Assembly (NCBI GenBank): GCA_021773835.1
Contig: JAJFJQ010000028.1
Coordinates: forward strand, 124,001-188,000
DNA: 64,000 nt
Source of the DNA: Gammaproteobacteria bacterium
GTDB lineage: Bacteria > Pseudomonadota > Gammaproteobacteria > Ga0077536
Direction of reading: 5' to 3'
How positions within the stretch are numbered: the stretch's first letter is position 1; every line of letters starts with the position of its first letter. The notes below the pieces were generated by a model. That model saw only the letters and a list, made by a program, of their open reading frames with translations. It was not told the DNA's origin and searched no databases. This document shows, one piece after another, positions 1 to 64,000 of the stretch. The translations under genes and the position numbers were made by a program.

Positions 1-240
1 CGGGAATGCCGGGACCATCGGCGGGATGATCTGGCACCGGCTACGCTCCGGCTGCGGCACCTGACCATTGATGGTGTATAGCGTGATACCGGACTCATCG
101 CTGACATCCACCTCTTCTAGATGGTGATGAAGGATTGGACCATCCGGCGAGAGGGCGAAGATACAGTCCAGGAGCTTGCGCGCCGGGATCCGCCCGTACT
201 CCGTATGGACTAAGGCTTCAGGTCGTTTTTGTTCAGTCAT
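1..240 (-). CDS. Unrecognised protein, N-terminal part only
   Basis: An open frame runs on the minus strand from an ATG at 240 to the window edge without a stop, giving at least 80 residues beginning MTEQKRPEALVHTEYGRIPA. I do not recognise the family. The visible part is soluble, with no signal peptide, membrane segment or cofactor motif, and has a single Cys. It is divergent from the ferredoxin/aldehyde oxidoreductase genes, sharing a 142-base upstream region with them, so it may belong to the same unit. Codon use looks like the neighbours. That it is a real gene is likely; its function is unknown because most of it probably lies outside the window. Confidence 0.5.
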   Translation of the reverse strand, partial: MTEQKRPEALVHTEYGRIPARKLLDCIFALSPDGPILHHHLEEVDVSDESGITLYTINGQVPQPERSRCQIIPPMVPAFP

Positions 241-321
241 GCCAATTTCTCCTGGCCACTATTCTAGGGCGACCAGCCCCCAAGAGCCAATCCGATAAGG
301 CCCAGAATCACCCGGTTTTCC

Positions 322-350
322 TTGACAACAGAACGGCTTACGGATTAGAT
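322..350 (+). promoter_or_regulatory. Candidate sigma-70 promoter of the ferredoxin-AOR operon
   Basis: A perfect -35 hexamer TTGACA lies at 322-327. Seventeen bases downstream is a weak -10, TTAGAT at 345-350, which matches the consensus at only three positions. It sits 33 bases before the ATG of the ferredoxin gene. A good -35 with a poor -10 would suit activator-dependent or conditional expression, but that is inference. Confidence 0.4.
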
Positions 351-382
351 GCTGACGACTAAAGCTGAGGTTTTTCCTAATT

Positions 383-1036
383 ATGTCCGCCCAACCGCAG
401 AAAGAACTCGTCACCGGCGAGACTTGGTACCAGCCTGGGGATGAAATCCCCAATGTCGGCATGAAACTGTTTGCACTGCGTAACCAGTGCACCGAGTGCA
501 ACGTCTGTGAAGTCGCTTGTTCGTTGGTGCATTCTCCTGATGGGGAAATCAACCCGCAGCTCTCACGCGTGCGCATTGACCATGCCCCCGAAAAACCGAG
601 CAAGGTCAATCAAGAAGGTCTCGGCTTTGTTGCCGAAATTTGTCACCACTGTGGCAACCCACCGCCATGTGCAGAAGTTTGTCCTACCGATGCGTTCTAC
701 TATGACCCGAAAACGCTGGCGGCCGTGATCGATCAGGACAATTGTATCCAGTGCATGGAATGTGTACCGGGCTGCCCATTTGATGTGGTGTTCGTCGCAC
801 CAAGCGGTGAATTATTGAAATGCGATCTCTGTGGTGGCGACCCGGTGTGCGTAAAGGCATGTTCCACCCGTCCTGAGATGCTAAACAAAGGAAAACAATA
901 CAACCGTATGCCGGTACTTTTTTACGAGGAACAATCAGAATTCAACCGACTGTCCCGTGAGGAGCCTGTGGCGCGTGACGAAGTTGGCATCATGCAAGCC
1001 ATGTTAGAGGCCGGCAAGATCAGTTCGGGCGCCTAA
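383..1036 (+). CDS. Four-cluster ferredoxin-type subunit of an aldehyde oxidoreductase (AorA/YdhY-like)
   Basis: A 217-residue cytoplasmic iron-sulfur protein expected to pass electrons to or from the AOR subunit encoded next. It has four cysteine groups of the NrfC/HycB type: C36-x2-C39-x2-C42-x3-C46, then CHHCGNPPPCAEVCP, CIQCMECVPGCP and CDLCGGDPVCVKAC, enough for four [4Fe-4S] clusters. No Tat or Sec signal is visible, so it should stay in the cytoplasm. The pairing with an AOR-family gene 16 bases downstream resembles ydhYV of E. coli and aorAB of Aromatoleum (family knowledge). A GAGG about 12 bases before the ATG is the best ribosome site. Physiological partner and direction of electron flow cannot be read from sequence. 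Confidence 0.85.
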   Translation: MSAQPQKELVTGETWYQPGDEIPNVGMKLFALRNQCTECNVCEVACSLVHSPDGEINPQLSRVRIDHAPEKPSKVNQEGLGFVAEICHHCGNPPPCAEVCPTDAFYYDPKTLAAVIDQDNCIQCMECVPGCPFDVVFVAPSGELLKCDLCGGDPVCVKACSTRPEMLNKGKQYNRMPVLFYEEQSEFNRLSREEPVARDEVGIMQAMLEAGKISSGA

Positions 1037-1052
1037 ACCGAGGAATAAGACG

Positions 1053-3017
1053 ATGGAAAGCAACTTATTGAGAGTAGACCTGACGACTGGCGAAATTAAG
1101 AACGAAATTATCGGACACGACGTGTTCGAGCGCTGGGTCGGGGGCTCGGGTATCAACAACTGGATAATGTGGGAACATTTTCTCACCCATGACATCAATT
1201 GCGATCCACGCAGCCCAGATAACATTTTCGTTTTCGGTGTCGGCCCACTCGCAGGCTCCGGCGCCGGTAGTGGCGTGAAAGGGCGCATCACTTTCAAGAG
1301 CCCTTGCTACGACATGTTTGGCGACTCTGCGGGCGGCGGCAAATTTCCTTACATGATTCGCTTCACTGGTTTCGAATATATCGCCATCACCGGTCGGGCA
1401 CCAAAGCCTGTTTATTTGCACATTTGTAATGACGAAGTATCGCTGCGTGACGCGAGCCATCTATGGGGCAAAGACACTAAAGACACACACGCCATATTGC
1501 AGAAAGAATTAGGCGACTATCCGTCTAAAACGCACACCTTGTCGATCGGACAAGCGGGAGAAAATCAAGTTGGCATAGCGGGGGTTGTTTCCGACGCGTT
1601 GCGCATCCACGCACGCTGCGGCGGTGGTGCCGTGTTGGGGTCAAAGAACTTAAAGGCGATAGCAGTACAGGGCGACGGTGGTATAAAGATTAAACGCCCG
1701 GAAGGATTAATGAAATGGTCGGACGAGTTTCGCCAAAGCCTTGACAAAAACGAAGCGGTCTACGGTTTCAAACGCCGCGGCACCTTGGGCGCAGTGGAGA
1801 TGTACCAACACATTGGTAGCCATTTCTGGCGTAATGGCCAAGGCAATATGTTCCGTGGCGACGACATCACCTCCGATAACTGGGTGAAACGCTTCCATAA
1901 GTATTCCGAAGTTTGCTCGTCGGATTGCTTCATTGCGTGTGACGCAAAGTACAAGATCGACGGTACGGAATCGGAGGCTTCGAAAGAATACATCGGCGAA
2001 TCCTTCCGCCGACCCGAATATCTAACCACCGGCAGTGCCGCCGGCGCACTCGATGTACGCGATTGGGCAGAGGTCGCGCATTGGGGCAAGTTAACCAACG
2101 ACTACGGCATCGATAATCAGGATCTCAGCTGCTCGATCAGCTTTTTGATGGAATTGAAACAACGCGATTTGATTAGCGACGACGATGTGGCCAATTTGTT
2201 CGGCCATAGTCAAAGCCTCGAATGGGGCAACATGAAGGACATCGAACGCTTGGTCGACGACATCGTGTTTCAGTCGAATCCGTTCGGCAAGATGTTCGGC
2301 GACGGCCCCTACAAGGGCGCGCTGCGCTATTCCGAGATGATGGGTCAAAACTTCATGAAGTACGCCATGTACGGTAAAGGCGGCGCCAGCTTCACCGAAG
2401 AGATGCGCCCATTCCCAACTTGGATGAACAACATGGCGGTGGCCTCGCGCGGCGCGGACCACTTAAAAGGCCTTGGATTGATCGAGAAATTTCAACGCCG
2501 CGACCTCTCACAGATCTATTTTGGCGGACCAGAGGCCGCCGACCTTACGATCCCGGATTACAAAGGTGCGTCGACCGCGATCATAGAAAACCAAGTCGCC
2601 TTATTGAATTCCTACGGCGTTTGTATGTTTCACTGGATGCTCGACCCGGCGGGTTACATGCCAGAAAAGTATTACGGAGAAGCTTACCGTTCAATCACCG
2701 GGGTCGAACACGATTCGGATCAGCTCATGCGCGACGGCGAGCGGATCTGCAACCTGGAGAAGGCCTTCAACTCACGGGTTGGAATGCGGCGTGAGCACGA
2801 TACGATTTGCGAACGCTGGATGTGGGAGCCAACCGATGAGGGCATGTACCCCGGCAGTGTTGCTGCCGATATGTTTGAGCCGGTTCTCGACGAATACTAT
2901 CAATGGCGTGGCTGGGACGTTAAGAGCGGTCTGCAGACGCGGGCGAAGCTCGAGGAACTGGACCTCGGTGAGGTCGCCGATGTCCTCGAGGCCGATGGCG
3001 CACTGGCGAGAGGGTAA
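1053..3017 (+). CDS. Aldehyde:ferredoxin oxidoreductase family protein (tungsten/molybdenum bis-pyranopterin enzyme)
   Basis: A 654-residue catalytic subunit of the AOR family, which oxidises aldehydes to acids or, in some members, reduces acids or benzoyl-CoA, using W or Mo bound to two pyranopterins. The N-terminal domain shows GGSGINNW, PLAGSGAGSG and DSAGGGKFP, followed by CGGGAVLGSKNLKAIA. The [4Fe-4S] ligands are probably C288-x3-C292-x3-C296 and C524. Length is usual for the family. There is no signal peptide. The gene follows the ferredoxin gene by 16 bases, and a MoaD-like gene follows 5 bases after its stop, so the three form one operon. The FAD subunit found in Aromatoleum-type AOR is not nearby. 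Substrate is unknown; the phenylacetate genes close by suggest aromatic aldehydes (inference). Confidence 0.9.
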   Translation: MESNLLRVDLTTGEIKNEIIGHDVFERWVGGSGINNWIMWEHFLTHDINCDPRSPDNIFVFGVGPLAGSGAGSGVKGRITFKSPCYDMFGDSAGGGKFPYMIRFTGFEYIAITGRAPKPVYLHICNDEVSLRDASHLWGKDTKDTHAILQKELGDYPSKTHTLSIGQAGENQVGIAGVVSDALRIHARCGGGAVLGSKNLKAIAVQGDGGIKIKRPEGLMKWSDEFRQSLDKNEAVYGFKRRGTLGAVEMYQHIGSHFWRNGQGNMFRGDDITSDNWVKRFHKYSEVCSSDCFIACDAKYKIDGTESEASKEYIGESFRRPEYLTTGSAAGALDVRDWAEVAHWGKLTNDYGIDNQDLSCSISFLMELKQRDLISDDDVANLFGHSQSLEWGNMKDIERLVDDIVFQSNPFGKMFGDGPYKGALRYSEMMGQNFMKYAMYGKGGASFTEEMRPFPTWMNNMAVASRGADHLKGLGLIEKFQRRDLSQIYFGGPEAADLTIPDYKGASTAIIENQVALLNSYGVCMFHWMLDPAGYMPEKYYGEAYRSITGVEHDSDQLMRDGERICNLEKAFNSRVGMRREHDTICERWMWEPTDEGMYPGSVAADMFEPVLDEYYQWRGWDVKSGLQTRAKLEELDLGEVADVLEADGALARG

Positions 3018-3022
3018 GTCCA

Positions 3023-3304
3023 ATGATTACGGTGCGTACCGAATATCACTCGCACTTTAAGGAGATCACCGGGCTTCCCGGTGACACTTTTGAACTCGAT
3101 CAGCCAACCGTGTCCGAGCTCGCGAAACAGTTGACCGATAAATATGGTGACAGGATGTCGGCCTTGTTGATCGACCCGAATACTAATCAACTCAATGCCA
3201 ACGGCACCATGTATGTGGACTCCAAGGGACGACGAGTGTTCATCGAAGACACCTTGGAAGATGGGGAGACGATAGCGTTTTTGGTTGGGATCGCAGGCGG
3301 TTGA
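3023..3304 (+). CDS. MoaD/ThiS-family sulfur carrier protein
   Basis: A 93-residue beta-grasp protein ending in the di-glycine tail VGIAGG that is adenylated and thiocarboxylated in MoaD and ThiS proteins. MoaD supplies sulfur for the molybdopterin dithiolene. Position directly behind the AOR gene, 5 bases apart, argues for a dedicated carrier that helps build the W/Mo pterin cofactor of that enzyme, as MoaD-like genes do in other AOR operons (family knowledge). The usual partner genes moaE or an E1-like activating enzyme are not in the window. A ThiS role is less likely because no thiamine genes are near. Confidence 0.8.
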   Translation: MITVRTEYHSHFKEITGLPGDTFELDQPTVSELAKQLTDKYGDRMSALLIDPNTNQLNANGTMYVDSKGRRVFIEDTLEDGETIAFLVGIAGG

Positions 3305-3361
3305 TCGCGCCTAGACGAAACCGATCGCCGCAACAGCCCCTACCTTCACCCAATAAGTCTT

Positions 3362-3397
3362 CCCGGACATGGATTGCAGGAGCAGGAAATGCCCGGG
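3362..3397. repeat. Imperfect inverted repeat between convergent genes
   Basis: Arms CCCGGACAT (3362-3370) and ATGCCCGGG (3389-3397) can pair over nine positions with one mismatch, around an 18-base loop. It lies in the 129-base space between the convergent MoaD-like and esterase genes. There is no T-run on either side, so it is not a standard intrinsic terminator. It could be a bidirectional transcription barrier or one copy of a genome-wide palindromic repeat. I saw no second copy in this window. Confidence 0.4.
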
Positions 3398-3433
3398 ATG
3401 ACGTAGGCGTTTAACCTTGGGCGACTGCTAGCG

Positions 3434-4330
3434 TTACGAAGCCGCCTTCTCCTTCACGAACTCACCCAGGCGATCGATCGCTTCTTGCCCCTTGTCCAAT
3501 ATTGGCGCGAACAAGTGCCACACATGCACCATCTCGTCCCATACTTCTACCGTGACGTCGACACCGGCGGCCTTCATCTTGTCTTCCAAACGCGTACTGT
3601 CGTCTAGCAATACTTCCGCATCACCGACTTGAATCAACATGGGTGGTAGACCACTAAAGTCGGCGTTTATGGGAGAGGCCAGCGGACTTTTAGGATCCGC
3701 ACCGCCAAGGTAGGCACCACCCATGTCCAATAGAATTTGTTTCTGTACCATCGGATCGACCGCGGCTCGCGTCTCGATCGAGTTGCCACTACATTCCATG
3801 TCCGTCCACGGCGAAATCGGTACTGCGCAACCGGGCATCGACTCACCAGCGTCTCTCAGCGCGACCAGTAATGCAATCGTAAGCCCGCCACCGGCTGAAT
3901 CGCCTGCTATTGAAATACGGCTCGCTTGGTAGCCTTGAGCAAGTAGTCCACGGTACGCCGCTACGCCATCATCAACGGCGGCTGGGAAAGGATGTTCCGG
4001 TGCGAGGCGATAATTAATCGCTAGCACTCTTCCGGCAGTCGCCTTGGTGATCCGCTCTATCATAGCCCGATGGGATTCGACCGACCCAATCAGATATCCG
4101 CCACCATGTAGGTAGAGCATCACCCGATCGGAATCACCGCCAGCAAAGTCGAACCACTCGCCTTCAACCCCACCAACATTCGTGGCTTGTGAGGAAACAT
4201 CTTCGAGGCGCGGAAACATGCCACCCATTGAGTCAAGGCCGACACGCATTTCCGCCAACGATGCGCCTTCCGGTATCAATGGGTTTTCTTTCAGCATTGT
4301 GCGTATTTCTGCTATTTGGGCATTCGCCAT
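3434..4330 (-). CDS. Alpha/beta hydrolase, hormone-sensitive lipase (family IV) esterase
   Basis: A 298-residue cytoplasmic carboxylesterase. The oxyanion-hole motif HGGGYLIGS lies near residue 75, and the nucleophile elbow GDSAGGG carries the catalytic Ser. The likely acid and base are the Asp in QVGDAEVLLDDS and the His in MVHVWHLF near the C-terminus. Together these define the bacterial HSL family, which hydrolyses short acyl esters. It is the last gene of the minus-strand set that starts at 9.9 kb, though 128 bases separate it from paaE, so it may be independently transcribed. The natural substrate cannot be told. Confidence 0.88.
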   Translation of the reverse strand: MANAQIAEIRTMLKENPLIPEGASLAEMRVGLDSMGGMFPRLEDVSSQATNVGGVEGEWFDFAGGDSDRVMLYLHGGGYLIGSVESHRAMIERITKATAGRVLAINYRLAPEHPFPAAVDDGVAAYRGLLAQGYQASRISIAGDSAGGGLTIALLVALRDAGESMPGCAVPISPWTDMECSGNSIETRAAVDPMVQKQILLDMGGAYLGGADPKSPLASPINADFSGLPPMLIQVGDAEVLLDDSTRLEDKMKAAGVDVTVEVWDEMVHVWHLFAPILDKGQEAIDRLGEFVKEKAAS

Positions 4331-4457
4331 GTTGGGCCTCCACCTTTAGTTGTTAGGGATTATTCTAATCGACCACGGCATTTGCACCGTGTTCGCTGTT
4401 GAGTTTACACCGGTCTGCCAATAAGCGTCATTGTCACGAATCAGGACCTTAGGCGCA

Positions 4458-5546
4458 TCACCGCGCGGCATCGAAATCGATGACTACCTCATCGCTCAAC
4501 GGGTGCGACTGACACGTGAGTACATAACCGGCTTCGAGTTCGTGTTGTTCGAGTGCGTGATTTAAATCCATCTCCACCCGGCCGTGCACGACTACCGCCT
4601 TACAGGTTGCGCAGACCCCACCTTTACATGCATACGGCAAATCAAGGCCGGCGGCGATCGCGCCATCTAGTACATTCTCGCCATCCGCGCTGAGCTCAAA
4701 CGACGTTTCACGACCATCAGATTTCACCTTAACCAAACTAACTTTGCCGCCTAGGCGACGCGCCCGTTCACGGTGTTTTTCGACCACAATTGCTGCATCG
4801 TCCGCCGATGCGCCGAATAGCTCGTAGTGGATCCGCGCCTCATCGATACCAGCGCCGCGCAGCCCACGTGAGACCTCGGAAATCATCGATTCTGGACCGC
4901 ACAGAAAAAAATCGTCGGTCCCAACGAGATCGACCAAGTACTGGGTCAGTTCCGCACCCTTTTTATTATTGATGCGGCCGTTCAATATCTCGATGTCTCG
5001 GTTTTCTCGACTTAATATGTGGACAAGCTGGAAGCGCGACATATATCGATTTTTTAATTGCTCTAGTTCTTCGCGAAACATGATGCTCGCGACCCGCTGA
5101 TTACCAAACAATAACGTGACTTGGCTGTACGGTTCGCGTCCGAGAATTGACTTAACGATCGAGATGACCGGTGTGATACCGCTGCCAGCAGCGATGCAGA
5201 GATAGTTCTTTTCATGGGCAGGATTAAGATCACAAGTAAATGTGCCCGCTGGCGGTAACACGTCTAGCGTATCTCCAGGTCTGAGTGATTTATTCGCATA
5301 ACTTGAAAATGCGCCACCGGCGATACGCTTGACGGCGATCCGAAGGTCCGGATCGTCGACCCCAGCGCAAATCGAATATGAACGTCGAACTTCGGTGCCA
5401 TCAATGTCGGCCTTCAAAGTTAAGTATTGACCATGGGCGAATCTGAAGGTCTCTCTTAATTCATCCGGGACATCGAATGTAATGCACACAGCATCATCGG
5501 TTTCCTGGCGCACCTTGGAGACGGTCAACTGATGGAATTCACGCAT
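4458..5546 (-). CDS. paaE: Phenylacetyl-CoA epoxidase reductase subunit PaaE
   Basis: A 362-residue flavoprotein that takes electrons from NAD(P)H through FAD and a plant-type [2Fe-2S] cluster to the di-iron oxygenase PaaA. The N-terminal half is a ferredoxin-reductase module with RRSYSICAG (FAD binding) and AAGSGITP plus LCGPESMI (nucleotide binding). The C-terminal ferredoxin domain has CKGGVCATC and a distal Cys in TCQSHP, the four cluster ligands. Length is normal for PaaE. It starts 28 bases after paaC, leaving no room for the paaD gene that normally sits between them. Operon membership with paaA, paaB and paaC makes the assignment firm. Confidence 0.93.
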   Translation of the reverse strand: MREFHQLTVSKVRQETDDAVCITFDVPDELRETFRFAHGQYLTLKADIDGTEVRRSYSICAGVDDPDLRIAVKRIAGGAFSSYANKSLRPGDTLDVLPPAGTFTCDLNPAHEKNYLCIAAGSGITPVISIVKSILGREPYSQVTLLFGNQRVASIMFREELEQLKNRYMSRFQLVHILSRENRDIEILNGRINNKKGAELTQYLVDLVGTDDFFLCGPESMISEVSRGLRGAGIDEARIHYELFGASADDAAIVVEKHRERARRLGGKVSLVKVKSDGRETSFELSADGENVLDGAIAAGLDLPYACKGGVCATCKAVVVHGRVEMDLNHALEQHELEAGYVLTCQSHPLSDEVVIDFDAAR

Positions 5547-5574
5547 CCAAATATTCGACTTAGCTCGTCGCCGA

Positions 5575-6342
5575 CTACCATTCGAGGCCGGGGTAGGCCC
5601 GCTGAACCGACTGCATACAAGCCAACAGCCCTGCCATATGTTCCGTATGCAGGCCTTGCCGCCCGCCGGCTACCGGCGGCGCGTCAATGGGTTGGGTTAG
5701 TGTCGCGTGATGGAGAATACTGGCGATCTGCGCATGCCAGCGCTCACGCAGGTCGCTTAGGTCTGGGCCAATGCCGACCGCTAACGCAAATTCGTCGATT
5801 GCGTCCGCAGCGAACAGTTCACCGGTAAAGCGCCATTGCTCGTTAAGCGCGTCCTGTACGCGGCGATGGCTTTCGTCCGTGCCATCACCAAGACGGGTCA
5901 ACCAGTGAGAACAATGACGCAAATGGGACGTACTCTCCTTGATTGACTTAGCCGCGATTGTGGCAAGCTTCTGGTCACTCGATCGTTGTAGTTGGTCGTA
6001 CAGGTGGAAGTGGTAGGTGTCCAGCAATACTTGACGCACGATTGTCCAAGCAAAATCCCCAATCGGTAATTCACATAACAAAAAATTTTTAAACTCTTCC
6101 TCATCCCGTTTAAAGGCGAGGTCGTCTTCTGATTGATTGCCGCCATCCAATTCGCAGGCCAAGGTCAGTAAGTCTCTCGCGCGCCCGATATAGTCAAGCG
6201 CGATATTCGCCATCGCAACGTCTTCCTCGACTAATGCCGAATGCCCGCTCCATTCACACAGGCGCTGGCCAAGTATCAGCGCATTGTCGCCAAGCCGCAG
6301 CACATATTCGATATGTGCCGGATCGTAGGTTGTCTCGCGCAT
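5575..6342 (-). CDS. paaC: Phenylacetyl-CoA epoxidase structural subunit PaaC
   Basis: A 255-residue helical ferritin-like protein, the non-catalytic partner that forms the PaaAC core of the ring-1,2-phenylacetyl-CoA epoxidase. The N-terminal segment YVLRLGDNALILGQRL and the later LVEEDVAMANIALDYIG and ARDLLTLA stretches are characteristic of PaaC, and the length is usual. It begins 5 bases after the paaB stop in the order A-B-C-E. No membrane or signal segments are present. Confidence 0.92.
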   Translation of the reverse strand: MRETTYDPAHIEYVLRLGDNALILGQRLCEWSGHSALVEEDVAMANIALDYIGRARDLLTLACELDGGNQSEDDLAFKRDEEEFKNFLLCELPIGDFAWTIVRQVLLDTYHFHLYDQLQRSSDQKLATIAAKSIKESTSHLRHCSHWLTRLGDGTDESHRRVQDALNEQWRFTGELFAADAIDEFALAVGIGPDLSDLRERWHAQIASILHHATLTQPIDAPPVAGGRQGLHTEHMAGLLACMQSVQRAYPGLEW

Positions 6343-6347
6343 GGCAC

Positions 6348-6629
6348 CTACAGTTTGAGGCCATCGGGTACGTCGTAGAATGACGCATGACGGTAGACTT
6401 TGTCCTCGGCCGGGTCAAAGAACGCGGCCGCGTCTCCTTCCTGACTGGCGTGAATGTCGGCCGAGCGAACAACCCAAATGCTACAGCCCTCTAAGCGCCG
6501 CGTGTACACGTCCCGTGCATATTGCATCGCCTGTTCCGGATCAGCCGCATGTAGGCTTCCAACATGTTTATGTTCAAGACCACGTCGGGATCGCAGAAAA
6601 ACCTCCCACAACGGCAAATTTTTGCTCAT
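6348..6629 (-). CDS. paaB: Phenylacetyl-CoA epoxidase subunit PaaB
   Basis: A 93-residue small subunit of the phenylacetyl-CoA epoxidase complex, thought to bridge or stabilise PaaAC units. The start [10 protein letters not shown] with [14 protein letters not shown] and the tail [13 protein letters not shown] are recognisable PaaB features. Its ATG overlaps the paaA stop in an ATGA arrangement, so translation is coupled to paaA. Length is standard. Confidence 0.92.
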
Positions 6630-7594
6630 GATTCGGTGCCGGTACTCGATCGTACCCGTTCCTTTTCAGCGTACGCCAGCGTCGCGCCTCGGATCCATCG
6701 CGCTTCTTCGTCCGCCTTACGCCGCGCTTCCATGCGCTCATGATTGCATGGACCCTCACCATCTAGTACCGCTCGGAACTCGTCCCAATCGATTTCACCA
6801 AAGTCAAAGTGATTGCGTGTATCGTTCCATTTTAATGCCTTATCCGGTATCGCAAGCCCAAGAAACTCGGCTTGCGCCACCGATTGGTCAACAAATTTCT
6901 GTCGCAGCTCATCGTTACTTTGACGTTTGATCTTCCAGCGCATCGAACGGCCAGAGTGCGCCGAGTCGGTATCGTGCGGTCCGAACATCATCAGCGTGGG
7001 CCACCACCATCGATCGAGGGCGTCTTGCGCCATAGCGCGCTGCTCTGCAGAGCCTCGGGCGAGCACTGTCATAATTTCATAGCCTTGGCGGACGTGAAAA
7101 CTTTCCTCCTTGCAGATCCGAACCATTGCTCGCGCATATGGACCGTAGGACGTTCGGCACAGGGAGATCTGGTTGACGATCGCGGCGCCGTCAACGAGCC
7201 AGCCAATAGCGCCAACATCGGCCCAGGTCAACGTTGGGTAATTAAAAATACTCGCGTATTTTGCACTCCCTGCAAGTAATTGTTCGGTGAGTTCCTCACG
7301 GCTAACGCCTAGCGTTTCCGTCGCGCTATAGAGATATAACCCATGTCCCGCCTCATCCTGGACCTTAGCAAGTAATATTGCTTTGCGGCGTAGTGTCGGC
7401 GCGCGCGTTATCCATTCGCCCTCCGGTAATTGCCCGACCACTTCCGAGTGGGCGTGCTGAGACATTTGACGGATAAGGTTTTGACGGTACGCGTCCGGCA
7501 TCCAATCCTTTGGCTCGATTTTTTCTTCACGATCGATGCGCTGTTGGAAAGCCTCTTCAAGCTCTGCGATCGCTACATTGCTTGGCGTAGCCAC
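6626..7594 (-). CDS. paaA: Phenylacetyl-CoA epoxidase catalytic subunit PaaA
   Basis: A 322-residue di-iron oxygenase subunit that inserts one atom of O2 into the ring of phenylacetyl-CoA. Two E-x-x-H iron-binding motifs are visible, in DEAGHGLY and in EESFHVRQG, along with the PaaA stretch [12 protein letters not shown]. The start is GTG at 7594, 5 bases after the stop of the thioesterase gene. The order thioesterase-A-B-C-E on one strand indicates a single operon. No CoA ligase (paaK), isomerase (paaG) or regulator is in the window, so the pathway must be completed elsewhere. Confidence 0.94.
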
Positions 7595-7599
7595 ATTGC

Positions 7600-8043
7600 C
7601 TACCCAGAACCTTCGATAACCGTACCGCGAACACGATAGGTACGGCCAAGAAATTGAGCAACCCGATTTCCGCTCGAATCTGTTAGTGCAACACTATAGG
7701 CGGCGGTACGGCCGCGGTTATGTTCTTCCGTCGCCTCGGCAACGATTACCTCGCCAATTCTGCCCGGTGCAAGAAACTCAATAGCTGCCCCAATCGCAAC
7801 GTAGACCTCGTTGCGTGAGTTGCTGGCGAAGGCCATTGCGGTATCCGCAAGTGAGAACAATAAACCACCATGACAAACACCATCACCATTCGCCATCGAC
7901 GCCTTAATTTCCATAGACATCACTGAGCGCCCGGGACCAATCTCAGTTAGCGTAATACCAAGGTCCGTTGACGCCCGGTCACGCGCAAACATTGCTGTTG
8001 CGCATCTTTCGGCAAGTTCATTTGCATCAAATTTAGTACTCAC
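7600..8043 (-). CDS. paaI: PaaI-type hotdog-fold acyl-CoA thioesterase
   Basis: A 147-residue hotdog-fold protein. The motif [20 protein letters not shown] is the PaaI/4HBT signature, with the Asp of LADTAM and the Gly pair positioned for thioester hydrolysis. PaaI removes CoA from dead-end phenylacetyl-CoA or hydroxylated derivatives during phenylacetate breakdown. It starts at GTG 8043 and stops 5 bases before paaA, which supports the same role here. The exact acyl-CoA preferred is not visible. Confidence 0.85.
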
Positions 8044-8103
8044 ATCGAAGATCCGTCTCTGTTATCGAGGGATTCGATTAGACCGCTGAAACGCCTAGCA
8101 ATG

Positions 8104-9138
8104 CTACCGAAATTGCGGCATGACTTGCTCGGCAAACAATCGAATCGATTTCTCCAAATCCGCTGTCGGTATACCGGGTAGTTGCATTCGGCAAATCATT
8201 TCGCTCGGCTGTAGTCGATCTACAGAATCCTTGAGCTGTTCGCAGGCCGAGGCCGGATCACCGATGACGTAACGTGAAGAGAATGTCCTAAAATCAACTT
8301 GCGCGGCATCCGTGATCAATTCGCCTTTATCGTTGCGCAACTCGCGTTCCCCGGCGGCAGATTTACGTCCGTAAAGGTCAAAAATATGCGTTACGGCAGG
8401 ACCCGCCAGCTGCTCTGCACGCTTGGTTGTCGGCGCGATGAAGACCTCACGAATGACGGGTCGCTCTTTCGTCGAAAAACCGACTTCCGCTGCAACCGCA
8501 TCGTAGCGCGCGTAATGCGCGACGAGTTCGTCTACCGTGGAACGCGGTGATGCGGTTACCGGACAACGACGCTCTGCCGCGCGCTTAAGCAGCTTGGGAC
8601 CAGACACGCCATACCAGATAGGGATAGGATCCTGCACCGGTCGCGGCACCACCCGGGTCGGCGGGATCTTATAGAACTTCCCATCGTGCTCGAGCACTTC
8701 CTCACGCCACGACTTTTCGAGAATATCCAGGATCTCCTCGGCGCGTTGGAAACGTTCGCCATGCGGGATCCCGTAGGCGGTAAATTCTTCCGACACATAG
8801 CCGGGCGACACGCCAAGGGTTAGTCGACCGTCACACAAGTTGTCTAAAGTCACAACATCTTCGACCAAGCGCAGCGGGTCATACAGCGGCAGCACCAAAA
8901 TATTAGTGACGAGGCGCATCGTTTTGGTCAAGCCTGCAGCCTTTGCTAGTATCGGAAGCGGACTCGGAGCCCAACCATTGTCTTGGAAATGGTGCTCAGT
9001 GGTTTGAAAAGAATCGTAGCCAAGGCTTTCCGCCAACGGGATCAAATGATCCATTTCGCGGAATGTATCGAGGTGCGTCATCTTGGACCCCGGCGGTACG
9101 ATAAAGCTGTACATCAGACCGAATTTCATCGCGCTCAT
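8104..9138 (-). CDS. LLM-class (luciferase-like) flavin-dependent oxidoreductase
   Basis: A 344-residue TIM-barrel protein of the bacterial luciferase-like family, using reduced FMN or F420. Family features include QTTEHHFQDNGW near residue 45, TNILVLPLYDPLRLVEDV, DGRLTLGVSPGYVSEEF and the C-terminal YVIGDPASACEQL. Its start overlaps the stop of the hydrolase gene upstream by four bases (ATGA), so the two are translated together, and the PaaI gene follows after 60 bases. It may oxidise or open a related substrate in the same pathway (inference). FMN use with a separate reductase is more likely than F420 in this class, but the sequence does not decide it. Confidence 0.85.
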   Translation of the reverse strand: MSAMKFGLMYSFIVPPGSKMTHLDTFREMDHLIPLAESLGYDSFQTTEHHFQDNGWAPSPLPILAKAAGLTKTMRLVTNILVLPLYDPLRLVEDVVTLDNLCDGRLTLGVSPGYVSEEFTAYGIPHGERFQRAEEILDILEKSWREEVLEHDGKFYKIPPTRVVPRPVQDPIPIWYGVSGPKLLKRAAERRCPVTASPRSTVDELVAHYARYDAVAAEVGFSTKERPVIREVFIAPTTKRAEQLAGPAVTHIFDLYGRKSAAGERELRNDKGELITDAAQVDFRTFSSRYVIGDPASACEQLKDSVDRLQPSEMICRMQLPGIPTADLEKSIRLFAEQVMPQFR

Positions 9139-9935
9139 TTAGCGCCCCCCCATATCTCTTGTAGCCATGGAACCGTACCCTCCAGCAGTGGCGCAAACGC
9201 GGGGATATTGTAATGATCAATACCATCGATGAAATCGACTTTAGCGTTGCAATCGTTGGCGACCAGCGAATCTACCAAGTCTTCAAGTTGCTGATAATCG
9301 AAGATTGAGTCGGCCCGAGAATGCAATGCGTAGATAGGCGTTTTGCAACTTTTCTCAGGGATCCGCTTAAATCCGGAAACCGATATCGCAGCTGAAAAAT
9401 GCTCGGGATGTTGTGAGACCATATGCCAGGTCCCCACGCCGCCCATGCTATACCCGGTGATAAAGCGCCGGGCCCGATTTGTCGCGTAGCCTTGTTCAAC
9501 CATTGTAAGCAGCTCCAGCACAGCGCGTTCGTTGGCGCTGGTCGCCCAATCACCGCCCATGCTTACCGGCGCGACCATCACTACATCCAAATCGGCGAAT
9601 GCCGGTTGCATAAGTTGTTCCAATAAGGCCCGCCCGTAGAACCCGGCGGGTTGGCCACCATAGTGGAGTACGAGCGCGATACCTTGCGTCCCGTCATACG
9701 GAATATGAGCGGGAAGTGACAGCGAATAGCGCATTGACTCACCAGCTTGGGTGACAAAAACTAAGTCGTGTATTCCAGAAGTAGACGGTAGGTTTTCGTT
9801 ATTTTCCGCGGCCACTACGATTTCCAATACTATGGTTGAGGCGATCATCATCGTCGTGATGCTGGCGGCGATCAACAATTTAACTCGAATAACGCCATTT
9901 CGATATCGCGATTTCACGGCTTCTAGAAACAGCAA
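9135..9935 (-). CDS. Exported or membrane-anchored alpha/beta hydrolase
   Basis: A 266-residue protein of the esterase/PHB-depolymerase-like alpha/beta hydrolases. After a short basic N-terminus there is a hydrophobic segment, VKLLIAASITTMMIAST, followed by an alanine-rich stretch, so it is probably secreted or anchored. The nucleophile elbow is GYSMGG, and likely acid and base are the Asp in HSRADSIF and the His in GIDHYN. The frame opens with TTG at 9935, with an AGG five bases upstream; a GTG at 9917 is a second candidate start. It is first in the minus-strand set and overlaps the LLM oxidoreductase. A periplasmic ester or lactone hydrolase feeding the pathway is plausible. Confidence 0.75.
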   Translation of the reverse strand: MLFLEAVKSRYRNGVIRVKLLIAASITTMMIASTIVLEIVVAAENNENLPSTSGIHDLVFVTQAGESMRYSLSLPAHIPYDGTQGIALVLHYGGQPAGFYGRALLEQLMQPAFADLDVVMVAPVSMGGDWATSANERAVLELLTMVEQGYATNRARRFITGYSMGGVGTWHMVSQHPEHFSAAISVSGFKRIPEKSCKTPIYALHSRADSIFDYQQLEDLVDSLVANDCNAKVDFIDGIDHYNIPAFAPLLEGTVPWLQEIWGGAK

Positions 9936-10021
9936 ATAAACCTAATGGCTTGGAATCTACGCTGAAATTTGCAACGGCTTACGGATACAATAACAGCTGT
10001 TCCCCAAAGTCAACCGGCACA

Positions 10022-11005
10022 ATGAAGCTCGCAGCCGCCGAATACGAAGCAATCAATACGCTGACCCAACAGACCGACTATCGCGGCTTGTGTGATTGCT
10101 TGTTATCGTCGATCGAATCGATCGCGACTACATCTGCCGTAAATTTAGTGGAGGTCTACGACGATCGCGGGCATACCTCCTGGAATACACCCGATCTGGA
10201 ACACCTGGTCGTACGTCACTACCCAACGTTCGACGGACTTCAGCAACCTACCTGGTTGGTTGAGGGCTTAGCACAGTCACCGCAAAGCGAATCGATCACG
10301 ACGCTAGCGCAACCGATAGGTGAACTCATCTGTATTGGGGGGCTTTCAGGCGTATGGCGTTTCGTTGAGATTAATGGCTCTGAGACTGCTGATGTAAAAG
10401 CCAGTGTCGTGCGGATTGCAGGTATATTCGCCAATCTAATGCGTCTGATTGACCGCTTCGAGCGAGATCCCCTAACCGGATTGCTCAATCGTCAATCCTT
10501 CGACTACCGTTTTGAAGACTTACTTGAGTACCACCATCAGAACCCTCATCGATTACGCACAGGCGACACACCGTGGCTTGCGATCACGGATATTGATCAC
10601 TTTAAGCGCGTAAACGACACCTATGGTCATTTGTTCGGTGATGAGATTCTGTTGTTAGTCTCGCGCATCATGCGCCAGTGTTTTAGGTTCGATGATCTCC
10701 TGTTTCGCTATGGTGGGGAGGAATTCATTGTCATCCTTAACAATACCAATACCGCCGGCGCGAAGCTTGCGCTTGAGCGATTTCGAAAGTCGATTGAGGA
10801 TCACGAGTTCCCCCGCCTCGATAAATTGACGGTGAGTACAGGTTGGGCGGCAGTGGGGGACCGTGAGTTTTCTACCGATGTAATACACAAGGCCGATAAG
10901 GCACTCTACTACGCGAAGGAAAACGGCCGTAACCAAGTAGTGAGCTACGAAGTTGTATTCAGGGATGGGGATCCGGGCACTGGGATCGAGGAATCAGAGT
11001 GCTAG
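10022..11005 (+). CDS. Diguanylate cyclase (GGDEF domain)
   Basis: A 327-residue signalling enzyme that makes cyclic di-GMP from GTP. The C-terminal GGDEF domain has RDPLTGLLNRQSF, ITDIDHFKRVNDTYGH and the active-site signature RYGGEEF, followed by KADKALYYAKENGRN. The N-terminal 150 residues look like a GAF-type sensor and have no membrane segment. No clear RxxD inhibitory site is seen ahead of the signature (the relevant positions are MRQCFRFDDLLF). I chose the ATG at 10022; the frame is open from a TTG at 9950. Divergent from the hydrolase operon, 86 bases away. The signal sensed is unknown. Confidence 0.9.
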   Translation: MKLAAAEYEAINTLTQQTDYRGLCDCLLSSIESIATTSAVNLVEVYDDRGHTSWNTPDLEHLVVRHYPTFDGLQQPTWLVEGLAQSPQSESITTLAQPIGELICIGGLSGVWRFVEINGSETADVKASVVRIAGIFANLMRLIDRFERDPLTGLLNRQSFDYRFEDLLEYHHQNPHRLRTGDTPWLAITDIDHFKRVNDTYGHLFGDEILLLVSRIMRQCFRFDDLLFRYGGEEFIVILNNTNTAGAKLALERFRKSIEDHEFPRLDKLTVSTGWAAVGDREFSTDVIHKADKALYYAKENGRNQVVSYEVVFRDGDPGTGIEESEC

Positions 11006-11030
11006 TCACTCAATTAGTGAACAGGCAAGC

Positions 11031-11555
11031 TTATTCGTTACGCAACGATTTACGGTAGTTCGCGGCCACAACTTCGTCAATGTTAGCGGGGCCCGACTCT
11101 TCGGCATCGGAAGTATCGTAGACCTCCATCGTGTCACCGTGTCGATAGAGTCGTTTCCCCAGCCGCGGGAAGTCAGAGATATTGACGTTGCTCCGTTCAC
11201 CACCCACTAAACACACGAGGCTTTTGCCGAACGGGTTTTTCAGCTGATGCGCGGCGGAGCGGGCCGGAAACCCGGCGAAGTCACCAGGACCGACCAGGTG
11301 CTCCTGACCATCGACATCTATAACGCCCTGTCCTTGTAAGATATAAATCCACTCTTCTTCACACTGATGAGAATGAAATTCTGAAGCCTCGCCGCCGGCC
11401 GGAACACGGATAACATAGACGCGCGTTCGGTCCAGGCCGACCATGCGATCGAGGTGCGTTCCCGGGACGATGGTGTCTTGGTTCCACGGATGCGATACCG
11501 TGTGTTTAAACTCAAAAGCCTTCTCGGCTCTGATGATGTGTACCTTTTCGTCCAT
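11031..11555 (-). CDS. Cupin-domain protein
   Basis: A 174-residue single-domain beta-barrel protein. Cupin motif 1 is GGEASEFHSHQCEEEW with metal ligands H-x-H and E, and motif 2 is PGDFAGFPARSAAHQL. This arrangement is shared by phosphomannose-isomerase-like cupins, and activity ranges from isomerases to dioxygenases and sensors. ATG at 11555 is preferred; a TTG at 11576 would add seven residues. It is convergent with the diguanylate cyclase gene, 25 bases apart. The substrate cannot be inferred. Confidence 0.85.
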   Translation of the reverse strand: MDEKVHIIRAEKAFEFKHTVSHPWNQDTIVPGTHLDRMVGLDRTRVYVIRVPAGGEASEFHSHQCEEEWIYILQGQGVIDVDGQEHLVGPGDFAGFPARSAAHQLKNPFGKSLVCLVGGERSNVNISDFPRLGKRLYRHGDTMEVYDTSDAEESGPANIDEVVAANYRKSLRNE

Positions 11556-11784
11556 GGAACCGATCGTTTGCCTCACCCCACTGGATTGGAATACCGCATT
11601 TCAGCAGTTTGTGCGGCCAATTATAGACGCGAGAGGTTACCATAAGTCGCCATCCGCACCGCAATTAGCCGCATGATAAGCGGCCACGATCCCACTGGGT
11701 CATCTACCCCCACAGGCCCCATCCTATAGCACGCGAATACGCGATGCCTAATCTGCATCAAGTTTCGTCCGAATTAGCCGCTAT

Positions 11785-13095
11785 ATGACCCGATTCCATA
11801 CGGAAACCGGGGGCCTTCACTTGCCCACAATGCATCAAACGGGCAATTCGATATGCCAACTTGGGCGCGATGAAGCGCTCGTTCATATTCGTAAGCTCTT
11901 GCCATTGCGCCATCTGAGCGATCCGGAATTTGCCACCATCACATCATCCGTACGATTGGAAAATTGCGCCGCCGGAAAGGAGGTATTTCGTTCGGGCCAA
12001 GATAATGCATTTATTTTTTATCTGCTGTCGGGAACGATTTCTATCACTAGCGCGGATGGAGAATCCTTCGATGTAGCGAGCGACGGCGTCGAGTCTCGCT
12101 ATCCAATAAGCCCACACCCTCAAGCGCGTATACGAGCAACAGCCCAGACATCTTCCCAGTTTGTCCGCTTACCTGCTGACCTCATGCGACTACATCGCGA
12201 GCCCGAGTGCATTGGCGTCACCATAAATGAAATAAATGACGATGACGAAGCGCTCGACAATCGGGTGTTATTCGATATCTACCATAGTTTGATGGAAAAG
12301 GATCTTGTGCTGCCAAGCTTGCCCGACGTTGCAATCAAGATCCGCCAGGTCGCGAGCAACGAAAATGTAGCAGTAGAAGACATCGCGCGTATCATCCAGG
12401 CCGATGCAAGTACGGCCGCATACTGTATCAGTATCGCCAATAACGTAGCCTACGCTGGCGCTAAACATGTGGACAACGTGCTCGATGCCGTAGTACGGAT
12501 CGGAATTACTAAAACTCGTGATCTCGTTGTCGCTTACACGATAAGAAGCTTGTTTAGCGGAAAGGATCCTCACTCGAAGAAACTAATGCGCGACGCGTGG
12601 AAGCATAGCTGCCGTATTGCTGCGCTTAGTTACATCCTAGCCCGCGACGTCGGGCGATTGAATCCAGAACGTGCGCTGTTGGCAGGCCTCCTACACGACA
12701 TTGGTGTGACGGTGCTCATTAACGAGATCCGTAACTATCCGGCGCTTAAAAATAACGTAATCGGGTTTAATCGGTTATGCCGGGATTTGTCTGGTCAGAT
12801 AGGCGCAATGGTGTTGCGCGCTTGGAGTTTCCCTGGTGTATTCGCAAACGCCGCGTTAGAAGCCGAAAACTTCACTAAAGCCGTTTCCGACCGACTGCAT
12901 CTATGCGACGTTGTCGTTCTTGCTCATATCCACGACCAGCAAGCTGCCCCATGGTCACTCGAAACCGTAGGTCTCTCGGGATTGGCGATAACAAGAAAGC
13001 TACATGACTATGAGATGACAGAGGATTGTCGGCTTGCAGTCGTTAAAAACGCGGACCGCGAATTGGCGGAATTGACCATGCTTCTAAGTCGTTAG
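11785..13095 (+). CDS. Cyclic-nucleotide-binding domain plus HDOD signalling protein
   Basis: A 436-residue two-domain cytoplasmic protein. Residues of about 30-145 form a cNMP-binding-like barrel (LLPLRHLSDPEFATI, then SGQDNAFIFYLLSGTISI). Residues of about 165-375 are an HDOD domain (LPSLPDVAIKIRQVA, VEDIARIIQADASTAAY, LLAGLLHDIG). HDOD proteins are catalytically inactive relatives of HD phosphohydrolases and act as signalling scaffolds in motility, biofilm and stress control. The barrel may bind cAMP or c-di-GMP or be degenerate; the phosphate-binding loop is not obvious. ATG 11785 is used, with a second ATG 48 bases on. Placement near a diguanylate cyclase is suggestive only. Confidence 0.85.
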   Translation: MTRFHTETGGLHLPTMHQTGNSICQLGRDEALVHIRKLLPLRHLSDPEFATITSSVRLENCAAGKEVFRSGQDNAFIFYLLSGTISITSADGESFDVASDGVESRYPISPHPQARIRATAQTSSQFVRLPADLMRLHREPECIGVTINEINDDDEALDNRVLFDIYHSLMEKDLVLPSLPDVAIKIRQVASNENVAVEDIARIIQADASTAAYCISIANNVAYAGAKHVDNVLDAVVRIGITKTRDLVVAYTIRSLFSGKDPHSKKLMRDAWKHSCRIAALSYILARDVGRLNPERALLAGLLHDIGVTVLINEIRNYPALKNNVIGFNRLCRDLSGQIGAMVLRAWSFPGVFANAALEAENFTKAVSDRLHLCDVVVLAHIHDQQAAPWSLETVGLSGLAITRKLHDYEMTEDCRLAVVKNADRELAELTMLLSR

Positions 13096-13110
13096 GAAAT
13101 ATCCTAGAGA

Positions 13111-13134
13111 CGCTCGCGAACATTTTCGAGAGCG
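13111..13134. terminator. Hairpin between convergent HDOD and DUF502 genes
   Basis: CGCTCGCGAA (13111-13120) and TTCGAGAGCG (13125-13134) pair over ten positions with one mismatch around a four-base loop. It sits in the 46-base gap between two convergent genes, the position expected of a shared terminator. There is no T-tract on either strand, so if it ends transcription it does so weakly or with Rho. Confidence 0.45.
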
Positions 13135-13141
13135 ATTCCAA

Positions 13142-13819
13142 CTACGGCGTGGTCTCGCCCGCTGGTTCGTAGTCAATCGTTTCAGGCGCGACGGCACCGC
13201 CGGAAATTATGAAGCTCATCGCTTCTTCAATCGACCAATCCAATGGAACGAGATCCGCAACCGGTACGATTTCGAGATAGCCGGAGGTTGGATTCGGTGT
13301 GGTTGGAACATACACGGCAGCTAAGGGGCGGCCGGCGGGGTCGCTCATCACGCGAGTAACAAGCCCGACTGTCTTCATTGAGTCACTCGGAAAGTTGATC
13401 AGGACAACCCGCTGTGTCCCATCCGGTTTCGTTTGCAGGGCACCAATCAATGTTTTGATCGAACCGTAGACACTATGAACCAAAGGAATTCGCGCAATAA
13501 TTCGATCGAGGGCTGCGATGATCTGCCGACCAATGACTAAGGTTACCAACCAACCAAGTAAACAAAGACTTAGAAGAATCACGAGCATTGCTAGCGTCGG
13601 CTTGAACCAAGACAAAGAAAACAGTTCGACGATACGTGGTGCGTATGGGCTTATCGTAAAAAGGATTTTATCGACTAAGGGTGCACCGAGTTCTGCTAAT
13701 TGTTTGCCAAGAAACTGAAATGCAGCCCAGGTGATCCATATAGGTATTACTGTGATCACACCGGTGATTAGGTACCGCTGTAAGCGCGATCCGGCGCCAC
13801 GTAAAACGCGATTTTCCAT
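13142..13819 (-). CDS. DUF502 family inner-membrane protein
   Basis: A 225-residue membrane protein of the DUF502 family, widespread in Gram-negative bacteria with no settled function. The N-terminal half has two membrane segments, ITGVITVIPIWITWAAFQFL and LAMLVILLSLCLLGWLVTLV. The conserved middle RIPLVHSVYGSIKTL precedes a cytosolic or periplasmic C-terminal domain with VYVPTTPNPTSGYLE. ATG at 13819 is chosen because it starts the family's usual N-terminus. It is transcribed away from the secreted peptidase gene on the other strand. Confidence 0.85.
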   Translation of the reverse strand: MENRVLRGAGSRLQRYLITGVITVIPIWITWAAFQFLGKQLAELGAPLVDKILFTISPYAPRIVELFSLSWFKPTLAMLVILLSLCLLGWLVTLVIGRQIIAALDRIIARIPLVHSVYGSIKTLIGALQTKPDGTQRVVLINFPSDSMKTVGLVTRVMSDPAGRPLAAVYVPTTPNPTSGYLEIVPVADLVPLDWSIEEAMSFIISGGAVAPETIDYEPAGETTP

Positions 13820-13944
13820 TGATCTGCTCCTATGGGTCTGTTGACGCTCTCGCGGCCATTTTGACTTCAATGCGTGCACAAGCTAGAACAGTGCCACTGT
13901 TCCTACATTACGCACCACTAGGCGAATTAATCTACACGATAGCA

Positions 13945-15429
13945 ATGGGATCACTATTAGTCGGCAAAACGCTGCTTTCTACAAGCGCTATTTTTGTATT
14001 GGCAACGGTTGCATTAATTGGGGTTAGCGTTAGCGCCAATGCAGCTGTCACTGTGGCCCATACGTTGCATTACGACATTGAGATTGACGAAAGCTTGCGG
14101 CGCCTGGACGTTGACCTATGTGTCCGCGAAAACCCATTTCCAGAGCGTCTCGTAGCTTCTGCCGAGCTTTCAAGCAATCTTAATAATATCCGCGGGAAAC
14201 TGACAGACGGCTCATGGGTAAAACTAAAGATCAAGGATCGTATAGTTACGGTTGAAGAGCGTATCGTCGAATGCGTCAGTTACACAGTTAGCGTTCGTGT
14301 ACGTGGTGGCTCGCGACGTTCGGGATTCGAGACACATAACGACGCTGTTGTCATGGCTCTGGAGCGGCTCCTCTTACGACCACAGTTGCGCGAACGTTGG
14401 GGACAGACGCGACTTCACTTTCGCGCGCCGCCAAAAGTTCAGGTCTCCGCGCCCGGATCGATCGTCAGCGACGAGAACGGGAAACGCTCGTATGAACTGT
14501 TAGATCGACCAATCGATTGGGATGGAAGCTTTGCATTTGGTCGACTGACGCAAAGCTTGATCGAGGTAGGCGGGGCAAAAGTGAGGCTGTCCATTGTCGG
14601 CCGTGTGAATGCGACTACGACCAGTGTATTGCATGATTGGTTGGTAGCCGGAATCGAAGCGGTTAAGACCGTATATGGCGACTTTCCCGTTGAGCGTGTA
14701 CAGGTGCTGGTATTCCCGCTTGGTCCCAGTGACGACCCGGTACCATGGGGCGAAGTTAAACGCGGCGGCGGTGACGCCGTACACCTCTACGTCGACGGGA
14801 CCCGCCGAGTGGACGAATTGAACGCGAACTGGGTTCTAGCGCATGAACTTAGCCACCTACTCCATCCCTACATAAGTGGTGCGGACGCTTGGTTGCCGGA
14901 AGGTATTGCAAGTTATTATCAAAACGTCGTTCGCGCTAGAAGTGCCTTGCTCGACGAGCACAGCGCGTGGAATAAACTCGATGCGGGCTTTAAACGTGGC
15001 CGAGCGCAATTCGGGGGTGCACGTACACTCGCTTCCGATACTCGCGACATGATGCGGGAATACCAATACATGCGGGTCTATTGGAGCGGCGCTGCGATCG
15101 CCTTGATTGGCGATGTAGAACTCCGTCATCGTTCCGGCGGCGTCATGTCCTTAGACACGGTGATGGCGGAATTATCGCGCTGCTGCCTACCGTCGGAGTA
15201 TCAATGGAGCGCTGCTCAAATAATGGCGAAAATCGATGACATCACTGGGTACAATATCTTCGTACCACTTTATGATCGCTACGTGATGCAGCCAAAATTT
15301 CCCGAGCTTAAAGAAACCTATCGGCGTTTGGGGCTAAAATCCAACGCCGAGGGCATACACTTTTCCAATGATCCTGTCGCCACTAAACTACGTAAGGGCA
15401 TCATGGGTCGCCGCGCGACCACACGCTGA
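13945..15429 (+). CDS. Secreted gluzincin-type metallopeptidase-like protein
   Basis: A protein of about 494 residues with an N-terminal signal peptide (LSTSAIFVLATVALIG, cleavage likely after SANA), so it works in the periplasm or outside. The zinc motif AHELSHLLHP followed by WLPEGIASYY gives HExxH with a downstream glutamate, as in the peptidase MA clan. The first 250 residues are beta-rich and not recognised. ATG 13945 is preferred since it places the signal peptide at the N-terminus; the frame is open further upstream from a TTG at 13819 and an ATG at 13870. Peptidase activity and targets are inferred from the motif only. Confidence 0.7.
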   Translation: MGSLLVGKTLLSTSAIFVLATVALIGVSVSANAAVTVAHTLHYDIEIDESLRRLDVDLCVRENPFPERLVASAELSSNLNNIRGKLTDGSWVKLKIKDRIVTVEERIVECVSYTVSVRVRGGSRRSGFETHNDAVVMALERLLLRPQLRERWGQTRLHFRAPPKVQVSAPGSIVSDENGKRSYELLDRPIDWDGSFAFGRLTQSLIEVGGAKVRLSIVGRVNATTTSVLHDWLVAGIEAVKTVYGDFPVERVQVLVFPLGPSDDPVPWGEVKRGGGDAVHLYVDGTRRVDELNANWVLAHELSHLLHPYISGADAWLPEGIASYYQNVVRARSALLDEHSAWNKLDAGFKRGRAQFGGARTLASDTRDMMREYQYMRVYWSGAAIALIGDVELRHRSGGVMSLDTVMAELSRCCLPSEYQWSAAQIMAKIDDITGYNIFVPLYDRYVMQPKFPELKETYRRLGLKSNAEGIHFSNDPVATKLRKGIMGRRATTR

Positions 15430-15475
15430 TGATTTCGCGGCGGATCGAAGAAGCACTCTCGCTTATCTGAGCTAA

Positions 15476-15516
15476 TTGCGGGGCAAAAAAAACCCCGCAA
15501 GAAGGTGCGTGCGGGG
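15476..15516. repeat. Three-armed G/C hairpin set ahead of the Sel1 gene
   Basis: TTGCGGGG (15476-15483) pairs perfectly with CCCCGCAA (15493-15500) around a loop holding eight A residues. The same CCCCGC can instead pair with GCGGGG at 15511-15516. The two hairpins are mutually exclusive. The first could act as a terminator for the peptidase gene, though no T-run follows on the plus strand. The second reaches toward the Sel1 gene, whose ATG is 67 bases on. Confidence 0.4.
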
Positions 15517-15582
15517 TAACGCAAAGTAAAGCGTAACGCTATCGCTACGCCCATAATGTTAGGTATAGGACACTGATGGGGC

Positions 15583-16638
15583 ATGGGAAAATTTCCCAAA
15601 TATATTAAGCCTGGGACCAATTCTCTTCGCATCCTTATCGCTGGCTGGTTGACGCTTTTTGCGACAAGCAGCGGGGCAGATTCCGGTCCGTCGGCTATAG
15701 AGCGCAGAGATTACGGTGCCGCTGCCGCGCAATTCACCGTTCGCGCCCAGCGCAACGACCCAATTGCGCAAAACAACCTCGGAGCGCTCTACCTTAAAGG
15801 CCGCGGCGTCCCGCAAAACTACGAATTAGCGCGATCGTGGTTCGAAAAAGCCGCCAGCAATAAACTCGCCGGCGCGATGTTCAACCTAGGCATGATCTAT
15901 CTGCGCGGATACGGCGTCGAAGCAAACGAAGAGCAAGCAACAATATGGTTCCAACGAAGCGCCGAGGCCGGCGACCGCGAAGGTCAATTCTTTCTTGGCG
16001 TGCACAAATACTACGGGCGAGGTACTGAGCGCGACATCGACGTCGCGGCCCAGTGGTTTCGTCGAGCGGCCGAGCAAAATCTTGGGTCCGCACAATTCAA
16101 CCTTGCAATGATGCACCTGCATGGAGAATCCGTCCGGCAGGACGAAGACGCTGCGATCACCCTGCTCGAGCAAGCGGCGGAGCAAGGCCATGAATCCGCG
16201 GAATTGACGCTTGGGCGATTGCATCTCGCGAATCCGGACGACCCGCTGCGCATGGCAGCGGCCGTTTCGTTATTTCAGCGATTGGCGGAAGACGGTAGTC
16301 CCGACGCACAAGTCACGCTCGGTTTGCTCTACACATTTGGGCAGGGCGTGGACCAAGACTATGACGAAGGTCGATTTTGGTTAACGCTGGCGTCCAACCA
16401 ACGATCTGGGTCGGCAGCACTTAACCTTGGCAACATCTACGTAGAAGGTATTGGGGTACCGCGGGATCGTATCCGTGCTTATGCTTGGTACATAGTGAGC
16501 GCGGAGCACGGAGACCCCGCCGGTAGCTTGAATCGAGATCAACTCGCCGAAGCTCTCAACGAGACTGAACTTGAGCAGGGGCGTGTCCTTGCCGTCGAAC
16601 TCGCCAAGCCAATGCCAGAGCCTGTACCGAAATCATGA
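15583..16638 (+). CDS. Secreted Sel1-like (TPR-related) repeat protein
   Basis: A 351-residue protein made of about seven Sel1-like repeats after an N-terminal signal or anchor segment (SLRILIAGWLTLFATSSG). Repeat signatures such as AQNNLGALYLKGRGV, AMFNLGMIYLRGYGV, GQFFLGVHKYYGRGT and AALNLGNIYVEGIGV recur about every 36 residues. Sel1 repeats form a helical scaffold for protein contacts and are common in envelope and signalling proteins. No enzymatic motif is seen. It stands alone between two intergenic regions, so its partner is unknown. Confidence 0.85.
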   Translation: MGKFPKYIKPGTNSLRILIAGWLTLFATSSGADSGPSAIERRDYGAAAAQFTVRAQRNDPIAQNNLGALYLKGRGVPQNYELARSWFEKAASNKLAGAMFNLGMIYLRGYGVEANEEQATIWFQRSAEAGDREGQFFLGVHKYYGRGTERDIDVAAQWFRRAAEQNLGSAQFNLAMMHLHGESVRQDEDAAITLLEQAAEQGHESAELTLGRLHLANPDDPLRMAAAVSLFQRLAEDGSPDAQVTLGLLYTFGQGVDQDYDEGRFWLTLASNQRSGSAALNLGNIYVEGIGVPRDRIRAYAWYIVSAEHGDPAGSLNRDQLAEALNETELEQGRVLAVELAKPMPEPVPKS

Positions 16639-16772
16639 CTGAAACGATCATAAGTCTCGTTAGATTTCGCCCTGGTAGGAGCCCAACACACATGCACCGC
16701 TCGCCTGAGCGCCGCGGCGGATTACTGAGTATCGTAAGGTTCAGATTTCATTCATCTAATTACGGTAGATTG

Positions 16773-16791
16773 TTGGCGGGAAACGCGCCAA
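16773..16791. promoter_or_regulatory. Palindromic site upstream of the cysteine-rich peptide gene
   Basis: TTGGCG (16773-16778) and CGCCAA (16786-16791) form a perfect six-base dyad with seven bases between, 42 bases before the peptide start. It has the size and symmetry of a repressor operator. I could not place a convincing -10/-35 pair around it, so its role is a guess. Confidence 0.3.
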
Positions 16792-16832
16792 GCTAAACAC
16801 ATGGCACCGCCACTATGCTAAGGAATATTTAG

Positions 16833-17132
16833 ATGATCATTACCCGCTACATCAGCAGCACGGCCAAATCATTGCTTCAGGAGATCGGCCAATGGCGACT
16901 CGTGCTCATCATCATCTTAATGTCGCTATGCATGGCGACACCGGTGTGCGCCGCAGAAGACTCCGTTACAACTCAAGATAGCAACGCCGCAAACGCCGAA
17001 TCTAAAAATAATGAGGACAAACAATGTACATGGGCATGCCTCAAATGGGACAAAATTTGCAACGTCGACCCGCGCGGCGTGTACAAGTGTCGTAGGATGT
17101 GCGCCAATTTTGGCGAAGTTTGTGAAGAGTAA
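16833..17132 (+). CDS. Secreted six-cysteine peptide with duplicated cysteine spacing
   Basis: A 99-residue small protein I do not recognise. Residues 22-40 are a strongly hydrophobic signal segment ending TPVCA, with signal peptidase I cleavage likely just after it. A polar linker follows, then a compact tail with Cys at 65, 69, 76, 86, 90 and 97. The spacing is C-x3-C-x6-C, nine residues, and again C-x3-C-x6-C, so the tail is an internal duplication (CTWACLKWDKIC and CRRMCANFGEVC). Six cysteines in 33 residues suggests three disulfides in the periplasm or outside, or metal binding. A good ribosome site AAGGA lies eight bases before the ATG. Its stop overlaps the likely start of the nucleotidase gene. 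Confidence 0.65.
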   Translation: MIITRYISSTAKSLLQEIGQWRLVLIIILMSLCMATPVCAAEDSVTTQDSNAANAESKNNEDKQCTWACLKWDKICNVDPRGVYKCRRMCANFGEVCEE

Positions 17133-17826
17133 AGATCTGTGTATTGCGGCACTGGTCGCAAACGAAATCGAAACAGTTATTCTCGACATGGACGGTACCC
17201 TGCTTGATCTCCATTTTGATCAAGAGGTATGGAATCGACTGCTGCCGGAACGATACGCAATTGCTTCCGGTTGCACGATAGAGTCGGCACAAACCGAAGT
17301 GGCCGCACGGATGTGTAGCTCGAAGCGTACGCTTGCTTGGTATCGCCTCGACCACTGGTATGACATCCTCGGAATCGACCTCGCGGCTCTAGAGGTGGAA
17401 TTCTCGCACCTTGTCCAGCCACGACCCGGCGCGATCGAGCTCTTAGAAGTACTGGCGGCAAGCGAGCTTCGCGTGATCCTTGCAACAAATGCTGAACCTC
17501 GAAGCATGCAGCGGAAATTCGACATCACCGGAATCGATCGTTACTTTGATGCGATCGGTTGTTCGCACCACTACGGAACCTGTAAGGAAGATCCCATATT
17601 CTGGCCCGCATTCACCAGCGAATTAGCGATCGATCCTTCTACAGCACTTTTTATCGACGACGACCATAACGTTTTGCACACCGCGATAGCATTCGGGATC
17701 GCTTACGTATATGGCGTACGGCGCCCGAGCTCCCGAGGGCCAGAACTCACGAGCGATAATTTTCATTGCTTGGAAGAGTTTGACGAGTTGCGAATGGCTG
17801 TGTCGGAGACTTTGGTCGCACGCTAA
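17122..17826 (+). CDS. yrfG: HAD-family GMP/IMP nucleotidase, YrfG-like
   Basis: A 234-residue HAD hydrolase expected to dephosphorylate GMP and IMP. Motif I is LDMDGTLLDL with the nucleophile and acid-base Asp pair, followed by VWNRLLPERYA as in YrfG; motif II is LATNAE, and the C-terminal FIDDDHNVL carries the Mg-binding acids. No ATG is available at the right place. A GTG at 17122 gives the usual length and overlaps the preceding peptide gene by 11 bases, so coupling is likely; TTG 17110 is an alternative. It is convergent with trmB and the two stop codons share the bases 17823-17826. Confidence 0.82.
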   Translation: MKSKDLCIAALVANEIETVILDMDGTLLDLHFDQEVWNRLLPERYAIASGCTIESAQTEVAARMCSSKRTLAWYRLDHWYDILGIDLAALEVEFSHLVQPRPGAIELLEVLAASELRVILATNAEPRSMQRKFDITGIDRYFDAIGCSHHYGTCKEDPIFWPAFTSELAIDPSTALFIDDDHNVLHTAIAFGIAYVYGVRRPSSRGPELTSDNFHCLEEFDELRMAVSETLVAR

Positions 17827-18497
17827 GCCCTGGCTAATATGAATTCGTGAACCGCTGATCCCGCAGCCTTCGCCTTGCGTTCGAATTTCGTGACCGGTCG
17901 AAATGTTACTCGTGGTGCTACACGCCCAGGCCCAGACAAGTTAATCCAACCTGGGGAGTCTGCGATCGTTTCGTTGATCGAGAGCGCGTACGACTCGGAG
18001 TCAGTTGCGATGAATAAGCGACCGTGTCGATGGAGTCTCAACGCAAGCAATTCGAAGAACTTTCGTTGTAGCAAGCGCCGTTTATGATGACGTTTTTTCG
18101 GCCACGGATCCGGGAAGAAAACCATAACTTGATCGAATGCTTCCTTTACAAACGGCGCTAGCATCTCGCAAACATCTTGGTTGGACACTCGAAGATTTTT
18201 TAGCGCTGCAGCTTCTGCCAAGTTTAAGAGGCGGCCTAATCCGGGGCGATAGACTTCTACTGCAACGAAATTCTCGCTGGCACGATTTCTCGCTAATTCA
18301 ATGATACAGCTACCGTCGCCGGAACCGATTTCAAGCGTGCACGATGCGCGACGCCCAAACGCCGCCGCAAGTTCAGCGCTCGACGTGCAATCCGGTAAGG
18401 CGTAGGTGTCCCAAGTGTATTCCAGCGCTTCGCGCTGTGCCCGCGTGATGCGGCTGTCGCGACGCACGAAACTTCGGATTGGCGCATTTTCTGTCAT
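17823..18497 (-). CDS. trmB: tRNA (guanine-N7-)-methyltransferase TrmB
   Basis: A 224-residue SAM-dependent enzyme that makes m7G at position 46 of tRNA. The SAM-binding motif LEIGSGDGSCIIELA lies near residue 56, and the diagnostic FFPDPWPKKRHHKRRL motif near residue 125 carries the catalytic Asp and tRNA-binding residues. The C-terminal stretch VTFRPVTKFERKAKAAG is also typical. Length is normal. TrmB is cytoplasmic. Its TAG stop interlocks with the TAA of the nucleotidase gene on the other strand, leaving no space for a terminator. Confidence 0.95.
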   Translation of the reverse strand: MTENAPIRSFVRRDSRITRAQREALEYTWDTYALPDCTSSAELAAAFGRRASCTLEIGSGDGSCIIELARNRASENFVAVEVYRPGLGRLLNLAEAAALKNLRVSNQDVCEMLAPFVKEAFDQVMVFFPDPWPKKRHHKRRLLQRKFFELLALRLHRHGRLFIATDSESYALSINETIADSPGWINLSGPGRVAPRVTFRPVTKFERKAKAAGSAVHEFILARA

Positions 18498-18580
18498 CAG
18501 TACGTGGACGCAGTTCGAATCGCCGCTTGCGACTGTGGTGAATTAGCACCTTGAGCTACGGACTTACCACTGCAACGCAG

Positions 18581-19489
18581 TTATAGTTCGACGATTAATC
18601 CTTCGTGCGCGATGTGGCATTCCATCGTCGATTTTCGTTCACGAATAATTTGCATGCAATCGTGATGAATCGCGTTGATCTTTTCGTCGTCGTAGGTTGG
18701 GTCGTGGTGGTACAAATACAGAGCCTTCACTTCCGCATCGATTGCGAAATTGACTGCATCGACGTAGCAAGAGTGACCCCAACCACGTTTTTTATCGTAG
18801 TCATGCGGCGTATATTGCGCGTCATGGATAAGAATATCCGTACCCCGAATTTCGTCGAGTTCCGCACCACGCTCTTCGGTTTCTATTTGCTCAAGTAATT
18901 CGTGTTCTTCCGCGTCAAATTCATCACGCCGCCGTTCGATCGACGACTTAAGAAAATCAATTTCGTTATCCGACACGTATACGACGTTTTTACCAGCAAC
19001 TTTAATCCGGTACCCATACGTCACCCCTGGGTGGTGGACGTTGTGAAAGCTTAACGCTATCGGTCCATGCGTGATTCCGGTTTTTTCGGGACTCAAATAC
19101 TCAATATCGGCCATCCAAGTTTCGGTCTCAACCGGAAAGTAGGGCGCTTTCATTTGGTTTGATAAGCGAGATTCGATATCTTCGGCACTCTCACCGGGGC
19201 CGAAAAACTTGATTTTCCATTGGGGCGAGAATGCCGGTTGAAAAAATGGCAGGCCACAGATGTGATCCCAATGATAGTGCGTAAACACAACTAACATTTC
19301 TGAGATATCCGCATTCGCCATCAACGCCTCGCCTAGCGGGATGATGCCGGTACCGCCATCGCAGACGAGCAGGTGGTCGCCGGAGCGAATTTCGACGCAC
19401 GACGTGTTGCCGCCGACACCGAGATGGGTTTTATGAGGCGCTGCGTAAGAGCCCCTGACCCCCCAGAATCGCAGATACGAATTAGCCAT
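18581..19489 (-). CDS. Metallo-beta-lactamase-fold hydrolase
   Basis: A 302-residue cytoplasmic protein of the MBL superfamily. The N-terminus RFWGVRGSYAAP and the metal motif THYHWDHICGLPFF (HxHxDH) are clear, with further ligands in HHPGVTYG and VSDNE and in the LIHDAQYTP segment. This type resembles RNase Z/PhnP-like phosphodiesterases, and relatives are often found next to response regulators or cyclic-nucleotide genes. Here a response regulator gene lies 16 bases upstream on the same strand, so the two form a pair. It could cleave a cyclic nucleotide or other phosphodiester; the substrate is unknown. Confidence 0.85.
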   Translation of the reverse strand: MANSYLRFWGVRGSYAAPHKTHLGVGGNTSCVEIRSGDHLLVCDGGTGIIPLGEALMANADISEMLVVFTHYHWDHICGLPFFQPAFSPQWKIKFFGPGESAEDIESRLSNQMKAPYFPVETETWMADIEYLSPEKTGITHGPIALSFHNVHHPGVTYGYRIKVAGKNVVYVSDNEIDFLKSSIERRRDEFDAEEHELLEQIETEERGAELDEIRGTDILIHDAQYTPHDYDKKRGWGHSCYVDAVNFAIDAEVKALYLYHHDPTYDDEKINAIHHDCMQIIRERKSTMECHIAHEGLIVEL

Positions 19490-19505
19490 CCGTCACAAGT
19501 TTCCG

Positions 19506-19886
19506 CTATATGGAAGCTGTGTATCTTACAATAAGTTCTTCAATTACTTTCGTTGACATCGGTTTGGCGACAAATTCCACTACGCCGAGCTCCTTGGCCG
19601 CGACTCGATCCTGCGCGTAATCTTTTGAGCTGATGACGACTGTCGGGGTGTCCACGTGCAACGGTAAGTGCCGGAGTTCCTGCAGAAACGTTAATCCGTC
19701 TTTGTCCGGCATGATGATATCAAGAAACAATAAGGCGGGTTTATGGTCTTCGAGGTAGGCGAAAGCGGCGTCCGCGGATGCAAACATTTCCAATTCCACG
19801 TCCAACGGTTCGATGGCGCGTTCGAAGAACGTTCGCACAGAGGAACTGTCATCAACAATAACTACCGTTGGCTTACTTAATGACAT
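19506..19886 (-). CDS. Single-domain response regulator (receiver)
   Basis: A 126-residue stand-alone receiver domain of the CheY type. It has the acidic pair D12-D13, the phosphoacceptor D56 in LFLDIIMPDKDG, a Ser at the Thr/Ser position in VVISSKD, and the Lys in EFVAKPM. There is no output domain, so it must act by binding a partner. The gene just downstream, a metallo-beta-lactamase-fold hydrolase, is a natural candidate for partner or co-regulated effector. No histidine kinase is in the window. Confidence 0.92.
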   Translation of the reverse strand: MSLSKPTVVIVDDSSSVRTFFERAIEPLDVELEMFASADAAFAYLEDHKPALLFLDIIMPDKDGLTFLQELRHLPLHVDTPTVVISSKDYAQDRVAAKELGVVEFVAKPMSTKVIEELIVRYTASI

Positions 19887-20453
19887 GCCGTTATGTCCGC
19901 GCCAGTGCTTTTTGCACCGGAGGAGGTTTTTCCTTAGTTAATTGCTCTAAGCCGCTGAGATTAGAGTCATTATAGACGAGGTGATAGCGATATCGTCACA
20001 TTTTATTTGTTTTTCAACCGACGGAATCCGTCCAGCGCGTATCATACCGCACCTATACGGCTTAGGTGGGCAAAAATGTCGATGCAGAGAGGATCGATTT
20101 CAGCCGCAATATTGCGCCAGGATGATTGGCGGATCACGTGTTTACGGCCCATAAGTGCAGGACCGTCGAAGCCTCAGCCGTCGGCGTTCACCGTTCATTC
20201 GGAAGGTCCAAACTTCATTCTTCCGTCTTGATTGGCACTTTTTCCGACTCAACAACGACCATGGAGAACAACATCAGACCCTTTTAACTCGATCGGCCAA
20301 AGGCTTAGAATTAGGGACTACGGATCGGCGACAGCTGAATAGGATCGAGATTTGATCCGTCTTTGTATACAACCCAAACATTGCGCAATCCGCCACAATG
20401 CCGGTACTAATGAGGTTCGGACTTTTGCAGCCGCGCGGCGGCGAGAAAAAAAC
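19887..20453. other. 567-base stretch without a convincing gene
   Basis: Several short open frames exist but none has a plausible start, length or composition. Two palindromes stand out: CGCAATATTGCG at 20105-20116 and ATTGCGCAAT at 20380-20389. The second overlaps TTGCGC (20381-20386), which with TACTAA at 20405-20410 (spacing 18) is a possible promoter for the tRNA-Gly gene. The start of the stretch should hold the promoter of the response regulator gene, but I could not define it. No known small RNA or riboswitch was recognised. Confidence 0.5.
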
Positions 20454-20527
20454 GCGGGTGTAGTTCAATGGTAGAACATCAGCTTCCCAAGCTGAATACG
20501 TGGGTTCGATTCCCATCACCCGCTCCA
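20454..20527 (+). tRNA. tRNA-Gly, anticodon CCC
   Basis: A 74-base cloverleaf with acceptor GCGGGTG/CACCCGC, discriminator T and encoded CCA. The anticodon loop TTCCCAA gives CCC at 20486-20488, reading GGG, and the T-arm contains GGTTCGATTCC. It matches the E. coli glyU pattern closely. A leader of about 35 bases follows a possible TTGCGC/TACTAA promoter. The HD hydrolase gene starts 26 bases downstream on the same strand. Confidence 0.96.
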
Positions 20528-20552
20528 CCAAAAAAATAGACAACAGGCCAAC

Positions 20553-21197
20553 GTGACTTCCAACCCAATCTCGAAAATCAGGGATTTAGACCTTGAAGCA
20601 GAAATAGAACCACTCTATAGCGCAGAGTTGGCCTACCATAACTTTCAACACGTCATCGACACGATCCAGGCCGCGGACAACATTACTCAAAGATGCATTG
20701 AGGAGGGAATACGGGTTGATCACAGCGTCGTCTACTTCGCGTTGTTATTTCACGATGCGGGCTTTCGAGACGACCACGTGGCGCTTGGCTTTAAGACAAA
20801 GGAAGACTATTCGGCAGAAATTGCGGCGAACCGACTTGGCACGAGAGGCGAATCACCAAAGATAATTAATAAGGTTGTTGCATCGATTTTAAGCACCCAT
20901 AAGGACGCAAATTTCATCTCCGTTGAACAAAAGGCCGTGCGAGCAGCAGACCTGTCGGGTTTGGCGGCAGACTACGAAATCTTCTTGCAGAACTCTAATA
21001 ATCTAAAGGCCGAATACGAGCTATTCAACGATACCAAACTCAATTGGGGCAGTTGGGTCGAAATCTCCAGCAAAACTATCGGCTTCTATTTGGCGCAAGA
21101 AATTCGCCTAACGAGCTACTTTGTAAACGAGCATGGCGAATCCGCGTTTCATAAGGCCGTTCGTGAAAATCTCGAACGGTTGATCGCAGAAGCATAA
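20553..21197 (+). CDS. HD-domain metal-dependent phosphohydrolase-like protein
   Basis: A 214-residue cytoplasmic HD-superfamily protein of the type often annotated as predicted metal-dependent hydrolase. The N-terminal YHNFQHVIDTI, the LLFHDAGFRDDH segment carrying the HD pair, a central STHKD, and a later RAADLSGLAA with the distal Asp give the metal-binding set. The natural substrate of this group is unknown; nucleotide or phosphate monoester hydrolysis is the family expectation. It follows the tRNA-Gly gene closely and may be read from the same promoter. Confidence 0.8.
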   Translation: MTSNPISKIRDLDLEAEIEPLYSAELAYHNFQHVIDTIQAADNITQRCIEEGIRVDHSVVYFALLFHDAGFRDDHVALGFKTKEDYSAEIAANRLGTRGESPKIINKVVASILSTHKDANFISVEQKAVRAADLSGLAADYEIFLQNSNNLKAEYELFNDTKLNWGSWVEISSKTIGFYLAQEIRLTSYFVNEHGESAFHKAVRENLERLIAEA

Positions 21198-21244
21198 TCC
21201 GAATTCCGTGGCCGAACATCCGGTCCGCCTGCGCTGCTTTCCGA

Positions 21245-21838
21245 TTAGGGAGCTGCGTCGCCAATTTTCAGCAAAATAAAATCGTTACCTGATTCGATCA
21301 GCTTCGCGCGCATGGCCTGGATGTCGGCAATTTTTGAATAGGGGCCGACATGCACTCTGTACCACACGTCCTGTCCATTAATGACTACTCGATGGATTTT
21401 TGCCTGGATACCGCGAAGCGCCAATTCTGCTTTCGCTCGATCCGCGTCCGGGTGTTGCTTGAATGATCCAACCTGTAAGACATACATACCGTCGGCAAAA
21501 TCATTGTTGCCATTACGACCAGGGCTGGAAATTTCCCAATCTGGTACTTTGACCTCCATTTCCGGGAGAATTTTGTAGAAATCGAATTCACGCTTCGGTA
21601 AGGCGCGATCCATTTGTTCCTCAAAATTGACCCCCGGTGCTACACCCACGTCCTCGTTTGCTGGCGCGAGCCTGTTATCGATAAACCGTTCCGGTTGCGG
21701 TAACTCATCACGAAAAAAATACACGGCCAATGCGACGACGAGACCGATCCCCAAGCCGCTAATAAACGATATCCAACTACCCCGCGGCCGCGATTTAGCT
21801 TTCGGCTTGGTTCCCGCATTTTTATAATCACGCGCCAC
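21245..21838 (-). CDS. SPOR-domain membrane protein (FtsN-like)
   Basis: A 197-residue bitopic protein. A basic cytoplasmic N-terminus (KPKAKSRPRG) precedes one membrane segment, ISFISGLGIGLVVALAVYFF, then a flexible periplasmic linker and a C-terminal SPOR domain from about residue 115 (MYVLQVGSFKQHPDADRAKA, then VWYRVHVGPY). SPOR domains bind denuded septal peptidoglycan, so a division-site role is expected. It starts at GTG 21838, which overlaps the argS TAG stop in a TAGTG junction. The argS-SPOR arrangement is common in gammaproteobacteria. Whether it is the true FtsN depends on essential N-terminal motifs that I cannot confirm. Confidence 0.85.
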   Translation of the reverse strand: MARDYKNAGTKPKAKSRPRGSWISFISGLGIGLVVALAVYFFRDELPQPERFIDNRLAPANEDVGVAPGVNFEEQMDRALPKREFDFYKILPEMEVKVPDWEISSPGRNGNNDFADGMYVLQVGSFKQHPDADRAKAELALRGIQAKIHRVVINGQDVWYRVHVGPYSKIADIQAMRAKLIESGNDFILLKIGDAAP

Positions 21839-23595
21839 TACATTGCCTCTGGGGCGGATACGCCGAGTAGCCCGAGGCCGTTAACAAGGACTTGCTTGAC
21901 GGCGAGGATCAACACCAAGCGTGCGTTTCGCTGTGCCTTATCGTCGGCAATTATCCTGAAGTTTTTAATGTTGTAGTAGCCGTGAAAATCTGCCGCGAGC
22001 TCGCGCAAAAACGTTGTAATTTGGTGCGGTTCACGATTGCGCACAGCGCTGTCGATAACGTCCGGGTAGCGCGATAGCTGCGCGGCCAGTTGCTTTTCTT
22101 TAGGAATGGTGAGTTCGGCCGTTGACGCAAGTCCCATTGGGATATCGGCTACATATCCTTTTCCCGTCAGCTGAGCCATCACACTACAGATCCGCGCATG
22201 GGCGTATTGCACGTAGTACACGGGATTATCGTTGCTTTGCGACTTCGCCAAATCCAAATCGAAATCTAGGTGTTGGTCTGAACGCCGGGTTATATACAAA
22301 AACCGCGCCGCATCCCGACCAACTTCGCTCACCAGCTCGGCCAAGGTGACAAACTCACCCGATCGGGTAGACATTGGCATTTTTTCACCATTGCGAAACA
22401 ACACCGCAAATTGAACTAACAAGATTTCCAAGCGGCTTGGATCGAGATCCATCGCCTCAATCGCCGCCTTAACTCTCGCGATATATCCGTGATGGTCAGC
22501 ACCCCAAATGTTGATCAAGTGATCGAAGCCACGCCGATATTTGTCGGCATGGTAGGCGATATCCGATGCAAAATAAGTTGCCAAGCCATTGTCCCGCACG
22601 ACCACGCGATCTTTCTCGTCGCCGAAAGCCGTACTCTTAAACCATTTGGCCCCGTCGTTTGTATATACATGGCCGGCCGCTGCGAGCGCCGTCACGGCTC
22701 CATCGATTCCACCGTTTTCGGCTAGCGTACTCTCGGTAAACCAATTATCAAATTCGACCCCGAATTTCTCTAAATCGTGTCCTATTCCAGCAAGAATTTC
22801 GTCACGCGCAAATCGATGGACGGACGCGTAGTCGGCCGTCCCAAGCGCGGACTTCGCGCCTGATATCAACGCATCGAGCATTGCTTCCGGATCCGCGTTC
22901 GGCGGATCGTTTGACACGAGGTCTGTGCTTGAGCAGCAATACTTGTCGCCGTCATTAGCACGAAGGCGCTGGGCCATCGCAACAATGTAGTCACCTTGGT
23001 AAGCGTTGGCAGGGAACGGAATCACTACATCGAAAGTCTCGAGGTAGCGCAATAGCAGGCTAATTGCCAATATGTCCATCTGCCGACCCGCGTCGTTGAC
23101 ATAATACTCACGGCTTACTACATACCCCGCGGCTACGAAGATATTGGCCAACGCCGCGCCATAAGCCGCACCTCGACCATGGCCGACGTGTAGCGGTCCG
23201 GTCGGATTAGCGGATACGTATTCGATTTGAATATGCTTACCGTTGCCGATATCCGAGCGACCGTAGTCCATACCCGCTTCGAGTACTTCGGCGATGACCT
23301 CCATGAACGCACTTGTAGCGAGATGGAGATTGATAAATCCGGGGCCCGCTATCTCTACGCTTTCGAGTAAGGCGTTAGATTCAAGCTGAGTTACTATTTC
23401 TACAGCCAATTCTCGCGGCGCGGTTTTTAAACCGGGCGCTAATGCCATTGCTATATTGGTGCTGAAATCACCGTGTTCAGGATTGCGTGGCAGATCTAAT
23501 CGTATCTCCGGGAGATCCACCGCCTCAAATCCCTTATTTGCGAGCGCGGCTTTTACCGCTAGTTCCAAAATTGCTTGTAGTTGAGGCTTCAACAA
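21838..23595 (-). CDS. argS: Arginyl-tRNA synthetase
   Basis: A 585-residue class I aminoacyl-tRNA synthetase that charges tRNA-Arg. The N-terminal Arg-tRNA synthetase domain (ILELAVKAALANKGF) is followed by the HIGH-type motif GPLHVGHGRGAAYG near residue 130, a zone ending KMPMSTRSGEFVTL in the KMSK position, and the C-terminal DALR anticodon-binding domain with YYNIKNFRI. Length is standard. It is followed by the SPOR gene with overlapping stop and start. A 17-base palindrome lies 15 bases upstream of its start. Confidence 0.96.
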   Translation of the reverse strand: MLKPQLQAILELAVKAALANKGFEAVDLPEIRLDLPRNPEHGDFSTNIAMALAPGLKTAPRELAVEIVTQLESNALLESVEIAGPGFINLHLATSAFMEVIAEVLEAGMDYGRSDIGNGKHIQIEYVSANPTGPLHVGHGRGAAYGAALANIFVAAGYVVSREYYVNDAGRQMDILAISLLLRYLETFDVVIPFPANAYQGDYIVAMAQRLRANDGDKYCCSSTDLVSNDPPNADPEAMLDALISGAKSALGTADYASVHRFARDEILAGIGHDLEKFGVEFDNWFTESTLAENGGIDGAVTALAAAGHVYTNDGAKWFKSTAFGDEKDRVVVRDNGLATYFASDIAYHADKYRRGFDHLINIWGADHHGYIARVKAAIEAMDLDPSRLEILLVQFAVLFRNGEKMPMSTRSGEFVTLAELVSEVGRDAARFLYITRRSDQHLDFDLDLAKSQSNDNPVYYVQYAHARICSVMAQLTGKGYVADIPMGLASTAELTIPKEKQLAAQLSRYPDVIDSAVRNREPHQITTFLRELAADFHGYYNIKNFRIIADDKAQRNARLVLILAVKQVLVNGLGLLGVSAPEAM

Positions 23596-23610
23596 TGTGT
23601 ACCTAATCGG

Positions 23611-23627
23611 CTGGCGATTATCGCCAG
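23611..23627. promoter_or_regulatory. 17-base palindrome upstream of argS
   Basis: CTGGCGAT (23611-23618) and ATCGCCAG (23620-23627) are perfect inverted arms around a single central base. It lies 15 bases ahead of the argS start in its probable leader or promoter. The one-base centre favours a dimeric protein operator over an RNA hairpin, although a 6-bp stem with a 5-base loop is also possible. Confidence 0.4.
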
Positions 23628-23722
23628 AAAGTTTTGGTCGACGCCGTTAATCCCAGTAGACCTAGGCGATGGGAGCGCATTCTAGCGCGTTCCCAAGACC
23701 ACCGCCCAAGTTGAGACCACGT

Positions 23723-25912
23723 CTAGATCGTATCTTGTGGATCAATGTCGATCGACCAGCGCACATTGCGGTGTATGGAGATATCACTGCTGAAATCGAC
23801 GAATGCTTTAATGCTCTCAGCCAGTACCGCCCGTTGTGGCGCGGTGATCATCACTTGCGCCCGGTACCGCCCCGCCTTTTTTTCCATAGCTGCCGGTATC
23901 GGCCCTAAAATTTCTATGCCCCGGATGTCTCGATCTTTTACTTTTTCAGTAAGGGTAGCCAGAAATTTCAGCGGTAGCTCCTGACTTGGAGACTCAGCAC
24001 GGATCAGTGCCATTGGCACGTACGGCGGCAACGCGGCCATCCGGCGCTCGCTCAGCGCGTCTCTCGCGAATCGATCGTACCCGGCTGCGAGCAGGGTTTG
24101 CAGTAAATGATGATGTGGCTGATGAGTTTGAATTAGAACCTCTCCCGGTACCTCGGCACGACCGGCGCGGCCTGCAACCTGAATAATCATTTGCGCCAAT
24201 TTTTCTTCTGCACGAAAATCTGTGCTGAACAATTGACTATCTGCATCGACAATCCCGACCAAACTGACGCGTGAAAAATCGTGTCCTTTAGCCAACATCT
24301 GCGTTCCTATTAGGATATCGAAAGCGCCTTCGCGAATTGCCGAGAATGTCTTCTCCATCGTGCCTTTACGGCGCATCGAATCGCGATCAATTCGCACGAT
24401 CACTTTATCTGGAAACAATTTATTCAAGGTCTCTTCGACTTGCTCCGTACCGAGACCAACTGGTACTAAGTCCGGCGCCGGGCAGCACGGAGCGATTTGC
24501 GGACGACGTTTCTGACTACCGCAATGGTGGCAAATAAGCGCAGCGCGCTCCTTATGCCACACTAGTTTTGCATCACACCGTTCACACGTCGCGATATGTC
24601 CGCATTGGTGACATAGGATGACTGGGGCAAACCCTCGCCGATTTAAAAATAGCAATGCTTGTTCACCACGTTCCAAGCAATTACCGAGCGCCCGACAGAG
24701 ACGATCCGATAATCCACCGGTCATCGGCAATCCACGCATGTCAATACAACTTATTGGAGGTAGCTTTGCTACGCCCGTGCGCTCCGGCAGCGAAAGATAG
24801 GTGAATTTATTTTTCTCAACATTGAGATATGCCTCTAATGAGGGCGTCGCGGTTCCTAACACGATAGGAATATCAAGTTGCTGAGCCCGCTTAATCGCGA
24901 CGTCGCGCGCGTGGTAGCGAAACCCTTCTTGTTGCTTGAATGAAGCATCGTGTTCTTCGTCGACGATAATCAGTCCAATATGCGACAACGGTGCCCAGAC
25001 GGCTGAGCGCGTGCCCATTAGCACTTTCACCTCTCCACCACGGCATTTCAGCCAAACCTGCGCGCGGTCTCCATCGCTCAGTCCGGAGTGCAGTACGCCG
25101 ACAGCGCTACCGAATCGCCTTTTGAGCCGCTCTACCAGCGCCTGGGTCAAGATGATCTCCGGCACCAACATCAATGCCGTCGTGTTTATTGCGAGCGCCT
25201 TAGTTATGGCCGCCATATAAACTTCTGTCTTACCGCTACCGGTAACGCCGTGCAATAAGTAAGTTCGAAACGCACCAAATGCGCCAACAATGCTAGCGGC
25301 TGCGTCTCGTTGCGCCACGTTGAGGCCTATTTCCTCAGCCAGTGGTCCCTGTTCAGTCGAGCGGCAAAGTCGACGACGAACCACGCCCTTTTCCTCTAGT
25401 ATGCGAAGCGGCCGTCGCCATTCAAATTGTAGTGATTCGAAGTCTTCAATCACTGCAGGACAACGCCTGATTAAGGCGAGCACAGCCGCTTGCCGCGGCG
25501 CTTTGCGCGCAAGGCTCAAATCATCGGCATCGTCCGCTGCGATCCATTCGTAGCTTTGTCGCGGCGCCGGTGCGCGTGCGTGACGTAAGGTCCCCGGTAA
25601 CATCGCCGCGAACGCTTCTCCAATCGGGTGTTGGTAGTATTCGGCAGCCCAGCGGCCCAGCCGCATCAGTTCAGGACCAATGACTGGAACTTCATCGATA
25701 AGCTCAATTATCGGTTTTAACTGACGGCCTACGGCCGCATCCAGTACGGGCCCGAGCACGATCCCAACGCGCACCCCCCGACCGAAGGGAACCCTCACGA
25801 GACTGCCTGATGGTGCCGTTTCGTTCGAATGATCTGGTTCTGTAAGGTAGTGGAAGCTCTTTCGAAGCGGGACGAATACGGCAACTTCGATAACCGAGTC
25901 CGGTCGTGACAT
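23723..25912 (-). CDS. priA: Primosomal helicase PriA
   Basis: A 729-residue DNA helicase that reloads the replisome at repaired forks. The N-terminal DNA-binding region is followed by Walker A GVTGSGKTEVY, the DEEH box in VDEEHDASFKQQEG, and helicase C-terminal motifs including IGTQMLAKGHDF and QVAGRAGRA. The zinc region has CHQC, CERC and CHHC, but the fourth pair, normally C-P-x-C, reads APCCPAPDL, so one usual ligand is replaced by Ala and a Cys has moved. Length is normal. It starts at ATG 25912, overlapping the upstream gene's TAA (TAATG). Confidence 0.95.
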   Translation of the reverse strand: MSRPDSVIEVAVFVPLRKSFHYLTEPDHSNETAPSGSLVRVPFGRGVRVGIVLGPVLDAAVGRQLKPIIELIDEVPVIGPELMRLGRWAAEYYQHPIGEAFAAMLPGTLRHARAPAPRQSYEWIAADDADDLSLARKAPRQAAVLALIRRCPAVIEDFESLQFEWRRPLRILEEKGVVRRRLCRSTEQGPLAEEIGLNVAQRDAAASIVGAFGAFRTYLLHGVTGSGKTEVYMAAITKALAINTTALMLVPEIILTQALVERLKRRFGSAVGVLHSGLSDGDRAQVWLKCRGGEVKVLMGTRSAVWAPLSHIGLIIVDEEHDASFKQQEGFRYHARDVAIKRAQQLDIPIVLGTATPSLEAYLNVEKNKFTYLSLPERTGVAKLPPISCIDMRGLPMTGGLSDRLCRALGNCLERGEQALLFLNRRGFAPVILCHQCGHIATCERCDAKLVWHKERAALICHHCGSQKRRPQIAPCCPAPDLVPVGLGTEQVEETLNKLFPDKVIVRIDRDSMRRKGTMEKTFSAIREGAFDILIGTQMLAKGHDFSRVSLVGIVDADSQLFSTDFRAEEKLAQMIIQVAGRAGRAEVPGEVLIQTHQPHHHLLQTLLAAGYDRFARDALSERRMAALPPYVPMALIRAESPSQELPLKFLATLTEKVKDRDIRGIEILGPIPAAMEKKAGRYRAQVMITAPQRAVLAESIKAFVDFSSDISIHRNVRWSIDIDPQDTI

Positions 25913-26574
25913 TAAGACCCGCCGAACTCAGGAGACAAGCCGTCTGTTCGTCCGCCAGCCGCGGCTGTATCGCTAATCAACTTATCCAAAGCATCGATAT
26001 CCGCGCGCTGGAAAGGTCTTCCGTTCAAGGAACTTATTGGCGGGTGTGCATGATATGTTTCGGATAAAACAACTAGGTTGAATTCATACCCGTTATTGAC
26101 TACGAGAAACGTTGGAAAATCTTCTCGCCGCTCGCGAGAGATCTTTAGGACCGTGTGGGTCAATCTATAATTTATTTTCATCTCGTATAAGAAACGCGTA
26201 ACGCATTCGGGTTCATCCGTATATAAATGAAGTGTGATAGGAGAGTACTCACACGCGCTGCCGTACAATACGGGACCCACTAGGCGAGGTCGAAATTGTG
26301 CCAACACGACCATCGCTGAACGCGCCTCACGACGCATTGTTTCTATCCTCTCGGGGAATTTATCGCCTTCGAAAAGTTGCAAATAGCGTATCAGTGCTTT
26401 GTGCACTTCCAAATTTTCCGGCAAGTTACGAAAATTTTCGAACCCCAGCGACGCCGCCGCCTTACGTTTCGCCCCGGCAAAATCTTCCGCTTCGCCTTCG
26501 GCCACTAGGCGTGCAGCCGCGTGCGCAATCTCACTACGTTGATTATGGGTAGTATTACGATGAGATGAACGCAT
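25912..26574 (-). CDS. Conserved-looking protein of unknown function upstream of priA
   Basis: A 220-residue soluble protein I do not recognise with confidence. The N-terminal 50 residues are Ala-rich and helical (AHAAARLVAEGEAEDFAGAK). The middle holds VGPVLYGSACEYSPITLHLY, where the GSA turn and strand pattern faintly recall a nucleotidyltransferase-type fold, and a later stretch reads NYRLTHTVLKISRE. Catalytic acids are not clear. Its stop overlaps the priA start (TAATG), so the two are translationally coupled and it may matter for replication restart or simply share expression. Low certainty on function. Confidence 0.65.
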   Translation of the reverse strand: MRSSHRNTTHNQRSEIAHAAARLVAEGEAEDFAGAKRKAAASLGFENFRNLPENLEVHKALIRYLQLFEGDKFPERIETMRREARSAMVVLAQFRPRLVGPVLYGSACEYSPITLHLYTDEPECVTRFLYEMKINYRLTHTVLKISRERREDFPTFLVVNNGYEFNLVVLSETYHAHPPISSLNGRPFQRADIDALDKLISDTAAAGGRTDGLSPEFGGS

Positions 26575-26640
26575 TGTCCTGCTGCGCGCTGAATAGTTGG
26601 ATTTAAATATTAGCCTGCTAAAGGTGATGTTACTTCGCAG

Positions 26641-29100
26641 CTAGAATAGGTGCTCGGAAACTGTTCGCCGCGGCGCACCGTTGTAAGGTGAATTAAACGG
26701 GATCCCAGCTTTCGGCACATGCCCCTCTCGAAACGATTCGAACACGGCGTTCGGGTCATTCGCCGCTGCAAGCAAGCCCGTGGTTGGATCGATTTTAACC
26801 GTCACCAGCCCATCAGGCCGCTCCATTCGTGACTCCGGCATCCCCACTAACGCGCTGCGCATGTAATCAACCCACATCGGCAAGGCAGCGCTGGCACCTG
26901 TCTCGCGTTTACCGAGCGGTTTGGAATCATCAAAACCGACCCACACGGTCGTCACGATGTCACCGTTAAACCCGGAAAACCACGCGTCTTTTTGGTCGTT
27001 AGTCGTGCCCGTTTTTCCCGCCAGATCGTTGCGTTTAAGTTCTAATGCGCGCCGTCCGGTGCCCATTTTTATAACATCGCGCATCATTGAGTTCATGATC
27101 CACGCGTTGGCCGGATCTAAGACTCGTTCTGCTGGACGCAGCTGTCCAAGCTCCGCAAGTTTTATGATGGAGGCAATGTCCACGGGCTCTTCGTCGTCAT
27201 CAAGCTCGGGGAGAATGCAGTGCGTACATACGGTTGACGGCTCCGCCGACATCACGACATCACCGTCTTCCGTTTCAACGCGGTCGATGAAATATGGCTC
27301 GATTCGGAAGCCGCCGTTAGACAGCACTGCAAAACCGGATATCAACTCAAGCGGTGTCAGCTCGCCGCTGCCGAGCGACATCGATAAGTTTTTAGGTAGT
27401 CTATCGACGTCAAATCCAAAGCGTTTCACATGTTCAACGGCATTTTTTACGCCAATGGCGCGCAGTAAGCGAATTGATACAAGATTTCGCGAATGCGCGA
27501 GCGCCTTTCGCAATGGGGTCGGACCATAGTACTTGCCGCTGTAATTCTCCGGTCGCCAAGCGCTTTCTAGACCTGGTGCGTCGAACACTATTGGTGCATC
27601 GTTTACGAAATGGGCGGCGGTAAAACCTGCTTCAAGTGCGGCGGAATAAATGAACGGCTTAAAATTTGACCCTGGCTGACGCAAGGCCTGGGTGACGCGG
27701 TTGAATTTACTTTTATTAAACGCAAAACCGCCGACGAGCGCTTCGATAGCACCGTTTTTAGATTTCAATGAAACGAGCGCACCCTCAACGTCCGGAATTT
27801 GAGCGAGGCGCCAGTATCCTAATTTTTCAAGCGCACTTAGTTCTGTATCTTTTTTCTTAGCTGCAACGGGTCTAACCCATTCGACGCGGACGATGTCGCC
27901 GTTTTTTATTACTTCACCAGCGGTTTTCGGCACCGCGCCGCGTCCGTTATGCGACAAAAATTTTCGTGCCCACTTTATCCCTTCCCACGGCACAACCAAG
28001 GTCTCGCCGGCAGCGGTAATCACGGTAGCGGCTCGATCACCTACGTCGATAACGTATGCCGGTCGTAGCGGTCCGATGTCACTATAGCCTTGCAACAACT
28101 TTGCCCAAACGGATGGTTCTACATTCGGATCAAGGTCAAAATGATGTTCAGCGCCGCGGTAACCATGACGGCGGTCGTAATCGATAAGCGATTTCTGCAA
28201 TGCCTTGTTTGCGGCCTGTTGCTTACCGGACTCGACCGTTGTGAAGACGCGATAGCCAGCCGTATAGACATCGTCGGGATATTTTTCGCGCATATATGAG
28301 CGCACCATTTCTGCGAGATACGGTGCTTCAACTTCGGCACGCAAGCCATGCACGGTGGTCGCAACTGGTTCCTTACGTGCGGCTTCGAAGGCCTGTTCGT
28401 CTATGTATCCCAACTTCAACATCCGGGATAAAACATAGAGTCGTCGCTGCTCGGCCGCCTCCGGATTCGTAACCGGGTTGGTCTTCGAAGGCCCTTGAGG
28501 TAGCCCGGCAATCATCGCGATCTGCCCGAGTGTCAACTCGTCCAAGGTTGCACCGTAATAGACTTGTGCAGCCGCCCCAACCCCATAGGACCGATGCCCA
28601 AGAAATATTTTATTGAGATACAGCTCTAAAATTTCTTCCTTCGATAATTCCTGCTCAATTTTGACGGCGAGAACAATTTCTTTAATTTTGCGCTCGTAGG
28701 TTTTATCGCGAGTGAGAAAAAAGTTTCGCGCAACCTGCATCGTGATTGTGGAACCGCCTTGCTTTTTCTGGCGCGTGCGCATTAGTTCAATCGCTGCTCG
28801 GGCGATCGCCATCCAATCGACCCCGGGATGTGAGTAGAACCGATCATCCTCCGAGGCAAGGAAGGCCTGCTTCATGAGTACCGGGACATCCTCTATCAAC
28901 ACCGGATGGCGACGCTTTTCCCCGAACTCCGCGATCAACTGTTCGTCGGCGGTATACACGCGTAGCGGCGTCTGTAGGTGGACTTCGCGTAATGCCTCGG
29001 GGGAAGGTAATTGTGGGAGCACATACCACAATAATGCGCCAAATGTGACGATTCCGACGACAAACGCAGATAGCAATAAATAGAATGAAAAACGCAACAT
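26641..29100 (-). CDS. mrcA: Penicillin-binding protein 1A
   Basis: An 819-residue bifunctional peptidoglycan synthase of the inner membrane. One N-terminal anchor (FYLLLSAFVVGIVTFGALLW) is followed by the family 51 glycosyltransferase with ASEDDRFYSHPGVD and KIFLGHRSYGVG, a middle OB-like domain, and the transpeptidase with the nucleophile motif SNFK, the SRN triad motif and AGKTGTTNDQ. Length is typical. It is divergent from pilMNOPQ, the normal neighbour in many gammaproteobacteria. The 194-base AT-rich region between them must hold both promoters. Confidence 0.96.
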   Translation of the reverse strand: MLRFSFYLLLSAFVVGIVTFGALLWYVLPQLPSPEALREVHLQTPLRVYTADEQLIAEFGEKRRHPVLIEDVPVLMKQAFLASEDDRFYSHPGVDWMAIARAAIELMRTRQKKQGGSTITMQVARNFFLTRDKTYERKIKEIVLAVKIEQELSKEEILELYLNKIFLGHRSYGVGAAAQVYYGATLDELTLGQIAMIAGLPQGPSKTNPVTNPEAAEQRRLYVLSRMLKLGYIDEQAFEAARKEPVATTVHGLRAEVEAPYLAEMVRSYMREKYPDDVYTAGYRVFTTVESGKQQAANKALQKSLIDYDRRHGYRGAEHHFDLDPNVEPSVWAKLLQGYSDIGPLRPAYVIDVGDRAATVITAAGETLVVPWEGIKWARKFLSHNGRGAVPKTAGEVIKNGDIVRVEWVRPVAAKKKDTELSALEKLGYWRLAQIPDVEGALVSLKSKNGAIEALVGGFAFNKSKFNRVTQALRQPGSNFKPFIYSAALEAGFTAAHFVNDAPIVFDAPGLESAWRPENYSGKYYGPTPLRKALAHSRNLVSIRLLRAIGVKNAVEHVKRFGFDVDRLPKNLSMSLGSGELTPLELISGFAVLSNGGFRIEPYFIDRVETEDGDVVMSAEPSTVCTHCILPELDDDEEPVDIASIIKLAELGQLRPAERVLDPANAWIMNSMMRDVIKMGTGRRALELKRNDLAGKTGTTNDQKDAWFSGFNGDIVTTVWVGFDDSKPLGKRETGASAALPMWVDYMRSALVGMPESRMERPDGLVTVKIDPTTGLLAAANDPNAVFESFREGHVPKAGIPFNSPYNGAPRRTVSEHLF

Positions 29101-29198
29101 GTTGTGTGCAGGGCTGTGTAAGATGCTATATATTCTGTAGTTTACTTTAAATGTTTAATCTAACTCGCGGTTTCTATTAGATTTTCGATAAATATAGT

Positions 29199-29227
29199 TT
29201 GTTTTTTGCATCTCGATTGTCTATAGT
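29199..29227 (+). promoter_or_regulatory. Promoter of the pilMNOPQ operon
   Basis: TTGTTT (29199-29204) and TATAGT (29222-29227) are separated by exactly 17 bases in an AT-rich region, and would start transcription near 29234, about 60 bases before pilM. Each hexamer matches the sigma-70 consensus at four or five positions. Confidence 0.5.
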
Positions 29228-29282
29228 TAGCTCCAAGATCTAAGGTTAAAGAATACTTGTTCGTCGTAACCTACTTATTTAA

Positions 29283-30346
<1,064 letters not shown>

Positions 30347-30347
<1 letters not shown>

Positions 30348-30922
30348 TGGCAAGAATTAACTTACTGCCATGGCGCGAAGAACAGCGGAATCAACGCAAA
30401 ACGGAATATCTGACAATCGTCGGATTGTGCGCGGTTGGCGCGCTCCTGGTGTGGGGCGCTGTCCATTGGCACTTTAATGAACGTATAGACTATCAGAACA
30501 GTCGCAATGAATTTCTGCAAAGTGAAATTTCGAAACTGGATGTCAAAATCCAACAGATCCGCGAATTAGAGAAAGAGAAAGAGCGCTTATTGGCGCGGAT
30601 GAAAGCGATTGAGACCTTACAAACAAGTCGTCCAATCATTGTTCATATTTTTGACGAGCTCGTTACCTCGTTACCGGAAGGCGTGTATCTAAAAGAAATT
30701 GCACAAGTCGGACCGAAGATAACGATCAGGGGCGTCGCACAATCTAACGCCAGGGTTTCAAACTACATGCGTAACGTTGAGAGATCCGATTGGCTTAAGA
30801 ACCCCAGCCTCGACATCATCCAAACCGCAAGCGAAGACGGCCGCAGGATAGCGAGTTTCACGCTTAGGTTTGAGCAGTCGTCGCCTCGTGCAAATACGCC
30901 GGAAGCAGAGGGGGACGCGTAA
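30347..30922 (+). CDS. pilN: Type IV pilus assembly protein PilN
   Basis: A 191-residue bitopic inner-membrane protein. The conserved cytoplasmic start ARINLLPWREE is the PilM-binding motif. A membrane segment (YLTIVGLCAVGALLVWGAVH) follows, then a coiled coil of about residues 45-90 and a ferredoxin-like periplasmic domain that pairs with PilO. Start and stop both overlap the neighbouring genes in TAATG junctions. Confidence 0.95.
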
Positions 30923-31521
30923 TGACACTGGCCGAACTCAATAATCTTAGCTTCGATAACATTGGATCGTGGCCGACGCCGGTCAAGGTCGTATTTATCA
31001 TTATCGTTTGCTCGGCGATACTCGGACTCGGCTATTGGAAAGACATCAGCGTTAAGCAGGAAGAACTGCGCAAAGTTGAGGTTGAGGAAGCCGATCTCAA
31101 AGTGACCTTTGAAGCGCGGCAAAAAAAGGCTGCAAATCTCGAAGCCCTACGGCAACAGTTAGAAGACATCAAGGAGACCTTCGGCGACCTCCTAAAACGA
31201 TTACCGAACAAGACGGAAGTGGCGGCCCTATTGGTTGACATTTCGCAGCAGGGATTAGGCGCCGGTTTGGAGTTCGAGCTGTTCAAGCCGGGGAATGAAA
31301 ACCCTGCGGATTTTTACGTCGAACTACCAATTCAAATAACAGTGGTAGGTGACTATCACGAATTCGGAAATTTCATTAGTGGTGTTTCCGACCTGCCGCG
31401 CATCGTCACCAATCATAACGTCAAAATTGTACCGAGAACCGATGGCCAACTCGTTCTTAATACTACGGCGAAGACCTATCGGTACATGGACGAAGATGAG
31501 GAAGAGGGAACGGGCCAATGA
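30922..31521 (+). CDS. pilO: Type IV pilus assembly protein PilO
   Basis: A 199-residue bitopic inner-membrane protein that dimerises with PilN. After a short cytoplasmic tail with NLSFDNIGSWP there is one membrane segment (VVFIIIVCSAILGLGYW), a coiled coil rich in Lys and Glu to about residue 95, and a periplasmic domain containing YHEFGNFISGVSDLPRIV. Start overlaps pilN and stop overlaps pilP (ATGA). Confidence 0.95.
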   Translation: MTLAELNNLSFDNIGSWPTPVKVVFIIIVCSAILGLGYWKDISVKQEELRKVEVEEADLKVTFEARQKKAANLEALRQQLEDIKETFGDLLKRLPNKTEVAALLVDISQQGLGAGLEFELFKPGNENPADFYVELPIQITVVGDYHEFGNFISGVSDLPRIVTNHNVKIVPRTDGQLVLNTTAKTYRYMDEDEEEGTGQ

Positions 31522-32087
31522 GGTTTGAAACTATTCGAAAACTTCTAAGCTTCGCGCTGTGCGGCGCAATGCTCGTAGCACTAACCGGCTGTGTCTCGCG
31601 CGATATGACTGACCTCGAAAACTACGCCTCCGAGGTCCTCTCGCGCCCAGGCGGGCGAATTGAACCATTGCCCCCGATCAAACCGTACCAGCGCTATCTC
31701 TATCAGGCAGGTAACGACGGGCTCCGGGATCCATTCGAATCCTTCTTCAAAAAGAAACGCGAGGTCGGACCTGGTCCCGGAATCGATGATCCGGAGCAGA
31801 TCAAATGGACCACCGAAGTGCAAACGCACAACCGGGAAGAATTGGAAGAGTCCGAGCTTGACGCTCTGCGTATGGTTGGGATCTTAGAGAACAATGACGA
31901 ACTCTGGGGAATTATCCGCGACCCAGAGGGCGCTGTTCACCGCGTTCAAGTTGGGAACTATATGGGTACCAACTACGGAAAAATTCTGAATATCCAGGAA
32001 GATCGGATCGATCTCCGGGAAATCATAAAAGACTCACAGGGACGTTGGGAAGAGCGTCAGGCAACCTTGGCTTTATCTGAGGAATAA
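31518..32087 (+). CDS. pilP: Type IV pilus lipoprotein PilP
   Basis: A 189-residue inner-membrane lipoprotein that joins PilNO to the PilQ secretin. The signal ends in the lipobox LTGC (Cys near residue 25). A disordered proline-rich linker with a conserved RDPF-like segment (LRDPFESF) leads to the C-terminal beta domain (LRMVGILENNDELWGIIRD and HRVQVGNYMGTNYGKI). Its start overlaps pilO by four bases; pilQ follows after 22. Confidence 0.95.
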   Translation: MRFETIRKLLSFALCGAMLVALTGCVSRDMTDLENYASEVLSRPGGRIEPLPPIKPYQRYLYQAGNDGLRDPFESFFKKKREVGPGPGIDDPEQIKWTTEVQTHNREELEESELDALRMVGILENNDELWGIIRDPEGAVHRVQVGNYMGTNYGKILNIQEDRIDLREIIKDSQGRWEERQATLALSEE

Positions 32088-32109
32088 CCCACAGAAGGGG
32101 TGCACGAAA

Positions 32110-34275
32110 ATGATGGCTGCTATGTTATCTGAAAACCAAACCATGAAATTCAACTCCACGTCGGCAAGCCGCGTATTAGGCTGGATACTGTCCTATGCGA
32201 CTGTGTGCGTATCGATGCTGTTGCTGGCTGGTACCGCAACTGCTGTGTCACTCGATGATGTGAGCTACACATCGTTGCCGGGTGACCGCGTTCAGCTACG
32301 CTTGAAGTTATCCGACCCGGTTGGATCAGATCCGTTGAGCTTTACGATCGACAATCCGGCTCGCGTCGCCATAGACTTTCCGGGCACATCGCTAAATCTA
32401 GATCAAAAATCACAAGACATTGGTATTGGAAACGCGGAAAGCGTTACGGCAGTTGAGGCTGATGGAAGAACCCGCGTCGTCGTCAACCTAGTCAGCATGG
32501 TCCCCTACGAATTAAGCAGCGATGGCAATACCGTCACACTAACCTTAGAGGGTGGTGGCGCGGATATTAGTGCCGGCATGGCTAGCGACGCCGCCACGCT
32601 ACCCGGTACGGCAACCGATGCTCAAATTAACGACATCGATTTTCGCCGAGGCACTGGTGGTGAAGCTCAAGTTATCGTTGATTTGTCTAACCCGGATGTG
32701 GGTATCAACATACGCGAACAAGGCAAAACAGTCATCGTCGATTTTATCGAAACACGCCTTCCCGAGGCCCTTGATCGGCGCCTAGACGTCATCGACTTTG
32801 CGACTCCGGCGAAGGAAATTGACACCTTCGCTCACGGTAACGGCACGCGCATGGTGATCACCCCGGTTGGCCTATACGAACACCTTGCCTATCAATCGGA
32901 CAATGTTTTCACGATAGAGTTGAAACCGTTAACCCCTGCCGAAGAGGAACAACTCAAGAAGGACAAGTTTGGATACACGGGCGAACGACTTTCTTTAAAT
33001 TTTCAAAACATAGAAGTTCGGGCGGTATTGCAACTGATCGCCGATTTCACTGAGTTCAACCTCGTTGCAAGCGACACAGTCGGCGGCAATGTGACCCTGC
33101 GATTAAAAAACGTTCCTTGGGATCAGGCGATGGACATTATCCTGAAATCTAAAGGGCTCGGCATGCGACAAGTCGGCAATGTCGTCATGGTTGCACCGCA
33201 GGAAGAAATCGCCGCGCGCGAGAAACTAGAACTCGAAGCACAACAGCAGATCCAGGAGCTGGCACCGCTACGTACGGAGTTCGTTCAAGTAAATTACGCA
33301 AAAGCCGGCGACATCGCGGCCTTGATCAAGGACGACGCAAATAATCTGCTGTCCGAACGAGGTAATGTCACGGTAGACCAACGTACAAACACCTTGCTGG
33401 TCCAAGATACTGCCGAACAACTGACCGATATTCGCGGTGTCGTTCAGGCTCTCGATGTCCCAGTGCGACAGGTTCTAATCGAATCCCGGATCGTTATCGC
33501 GAACGAGGATTTCAGTAAAGACCTCGGCGTTCGTTTCGGTTACAGCCACCACAGTAACGGAAAGAACCAAGCACTTAACAGTGGCAATGGATCGAAGTCT
33601 GATTTTATTAGCGCCATCGGCGGCGACATTCCGGGCGACGTAGACTACAACGGTACTACAGCGTTCAACACCGATGGTCTTGAGAACTACATCGTCGACC
33701 TACCGGTCGCCGGCCCCGCGGCGGCATTCCGCTGGTCGATTGGTAGAATTGGTAGCTACTTGTTACAACTTGAACTATCCGCGTTGCAGGCCGAAGGCCG
33801 CGGTGAGGTTGTCTCAAGCCCACGAGTGATAACCGCCAACCAGAAAGAAGCCTTGATCGAATCGGGAACGGAGATCCCGTATCAAGAAGCGTCGTCGAGC
33901 GGCGCGACATCGGTTTCTTTCAAAAAGGCCGTGTTGAGCTTGAAGGTTACACCGCATATCACCCCGGATGACCGCATCATTATGGATCTTTCGGTTAATC
34001 AGGATTCTGTTGGAGAGATTTTTGGTGGCGTTCCAAGTATCGACACCAATGAGGTCACAACTCAGGTCCTGGTCGCAAACGGTGATACGGTTGTAATGGG
34101 CGGGATCTTCGAATCCGACAATCGGAACGACGTTACCAGCGTCCCATTCTTTGGTGAACTCCCCTACCTTGGGCGCCTATTCAAGAGGAAATCTACAAAC
34201 ACCTCGAAACAGGAATTACTGGTCTTCGTAACACCAAAAATTCTAAAAGACTCATTGTCGCTGTCATCTCGATAA
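32110..34275 (+). CDS. pilQ: Type IV pilus outer-membrane secretin PilQ
   Basis: A 721-residue secretin that forms the outer-membrane pore for the pilus. The leader includes a hydrophobic stretch near residues 25-42 (ILSYATVCVSMLLLAG). Two AMIN domains, which bind peptidoglycan, follow to about residue 270, then an STN/N0 domain (LSLNFQNIEVRAVLQLIADF), N1, and the secretin domain with VSSPRVITANQKEALIESG and VVMGGIFESD. The ATG at 32110 has GAAGGGG upstream; ATGs 12 and 33 bases on are alternatives. A strong terminator follows 23 bases after the stop, closing the operon. Confidence 0.96.
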   Translation: MMAAMLSENQTMKFNSTSASRVLGWILSYATVCVSMLLLAGTATAVSLDDVSYTSLPGDRVQLRLKLSDPVGSDPLSFTIDNPARVAIDFPGTSLNLDQKSQDIGIGNAESVTAVEADGRTRVVVNLVSMVPYELSSDGNTVTLTLEGGGADISAGMASDAATLPGTATDAQINDIDFRRGTGGEAQVIVDLSNPDVGINIREQGKTVIVDFIETRLPEALDRRLDVIDFATPAKEIDTFAHGNGTRMVITPVGLYEHLAYQSDNVFTIELKPLTPAEEEQLKKDKFGYTGERLSLNFQNIEVRAVLQLIADFTEFNLVASDTVGGNVTLRLKNVPWDQAMDIILKSKGLGMRQVGNVVMVAPQEEIAAREKLELEAQQQIQELAPLRTEFVQVNYAKAGDIAALIKDDANNLLSERGNVTVDQRTNTLLVQDTAEQLTDIRGVVQALDVPVRQVLIESRIVIANEDFSKDLGVRFGYSHHSNGKNQALNSGNGSKSDFISAIGGDIPGDVDYNGTTAFNTDGLENYIVDLPVAGPAAAFRWSIGRIGSYLLQLELSALQAEGRGEVVSSPRVITANQKEALIESGTEIPYQEASSSGATSVSFKKAVLSLKVTPHITPDDRIIMDLSVNQDSVGEIFGGVPSIDTNEVTTQVLVANGDTVVMGGIFESDNRNDVTSVPFFGELPYLGRLFKRKSTNTSKQELLVFVTPKILKDSLSLSSR

Positions 34276-34297
34276 GCGCAATAATATGCAACGGACT

Positions 34298-34326
34298 ACG
34301 CGGAGCTTCGGCTCCGCGTTTTTTTT
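34298..34326 (+). terminator. Intrinsic terminator after pilQ
   Basis: ACGCGGAGC (34298-34306), a TTCG tetraloop, and GCTCCGCGT (34311-34319) form a perfect nine-pair stem with an extra-stable UUCG loop, followed by a run of eight T. It lies 23 bases after the pilQ stop and is the clearest rho-independent terminator in the window. Confidence 0.95.
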
Positions 34327-34493
34327 GCGCCTGCCGCGTGGACCTGCAACAATTCGCCCTAATCTCATCTTGGATGATCTGGCGTGGTTTCCGACAAGGC
34401 AAAGGTGTCCGGCGGAGGCGACCGATCCGCGGGCAATTCACCTCAAGCCCCGTCATTGAATCGGAAAGTTGGTAGCCGTAAGCAGCATTCGTA

Positions 34494-35006
34494 GTGAATT
34501 CAGAATCGCGGATATTTATTGTAGGTCCGATGGGCGCGGGGAAGACGACCATCGGGCGACGCCTAGCGAAAGGGCTACGACGAAAATTTATCGATGCTGA
34601 TCAAGAACTCGAGCGTCGAACAGGTGCGTCGATTGCGTTGATTTTCGACATAGAGGGGGAAATCGGCTTTCGCGCGCGCGAGAAACGTATTATCGAAGAA
34701 CTCACCCAGCTCGACGACATCGTATTGGCCACCGGCGGCGGGGCGATTTTAGACCCCGATAATCGTGCAGCGCTTAAGAGCCGCGGTTTCGTCGTATATC
34801 TACATGCTCCAGTTGAAAAACTTGTCGAACGGACACAGCGCGATACGAACCGCCCATTACTGAAAACCGACAACCCGGCTGAGCGAATGCGCGAACTGTT
34901 AGAGCAACGCGATCCAATCTACCAACAGGTGGCAGACCTCGTTGTCGATACCGGCGCTTTGACCATGGCAGAAATCGTAAAAGAGATCCGAAACGCTAGG
35001 CCTTAA
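34494..35006 (+). CDS. aroK: Shikimate kinase
   Basis: A 170-residue P-loop kinase that phosphorylates shikimate, the fifth step toward chorismate. Walker A is GPMGAGKTT at the N-terminus, the substrate site is in DADQELERRTG, and LATGGGAIL and NRPLL complete the family motifs. The start is GTG 34494. AroB follows directly with no gap, the usual gammaproteobacterial pair. The 168 bases between the pilQ terminator and this gene should contain its promoter. Confidence 0.95.
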   Translation: MNSESRIFIVGPMGAGKTTIGRRLAKGLRRKFIDADQELERRTGASIALIFDIEGEIGFRAREKRIIEELTQLDDIVLATGGGAILDPDNRAALKSRGFVVYLHAPVEKLVERTQRDTNRPLLKTDNPAERMRELLEQRDPIYQQVADLVVDTGALTMAEIVKEIRNARP

Positions 35007-36098
35007 ATGATGATAGAACTTGAAGTTGATCTTGGCACGCGCTCATACCCGATCTACATTGGTTCAGGTTTTTTGGCCGACGGACTCGTCGTGGCACAGA
35101 TCGAGTCGCGCCAAATCATGGTCGTGACAAACGATACTGTCGCCCCACTGTACTTGAAGCTAATCACTGCACCGTTCGTGGACCGCATCGTCAACACGGT
35201 TATTCTTCCAGACGGAGAGCAAATTAAAACACTCGATAGTCTCAACCTTATTATCACGGCCTTGCTCGATCACGGCTTCGATCGAAGCTGCACGCTTATC
35301 GCGCTCGGCGGTGGAGTCGTTGGCGATATCACCGGGTTTGCGGCCGCGTGTTATCAGCGTGGTGTCGATTACGTTCAAATTCCCACGACCTTACTTGCAC
35401 AAGTAGATTCGTCAGTCGGCGGCAAAACAGCAGTCAATCATCCGCTCGGCAAAAACATGATAGGCGCCTTCCACCAACCGACCTGTGTCATTGCGGATAT
35501 CTCCACACTTTCGACACTGGATCAACGGCAGCTTCGCGCAGGTATCGCGGAAATCATTAAATACGGACTAATTTCAGACCCGGATTTTTTCGCATGGCTC
35601 GAAACTAATCTCGACAACATACTGCGGCTCGACCCCGAGAGCCTTGCTTATGCGATACGTCGAAGTTGCGAGAACAAGGCGGAGATTGTCGCTAAAGACG
35701 AACTCGAATCGGGTGTCCGCGCCCTGCTCAACCTCGGTCACACTTTCGGCCACGGCATCGAAAATGTGCTTGGGTATGGATACTGGTTGCACGGTGAGGC
35801 AGTAGCCTGCGGAATGTGTATGGCTGCCGATATGTCGATGCGCATGAACATGCTAAGTAACGCGGACCACCAGCGTGTCTTGTCTATTATCAGCCGGGCT
35901 GGGCTGCCACAGCTTCCGCCGCCCGAAGTGAACCCAAAAGAACTGATGGCGGCAATGAAAATAGATAAGAAAAACCGTGACGGTCAGATCCGATTGGTTC
36001 TGATGCGTGCGATTGGCGATGCTTTTGTTTGTGACAACTATCCAGACGACGAACTTCAAACAGTGCTGGAATCCGGCCGGGCAACCGACCCGCGATGA
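35007..36098 (+). CDS. aroB: 3-dehydroquinate synthase
   Basis: A 363-residue NAD- and zinc-dependent enzyme converting DAHP to 3-dehydroquinate. Recognisable segments include PDGEQIKTLDSLN, ALGGGVVGDITGFAAACYQRG, PTTLLAQVDSSVGGKTAVNH, and the metal-binding GHTFGHGIE and WLHGEAVACGM. It starts at ATG 35007 right after the aroK stop (a second ATG follows at 35010), and its stop overlaps the dNTPase start. Confidence 0.96.
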   Translation: MMIELEVDLGTRSYPIYIGSGFLADGLVVAQIESRQIMVVTNDTVAPLYLKLITAPFVDRIVNTVILPDGEQIKTLDSLNLIITALLDHGFDRSCTLIALGGGVVGDITGFAAACYQRGVDYVQIPTTLLAQVDSSVGGKTAVNHPLGKNMIGAFHQPTCVIADISTLSTLDQRQLRAGIAEIIKYGLISDPDFFAWLETNLDNILRLDPESLAYAIRRSCENKAEIVAKDELESGVRALLNLGHTFGHGIENVLGYGYWLHGEAVACGMCMAADMSMRMNMLSNADHQRVLSIISRAGLPQLPPPEVNPKELMAAMKIDKKNRDGQIRLVLMRAIGDAFVCDNYPDDELQTVLESGRATDPR

Positions 36099-37279
36099 GC
36101 TTGTGCATTAATTCGATCTCAGCCCAGGCGGAACTTGCGCCATACGCAGTAACCGAAAGCCAGTCGCGTGGGCGTCGATACGAGGAAGCTGCACCAGAAT
36201 TCCGCTCGCAATTTCAGCGTGATCGGGATCGCGTCATCCATAGTTCCGCGTTCCGTCGACTTGAATACAAAACCCAAGTGTTTGTAAATCATGAAGGAGA
36301 TATGTTCCGTACGCGTCTTACCCACTCATTGGAAGTATCGCAAATTGCCCGCACCGTCGCGCGCGCATTAAAACTCAATGAAGATCTCACAGAGGCAATC
36401 TGTCTTGCCCATGATCTTGGACACACACCCTTCGGTCACGCCGGTCAGAAGGCGCTCAACGCTTGTATGAAGGATTTCGGTGGATTTGAACACAACCATC
36501 AATCCTTACGCGTCGTTGATCTGTTGGAAGACCGTTATCCGGAGTTCCCAGGTTTAAACCTATTATTCGAAACTCGGGAAGGTCTCCTCAAGCATTGCAG
36601 CCTTGAACGAGCACGCGGCCTCGGTGATCTTGGACGTCGATTTCTCGACTCTACGCAGCCTTCACTCGAAGCCCAAATTGCAAATGTTGCCGATGAAATA
36701 GCCTACAATCACCATGATATCGATGATGGCGTGAGAGCAAATCTTTTGTGCCTTGAACAGCTGCTTGAGTTCTCTTTGTTTCGGGAACGCTACGAGGTCG
36801 CGTTGCGGCGGGATCGCGACGCAGACCCTAAAAGAATGGTTCACAGTGTGATACGGGAGATGCTAAACCATTTCGTCGTCGACCTGATACGATCGACACA
36901 AACACAGCTACGCACGGTTGCGCCACGTACGCTCGGCGATGTGCGCATGCGATCCGAACCGATAGTCGACTTTCACCCGCATGTGCGGAGCCAACATTTA
37001 GCGCTAAAACGTATTTTACGCCGGGACCTGTACTACCACGAGCAGGTAATGAACAATGCAAATCGAGCTGCTAGCGTGGTTACAGAACTGTTCAAGGCGT
37101 TTTTCGACGATCCTCGCTTGCTGCTCCCTGAACGCGTAGTTCCCAAGATGGCGAACTGTCGATTCAAAGCACAGATCGTCGCCGACTATGTTGCAGGGAT
37201 GACTGATAGGTTCGCCTTCGCTGAACATCGGCGAATCTACAGCAGCGACACGATCCGAGTTACAAACGGTGAGTGCTAA
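36095..37279 (+). CDS. dgt: Deoxyguanosine triphosphate triphosphohydrolase-like protein
   Basis: A 394-residue HD-domain dNTP triphosphohydrolase-like enzyme, expected to split dNTPs into nucleoside and triphosphate. The N-terminus has the family motif RDRDRVIHSSAFRRLEYKTQ, and the HD metal site is spread over THSLEVSQ, LAHDLGHTPFGHAG and DEIAYNHHDIDDG. Length fits the type-2 family. ATG 36095 overlaps the aroB stop by four bases, and the stop overlaps the DamX-like start by 11, so it is translated inside the aroB-damX block. Substrate range is not readable from sequence. Confidence 0.92.
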   Translation: MSLCINSISAQAELAPYAVTESQSRGRRYEEAAPEFRSQFQRDRDRVIHSSAFRRLEYKTQVFVNHEGDMFRTRLTHSLEVSQIARTVARALKLNEDLTEAICLAHDLGHTPFGHAGQKALNACMKDFGGFEHNHQSLRVVDLLEDRYPEFPGLNLLFETREGLLKHCSLERARGLGDLGRRFLDSTQPSLEAQIANVADEIAYNHHDIDDGVRANLLCLEQLLEFSLFRERYEVALRRDRDADPKRMVHSVIREMLNHFVVDLIRSTQTQLRTVAPRTLGDVRMRSEPIVDFHPHVRSQHLALKRILRRDLYYHEQVMNNANRAASVVTELFKAFFDDPRLLLPERVVPKMANCRFKAQIVADYVAGMTDRFAFAEHRRIYSSDTIRVTNGEC

Positions 37280-38801
37280 AGCCGAACAAGATGGTTTGAG
37301 CTTAGATCCAAGTGGCCGAGATCCATTTGTCGACGCAAGCGGCGAAAAGTTCTTTTTTGTTACTCCAGCACTGCGCCAGCGTATTGAACTCGTTCGTCAT
37401 TTGTTGGAGTTTGGACGACAAATTATCGTCTTAACTGGTATCTCTGGGGCCGGGAAATCCGCACTACTCGATCGCGTTAGTGACCCAGCGGAAAAGCGCT
37501 GGCATGTACTCCGGTACACCGCCGGCCCAACCTTGAACCGCTCGTCGCTGCTCAGAAAGATCGCCACGGACCTCAATATCGATTTCGCGATCAGCGACGA
37601 CGCACAGATCCTTGAATCGATCCGCGGGTGCGTTCAAGCGGCGAACCAACGCGGCGAACCAACGGTAATGACGATCGACGACGCGCATCGGCTCCCAGCT
37701 GAGACAACCGGTTTTATCGCGTCGCTCGCACATAGCATTGACGAGCGCGCAGAACTAAAAATTGTCTTGAGTGCTGACCCGACACAATCCGCACTTGTCG
37801 ATCAACTACAAAATGAGTCCTCGCTTCGTACACTTGTACACGTGGTTGAAGTCCCGCGCCTAAGCAGCGACCACGTCGGCGCCATGCTCGCCCATCGATG
37901 GTGGGCTACTTACGGTACCGATGAGATCCCCTTGGATGCGGCCGCGCTGGCGCAAATCTCGGAAACATCGAATGGCATCCCAGGCAAGGCAATAGTACTT
38001 GCACGACAAGTCCAAATCCTCGCCAATCGTGCAAAACCACTACCCACCGACCCGGCCCAGCGCTACCTCATAGGCGGCATCGCCGCCATTGTTCTTTTCA
38101 TAGGATTTGCGTTCTTCAACGTCGAGCTCACGGAGGATACTCAGGAAACGCAAATTGCGCTTCCCCGCGAACAGATAGCCACATCCGCGCCGAGTACTAC
38201 CACCCCAGTGGTGCCCCCTTCCCGGACGGAACCTAAGATCGGTATGAGCTTCGCACCGGAAAACGTAGAATTCACGGTAGACGAAGACTTGGACCCGGAT
38301 CCAAGCACGCCGGAAATCAATCGTGAAATCGCGCCAATCGCGATACCGACGGCGCCGATTGTCGAGGAAGATCCTGCCCCGCCAGCAACCCCCAAATTGT
38401 CACCCAAAGCGCCGGTTGAAACTGAACCCACACCAATTCCAGTCGAACTACCAGAGCCAACGCCGGTAAGGCCGGCGCCGGATCGACCAGCCCAAGCTAG
38501 ACCGGCGCCGGATACCGAGGCGCCGTATTCGATCGCTTGGTTGCGATCGCGCCCTCCCGGTGGTTACGTCCTACAATTATTTGGCGTTCGCGACCGGGTC
38601 GCAGCCGTAAAATTCATCAACGAGAAAAGGCTTAGCGAAAAAAGTGCCGTCTTGGTAACGAATCATGCCGGTTCACCGTGGTACGTTGTCGTCTACGGTC
38701 ACTATCTGGATCGGGCCGCTGCACTGGCAGCAATTGGGCAATTGCCGGCAAATCTGGCGTCCACGACGCCCTGGGCTCGTCCCATCGCGAGCTTCGATTA
38801 A
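37269..38801 (+). CDS. damX: DamX-like AAA+ and SPOR-domain division protein
   Basis: A 510-residue inner-membrane protein. Residues of about 15-250 form an ExeA-like AAA+ ATPase with Walker A TGISGAGKSALLD and Walker B TVMTIDDAH. One membrane segment follows (IGGIAAIVLFIGFAFF, near residue 275), then about 130 residues of proline-rich periplasmic linker with repeated RPAPD/PEPTP units, and a C-terminal SPOR domain (GGYVLQLFGVRDRVAAVKFI). SPOR directs it to septal peptidoglycan. It begins at GTG 37269 within the end of the dNTPase gene. The dam methylase gene that follows damX in E. coli is absent here. Confidence 0.88.
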   Translation: MSAKAEQDGLSLDPSGRDPFVDASGEKFFFVTPALRQRIELVRHLLEFGRQIIVLTGISGAGKSALLDRVSDPAEKRWHVLRYTAGPTLNRSSLLRKIATDLNIDFAISDDAQILESIRGCVQAANQRGEPTVMTIDDAHRLPAETTGFIASLAHSIDERAELKIVLSADPTQSALVDQLQNESSLRTLVHVVEVPRLSSDHVGAMLAHRWWATYGTDEIPLDAAALAQISETSNGIPGKAIVLARQVQILANRAKPLPTDPAQRYLIGGIAAIVLFIGFAFFNVELTEDTQETQIALPREQIATSAPSTTTPVVPPSRTEPKIGMSFAPENVEFTVDEDLDPDPSTPEINREIAPIAIPTAPIVEEDPAPPATPKLSPKAPVETEPTPIPVELPEPTPVRPAPDRPAQARPAPDTEAPYSIAWLRSRPPGGYVLQLFGVRDRVAAVKFINEKRLSEKSAVLVTNHAGSPWYVVVYGHYLDRAAALAAIGQLPANLASTTPWARPIASFD

Positions 38802-38818
38802 CCCACTCCACGGCTTGT

Positions 38819-38862
38819 GTTATATCAAACAAAATTTATTAATATCAATAAGTTGATATAAC
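38819..38862. promoter_or_regulatory. AT-rich inverted repeat between damX and gltB
   Basis: GTTATATCAA (38819-38828) and TTGATATAAC (38853-38862) are perfect ten-base inverted arms separated by 24 AT-rich bases, just after the damX stop and about 145 bases before gltB. It could be a paired operator for a regulator of glutamate synthase or a weak terminator. Downstream, TATAAT at 38939-38944 is a likely gltB -10 box with no good -35 at normal spacing, which would suit an activator. Confidence 0.4.
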
Positions 38863-39004
38863 ATCCGGACGCCGTTTCTGGTGCCCCCCGAGGCCGCCAA
38901 AACGGGGACCTTAGATGACACCTTGTGCCAGCTGGGGCTATAATCGCCGTCCTTTTTTCGCCCAGCCCCAACCCCGTTCAATAAATCTAAAGGTATAAGA
39001 CCGT

Positions 39005-42000
39005 ATGGCACACCTTCGACCACGATTTCCGCAACTCGAGCGACCAAGCGCCGGGTTGTATAACGCCGACTACGAACATGATTCGTGCGGCGTTGGTTTT
39101 GTGGTTGACATGAAGGGTAGGAAATCTCATGCGATCGTTGAGCACGCCATGACGGTGCTCAAAAATCTCTTGCACCGGGGAGCGTGTGGCTGCGAAGAAA
39201 ACACGGGAGACGGTGCCGGGATCCTGGTGCAAATGCCCGACAGCTTTCTCCGCGAGAAGTGTGCCCAGCTTGGAATCAAGCTCCCCCAACCGGGCCATTT
39301 TGGTTCTGGCATTGTGTTCTTACCGAGGTCGCCAGACGACGCCGAAAAATGTCGCCGGCACTTCGAAGCGATCATCGAAGAGGAAGGACAACAGCTTTGT
39401 GGTTGGCGCGATGTACCAACCGATCACTCTCCGATCGGACCCTCGGCGATGGCATCCGAACCCGATATGCAGCAAGTGTTCATCGGCCGCGGTGAAAACA
39501 TTGCTGATGACGACGCCTTTGAGCGCAAGCTATACGTGATCCGAAAGCGCATCGAGCATGTGATCTGGGGTTCCGATATCGCCGAAAGAGAATACTTCTA
39601 TTTGCCAAGTCTTTCTCACCGCACATTGATCTACAAAGGGATGCTCATCGGATCCCAGGTCGAGCAGATGTTTCCGGATCTCGTTGACCCGAAATTTGAG
39701 AGCGCATTGGCGCTAGTGCACCAACGCTTCTCAACTAATACGTTTCCATCGTGGCCGCTGGCGCAACCATTCCGCTATATCGCTCACAATGGCGAAATCA
39801 ACACGCTGCGAGGCAATGCGAACTGGATGCATGCACGCGAAGCCTTGTGCGAGTCGAACCTATTTGGCGACGACCTGAAGAAGCTTTTTCCGATCGTACT
39901 TGAGGGAAATTCTGATTCCGCCGGATTCGACCAAGTGCTCGAATTTTTGCACATGGCCGGACGGCCACTGCCTTTGGCGGTGTTAATGATGATCCCCGAG
40001 GCATGGAGCGCTCACGAAGCGATGAGCGAAGACCGGCGTTCATTCTATGAATACTATAGTTGCCTAATGGAACCGTGGGATGGTCCGGCGTCGATTGCTT
40101 TCACCGACGGCCGCGTGATCGGCGCGGTGCTCGATCGCAATGGATTACGCCCGTCAAGGTATTACGTGACCAAGGATGATCTGGTTGTGATGGCGTCGGA
40201 GGTTGGCGTACTCGATATACCGCCGGAAAATATCGAAATAAAAGAGCGCCTGCACCCGGGTCGGATCTTTCTCGTCGATACCGAGCAAGGCCGTATCATT
40301 GATGATAAAGAACTCAAACAACAGTACATCGACGAGCATCCATTCGCCGATTGGCTAAAGGCGAATCACACGTCTATTAATGAATTACCGCAACCCTCTC
40401 AAGTTGAACCGATAGTTCACGACACCTTATTGAAACGTCAACAAGCTTTTGGTTACACGCACGAAGATTTGCGGATAATTCTTCAGCCAATGATGGAAAA
40501 TGGCGCCGAACCCATCGGTTCTATGGGGACGGACGCCGCGTTGGCAGTCTTATCCGATCGCCCACGTTTGCTATATGACTATTTCAAACAACTATTCGCG
40601 CAAGTAACGAATCCGCCACTTGACGGTATTCGTGAAGAGCTAGTGACGCAGGTATCCACACCGATTGGACCGGAAAGCAATCTGCTCGATACGACCGCCG
40701 AGAATTGCCGTCAACTAAAAATCGACTCACCGTTGATAAATAATCGAGACCTGGCGCGCATCCGTTATATCGATGTACACGGCTTTCGAACGAAAAACAT
40801 CGCCTCAATTTATCCAGTAGCAGCGGGACTGGATGGGCTCGAACGCGCCATGACCCGAATGTTCGAAGAAACAAACGCTGCAATCGAAGGCGGCTACTCG
40901 TTCATCATCCTCTCAGACCGGGGGGTTGACGCCGACCATGCCCAGATTCCAGCCGCGCTTGCAACGGCCGGGGTTCACCACCATCTCGTGCGCAACGGCA
41001 AACGCAAACGCGTTGCACTCGTAGTGGAATCCGGCGAGCCACGCGAAGTGCATCACTTCGCGGTATTGCTAGGGTATGGCGCCGATGCGATTAATCCTTA
41101 TCTAGCGCTTGAGACACTTGACGGTTTACTAGTTGAGAACATCGTAAAAGCGGTAGCCGGACACCGATCCGACGAACCCGCTCACGATGCCGCGGTGCGC
41201 AACTACATCAAGGCGGTGAACAAGGGCCTGGTGAAGGTGATGTCGAAGATGGGCATCTCCACGGTGCAGTCCTATCGCGGTGCGCAAATTTTTGAAGCCG
41301 TAGGCCTCAACCGGACGCTAATCGATAAGTACTTCACCTCGACGGCATCACGCATAGAAGGAATTGGCCTCGAAGTAGTCGAGAAAGAGGTGAGCCTACT
41401 GCACCAAAAGGCGTTCCCCGATCGTCCAGCCAAAGCACCTGATCTCGATTGGGGCGGTGAGTATCAATGGCGTCGCGACGGTGAGTATCACCTATTCAAT
41501 CCCGATACGGTGTTCAAACTTCAACACGCTACGCGCTCGCGACGATTCGACATTTTTCGCGAATACACGCAATTGGTGGATGACCAGAGCAAGCAGCGCG
41601 CAACGCTTCGAGGGCTGTTGAGGTTCAAGCACCAACGCGATCCCGTGCCAATCGACGAAGTTGAATCGACCGAGTCGATCATGTCACGCTTCCACAGCGG
41701 TGCCATGTCCTACGGTTCGATCAGCCGCGAGGCACATGAAACCTTAGCCATCGCGCTAAATCGGATTGGTGGTCGCTCCAATACCGGTGAAGGCGGCGAA
41801 GACCCGGAACGCTATACTCCCGATGCCAATGGCGATCTCCGGCGTAGCGCAATCAAGCAGGTTGCTTCGGGCCGATTTGGTGTCACCAGTGAATACTTGG
41901 TCAACGCCGATGACCTTCAGATCAAAATGGCCCAGGGTGCGAAGCCTGGTGAAGGCGGGCAATTACCGGGTCATAAGGTGTATCCGGAGATCGCAAAAAC

Positions 42001-43612
42001 TCGGCACTCTACACCTGGAGTGGGCCTAATTTCGCCGCCGCCCCACCACGACATTTATTCAATCGAAGACCTGGCTCAGTTGATTCACGATTTAAAAAAC
42101 GCGAATCCTGTGGCACGGATCCACGTTAAATTGGTCGCGGAGATCGGTGTCGGCACGGTTGCCGCCGGCGTTGCTAAGGCGCACTCCGACGTGGTGTTGA
42201 TCTCTGGTTACGATGGCGGCACCGGTGCCTCGCCAGTGACATCCCTAAAACACGCTGGGGTGCCGTGGGAACTCGGGCTCGCCGAGACACAACAAACACT
42301 AGTCGAGAATAATCTGCGCGACCGGATCGTAGTCCAAGTTGACGGGCAGATGAAAACCGGTCGGGACGTGGTCATTGCGGCATTGCTTGGTGCGGAAGAA
42401 TACGGATTCTCTACCGCGCCGCTCGTCGTTATGGGGTGCGTCATGATGCGGGTTTGTCATCTAAATACCTGCCCCGTCGGCATTGCGACACAAGATCCTC
42501 GTTTGCGCGAAAAATTCGCGGGAAATCCTGAGTTCGTCGAAAACTTTTTTCAGTTCGTCGCACAAGAGATCCGCGAATATATGGCCGAGCTCGGATTTCG
42601 CACGATGCAAGAAATGGTTGGGCAAGTGGACCAACTGGATGTCACAAGTGCCGTTGATCACTGGAAGGCGCGGGGCCTTGATTTCTCTACAATTCTACAT
42701 CGCCCAAATGTGGGGCCCGATGTGGCAATCCATAGGATTCGAGACCAGGATCATGGCCTTGAGGCATCTCTCGACCGAACGACCATCGTACCGTTGTGCG
42801 CAGAGGCCTTGGAAAACGGCAAGCCCGTGGATGCGATATTACCAATCAAGAATACGAACCGAACCGTCGGTACGATCCTTGGCTATGAAATCACGAAGCG
42901 CTACGGTGCACCTGGCTTACCGGAAGATACGATCAAGCTTCACTTCAACGGCTCCGCTGGACAGAGTTTCGGCGCGTTCACGCCGACCGGCGTCACCATG
43001 ACGATCGAAGGCGATGCAAATGACTATGTCGGCAAGGGTTTATCTGGCGCCAAACTAATTGTCTATCCCCCACGTCATGCAACATTTGTTGCGGAAGACA
43101 ATATTCTTATCGGCAACGTCGCCTTATACGGCGCAACATCCGGCGAAGCCTATTTTCGCGGAATTGCCGGTGAACGCTTCTGTGTACGTAACAGTGGCGC
43201 CCGTACTGTCGTTGAAGGGATCGGCGACCATGGTTGCGAATATATGACCGGGGGTTGCGCCGTGATTATCGGCCCCACCGGTAGGAACTTCGCCGCGGGG
43301 ATGTCGGGCGGCATGGCTTACGTATATGACCCAGATAAGAGGTTTCCGGCTTTATGCAACAAGGAAATGGTTGATCTAGAAGAATTATCCGCCGACGCCG
43401 ACAAAGAGGAGGTAGTCTCCCTGCTCAAGAATCATGTGCGCTTTACGCAAAGTCCAGTCGCGCAGAATATCCTCGATCAATGGAAAACGCATTGTACTAA
43501 CTTCGTGAAAGTCATTCCTAAAGATTACAAAACGGTCCTACAGGCAATTGAGACCGCGAGGCGTACAGGAGTGCCCGAAGACCAAGCGATCATGGAAGCC
43601 TCACATGGGTAA
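39005..43612 (+). CDS. gltB: Glutamate synthase (NADPH) large subunit
   Basis: A 1535-residue alpha subunit of NADPH-GOGAT, which turns glutamine and 2-oxoglutarate into two glutamates. A short propeptide precedes the catalytic Cys28 (EHDSCGVGF) of the Ntn-type amidotransferase domain. The central and FMN domains follow, with the 3Fe-4S ligands in [15 protein letters not shown], and the C-terminal GXGXG beta-helix ([17 protein letters not shown]). The ATG is preceded by AAAGG eleven bases upstream. The stop overlaps the gltD start by eight bases. Confidence 0.97.
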
Positions 43613-45053
43613 GGTCACTGGGTTTCTGGACCATGGGCGGGAGAAGCAACCGTATCGTCCTGTCAATGAACGTGTCGGTGATTGGCAGCAAGTCATGCTT
43701 GAATGGCCAACCAATACCTTGGAACAGCAGGCGGCAAGGTGCATGGACTGCGGGATCCCATTTTGTCACCAGGGTTGCCCGCTCGGAAATTTGATCCCCG
43801 ATTGGAACGATCTTGTCTACAGGCAGCGCTGGCGCGACGCCATCGACAGACTGCATGCAACGAACAATTTCCCAGAATTTACTGGCACTCTATGTCCAGC
43901 ACCGTGCGAAGGTTCATGTGTTCTAGGGATTAACGACGACCCTGTTACGATCAAAGCAGTGGAGTTGACCATCATCGATCATGCGTTCGAGCAAGGTTGG
44001 GTGACAGCACAGCCCCCGGTTGTCGAAACCGGTAAACGGGTTGCCATCGTCGGCTCCGGACCCGCCGGCCTCGCATGTGCACAGCAGTTGCGGCGCGCCG
44101 GGCACGACACAACCGTGTTCGAACGTGCCGATCGCATCGGCGGATTGCTACGGTACGGGATCCCTGAGTTCAAAATGGAAAAGCGGGTCCTTGACCGCCG
44201 ACTGCAACAAATGAGTGACGAGGGGGTTGAATTTCGCACGAATACAAACATTGGGGTCGATATCGATGCGAAAACCTTTATCAGCGAGTATGACGCAGTC
44301 GTACTGACTGGCGGGGCAACCGAACCGCGCGACTTACCGATCCCTGGTCGCGAACTCGACGGTGTTCACTTCGCGATGGATTTTCTAACACCACAGAATC
44401 GTGTCTGCGAAGGAGACGAACTCGAGGATGGAGAGTTGATCTCCGCGCACGATAAGCACGTGATCATTATCGGCGGCGGTGACACTGGCGCCGATTGTCT
44501 TGGTACGTCGCATCGTCACAGAACCAAATCGATCCATCAATTGGAAATCATGCCGCACCCACCTGATGCGCGTGCGCCTAATAACCCGTGGCCCGAATGG
44601 CCGCAAATATACCGAGTCGCATCGGCTCATGAGGAAGGCGGCGAACGCGTCTACTCGGTCTCGAGTAAACGGTTCGTTGATGACGGTAATGGCCGAGTGC
44701 GGGCGCTCGAGCTGACCGAAGTTGAGATGAAAACGGTTGACGGGCGCCCAAGTTTCGTCGAGATCCCGGGGACCATTCGCGAGCTTCCTTGCGATCTTGC
44801 GCTGTTAGCGATGGGGTTTACCGGCCCCGAACAATCAGGTTTGCTGGGGTCGCTAGAGGTAAAATTGACCGAGCGTGGTAACGTATGGCGGGATGAAAAT
44901 TGGATGACGTCTCACGACGGCGTATTTACTGCCGGCGATATGCAGCGCGGCCAGTCACTCATCGTATGGGCCATTGCCGAGGGGCGTTCGGCGGCCCATG
45001 GGGTCGATAAATATCTTATGGGGAGTTCCGACCTCCCCGCTCCACTGGCCTGA
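43605..45053 (+). CDS. gltD: Glutamate synthase (NADPH) small subunit
   Basis: A 482-residue beta subunit that feeds electrons from NADPH through FAD and two [4Fe-4S] clusters to GltB. N-terminal cysteines [17 protein letters not shown] and [13 protein letters not shown] bind the clusters; the FAD motif is [15 protein letters not shown], the NADPH motif [13 protein letters not shown], and a C-terminal [16 protein letters not shown] closes the FAD site. ATG 43605 lies inside the end of gltB, so expression is coupled. Confidence 0.97.
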
Positions 45054-45121
45054 TCTCTAGCTCAGCGCCAGGCAACACGCTTGAGCTGATCCACGTAAAT
45101 TAATCCGACTTACTCCCCACC

Positions 45122-46186
45122 GTGTTACAGCAAAGCCGCTTCCTACGAGCATTAAACCGGCAACCGGTTGACCAAACGCCGGTGTGGATAATGCGACAAG
45201 CAGGAAGATACTTACCCGAGTATCGTGCAAGTCGGGAGCGCGCCGGTGATTTTCTGACATTGTGCAAGACGCCGGAACTCGCTTGCGAAGTGAGCCTGCA
45301 ACCACTGGCACGATTTCCACTCGATGCAGCGATCGTTTTTTCCGACATTCTGACAATACCGGACGCAATGGGTCTCGGACTCTCTCTGGTTGAAGGGGTT
45401 GGCCCGCGCTTCGCCAAGCCTATCCGGACCTCCGAGGATGTACGTTGTCTGGGCGAGCCTGATCCTGAATCGGATCTAGGCTACGTCGGAGATGCGATCC
45501 GCCTTATAAAGCGGGAATTGAATGATAGCGTTCCCTTGATAGGATTCTGCGGCAGTCCGTGGACCGTAGCTACGTACATGATCGAAGGCGGCAGCAAACA
45601 CGACTTCACCTTGATCAAACAGATGCTCTACAGCGAACCCGCGCTGTTACACCAATTACTAGCGCTACTTGCGAGATCCAGTAGCAGCTATCTATTGGCA
45701 CAGATCGAGGCTGGTGCTGATGCCGTAATGATATTCGATACCTGGGGCGGCGTTTTAAGCACCCCCGCATACCATGCCTTTTCGCTTCACTACATCAAAC
45801 AGATCGTCACCGCCGTAAATGGTGCTGTGCCGACGATTGCGTTCACCAAGGGTGGCGGACAATGGTTGGATTCAATCGCCGACATCGGTTGTTCAGCCGT
45901 CGGCCTCGATTGGACCACGGACATCGCCAAGGCGAGAAGCCGAATTGGTGCTCGTGTGGCATTGCAAGGAAATATGGATCCGGCGATCCTACGGGCCGAT
46001 CCTGTGACAATAGCCGCTGAGGCCACCGCAATAGTTGAAGCGTTCGGCACCCATCCAGGACATGTGTTTAATCTTGGGCATGGCATCACACCGGACATCG
46101 ACCCGGATAACGTCGCGGTGCTCGTCGACACGGTCCATTCGTGTAGCGCGACGATATTGGCAAGCCCTAAGATAGACAACGAATAG
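45122..46186 (+). CDS. hemE: Uroporphyrinogen decarboxylase
   Basis: A 354-residue cytoplasmic enzyme that removes four carboxyl groups from uroporphyrinogen III to give coproporphyrinogen III in heme synthesis. The N-terminal signature [16 protein letters not shown] with active-site Arg residues, the [12 protein letters not shown] segment carrying the catalytic Asp, [13 protein letters not shown], and the C-terminal FNLGHGI are all present. It starts at GTG 45122, 68 bases after gltD. The DUF368 gene begins at the base after its stop. Confidence 0.97.
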
Positions 46187-47113
46187 ATGAAAAATCGTTT
46201 GCGAGATGCCGTCGTCGTAGTTGCGAAGGGATTCTGTATGGGCGCCGCCGACGTCGTACCGGGTGTCTCTGGCGGGACCATGGCCTTCATTCTCGGAATT
46301 TATACGCGATTGATCGATGCCATAAAATCTTTCGACAGTGCTTGGGTGGGCGCCGTTCTTACGTTCGATGTGCGAACGGCGATAACGCGACCACATTTTT
46401 CGTTTTTGCTACCACTTGTATTTGGGCTCCTCGGAGCGGTGATTTTCTTTACCCACATCGTCCCAATCCCCAGCTTACTCAAAACGCACCCGGAGCATAT
46501 CTACAGCGTGTTCTTCGGTTTGATTGTCGGTTCAATTTTAGTTTTATTTGCCGACATCGGATGGAAGTCACCAGCCGACGGCATGCATCTATTGATCGGT
46601 ATCGCCATAGGGGGCTTGGTGGTGACTGCCGTACCGACACAAACGCCCGAAACTTGGTGGTTTGTTATGGCGAGCGGCGCCATCGCTATTTGCGCAATGG
46701 TACTTCCCGGAATATCAGGATCATTCATCCTTTTGATACTTGGCAAGTACGCTTATATTCTCGACGGCTTAGGAAACTTAAATTTGTCCATCATCGCGCC
46801 TTTTGCATTTGGCGCGGCGTTTGGTTTGGCCGCGTTTACCCGCCTGCTGTCTTGGTTACTGCACCGCTTCGAGCGCCCGATGCTGTTGATCATCAGCGGT
46901 TTTCTGGTCGCATCGCTGTGGGTGATCTGGCCCTTTCAACAGCGTCAATACATCTCGGTACGCGGTAAGCAGCGATTACTAGAGTCGAGCCCCATCGCGC
47001 CACCGTGGGACACGATTACAATCTACGCATCACTGCTGGCCCTTATTGGATTCGCGGTCGTTATCGGCGTCAGCCGCCTTGCCCAATTTAAAGGCCACCC
47101 ACGTGAGCACTGA
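46187..47113 (+). CDS. DUF368 (PopT-type) polytopic membrane protein
   Basis: A 308-residue protein with about eight to nine membrane segments. The conserved motifs GAADVVPGVSGGTMAFILGI near residue 20 and MVLPGISGSFILLILGKY near residue 165 are an inverted pair typical of DUF368. Members have recently been assigned as undecaprenyl-phosphate flippases (PopT), recycling the lipid carrier for envelope synthesis; that role here is by family only. It begins immediately after the hemE stop, so the two are probably co-transcribed. Confidence 0.88.
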   Translation: MKNRLRDAVVVVAKGFCMGAADVVPGVSGGTMAFILGIYTRLIDAIKSFDSAWVGAVLTFDVRTAITRPHFSFLLPLVFGLLGAVIFFTHIVPIPSLLKTHPEHIYSVFFGLIVGSILVLFADIGWKSPADGMHLLIGIAIGGLVVTAVPTQTPETWWFVMASGAIAICAMVLPGISGSFILLILGKYAYILDGLGNLNLSIIAPFAFGAAFGLAAFTRLLSWLLHRFERPMLLIISGFLVASLWVIWPFQQRQYISVRGKQRLLESSPIAPPWDTITIYASLLALIGFAVVIGVSRLAQFKGHPREH

Positions 47114-47212
47114 TCGGACCCGATGTACGCATTTAAGTTACAGTCGATGCTGCGCTGCTGTTTTCCGAGTCTGTCACTACTAAAATATAGATAAGGCTGC
47201 GCACCTTATGGC

Positions 47213-49708
47213 GTGAGCCGATCCGAGTTCGACGAGGCTAGGGAATTTGCAGGTTGCATATGTGTGAGCAATTTGATGCCGGTATCTGAATTAGTCCTTG
47301 TCGTCATGGGCCTGCTCACCGTGGCAATGCTAGCGGCTAGCCTATGTCGCAACTTACCCATCCCATATACGGTTTTTCTCGTGATGGTTGGCATGTCAAT
47401 ATCGATGCTGACGAACGCGGTACCGTCACTCGGCGTCCTTACCGAGTTTCAGCTCACCCCGGATCTGGTTTTCTTTATATTTTTGCCCGCACTTATCTTC
47501 GAATCGGCGCTTAACCTAGACGCTCGGCAGCTGATCAAAGATATCGCGCCGATATTTGTTCTCGCGGCCCCGGCCTTAGTCATCTCGACGCTGCTAATAG
47601 GGGTCGGAATTTGGTTCTACATGGGCCTCGATCTCGTGTTGGCACTGTTGTTTGGGGCGCTCATTGCAGCCACCGATCCCGTCGCCGTCGTCGCCTTGTT
47701 TAAAGAACTCGGCGCACCAGCGCGTTTAACCACGTTGGTCGAAGGCGAATCACTATTTAACGACGCAACGGCGATTGTGATCTTTCACATTCTGCTCGGA
47801 ATTGCACTTGCCGGCTCTTTCACCAGTGGAGATTTGGGACATGCCGTGCTCGAATTTTTCAGAGTATTTTTCGGCGGCGTCTTAGTCGGCGCCGTCATTG
47901 GTTTCGGTATCGCCGAGCTCATGCGACGGATCCACGGTAGCGAGATTGCGCTAGTAGTCATGTCACTGGTTATGGCCTATACGAGTTTCGTCATCGCAGA
48001 GCACGTGCTACATGTTTCGGGTGTCATGGCGACTGTCTCTGCTGCGGTGACAATGGGAATCTATGCAATCACACGCATTCCTCAAGGGGCACTACGATCG
48101 ATTCATGACACTTGGGAGGTGATCGCGCTTGTTTGCAATTCACTGCTTTTTCTCATGATCGGCTTATCCGTAAACCTTGGTGTGCTGGTTAGAAACCTCG
48201 ACGGGATCTTACTTGCAGCATTGCTCGTTTTGATTGCGCGCGCGGCGAGCATCTACAGTTTGGTGCCTGCGACGATCCACTTATTCAAGTTACCGCATGT
48301 TAATTGGGGGGAACGCCACATCATGTGGTGGGGCGGCCTCAAGGGAGGTCTGGCGATTGCGATCGTATTATCGATCCCGGAATCACTTGATGGGCGCCAG
48401 ACTTTAGTCGAACTGACCCTTGGCGTCGTACTCTTCACCCTACTGGTCAACGCACCATCGATTCGACCACTGATATCGCGCCTTGGACTCGATCGAATGT
48501 CAGAGGAAGACACAGCCGAGCTGCAATTAGGGCTGCTCGAGGCCAAACAACGTGCGCGCGCAGTCGTTGACCGTTTAAGCACAGCGGATCTGCTGACAAC
48601 AGAGAGTAAAACGTCGATCGAAACAGCATTGGTGGATATTTTCGATAAGGACGCGCCGAATGCCGATACGAGGCGCCATTTTCGACATGCCTATATGGAA
48701 GCGCTGCAGTTGGAATCAGAGGAATTACAAAACCTTTACCGGTTAGGTCTCATCCAGGAATACACGTTTCTCGATTTACGAGCACGCCTGAGGCGGGACA
48801 AGGACGCATGGGCAAGTGCGCTAAGCGACACCGACACCTTGACCGATAAAGCTCCAGAAAATCCATTTCTGAGATTGGAGCGCACGGCACTGCGTTGGAT
48901 GCGTGAACGGAATGCACTTACTTGGTTTTTGGCGCGATTCCAACGTGCTCGACTTAGCCAGGGCATGCAACGCGATATCGCCGGCATACTCTGTGGCGAA
49001 GCAGTAATTCAGCGACTCCGATTACGCGCCGGACTAGAACCTACTGACGTAGATAAGGTCGTGGACATTTATCAACAACGTGTGACTAGAAAACGTAAAC
49101 GGGTGAGCGAAATACGAGGGGACTTCCCTGATTTTTTTGCCAACCTCGAAATGCGACTAACCCAAACCGCGGCGTTAGCAAGCGCGCATAACCATGCACA
49201 AACCAGCTTCCATCACGGAAATATTGGCGCAAAGGCATTTAATCGGATAGACCGATTATTGAATGCCGCCACCGATCGTCTCCCACCCGTCGGTAACCCT
49301 ACTACCGCGCTCGATCCCGTCGAGCTTATCCAGCAGGTACCGTTGTTCGACGGATTATCTTCTGAAGTGATGGTAGAACTAGCAGCGCGAGCACAACCGG
49401 TCACCTTCCTGATCGGCGATGTGGTGATTGGTCAGAGCGAAAAAGGCAATGCGCTCTACATCATTATGCATGGCACGGTCGAGGTCTTTCAGGAGGACAA
49501 GGGTGACAAGATACTTTTGGGAACATTAACCCAGGGTGAATTTTTCGGTGAAGCCGCCCTCCTTGGCGATGAAGTTAGGACCGCGACCGTCACCGCCAAG
49601 ACCTCACTAACCCTGCTGAGGTTGACTCGACGAAACGTGCTCTCGTTAGCGGAAAAGCACAAGGACATAGCCGAGCGTCTTAGGCGTGCCCATACCGAAC
49701 GGCGCTAG
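47213..49708 (+). CDS. NhaP-type Na+(K+)/H+ antiporter with C-terminal cyclic-nucleotide-binding domain
   Basis: An 831-residue cation/proton antiporter (CPA1). About twelve membrane segments fill residues 25-430, with the ion-site motifs AATDPVAVVALFKELG and GESLFNDATAIVIF. A long, charged helical region follows, and residues of about 705-820 form a cNMP-binding barrel (LFDGLSSEVMVELAAR, YIIMHGTVEVF and GEFFGEAALLGDEVRTATV). The last segment keeps the FGE-A-L-L-x-x-x-x-R-x-A pattern of a working phosphate-binding cassette, so transport may be gated by cAMP or cGMP. GTG 47213 is the longest start; ATG 47276, just before the first membrane segment, is equally likely. It ends sharing CTAG with lnt. 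Confidence 0.9.
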   Translation: MSRSEFDEAREFAGCICVSNLMPVSELVLVVMGLLTVAMLAASLCRNLPIPYTVFLVMVGMSISMLTNAVPSLGVLTEFQLTPDLVFFIFLPALIFESALNLDARQLIKDIAPIFVLAAPALVISTLLIGVGIWFYMGLDLVLALLFGALIAATDPVAVVALFKELGAPARLTTLVEGESLFNDATAIVIFHILLGIALAGSFTSGDLGHAVLEFFRVFFGGVLVGAVIGFGIAELMRRIHGSEIALVVMSLVMAYTSFVIAEHVLHVSGVMATVSAAVTMGIYAITRIPQGALRSIHDTWEVIALVCNSLLFLMIGLSVNLGVLVRNLDGILLAALLVLIARAASIYSLVPATIHLFKLPHVNWGERHIMWWGGLKGGLAIAIVLSIPESLDGRQTLVELTLGVVLFTLLVNAPSIRPLISRLGLDRMSEEDTAELQLGLLEAKQRARAVVDRLSTADLLTTESKTSIETALVDIFDKDAPNADTRRHFRHAYMEALQLESEELQNLYRLGLIQEYTFLDLRARLRRDKDAWASALSDTDTLTDKAPENPFLRLERTALRWMRERNALTWFLARFQRARLSQGMQRDIAGILCGEAVIQRLRLRAGLEPTDVDKVVDIYQQRVTRKRKRVSEIRGDFPDFFANLEMRLTQTAALASAHNHAQTSFHHGNIGAKAFNRIDRLLNAATDRLPPVGNPTTALDPVELIQQVPLFDGLSSEVMVELAARAQPVTFLIGDVVIGQSEKGNALYIIMHGTVEVFQEDKGDKILLGTLTQGEFFGEAALLGDEVRTATVTAKTSLTLLRLTRRNVLSLAEKHKDIAERLRRAHTERR

Positions 49709-51198
49709 CTGTTAGGGCGACGCAGAGCGCTTAAACCACATATCGAGAGCAATAAGAGACATAGGGCGATCGTTGGCAACACCCCATATTTTGCAACCGG
49801 GGTCGAACCTGTGCGTGGAATCACTTTTCCGCTAAGCACGTCGCTCACGAACTGTTTTGATACGGTAACAATTCGCCCCCGATCATCAATGATTGCCGAT
49901 ATCCCTGTATTCGTTGCCCGGATCAGGTAGCGCTCCGACTCTAAAGCACGCATTTGCGCGATTTGTAGATGTTGGTGTGGCGCAATCGAATCGCCAAACC
50001 ACGCGTCATTACTGACATTGACCAGAACTTCGGCCTCCGGAAGCGCACGTAGAACTTCATCTGCGTATGCGTCTTCGTAGCATATTGTCACGCCGATTGA
50101 ATGGTCGTTCACTAACAACAAGGGCTGCTCATCCATACCGGCGCTAAAATCAGACATCGGAATTCGTAGGAAACTCGTCAACGGCCGGATCCATTCATCG
50201 AACGGCAGATACTCGCCAAAAGGGACGAGGTGGTGCTTATCGTAGCGTCCGGATTTTGCGCCCAACTGGACGACGCTGTTGAAATACTCCCCGTTGCCTG
50301 TTCGATCACCACTCGGCATACCCACCAGTAGCGACGTGGCGCTGTCGCGCGCTTTAGTTGTTAACGCCTTTAGCGTTTCCGGAACCTCATCGGGAAATGC
50401 CGGAATTGCCGTCTCGGGCCAGATAATCATCGCTTTACCCCAGTGCGGCTCCGACAGTTGTGTGTACAGATCGATGCTCGGTTGTCTGTAGGCTGGGCTC
50501 CACTTAACCGCCTGAGGGACCGCACCCTGGATCACCGCGACTGTTAATGGATTCCCACTCACGCGGGTCCATCGAACGCTGTCCAAGGCCATCACGGTGA
50601 CGACAATGCCGCCGAGGATCACCATCGCACCGGCACGCCAACTGCGCTCGGCACGCAATAGTGAAACCGACGCCGCCGCAACTAACGCCGTGATATAGCC
50701 AAGCCCGTAAACCCCGACGATCGGAGCGAACACCGATAGCGGTGTATCAATTTGCGAATAGCCAACAAGTAACCACGGAAAACCGGTAAATAACCATCCA
50801 CGCAACAATTCCGTGCCAGCCCAAGCTGCCGGGTACAGGCACATAATTCGCAAAAAGCGATTCGGTGCCATTAGCTTCGCCGCCAAATAGCCGCACAGTG
50901 CAGGATACAAACATAGAATCAATACGAACGCAGCAGTGACCGCGACCGAAAAGGAATACATCGGGAGGCCGAATTGGTGGATACTGATTTGGACCCAAGA
51001 GACGCCGACACCAAACATGCCCAAGCCAAACATAAAACCGGTGACCGCAGCTGACCGGGGTTCGGCCCTATCCCATAACCAAAATAGTATGGCGAGTGAC
51101 AATACTGCAAGCACCGGGTAGCCGTACGGGGCGTACGCTAGAGGTTGTACGGCGCCGGCGATTAACGCGATGCTGAGACTGGCGATGCTGGTACGCAT
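49705..51198 (-). CDS. lnt: Apolipoprotein N-acyltransferase
   Basis: A 497-residue inner-membrane enzyme that adds the third acyl chain to lipoproteins. About six N-terminal membrane segments precede a periplasmic carbon-nitrogen hydrolase domain with the Glu of WPETAIPAF, the Lys in the KHHLVPFGEYLPF region and the catalytic Cys in VTICYEDAYADE. ATG 51198 follows a GGAAGGA that is unusually close; TTG 51207 would add three residues. It is the last gene of the miaB-ybeZ-ybeY-corC-lnt run, and its stop interlocks with that of the antiporter gene. Confidence 0.95.
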   Translation of the reverse strand: MRTSIASLSIALIAGAVQPLAYAPYGYPVLAVLSLAILFWLWDRAEPRSAAVTGFMFGLGMFGVGVSWVQISIHQFGLPMYSFSVAVTAAFVLILCLYPALCGYLAAKLMAPNRFLRIMCLYPAAWAGTELLRGWLFTGFPWLLVGYSQIDTPLSVFAPIVGVYGLGYITALVAAASVSLLRAERSWRAGAMVILGGIVVTVMALDSVRWTRVSGNPLTVAVIQGAVPQAVKWSPAYRQPSIDLYTQLSEPHWGKAMIIWPETAIPAFPDEVPETLKALTTKARDSATSLLVGMPSGDRTGNGEYFNSVVQLGAKSGRYDKHHLVPFGEYLPFDEWIRPLTSFLRIPMSDFSAGMDEQPLLLVNDHSIGVTICYEDAYADEVLRALPEAEVLVNVSNDAWFGDSIAPHQHLQIAQMRALESERYLIRATNTGISAIIDDRGRIVTVSKQFVSDVLSGKVIPRTGSTPVAKYGVLPTIALCLLLLSICGLSALRRPNS

Positions 51199-51233
51199 TC
51201 CTTCCAAGGCTTATCGAATTCTACATGGGTCGC

Positions 51234-52097
51234 CTAATCGGTTTCGATGCTGTCCGCCGCCTTTATCACGCGCATGACATGGATCCGCCTCTTGTCAGCG
51301 CGCAAAACTTTAAACTCGTATTCATCGAGTTCAATTTTTTCACCACGCCTGGGAACATGTCCGAACTCGTTCGTCACCACTCCACCAATGGTGTCATACG
51401 TCGCGTCGTCAAAACTAGACCCGAAAAACTCATTGAATTCTTCGATTGGAGTATGCGCTTTAACGGTAAATCGATTACCCGTATGTTTACGTATTAACTC
51501 CTCATCTTCGATATCGTGCTCATCGTCAATCTCGCCGACGATTTGCTCGATGACATCTTCGATACTGACAAGACCATCGATCTCACCATATTCGTCGAGC
51601 ACAATAGCAAGGTGATTACGGCTACTTCGAAATTCGCGCAACAGAATATTAAGGCGCTTACTCTCTGGAACAAATACGGCGGGCCGAATAATATCCTTTA
51701 TATTAAATTGTTGTTCGGGATCAATGGCGAGCGAGAGTAGATCTTTGGCGAGCAAGATCCCCAAAACCTTCTCATGCTTGTCGTCCAACACTGGAAACCG
51801 CGAGTGGCCTGACTCAACGACTTCCGGGAGTATATCTGCCGGGCTGGCGTCCTCTTCTATAAACACCATCTGCGACCTAGCAACCATTATATCGGCGACC
51901 TTCATTTCCGAGACTAGTAACGCGCCTTCCATCATCGCCACCGTTCCGACGTCTATGATATGTCGACTCTCGGCTTCTTGTAGTTGATCGATAATATGTT
52001 GGCGGTCCGTAGGACCAGGCGTAAGGAGTTTCGTTATGCGGCGCACCCAGGCGGCGAATGAACCTGATGGCGCGATGATTCGATTGCCGTCGTTCAT
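51234..52097 (-). CDS. corC: CBS-domain protein CorC/YbeX
   Basis: A 287-residue cytoplasmic protein with paired CBS domains (VADIMVARSQMVFIEEDAS and DIIRPAVFVPESKRLNIL) that bind adenine nucleotides, and a C-terminal CorC/HlyC transporter-associated domain (YDTIGGVVTNEFGHVPRRGE). E. coli CorC has been linked to magnesium efflux and ribosome maturation. Its start overlaps the ybeY stop by four bases (ATGA). No membrane segments, so it is the short form. Confidence 0.94.
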   Translation of the reverse strand: MNDGNRIIAPSGSFAAWVRRITKLLTPGPTDRQHIIDQLQEAESRHIIDVGTVAMMEGALLVSEMKVADIMVARSQMVFIEEDASPADILPEVVESGHSRFPVLDDKHEKVLGILLAKDLLSLAIDPEQQFNIKDIIRPAVFVPESKRLNILLREFRSSRNHLAIVLDEYGEIDGLVSIEDVIEQIVGEIDDEHDIEDEELIRKHTGNRFTVKAHTPIEEFNEFFGSSFDDATYDTIGGVVTNEFGHVPRRGEKIELDEYEFKVLRADKRRIHVMRVIKAADSIETD

Positions 52098-52540
52098 AGG
52101 TACGGATCAGGATAGCTTAGATCGTTTAATAATGTTCGCTCGAGTTGCTCCATTGTTTCCGCGTCTTCAGGGTTTATGTGGTCATAACCGAGCAGGTGCA
52201 ACGTTCCGTGGATGACGAGGTGTGCCCAGTGCGCATCGATAGGTTTCCCGTCCCGCGTTGCCTCTGCATTCGCTAGCGGCGCGCAAATGACCACATCCCC
52301 AAGCAACCCGGGAAGAACCGCAAGATCATCGGTCGGAAACGACAACACATTAGTGGGGCCCGATGCTTTTCGCCATCGTTCATTCAATTGGCGGCCCTCT
52401 TCAATGTCGACGACTCGCACGGTCATTTCCACCTCATCACAATGAAGTTTCAGCGCATGTTGAGCCCAAATTGTGATGTCTTCCACGTTAGGAAGTTCTT
52501 GGTCCTCGACCACGATCTGAATATTAACCTGCATGCTCAA
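52094..52540 (-). CDS. ybeY: Endoribonuclease / rRNA maturation factor YbeY
   Basis: A 148-residue zinc protein required for 16S rRNA 3'-end maturation and ribosome quality control. The metal motif HGTLHLLGYDH (HxxxHxxxxxH) is intact near residue 118, and the earlier RWRKASGPTNVLSFP is the family signature. The gene sits between ybeZ and corC, as usual, with 16 bases to ybeZ and a four-base overlap into corC. Confidence 0.95.
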   Translation of the reverse strand: MSMQVNIQIVVEDQELPNVEDITIWAQHALKLHCDEVEMTVRVVDIEEGRQLNERWRKASGPTNVLSFPTDDLAVLPGLLGDVVICAPLANAEATRDGKPIDAHWAHLVIHGTLHLLGYDHINPEDAETMEQLERTLLNDLSYPDPYL

Positions 52541-52556
52541 ACCGCCGCGCGCGATT

Positions 52557-53531
52557 TCAGTCGGTGTTGCCTAATTTATTCTCGTAGGCTTCGTAGGCGT
52601 CCAATATGCGGCCGACGAGATGATGCCGAACAACGTCTTTGGTTCCAAAAAAGGTGAAACTGATCCCATCAATTTGTTTAACAATGTCTGCTGCGTGCCG
52701 AAGCCCGGACGGTTTTCCGCGCGGTAGATCAACCTGAGTTACGTCGCCGGTAATAACCGCTCTCGAACCGAAGCCAATGCGGGTCAAAAACATCTTCATT
52801 TGTTCAATCGTAGTATTTTGCGCTTCGTCGAGAATTATGAACGACTCGTTGAGTGTTCTCCCCCGCATAAATGCCAATGGCGCTACTTCAATGATGTTGC
52901 GATCAATCAGTTTCGCAACACGTTCGAATCCAAGCATCTCGTAGAGTGCGTCGTACAGTGGCCGTAGGTAGGGATCTACCTTCTGCGCCATGTCACCTGG
53001 GAGAAACCCCAAGCGCTCGCCAGCTTCCACCGCGGGGCGCACGAGGCAGAGGCGTCTTACCTGCTCACTCTCCAAGGCGGCAACGGCACATGCCACAGCT
53101 AAATAGGTTTTCCCGGTTCCGGCCGGACCGATCCCAAAACTCACATCGTGGCGGCGAATGTTTTGAATATAGACACGCTGATTTACGCCCCGCGCCTTTA
53201 CCGTTAGGCGCTTTGTGCGCACGGAAACGTCGTCGTTTTCTACATTTTCTGTCATGCGATCAAGCTCGGATTCTTGTAGCTGTAGGTGGACGTCCGTGGT
53301 CGCGAGCGATTTACGATCGGTTAGATCATACAAAATTCGAACAATTCGCTCCGCTAACGCTACTGCTTGTTGGCCGCCTATCACGGTGAACTCGTTACCG
53401 CGCTGATTGATATCCACGCTTAGGCGCTGTTCAAGCAACCGTATATGTTCGTCGAACTGTCCGCACAGGTTCGCCAGACGTTCGTTTTCGAACGGCTCCA
53501 GGACGACGATAGAGTTAACCGAAGCGGTCAC
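52557..53531 (-). CDS. ybeZ: PhoH-like ATPase YbeZ
   Basis: A 324-residue PhoH-family P-loop ATPase that works with YbeY in RNA metabolism. Walker A is GPAGTGKTYLA and Walker B FIILDEAQNTT, with FLTRIGFGSRAVITGD after it. I chose GTG 53531, because it shares a base with the miaB stop (TAGTG) and places the conserved LEP segment at the same distance from the start as in E. coli YbeZ. A TTG at 53549 would add six residues inside miaB. Confidence 0.94.
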   Translation of the reverse strand: MTASVNSIVVLEPFENERLANLCGQFDEHIRLLEQRLSVDINQRGNEFTVIGGQQAVALAERIVRILYDLTDRKSLATTDVHLQLQESELDRMTENVENDDVSVRTKRLTVKARGVNQRVYIQNIRRHDVSFGIGPAGTGKTYLAVACAVAALESEQVRRLCLVRPAVEAGERLGFLPGDMAQKVDPYLRPLYDALYEMLGFERVAKLIDRNIIEVAPLAFMRGRTLNESFIILDEAQNTTIEQMKMFLTRIGFGSRAVITGDVTQVDLPRGKPSGLRHAADIVKQIDGISFTFFGTKDVVRHHLVGRILDAYEAYENKLGNTD

Positions 53532-54877
53532 TATTGATGAGCGGGACAAAGCTCGCCACGTAGGGAGTTAGGCAAAACACTGCTGATAGTGACGTCAATA
53601 AAGCTACCGATCAATGAATCCGGTCCGGCGAAATTTACGACCCGATTGTTCTCGGTTCGGCCGGACAATTCCGCGGTGTCCTTCTTTGCATGCCCGGTAA
53701 CCAATACACGCTGCGTTGATCCGGACATCGCGGCGCTTTTTGCCTCTGCGAACTCGTTTATCCGACGTTGAAGAATTGCGAGCCGATGCTTCTTCTCCTC
53801 AAGGCTAACATCGTCGGGCAGGCTGGCAGCCGGAGTACCGGGACGAGCGCTATAAATAAAACTGAATGACTGATCAAATTCGACCCGATCGATTAACGCC
53901 ATCGTAGCTGCGAAATCTTCGTCCGTCTCTCCGGGGAAACCCACAATAAAATCCGATGATATCGATATATCTGGCCGAGCCTTGCGTAGGCTCCGAATTT
54001 TTGAGAGATACTCTAAACTTGTGTGGCCTCTTTTCATCAACGCGAGTACCCGGTCGGAACCGCTTTGAACTGGTAGATGTACGTGGTTAACAAGTTCTGG
54101 GACATCTGCATACGCGTCAATTAATCGTTGGGTAAATTCGACGGGATGGGACGTCGTATAGCGGATCCGATCTACGCCTTGTATCGCAGCGACGTATCGG
54201 ATCAAGGTCGCTAAGTCGGCAATCTTTCCATCATGCATTTGTCCTCGGTAAGCGTTTACGTTCTGGCCTAGTAAGGTGACTTCACGGACGCCCTGCTCGC
54301 TTAGCGTGAAAATCTCCGCCAATACGTCGTCCAAGGGACGCGAAAATTCCTCGCCTCGGGTATACGGAACAACGCAAAAGCTGCAATATTTGCTGCAACC
54401 CTCCATGATCGATACGAAAGCACTCGGCCCATCCGCCTTCGCCGGTGGCAGCCGATCAAATTTTTCGATTTCAGGGAACGATATATCGATTACGGCGGCT
54501 TTCTCGGTTACGGCTTTGTCTACGAGTTGCGGTAGTCGATGTAGTGTTTGCGGCCCGAAAATTATGTCGACGTAGGGCGCCCGTTCCCAAATAAGCTCTC
54601 CCTCCTGACTCGCGACGCAACCGCCTACGCCGATTACGAGCTGCGGATTTTCTTCCTTCAGCGCGCGCCATCGCCCCAGTTCGGAAAATAGCTTTTCCTG
54701 TGCCTTCTCACGGATCGAACACGTGTTCATCAACAGTAAGTTGGCGTCCGCGGCGTTTGCGACCTGCTCGAAGTCCCCACCCCGGGTCATTAGTTGGACC
54801 ATTTGTTGAGAGTCGTATTCGTTCATTTGACAACCGAATGTCTTGATATATAAACGATTTTTAGCGGTCTCAGGCAT
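53531..54877 (-). CDS. miaB: tRNA-2-methylthio-N6-dimethylallyladenosine synthase
   Basis: A 448-residue radical-SAM methylthiotransferase acting on A37 of tRNAs that read UNN codons. The N-terminal domain has [10 protein letters not shown] plus two further Cys ([16 protein letters not shown]) for one cluster; the radical-SAM motif is [17 protein letters not shown]; the C-terminal TRAM domain ends near the stop. Length is standard. First gene of the five-gene block toward lnt. Confidence 0.97.
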
Positions 54878-54964
54878 CGGGGAGGCGTTCTAGCATAGTT
54901 GAAAGGGGGCGGTATATTAGCACCGAGAAGGCGCCGAGGCTCGCGTCGGCGACCGATGCGTGAA

Positions 54965-55693
54965 CTATGCGCCTTGGTCGAGATGGCTCGCTCTAACGCG
55001 GGCTGACCACACGTAGATCAGAAGAAACAGCGCGATATAAAGCTCTTGTGATTCTTTTAGGTTCACCGCAATAAAGTCCCAGTCCAAATCGAACCAAGTC
55101 TTGAACCGCTCGATTAACCGAACACCAAGAACAAATGCCGCGGCCGGAATACACACCTGGGTCGGCGTAATATAACGTAGAAAACGCTGAATCGACGTTT
55201 GATTCGGCAAACCAGCGGACGCCGAACGCCGCCATGGGAGAATCAGACCTCCAACGACAATGACAAGCGTCAGGATCGTTTTGACCACCCGGCCAAAGTG
55301 AATATTCAGGTTATGAAAATTGGTCTCACCTTGGCGATTATTCTCGACAAAGTATTCCGGCGAATCCCAGCCCAGCCAATGTTGACCCCAACTGACTTCT
55401 TCACCGGCAAATCCAAAGCAAATCAGCGCAACACCAAAAAACCACGTTGCATACAACGGCCCTGCGCTTCGAAGTAGTTTGAGCCCGATAGCAACTGCAA
55501 AGATCGTAGCCGGAATCAATAAAATTGCAGTCGCATTCTCGATCAGGCCCGATTCAGATTCGATCCACCTTGCGAAAAAATCTCCATGATCGTCTAGCTG
55601 CCATGCGCCCAAATGGATCAACAGCGGCAACGGAACACACCACAACCAGATGGATGGATGCAGATCGCGCGTCGCCGCCTCACTCATCCACAT
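54965..55693 (-). CDS. Polytopic membrane protein of unknown function with EEVSWGQ motif
   Basis: A 242-residue protein with about six membrane segments. Polar conserved-looking residues sit at membrane edges: GEEVSWGQHWLGW near residue 95 and NRQGETNFHNLNIHFG near residue 120. I recall similar GEExSWGQ and N-x-Q-x-E-x-N-x-HN patterns in widespread uncharacterised bacterial membrane proteins, but know no function. The first codons overlap the end of panC (ATG 55693 or 55687), so it is co-expressed with pantothenate synthesis, and miaB follows 87 bases on. An intramembrane enzyme or transporter is possible; nothing in the sequence proves either. Confidence 0.75.
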   Translation of the reverse strand: MWMSEAATRDLHPSIWLWCVPLPLLIHLGAWQLDDHGDFFARWIESESGLIENATAILLIPATIFAVAIGLKLLRSAGPLYATWFFGVALICFGFAGEEVSWGQHWLGWDSPEYFVENNRQGETNFHNLNIHFGRVVKTILTLVIVVGGLILPWRRSASAGLPNQTSIQRFLRYITPTQVCIPAAAFVLGVRLIERFKTWFDLDWDFIAVNLKESQELYIALFLLIYVWSARVRASHLDQGA

Positions 55694-56534
55694 TGACCTG
55701 AATATTGTCTATTAATCGGGCATTGCCCAGCCACGCCGCCGTTAGGATCGATAACTCTCTATCCCCGAGAGTTGCTTCCATGAGATCGGAAGAGCGTCGA
55801 ATGCTGAAATATTCGGGTTTAAAACCCGATTCCTTGAGGCGTGCAAAACAACTTGCCTCTATTTCTCTGAAGTCTGCGTTGGGAACATTGGCCGCGGTGC
55901 TCGCCCTTTTTAAGGTCTGATGAATGATCGGTGCGATCGTACGCTCATCGTCGTTTAAATAACTGTTTCTGGAACTCATCGCCAAGCCGTCTGCTTCGCG
56001 GATGATCGGCTTGCCGACGATCTCTATTGGGATGCATAGATCGTCCACCATGCGCCGGATGACCATCAGCTGTTGCAGGTCTTTTTCACCGAATAAAGCG
56101 TAATCAGGCTGCACGCTGAAAAATAGCTTCGTTACCACTGTAGCGACGCCGGTAAAGTGCCCGGGGCGATACTCACCGCATAGAATATTAGACAAGCTAG
56201 GAACGGTCACCCGCGTATCTTCTTCCATACCTCCGGGATAAAGTTCTTTAAGGTTGGGCGCGAATAATACATCCAAGCCGATGCGCGTGAGCTTGTCTTG
56301 ATCGGCTTCTAAGGTGCTCGGATATGTCGCGTAATCTTCGCCTTTACCAAATTGGATGGGATTGACAAAGATGCTGACGACAGTCCGATCTGCCATACCG
56401 CGCGCATGTTTCAGGAGCGATATGTGCCCATCGTGAAGGTTGCCCATCGTTGGAACAAACGCAATTCGCTCTCCGTTGCGTCTCCATTGAGCAACAATTT
56501 TTCGCAACTGAGCGGTGTTGAAAATAGTATCCAT
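55680..56534 (-). CDS. panC: Pantothenate synthetase
   Basis: A 284-residue enzyme that joins pantoate and beta-alanine with ATP. The family motifs VPTMGNLHDGHISLL (HxGH-type), SIFVNPIQFG, FGEKDLQQLMVIRRMV and MSSRNSYL (KMSKS-like) are all present. Length is normal. The usual partner panB, making the pantoate precursor, is not between this gene and folK, where only 156 non-coding bases remain. Confidence 0.96.
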   Translation of the reverse strand: MDTIFNTAQLRKIVAQWRRNGERIAFVPTMGNLHDGHISLLKHARGMADRTVVSIFVNPIQFGKGEDYATYPSTLEADQDKLTRIGLDVLFAPNLKELYPGGMEEDTRVTVPSLSNILCGEYRPGHFTGVATVVTKLFFSVQPDYALFGEKDLQQLMVIRRMVDDLCIPIEIVGKPIIREADGLAMSSRNSYLNDDERTIAPIIHQTLKRASTAANVPNADFREIEASCFARLKESGFKPEYFSIRRSSDLMEATLGDRELSILTAAWLGNARLIDNIQVNVDE

Positions 56535-56690
56535 GATGCTTAAATCTTATGACCCGGCCCAACACGTCGTGACAGGCTTGCGTCCCCGATACGGTAGGTC
56601 ACGCATTCTATAGCGAAACGGCATCAACGCGCTCGACCTCGTTGATTCCGCAGCTTGATCGCCACAAGCGATGCGCGATTGACCGTGCAA

Positions 56691-57179
56691 CTAATCGTGT
56701 CCAAGGCGGACCAGTGTTTGATCCTGCATTTGTGCGGCGAGATCGCTCACGCACACACCATTAGGGAGGATGAGGTCTGGCATGATCTCCGCCAGTGGAA
56801 CGACGACGAAGGGACGTTCAGTCAGACCCCGATGGGGGATCCGAAGTGTATCGGTATATATTGACTCTTCCCCGAATAGCAGTATATCGAGATCGAGTGT
56901 CCGTGGACCCCACCGCACACCAGTTCGCACCCGGTCATGATCTCGCTCAATATCTTGCAAGCGCCGTAGCAAATTCACGCTACCGAGTGGCGTCTCGATC
57001 ATGACCACGGCATTCACGTAATTCGGTTGATCAGGCGGACCCATCGGTGGACTTGAGTAGAGCGACGAGGTACGTTTGAGTGAAATATCGTCCGCGCGTT
57101 CCATCGCCCCAATTGCAGAGCGTACTTGCGCTTGCGGATCGCGCAAGTTGCTGCCAATACCAATGAACGCGTTATTAAT
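56691..57179 (-). CDS. folK: 2-amino-4-hydroxy-6-hydroxymethyldihydropteridine pyrophosphokinase, probable ATT start
   Basis: A 162-residue folate-pathway enzyme that transfers pyrophosphate from ATP to 6-hydroxymethyl-dihydropterin. The catalytic signature RWGPRTLDLDILLFG with its Mg-binding Asp pair, and the SSLYSSPPMGPPDQPNYVNAV substrate segments, are intact. The essential first strand AFIGIGSNLRDP lies upstream of the only ordinary start (TTG 57146). The frame is open only from 57200, since a TGA occurs at 57203-57201. The single codon that gives a normal N-terminus is ATT at 57179, preceded seven bases earlier by GCAGG. pcnB ends 14 bases upstream. Confidence 0.9.
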   Translation of the reverse strand: MNNAFIGIGSNLRDPQAQVRSAIGAMERADDISLKRTSSLYSSPPMGPPDQPNYVNAVVMIETPLGSVNLLRRLQDIERDHDRVRTGVRWGPRTLDLDILLFGEESIYTDTLRIPHRGLTERPFVVVPLAEIMPDLILPNGVCVSDLAAQMQDQTLVRLGHD

Positions 57180-57193
57180 TTTCGAGCCTGCTG

Positions 57194-58561
57194 CTACGAA
57201 TCATTGGCCTTTTTCCGCCGCGACCGCGGTCGTCGTCGATTTCGAGAAGGTGAACGTAACTCCGCAACCATCGCCTCGCGACCTGCACCGTCCACGTCTT
57301 GGAACTTTGTCCACCAGTCACCAAGCTCTACCAGAGGTTCTCCTGCTTGCGCCCGCAATAACAAAAAATCGTACGCCGCGCGAAACCGGATATGCTCGAG
57401 CAGATTCTCGGCATGCTTACGAGTGCGCTTGGCCAAGCGTGCTTGGAAGAACCAAATTTCGCGCGCGATGGTGGTGAAGCGCCGAGGGATCGCCACGTTC
57501 TTCACCTGCTCGGAAACAACCTCGTCCGCTGCCAAGCGAAAGGCCTCCGACTCATGCATCCCCTCATCAATCAGACGCTCGCGACGCTTAACCATTGCTC
57601 CCCACAGGATCGCGGCGAATATAAACGCCGGATTCACCGATTGCGATTGCGCAAGCCGCCGATCGGTGTTGCGCAAAGCGGCAACTACGAGGTTGTAGGC
57701 AACTTCATCTTCAATAAAACTCTGATTCGGAAGCGGGTATAGATACTCGAACAAACCGAATTCGCGGAGCGCTTCAAACGTCCCTAGACCATTTCCCGAA
57801 TGAAACAGCTTTAGCGACTCGTCGAATAAACGGGCGGGCGCGATTTCACTCAACAGCATTCCGTAGCTGTCAAACGCCGCGCGTGTTGCATCATCAATTT
57901 GTAAATCGAGTTTCGTTGCAAAGCGGATCGCACGCAACATCCGGACCGGGTCCTCGCGGTAGCGCACGGCCGGATCGCCAATCAGGCGGAGTCGGCGGTG
58001 CTTAATATCCTCCACGCCACCGACGTAGTCGGCAATCGAGTAGTCGCTGATATTGTAATACAGCGCGTTGACCGTAAAATCGCGACGCCACACGTCTTCA
58101 TCGATATCACCGTAGACATTATCGCGAAGGATCCGACCCGTATCTGCGATTGACGCACCGTCCTCATTGCCCTCATGCCCTGCTCGAAACGTGGCGACTT
58201 CGATGACTTCTCGCCCAAAGCGCACGTGCGCAAGTCTAAATCGGCGACCAATTAAGCGGCTATTGCGGAATAGCTCTCGAATTTGTTCCGGGTGTGCATC
58301 GGTCGCGATATCAAAATCTTTCGGTTCGCGCTCCAACAGGATGTCTCGTACGGCTCCACCGACCAGAAACGCCTTGTAACCAGCGCGATCGAGCCGATTG
58401 AGGACTTTCAGAGCGCTGTCTGATATCTGGCTTCGGGAAACCGAGTGTTCGCTACGTGGGTATATTTTCGGCGTCGGCATTAACGGCTCTTTTGTTGTCG
58501 CCGGATGCGACTTCCGACTTCGGCGCGGTCGGGAGGTAAATAAATTGCTGAAAAAACTCAA
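57194..58561 (-). CDS. pcnB: Poly(A) polymerase I
   Basis: A 455-residue enzyme (from TTG 58561) that adds 3' poly(A) tails to RNA and promotes decay. The nucleotidyltransferase core shows LVGGAVRDILLEREPKDFD with the metal-binding Asp pair, then GRRFRLAHVRFGREVIEVATF, RRDFTVNALYY, and YREDPVRMLRAIRFA. The basic tail (SRNRRRPRSRRKK) is typical of PcnB and argues against a CCA-adding enzyme. The start is unsettled: TTG 58561 matches the family length but has no ribosome site, while AGGAGG at 58610-58605 precedes in-frame ATT 58600 and ATA 58597. ATG 58480 is also possible. Confidence 0.93.
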   Translation of the reverse strand: MSFFSNLFTSRPRRSRKSHPATTKEPLMPTPKIYPRSEHSVSRSQISDSALKVLNRLDRAGYKAFLVGGAVRDILLEREPKDFDIATDAHPEQIRELFRNSRLIGRRFRLAHVRFGREVIEVATFRAGHEGNEDGASIADTGRILRDNVYGDIDEDVWRRDFTVNALYYNISDYSIADYVGGVEDIKHRRLRLIGDPAVRYREDPVRMLRAIRFATKLDLQIDDATRAAFDSYGMLLSEIAPARLFDESLKLFHSGNGLGTFEALREFGLFEYLYPLPNQSFIEDEVAYNLVVAALRNTDRRLAQSQSVNPAFIFAAILWGAMVKRRERLIDEGMHESEAFRLAADEVVSEQVKNVAIPRRFTTIAREIWFFQARLAKRTRKHAENLLEHIRFRAAYDFLLLRAQAGEPLVELGDWWTKFQDVDGAGREAMVAELRSPSRNRRRPRSRRKKANDS

Positions 58562-58572
58562 TGGGTGTCCGG

Positions 58573-58600
58573 TTGTTGCGGCCGTATTGGTGCTTATAAT
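58573..58600 (+). promoter_or_regulatory. Promoter of the tRNA-Glu gene
   Basis: A perfect TATAAT at 58595-58600 follows TTGTTG at 58573-58578 with 16 bases between, predicting a start near 58607, about 11 bases before the mature tRNA. It overlaps the opposite-strand 5' end of pcnB, including its AGGAGG ribosome site just beyond, so activity of the two should interfere. Confidence 0.75.
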
Positions 58601-58617
58601 AGCACCTCCTCCAGTAC

Positions 58618-58693
58618 GCTCCCTTCGTCTAGTGGCCTAGGACGTCGGCCTCTCACGCCGAAAACAGGGGTTCAAGTCCCCTAGGGAGCGCCA
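58618..58693 (+). tRNA. tRNA-Glu, anticodon CTC
   Basis: A 76-base cloverleaf with acceptor GCTCCCT/AGGGAGC, discriminator G and encoded CCA. The anticodon loop CTCTCAC gives CTC at 58652-58654, reading GAG; the T-arm contains GGTTCAAGTCC. It follows the usual tRNA-Glu pattern (CTTCGTCTAG in the D-arm). E. coli has only the TTC form, so this is an extra GAG-specific isoacceptor. Confidence 0.95.
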
Positions 58694-58800
58694 ATAATTC
58701 CGCAGTCGCGCCTATGAGCGGCATGCAGTACGGTCAGTAATTCGAATGTTATAGCCGGGCGCGTGTTCTCGCGACGCCCATAAAACGCGACAATAACCCC

Positions 58801-59232
58801 ATGACACAATCGAACCGCGATCTGGGCTCTGCACCATCAATCCTCCGCCTATTCGGGTCAATTTTGTATGACATCATCGCGCTCACAGCGATCTGGTTTT
58901 TTGCTGCATTGGCCGTGGTGATTATCCGTCAGGGTGAAGCAGTCGGTGCCGGCAATAGTTTATTTATGGCCTACCTGCTGGCGGTGGCTTACGCCTATTT
59001 CGGATTCTGTTGGACTCGGGGCGGCCAGACGCTCGGGATGAAGTCGTGGAAGATCCGCTTGGTGGACAGCGAGACTAATCAATCCATCGGGTGGGCGCGC
59101 GCCGCGACTAGATGTACCGCCGCGTTGCTATCGTTGGGCGCCGTCGGGATCGGATTTATCTGGATGGTGTTCGACACCGATTCACGCACCTGGCACGATC
59201 GGATGTCCGGCTCGCATTTGCTCAGAGAGTAG
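58801..59232 (+). CDS. RDD-family membrane protein
   Basis: A 143-residue inner-membrane protein with three hydrophobic segments (YDIIALTAIWFFAALAVVII, SLFMAYLLAVAYAYFGFCW and ALLSLGAVGIGFIWMVF). The TRGGQTLGMKSWKIRLVD stretch and the DSRTWHDRMSGSHLL ending are typical of RDD proteins, though the first helix carries Y-D rather than R-x-x-x-x-D. Small RDD proteins next to lptG/pepA are common; some act in cation export, but the function here is not known. It is convergent with lptG, 38 bases apart. Confidence 0.85.
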   Translation: MTQSNRDLGSAPSILRLFGSILYDIIALTAIWFFAALAVVIIRQGEAVGAGNSLFMAYLLAVAYAYFGFCWTRGGQTLGMKSWKIRLVDSETNQSIGWARAATRCTAALLSLGAVGIGFIWMVFDTDSRTWHDRMSGSHLLRE

Positions 59233-59270
59233 AAGTGGTCTTACCGTTATCCGCGACTCAGCTAGGCAGC

Positions 59271-60335
59271 TTAGGCAGTACGCAGCAAAAGAACGATACC
59301 GATTATGCTCATTACAAGTGCGGGTCCACCCGCACTGAGCGCCGGCGCGACATCGTAGACTATGCCGAGATGCCCCGATGCCTGGTTTATCAAATGGAAC
59401 CCGAGCCCAATCAGTCCGCCGATCAAAACGCGCTGCCCGATGGTGGTAGATCGGTCCGCGCGTAAGACCATCGGGATGGCTAGAAACACCATCACGGCAC
59501 TTGCGAACGGGTAGGTCAACTTAACCCATAAGGCGTGCTCATAACGTTCGGCGGTTTGCCCGTTGTCATTCAAAAATCGAATGTATTTGACCAGGGTCCA
59601 TACCGAAAGCGAGTCCGGTTGAATGGCGACCATCGCGATCAAATCCGGTCGTAACAATGAATCCCATGCGGCGCGATCGACGACCACCCTTTCGACGCCA
59701 GTGTCGGATAAATTCGTTTGCGAAATCCCCTCTAATATCCATTGGCCATCCGTGTAGCGCGCGTGTTTAGCGTGCGTGCTCGTACGAAGTTCGCTGTTGG
59801 CATCGAATTCGTAGATGAAAATATCCTTGATTTGGTTTCCTGGCATGATCTCGCGAATGTTGATGTAGCTGTCTCCATCACGCGCCCAAAACCCGTTCTG
59901 CGTTTTCAAAGCAATTCGGTCGTTAATGGCCATAGAACGATATTGCCTTGCGTAGGTCTCCGTGGAAGGCGCGAGCAGTTCTCCGACCAACACCGCCACC
60001 GCGACGAACAACGCCCCTGCTTTCATCACCGATACGACTACCTTTAGCTTCGATACGCCAGCACAGCGTATGACGGTGATCTCGCCATTGCGCATCATCG
60101 CGCCGAGGCCAAGTAGTGAACCGATCAATGCAGCCATCGGAAACAATTCGTAGGCGAGTGAGGGTGCGCTCAAAAAAACAAACACAAAGGCTTGAACGAT
60201 GCCGTACGAGCCACGCCCAACGGCATCTAGCTCATCGATAAGTGCAAAAAAGGTAAAGATACCAAGCAGCGCAAATAGGACGGTTACGGTCGATGCGACT
60301 ACGTTGGTGGCAATGTATCTATCGATCGTTCTCAC
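59271..60335 (-). CDS. lptG: Lipopolysaccharide export permease LptG
   Basis: A 354-residue inner-membrane subunit of the LptB2FG transporter that extracts lipopolysaccharide and passes it to LptC. Six membrane segments flank a periplasmic beta-jellyroll domain (about residues 125-250). The N-terminus TIDRYIATNVVASTVTVL and ELFPMAALIGSLLGLGAMM with its coupling-helix GEITVIRCAG are family signatures. GTG 60335 gives the usual start; TTG 60380 would add 15 residues. The partner lptF, normally between lptG and the divergent pepA, is absent: only about 140 bases separate them. Confidence 0.93.
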   Translation of the reverse strand: MRTIDRYIATNVVASTVTVLFALLGIFTFFALIDELDAVGRGSYGIVQAFVFVFLSAPSLAYELFPMAALIGSLLGLGAMMRNGEITVIRCAGVSKLKVVVSVMKAGALFVAVAVLVGELLAPSTETYARQYRSMAINDRIALKTQNGFWARDGDSYINIREIMPGNQIKDIFIYEFDANSELRTSTHAKHARYTDGQWILEGISQTNLSDTGVERVVVDRAAWDSLLRPDLIAMVAIQPDSLSVWTLVKYIRFLNDNGQTAERYEHALWVKLTYPFASAVMVFLAIPMVLRADRSTTIGQRVLIGGLIGLGFHLINQASGHLGIVYDVAPALSAGGPALVMSIIGIVLLLRTA

Positions 60336-60476
60336 GGAGCCCAGGATTTCCGATCGACGTTTTTGCGCCCCTGGAGGCAAACGAATACACTTTCCGAACA
60401 GGTAAATCCGAACTCGCGAATAATATCGCTGATCGGTTTAATCGAATTCCGTAGTCCCGAGACCATGAGGTGAAAG

Positions 60477-61982
60477 ATGGACATTTCAATCAAGCGCGGT
60501 GCGCCAGGCAAGATCAAAACTGCATGCATCGTTGCCGCTGTGTATAGCGGAAAAAGCCTAGGGGAGTGCGCAGCGGCTCTGGACCGCTCCAGCCGAGGCG
60601 GCTTGAGTCGTTTATCCAAACGTGGCGATATCCGCGGGCAGCTTGCCGAGGTGCTCATGGTACCAGACGCATCTGGCTTGGAGGCCGATAGGGTACTGCT
60701 GATCGGCGCGGGTAAACGGTCTGGAATCACCGCGGCAGAATACGTCAAGCTGACCCGAAAAGCAGCCAGCGCCGTAGTTGGAGCGGGCCTCAAAAACGCG
60801 TTGACGGCCTTAACCGAGGTCGCCGTCAAGGGGCGTGACGATAGCTGGAAGATCCAACAACAGGTCTTGGCCTTTGAGGCCGCATCCTATCGATTCGACG
60901 AATTTAAGACGCGGACCAAATCCAAAGCCGCCCGATTCACCCGCCTGAATCTGTTGCTCGCAGATGAACAGGAGAGTCTTCTTGCGGACGAAGCTCGTAT
61001 TAGCGCCAGTCTTGTCAACGGACTCAAACTGACGAAAGACCTCGCCAACACGCCGGCGAATTACTGCACACCTACTCACCTGGCGGATCAAGCGAAATCT
61101 TTGGGTAAGCAATTTAAGTCGCTTGGTGTTGAGGTTCTCACTGAGGCCGCGATGGAAAAGCTAGGAATGGGATCGCTGTTATCGGTGTCGCGCGGCAGCG
61201 AACAGCCGGCAAAACTAATCATTCTGAAACACAATGGTGGACCCAAAAACGCGAAGCCCGTTGTGCTTGTCGGAAAAGGCGTAACCTTTGACTCTGGTGG
61301 TATATCCATTAAACCGGGTCCCGCCATGGACGAGATGAAATACGACATGTGTGGCGCCGCGACGGTGTTCGGGGTGCTCTCTACCGTCGCCGAAGCCGAG
61401 TTACCGATCAACGTCATTGGGGTTATACCGGCCACTGAGAATCTACCCGACGGTAAGGCAACCAAACCGGGCGACATTGTAACAAGCATGTCCGGGCAAA
61501 CCATTGAGGTCTTGAATACAGATGCCGAGGGTCGACTCATACTGTGTGACGCATTGACCTATTGCGAGCGTTTCGAGCCCGATGTCGTGGTAGACATAGC
61601 GACGTTAACAGGTGCGTGCATTATCGCACTTGGCCACACAACCAGCGCACTGATGAGCAACAACGATGACTTAGCCGATGACTTGCTTGCCGCGGGGCAA
61701 ACCAGCGGTGACCGTGCGTGGCGCCTACCGTTGTGGGATGAGTATCAGCAACTCATTGACAGCCCATTTGCGGACATCGCGAACGTCGGTGGACGTGCGG
61801 CCGGTAGCATCACTGCCGCCTGCTTCCTCGCTCGTTTCACCAAGAAATACCGCTGGGCGCACCTTGATATCGCCGGCACTGCATGGCGTAGCGGAAAACC
61901 GAAGGGCGCAACGGGCCGACCCGTATCACTGTTGGTGCAGTTCCTTCGATCACGACTGGAATCACGCGCGCAGGAAGGCTGA
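60477..61982 (+). CDS. pepA: Leucyl aminopeptidase
   Basis: A 501-residue two-metal M17 aminopeptidase, a cytoplasmic hexamer that in E. coli also acts as a DNA-binding recombination accessory and regulator. Metal ligands lie in VGKGVTFDSGGISIKPG (Lys, Asp) and NTDAEGRLILCDAL (Asp, Glu), with the Arg of the latter also catalytic. Length is standard. It is divergent from lptG. holC starts four bases after its stop. Confidence 0.96.
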   Translation: MDISIKRGAPGKIKTACIVAAVYSGKSLGECAAALDRSSRGGLSRLSKRGDIRGQLAEVLMVPDASGLEADRVLLIGAGKRSGITAAEYVKLTRKAASAVVGAGLKNALTALTEVAVKGRDDSWKIQQQVLAFEAASYRFDEFKTRTKSKAARFTRLNLLLADEQESLLADEARISASLVNGLKLTKDLANTPANYCTPTHLADQAKSLGKQFKSLGVEVLTEAAMEKLGMGSLLSVSRGSEQPAKLIILKHNGGPKNAKPVVLVGKGVTFDSGGISIKPGPAMDEMKYDMCGAATVFGVLSTVAEAELPINVIGVIPATENLPDGKATKPGDIVTSMSGQTIEVLNTDAEGRLILCDALTYCERFEPDVVVDIATLTGACIIALGHTTSALMSNNDDLADDLLAAGQTSGDRAWRLPLWDEYQQLIDSPFADIANVGGRAAGSITAACFLARFTKKYRWAHLDIAGTAWRSGKPKGATGRPVSLLVQFLRSRLESRAQEG

Positions 61983-61986
61983 ATTC

Positions 61987-62430
61987 GTGACCCGGGTTGA
62001 TTTTTATGTGCTCGAAAACCCAGACGAGCGGCAACACCGACATCTCATTTGCCGATTAACCGAAAAGGCGTGGCGTGAAGGACGGCTCGTCCATATCCGC
62101 TGCGACAGTACACAGAGTGCGGAAGCGCTCGATGACCTTCTTTGGACCTATAAAGACACATCGTTTTTACCACACGCAAGACAGGACACCGCCGACGCCA
62201 CGGAAGTCCCGGTAACGCTTGGCCACGACGGCCAAATGCCTACCACCAGCGATGTCTTGATAAATTTAGGCCTTGAGGTACCGGAATATTTCAGCCGTTT
62301 CGAACGTGTAATGGAAACGACCGGCAGTGACCCGGATGCGCGCAACGCGGCACGTGAACGCTACCGCTTCTATCAGGAACGCGGTTACGCGCTCAATACT
62401 CATAAATTGGATCCGCATGATGGCCGATGA
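61987..62430 (+). CDS. holC: DNA polymerase III chi subunit
   Basis: A 147-residue clamp-loader accessory protein that binds single-stranded DNA-binding protein. The N-terminus [10 protein letters not shown], the [18 protein letters not shown] segment, and the diagnostic [14 protein letters not shown] with its FIPH-like motif are clear. It begins at GTG 61987, four bases after pepA. Its end overlaps the start of the ValS reading frame by 14 bases, the usual holC-valS order. Confidence 0.93.
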
Positions 62431-64000
62431 TCCCAAATCCAACAGCGTCGATACCGAGGGCTTAGATAGCACGATCGACCAACTCGAATTGCTACTGGAA
62501 AGTAAACGGGAGTTATTAAACGAAGTAAACGCCGGAATGCGCCCACCAAGCGGCGTCAAGATCCCGCGTTTGACCGATAAGGTCGTTGCCGTACGCGATT
62601 TAAAATTTTCCGTTGCCGAGCCAAAAATTACTGCACGCGATGATTCGAACAGTGATTCGATTGAGTCGCAACCCGATATAACGGCGCTAATCGATGATGT
62701 TAAGCGGGCCGTCGGCGAAAACATGCAGCAAGCGTTTGCCGAATTAAAAGCCGACGTCGTGGCTGAGATTAAGCGCGAGGTGATCGGCTCCGTAGGCAAT
62801 AATGGACATCGCGATCTAACCGACAGTGCCGAAACCCCGGCACCCATCCCACCGCCAACCACGGAACTTCAAAAGGTGCCTAAACAACCGTCCATGGACA
62901 AGACCTACGACCCGCACACGATCGAATCTGATCGTTACGAACACTGGGAAAACGCCGGCTACTTCCAACCGCGTGGTGCCGGCGAACCGTATTGCATCAT
63001 GTTGCCGCCACCAAACGTCACCGGCTCCCTACATATGGGACACGCCTTCCAAGACACGTTAATGGACGCGCTAACCCGTTATAAGCGCATGCAAGGCATG
63101 CGCGCGTTATGGCAATGCGGAACGGATCATGCCGGGATCGCAACGCAAATGGTTGTAGAGCGTCGTCTGGAACAAGACGGAATTTCTCGCCGTGAAATGG
63201 GTCGTGAAAAATTTATCGACGCTGTGTGGCAATGGAAAGCTGAATCTGGTGGCACGATCACTAAGCAACTTCGCCGCATGGGTGCGTCGATGGACTGGAG
63301 TCGTGAACGGTTTACTTTGGACGAGGACCTGTCGCACGCGGTAACAGAGGTATTTATCCGCCTTTATGAAGAGGATCTTATTTATCGCGGGAAACGACTC
63401 GTCAATTGGGATCCCGTTCTGCGCACCGCCATCTCAGACCTAGAGGTCATTGCGGAAGAAGAGAACGGCAATTTGTGGCACATCCGTTACCCCCTGGCTG
63501 ACGGTGCGGGTCACGTGGTTGTCGCGACCACCCGACCGGAAACGATGCTTGGGGATACTGCGGTCGCGGTACATCCAAATGATGATCGCTACCGCCGGAT
63601 CATTGGAAAATCTATTCAACTCCCACTGTGCGATCGCACCATCCCAATCATTGCAGACAATTATGTGGATCCCGAATTTGGCTCCGGCGCCGTCAAGATC
63701 ACCCCCGCGCACGACTTTAATGATTATGAGGTTGGTAAACGACACGGACTGGCGCAGATCAACGTGTTCACCGACAGCGCAGCTATCAATGACAACGCAC
63801 CGGCGGCATATCGAGGACTCGACCGGTATACCGCTCGCGAACGCGTCATCGCCGACCTCGAGGCGTTGAATCTCGTTGCACGCATCGATGCGCACAAACT
63901 GACGGTACCGCGTGGCGACCGCTCACGTGCGGTGGTCGAGCCCTATCTAACCGATCAGTGGTTTGTTCGTATCGAGCCGTTGGCAACGCCCGCGATTGCG
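62417..64000 (+). CDS. valS: Valyl-tRNA synthetase with an in-frame 159-codon N-terminal extension (3' end beyond window)
   Basis: A single open frame runs from ATG 62417 (or 62420) to the window edge, 528 codons. From ATG 62894 it is a normal Val[18 protein letters not shown], the HIGH motif [32 protein letters not shown] and editing-domain [16 protein letters not shown]. The preceding 159 codons encode an acidic segment with two likely helices ([17 protein letters not shown] and [17 protein letters not shown]), an IPRLTDKV motif, and a proline-rich linker. In related bacteria a separate small protein of this sort may sit between holC and valS. No ribosome site is seen within ten bases of 62894, so a true fusion is possible. 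Confidence 0.9.

What the first reader, a model, noticed from the sequence alone, without database searches (positions are those of the whole stretch)
16833..17132. Secreted peptide with a duplicated C-x3-C-x6-C motif
The mature part carries six cysteines at 65, 69, 76, 86, 90, 97, an exact repeat of the same spacing separated by nine residues. Size, signal segment and good ribosome site support a real gene. Possible roles include a disulfide-rich toxin or bacteriocin-like peptide, metal carrier or envelope factor. I know no family with this pattern.
Basis: partly seen in the sequence, partly recalled or inferred. Interest (0 to 1): 0.6.

Follow-up and report, generated by a model that had tools for sequence, protein, structure and literature searches.

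The report
Conserved secreted six-cysteine hairpin miniprotein family
The small secreted protein with two matching three-cysteine modules is real and belongs to an old, apparently undescribed family found in several groups of Gammaproteobacteria; it looks like a resident cell-envelope protein locked by disulfide bonds rather than a toxin, but what it binds is unknown.

Summary
The ORF at 16833-17132 is real and the cysteine pattern is as described. Profile searches gave 61 distinct homologues, plus one found later, in six families of Gammaproteobacteria. All keep six cysteines in two modules, C-x3-C-x2-W-x3-C and C-x3-C-x2-[FYL]-x3-C; the second aromatic position deviates once. Only the linker between modules varies (9-23 residues). 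dN/dS in the core is low. Beyond the cysteines the two modules resemble each other more than all but 0.04% of column permutations, so the duplication is probably genuine.

The gene sits at two fixed chromosomal places: between a Sel1-repeat gene and a GMP/IMP-nucleotidase gene (window's side), or just upstream of tRNA-Leu-tig-clpP-clpX-lon (46 of 53 genomes in one order carry the gene). It was not found in phage or plasmid collections, and no Pfam, NCBIfam, PHROGs, PADLOC or PDB family matches convincingly. Signal peptides are general; a few members are lipoproteins. This argues against a bacteriocin and for a periplasmic or outer-membrane-tethered, disulfide-locked, two-fold hairpin domain. 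AlphaFold2 gives a confident beta-hairpin twice, whereas hydrophobic periodicity and disulfide geometry suit a helical hairpin, so the fold is unresolved. Binding partner and function remain unknown.

The parts
16820..16825 (+). ribosome-binding site AAGGAA
   Evidence: sequence
16833..17132 (+). gene for the six-cysteine secreted protein (99 aa)
   Evidence: homologues; dN/dS
16833..16952 (+). signal peptide (residues 1-40; cleavage after VCA inferred)
   Evidence: hydrophobic segment LVLIIILMSLCM; cleavage by AxA rule, inferred
16953..17024 (+). low-complexity, poorly conserved tether (residues 41-64)
   Evidence: alignment; AF2 pLDDT about 48 over the first 20 mature residues
17025..17060 (+). 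module 1: CTWACLKWDKIC (residues 65-76)
17061..17087 (+). turn NVDPRGVYK (residues 77-85); length variable in the family (9-23)
17088..17123 (+). module 2: CRRMCANFGEVC (residues 86-97)
15583..16638 (+). upstream neighbour: Sel1-repeat protein with an export-like N-terminus, conserved in position in the window's family
   Evidence: Pfam Sel1 E 9.5e-61; synteny
17122..17826 (+). downstream neighbour: GMP/IMP nucleotidase-like HAD hydrolase (yrfG-like); likely GTG start overlaps the end of the six-cysteine gene by 11 nt
   Evidence: PRK14988 E 1.6e-49 (below its curated cut-off); position
17823..18497 (-). trmB, tRNA (guanosine(46)-N7)-methyltransferase, conserved next neighbour
   Evidence: TIGR00091 above cut-off; synteny

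Best explanation
It is a resident envelope miniprotein. Sec exports it; in most members a signal peptidase I type signal is removed, in a few the protein is lipid-anchored. The mature protein is a flexible tether ending in a 33-47 residue domain of two homologous three-cysteine modules. In the periplasm DsbA-type oxidation joins the modules face to face as an antiparallel, two-fold symmetric hairpin, most simply by three disulfides, C65-C97, C69-C90 and C76-C86. This rigid, protease-resistant head carries a basic strip (KCRRxC) and an invariant Trp, and most likely acts as a binding or adaptor element for an envelope partner. Shown: gene, family, conservation, export-type N-termini, synteny, purifying selection, DsbA-family genes in 8 of 8 genomes tested. 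Inferred: the disulfides and their pairing, the hairpin's role, and the partner.
For: 61/61 homologues keep all six Cys and the first-module Trp. The modules are mutually similar outside Cys (0.04% of permutations as good). All but one of the 61 ORFs have a clear hydrophobic N-terminal stretch (the exception, L104, has masked bases there) and 4 plus L124 have a lipobox. dN/dS is low. Fixed loci: Sel1-gene-yrfG-trmB in the window's family, without the Sel1 gene nearby in f133 and without yrfG in f120; upstream of tRNA-Leu(tag)-tig-clpP-clpX-lon in f119 and f140. 46/53 genomes in the order of G153. DsbA-family genes in 8/8 genomes. AF2 gives a two-element antiparallel hairpin from first to last Cys, core pLDDT about 94-96, in both subfamilies. 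A two-fold helical hairpin can satisfy all three proposed disulfides at once (CB-CB 3.9 A).
Against: No structure, proteomics or phenotype. AF2 gives strands while hydrophobic periodicity is helical (module 2 p=0.0002); in an ideal beta-ladder C69 and C90 would face opposite sides, leaving two free thiols or needing bulges or an intermolecular bond. The gene is absent from many relatives with the locus otherwise intact, so it is dispensable there. Homologues that lost cysteines would be missed by a cysteine-weighted profile.
Confidence: 0.6

Rival explanations
1. Thiolate metal site: the two C-x3-C motifs and the third cysteines bind Cu(I), Zn or Fe in the periplasm as a small carrier or buffer.
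For: C-x3-C is the copper motif of the Csp (DUF326) storage proteins, from general knowledge; 2 of 57 members match DUF326 weakly, best E 0.00036.
Against: The other 55 members do not match DUF326; no Csp chain among PDB matches to E 10; no copper gene seen beside it; no conserved His or Met; an even, all-or-none set of six Cys in an oxidising compartment suits disulfides.
Confidence: 0.13
2. Redox-active thiol-disulfide shuttle or disulfide sensor: part of the cysteines cycle between oxidised and reduced forms, relaying electrons in the periplasm.
For: Invariant C-x3-C pairs; in a flat beta-hairpin model C69 and C90 are left without a partner, next to F93 and W72 (register inferred). DsbA-family genes present.
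Against: No C-x-x-C motif, no thioredoxin fold, no Dsb gene in the conserved neighbourhood; in one locus (L057) a DUF4124-glutaredoxin gene lies beside it but this is not general.
Confidence: 0.12
3. Secreted toxin or bacteriocin-like peptide acting on other cells.
For: Small, disulfide-rich, exported; C-x3-C...C-x3-C recalls alpha-hairpinin antimicrobial peptides; sub-threshold Conotoxin match (E 0.0041, below cut-off).
Against: Purifying rather than diversifying selection, fixed housekeeping loci, near-universal in one order, no adjacent immunity or exporter gene, some members lipoproteins, no phage or plasmid hits.
Confidence: 0.05
4. Spurious ORF or non-functional coding region.
For: Short ORF overlapping the yrfG-like reading frame at its end.
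Against: Codon-position-3 bias of changes and low dN/dS, 61 homologues, in unrelated DNA contexts.
Confidence: 0.01

Closest known systems
Plant alpha-hairpinins (4C and 6C Cys motifs; PMC11591084)
   Same: Two C-x3-C motifs separated by a 4-20 residue linker in a disulfide-locked hairpin; 6C forms add one Cys per arm.
   Different: The 6C form is C-x3-C-x3-C, here C-x3-C-x6-C; plant defence peptides cut from precursors; here bacterial, signal-peptide or lipoprotein, tethered. AF2 predicts strands here. No significant sequence match (2m6a, which I recall to be an alpha-hairpinin, E 3.1).
Mitochondrial twin CX3C proteins (small Tims; Tim10 is CX3C-X16-CX3C, PMC12114033)
   Same: The outer spacing of the window protein is CX3C-x16-CX3C and it would be oxidised in the equivalent compartment.
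   Different: A further Cys in each arm, much shorter arms than the Tim helices (general knowledge), no sequence match; likely convergence.
DUF326 / Csp copper storage proteins
   Same: Cys-x3-Cys motifs, small, often exported.
   Different: Csp are four-helix bundles with many Cys (general knowledge); only 2 of 57 members match, weakly.
Beta-hairpin disulfide-ladder peptides (protegrin, theta-defensins)
   Same: If AF2 is right, an antiparallel two-stranded hairpin with cross-strand disulfides.
   Different: Different spacing, origin and length; recalled from memory, not tested beyond the PDB sequence search.

Membership tests
alpha-hairpinin | 4C motif CX3C-X4-20-CX3C without intervening Cys | tested here: not met
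   C76 lies inside the linker stretch; every homologue the same
alpha-hairpinin | 6C motif CX3CX3C-X4-20-CX3CX3C | tested here: not met
   Spacing is CX3CX6C in 61/61
alpha-hairpinin | helix-loop-helix fold with disulfides between arms | tested here: inconclusive
   AF2: strands; hydrophobic periodicity: helix; geometry allows it
twin CX3C (small Tim) | two CX3C motifs 14-16 residues apart in paired helices | tested here: inconclusive
   CX3C-x16-CX3C in the window protein, longer in others; fold unresolved
twin CX3C (small Tim) | sequence relationship to Tim proteins | tested here: inconclusive
   No Tim chain in the PDB profile search to E 10 and no Tim family in the Pfam table; absence of a hit does not exclude remote homology
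DUF326 / Csp copper storage | match to PF03860 | tested here: inconclusive
   2 of 57 members, best E 0.00036, window member none
DUF326 / Csp copper storage | Cu(I) binding in a four-helix bundle | not testable with these tools
   needs metal titration and a structure; a 33-residue core is unlikely to form a four-helix bundle alone
bacteriocin / secreted toxin | mobile or variable locus with immunity or export genes | tested here: not met
   fixed housekeeping loci, no phage or plasmid matches
bacteriocin / secreted toxin | killing activity | not testable with these tools
   needs assay

The most novel reading that the evidence does not exclude
A previously undescribed gammaproteobacterial envelope domain: two tandem copies of a 12-residue C-x3-C-x2-aromatic-x3-C module that lock into a two-fold symmetric, triple-disulfide hairpin with a new cysteine framework, serving as a tethered envelope adaptor or assembly factor, near-universal in one order and vertically kept at a fixed locus.
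Probability: 0.45. Interest if true: 0.6.

Novelty: new variant of a known kind. Interest (0 to 1): 0.45.

Why it matters
A conserved gene, near-universal in a whole bacterial order, without an entry in the family libraries searched is a real gap in annotation. The 33-residue head would be a very small two-fold duplicated disulfide domain in bacteria; it makes a clean test case for periplasmic oxidative folding and for structure prediction of Cys-rich miniproteins (AlphaFold2 and sequence periodicity disagree), and its inter-module loop already varies in nature from 9 to 23 residues.

Tried and rejected
Single-sequence scan of genome contigs found nothing; the family alignment was needed. Pfam, NCBIfam, PHROGs, PADLOC, PDB sequence and Foldseek/VIA searches gave no convincing relative. 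Weak class- and phylum-sample hits in L031-L037, L058, L068, L100 and L121 lack the motif and were rejected as chance. Alignment A1 contains a guessed start for the L010 member and is not used for any claim; A5 had mistyped residues and was replaced by A6, checked letter for letter. Literature searches found no description of the family, but the library is incomplete. A sigma-70 scan of the region found no promoter-like site, so separate transcription from the Sel1 gene is not settled.

Full report
The observation. The ORF at 16833-17132 encodes 99 residues with cysteines at 65, 69, 76, 86, 90 and 97. A good ribosome site precedes it. The exact repeat of gaps is rare by chance (0.33% of random placements), and the pattern is confirmed by relatives.

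The family. A protein search of 96 relatives found homologues in nine other genomes of the same family, all with the same six cysteines. Profiles made from these reached five other families of the class and 46 of 53 genomes in the order of G153. A sample of 398 genomes of the phylum gave one further hit, which lacks the motif, so the family appears confined to some Gammaproteobacteria as far as sampled (that the class is Gammaproteobacteria comes from the record titles). In total 61 distinct sequences keep both C-x3-C-x6-C modules; the linker has 9 (19 sequences), 10 (24), 12, 13, 16 or 23 residues. Trp at module position 8 is invariant in the first module, while Phe, Tyr or Leu sits there in 60 of 61 second modules. 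L124 is a further member with a 15-residue Gly/Ser/Thr-rich linker and a lipobox. In 54 of 61 the last cysteine is the next-to-last residue. Because profiles weight cysteines, cysteine-less relatives would be missed.

Is the duplication real? Comparing the nine non-cysteine columns of the two modules in 30 non-redundant cores, only 0.04% of column permutations score as well as the true register (0.9% in the window's subfamily alone). Consensus forms are CMTVCDRWGEDC and CRRVCKSFTEEC in one subfamily, CYWGCLRWGKQC and CQRRCEKFGEIC in the other. Convergence of two helices or strands under the same constraint is not strictly excluded.

Coding and selection. Differences fall mainly at third codon positions and dN/dS is about 0.05-0.25 in pairs where dS can be estimated.

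Genomic place. In the window's family the order Sel1-repeat gene, six-cysteine gene, yrfG-like HAD gene, trmB is kept. In f133 the neighbours downstream are the same, and in f120 (L051) trmB follows without the yrfG-like gene. In the window the likely GTG start of the HAD gene (17122) overlaps the cysteine gene by 11 nt (inferred). In most family relatives that lack the gene, the Sel1 and yrfG-like genes adjoin directly and trmB follows; G007 has no Sel1 gene there. In the other subfamily the gene lies on the same strand, usually 140-560 bp (up to about 940) before tig, followed by clpP, clpX and lon, with tRNA-Leu(tag) in the gap in the eight loci checked. A response regulator-cyclase fusion lies upstream in many. 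Nothing mobile is seen; phage and plasmid collections have no match.

Export. All but one of the 61 ORFs show a clear hydrophobic N-terminal stretch (L104 has masked bases there), with 12-72 residues between that stretch and the first conserved cysteine in the others; 4 of 61, and L124, have a lipobox. DsbA-family genes exist in all eight genomes tested. An exported protein with six invariant cysteines in an oxidising compartment most simply forms three disulfides (inference).

Structure. AF2 on alignments of 57 and 54 rows predicts two 14-residue strands exactly spanning first to last cysteine, core pLDDT about 94-96, with a low-confidence tether (pTM 0.42-0.47). The register, inferred from the strand limits, brings C65 opposite C97 and C76 opposite C86. 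The turn sequences DPRG and NPxTG suit a beta-hairpin (general knowledge). Against this, the spacing Cys, Cys, aromatic, Cys = 4-3-4 places all four on one helix face, and hydrophobicity in both modules has a 95-100 degree period (module 2 p=0.0002; module 1 p about 0.03). Simple helix/strand propensities do not decide. An idealised two-fold helical hairpin satisfies all three disulfides with CB-CB 3.9 A; in a flat beta-ladder C69 and C90 would lie on opposite faces. Both models agree on an antiparallel two-fold hairpin and on the outer and inner pairings; the secondary structure is unresolved. Fold searches gave nothing meaningful.

Function. Distribution, selection and context speak for a resident envelope component and against a bacteriocin. 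A disulfide-locked binding head on a tether is the most economical reading (0.6); metal binding (0.13) and redox relay (0.12) remain. The partner is unknown; neither neighbourhood gives a clear functional clue, since the HAD nucleotidase, TrmB, Tig, Clp and Lon are cytoplasmic.

Relation to known kinds. The motif resembles alpha-hairpinins (CX3C-X4-20-CX3C, or CX3CX3C arms; PMC11591084) and twin CX3C small Tims (Tim10 CX3C-X16-CX3C; PMC12114033), but the arm spacing differs and no sequence relationship was detected, so it is not filed as a member of either. No library used here holds this family. The literature library searched is partial, so 'undescribed' is provisional.

Noticed in passing
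window 20274-20543 (-): An 89-aa ORF (VERVMGIEPTYSAWEADVLPLNYTR...) lies antisense over tRNA-Gly(ccc) at 20454-20527; a translated tRNA, not a gene.
   Followed up: partly
window 13819-15429 (+): M61-like protein with an export-like N-terminus (Pfam Peptidase_M61 E 0.00044, just under cut-off), seen beside the Sel1 gene in the same-genus genome but not in the other relatives examined.
   Followed up: no
L056:8431-9516 (-), L057:6701-7753, L054:10660-11682: A response regulator fused to an adenylate/guanylate cyclase domain lies near the six-cysteine gene in many tig-linked loci.
   Followed up: partly
L069-L115, about 10-20 residues before the first Cys: The tig-linked subfamily has a short conserved tether motif [SD]G.L.[LI]P (e.g. 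DGELLLPDDYN, SGTLVLP) absent from the window's subfamily; possible docking or processing site.
   Followed up: no
L057:8128-8625 (-): DUF4124-glutaredoxin fusion protein convergent to the six-cysteine gene, related to one at L055:6369-7040.
   Followed up: no
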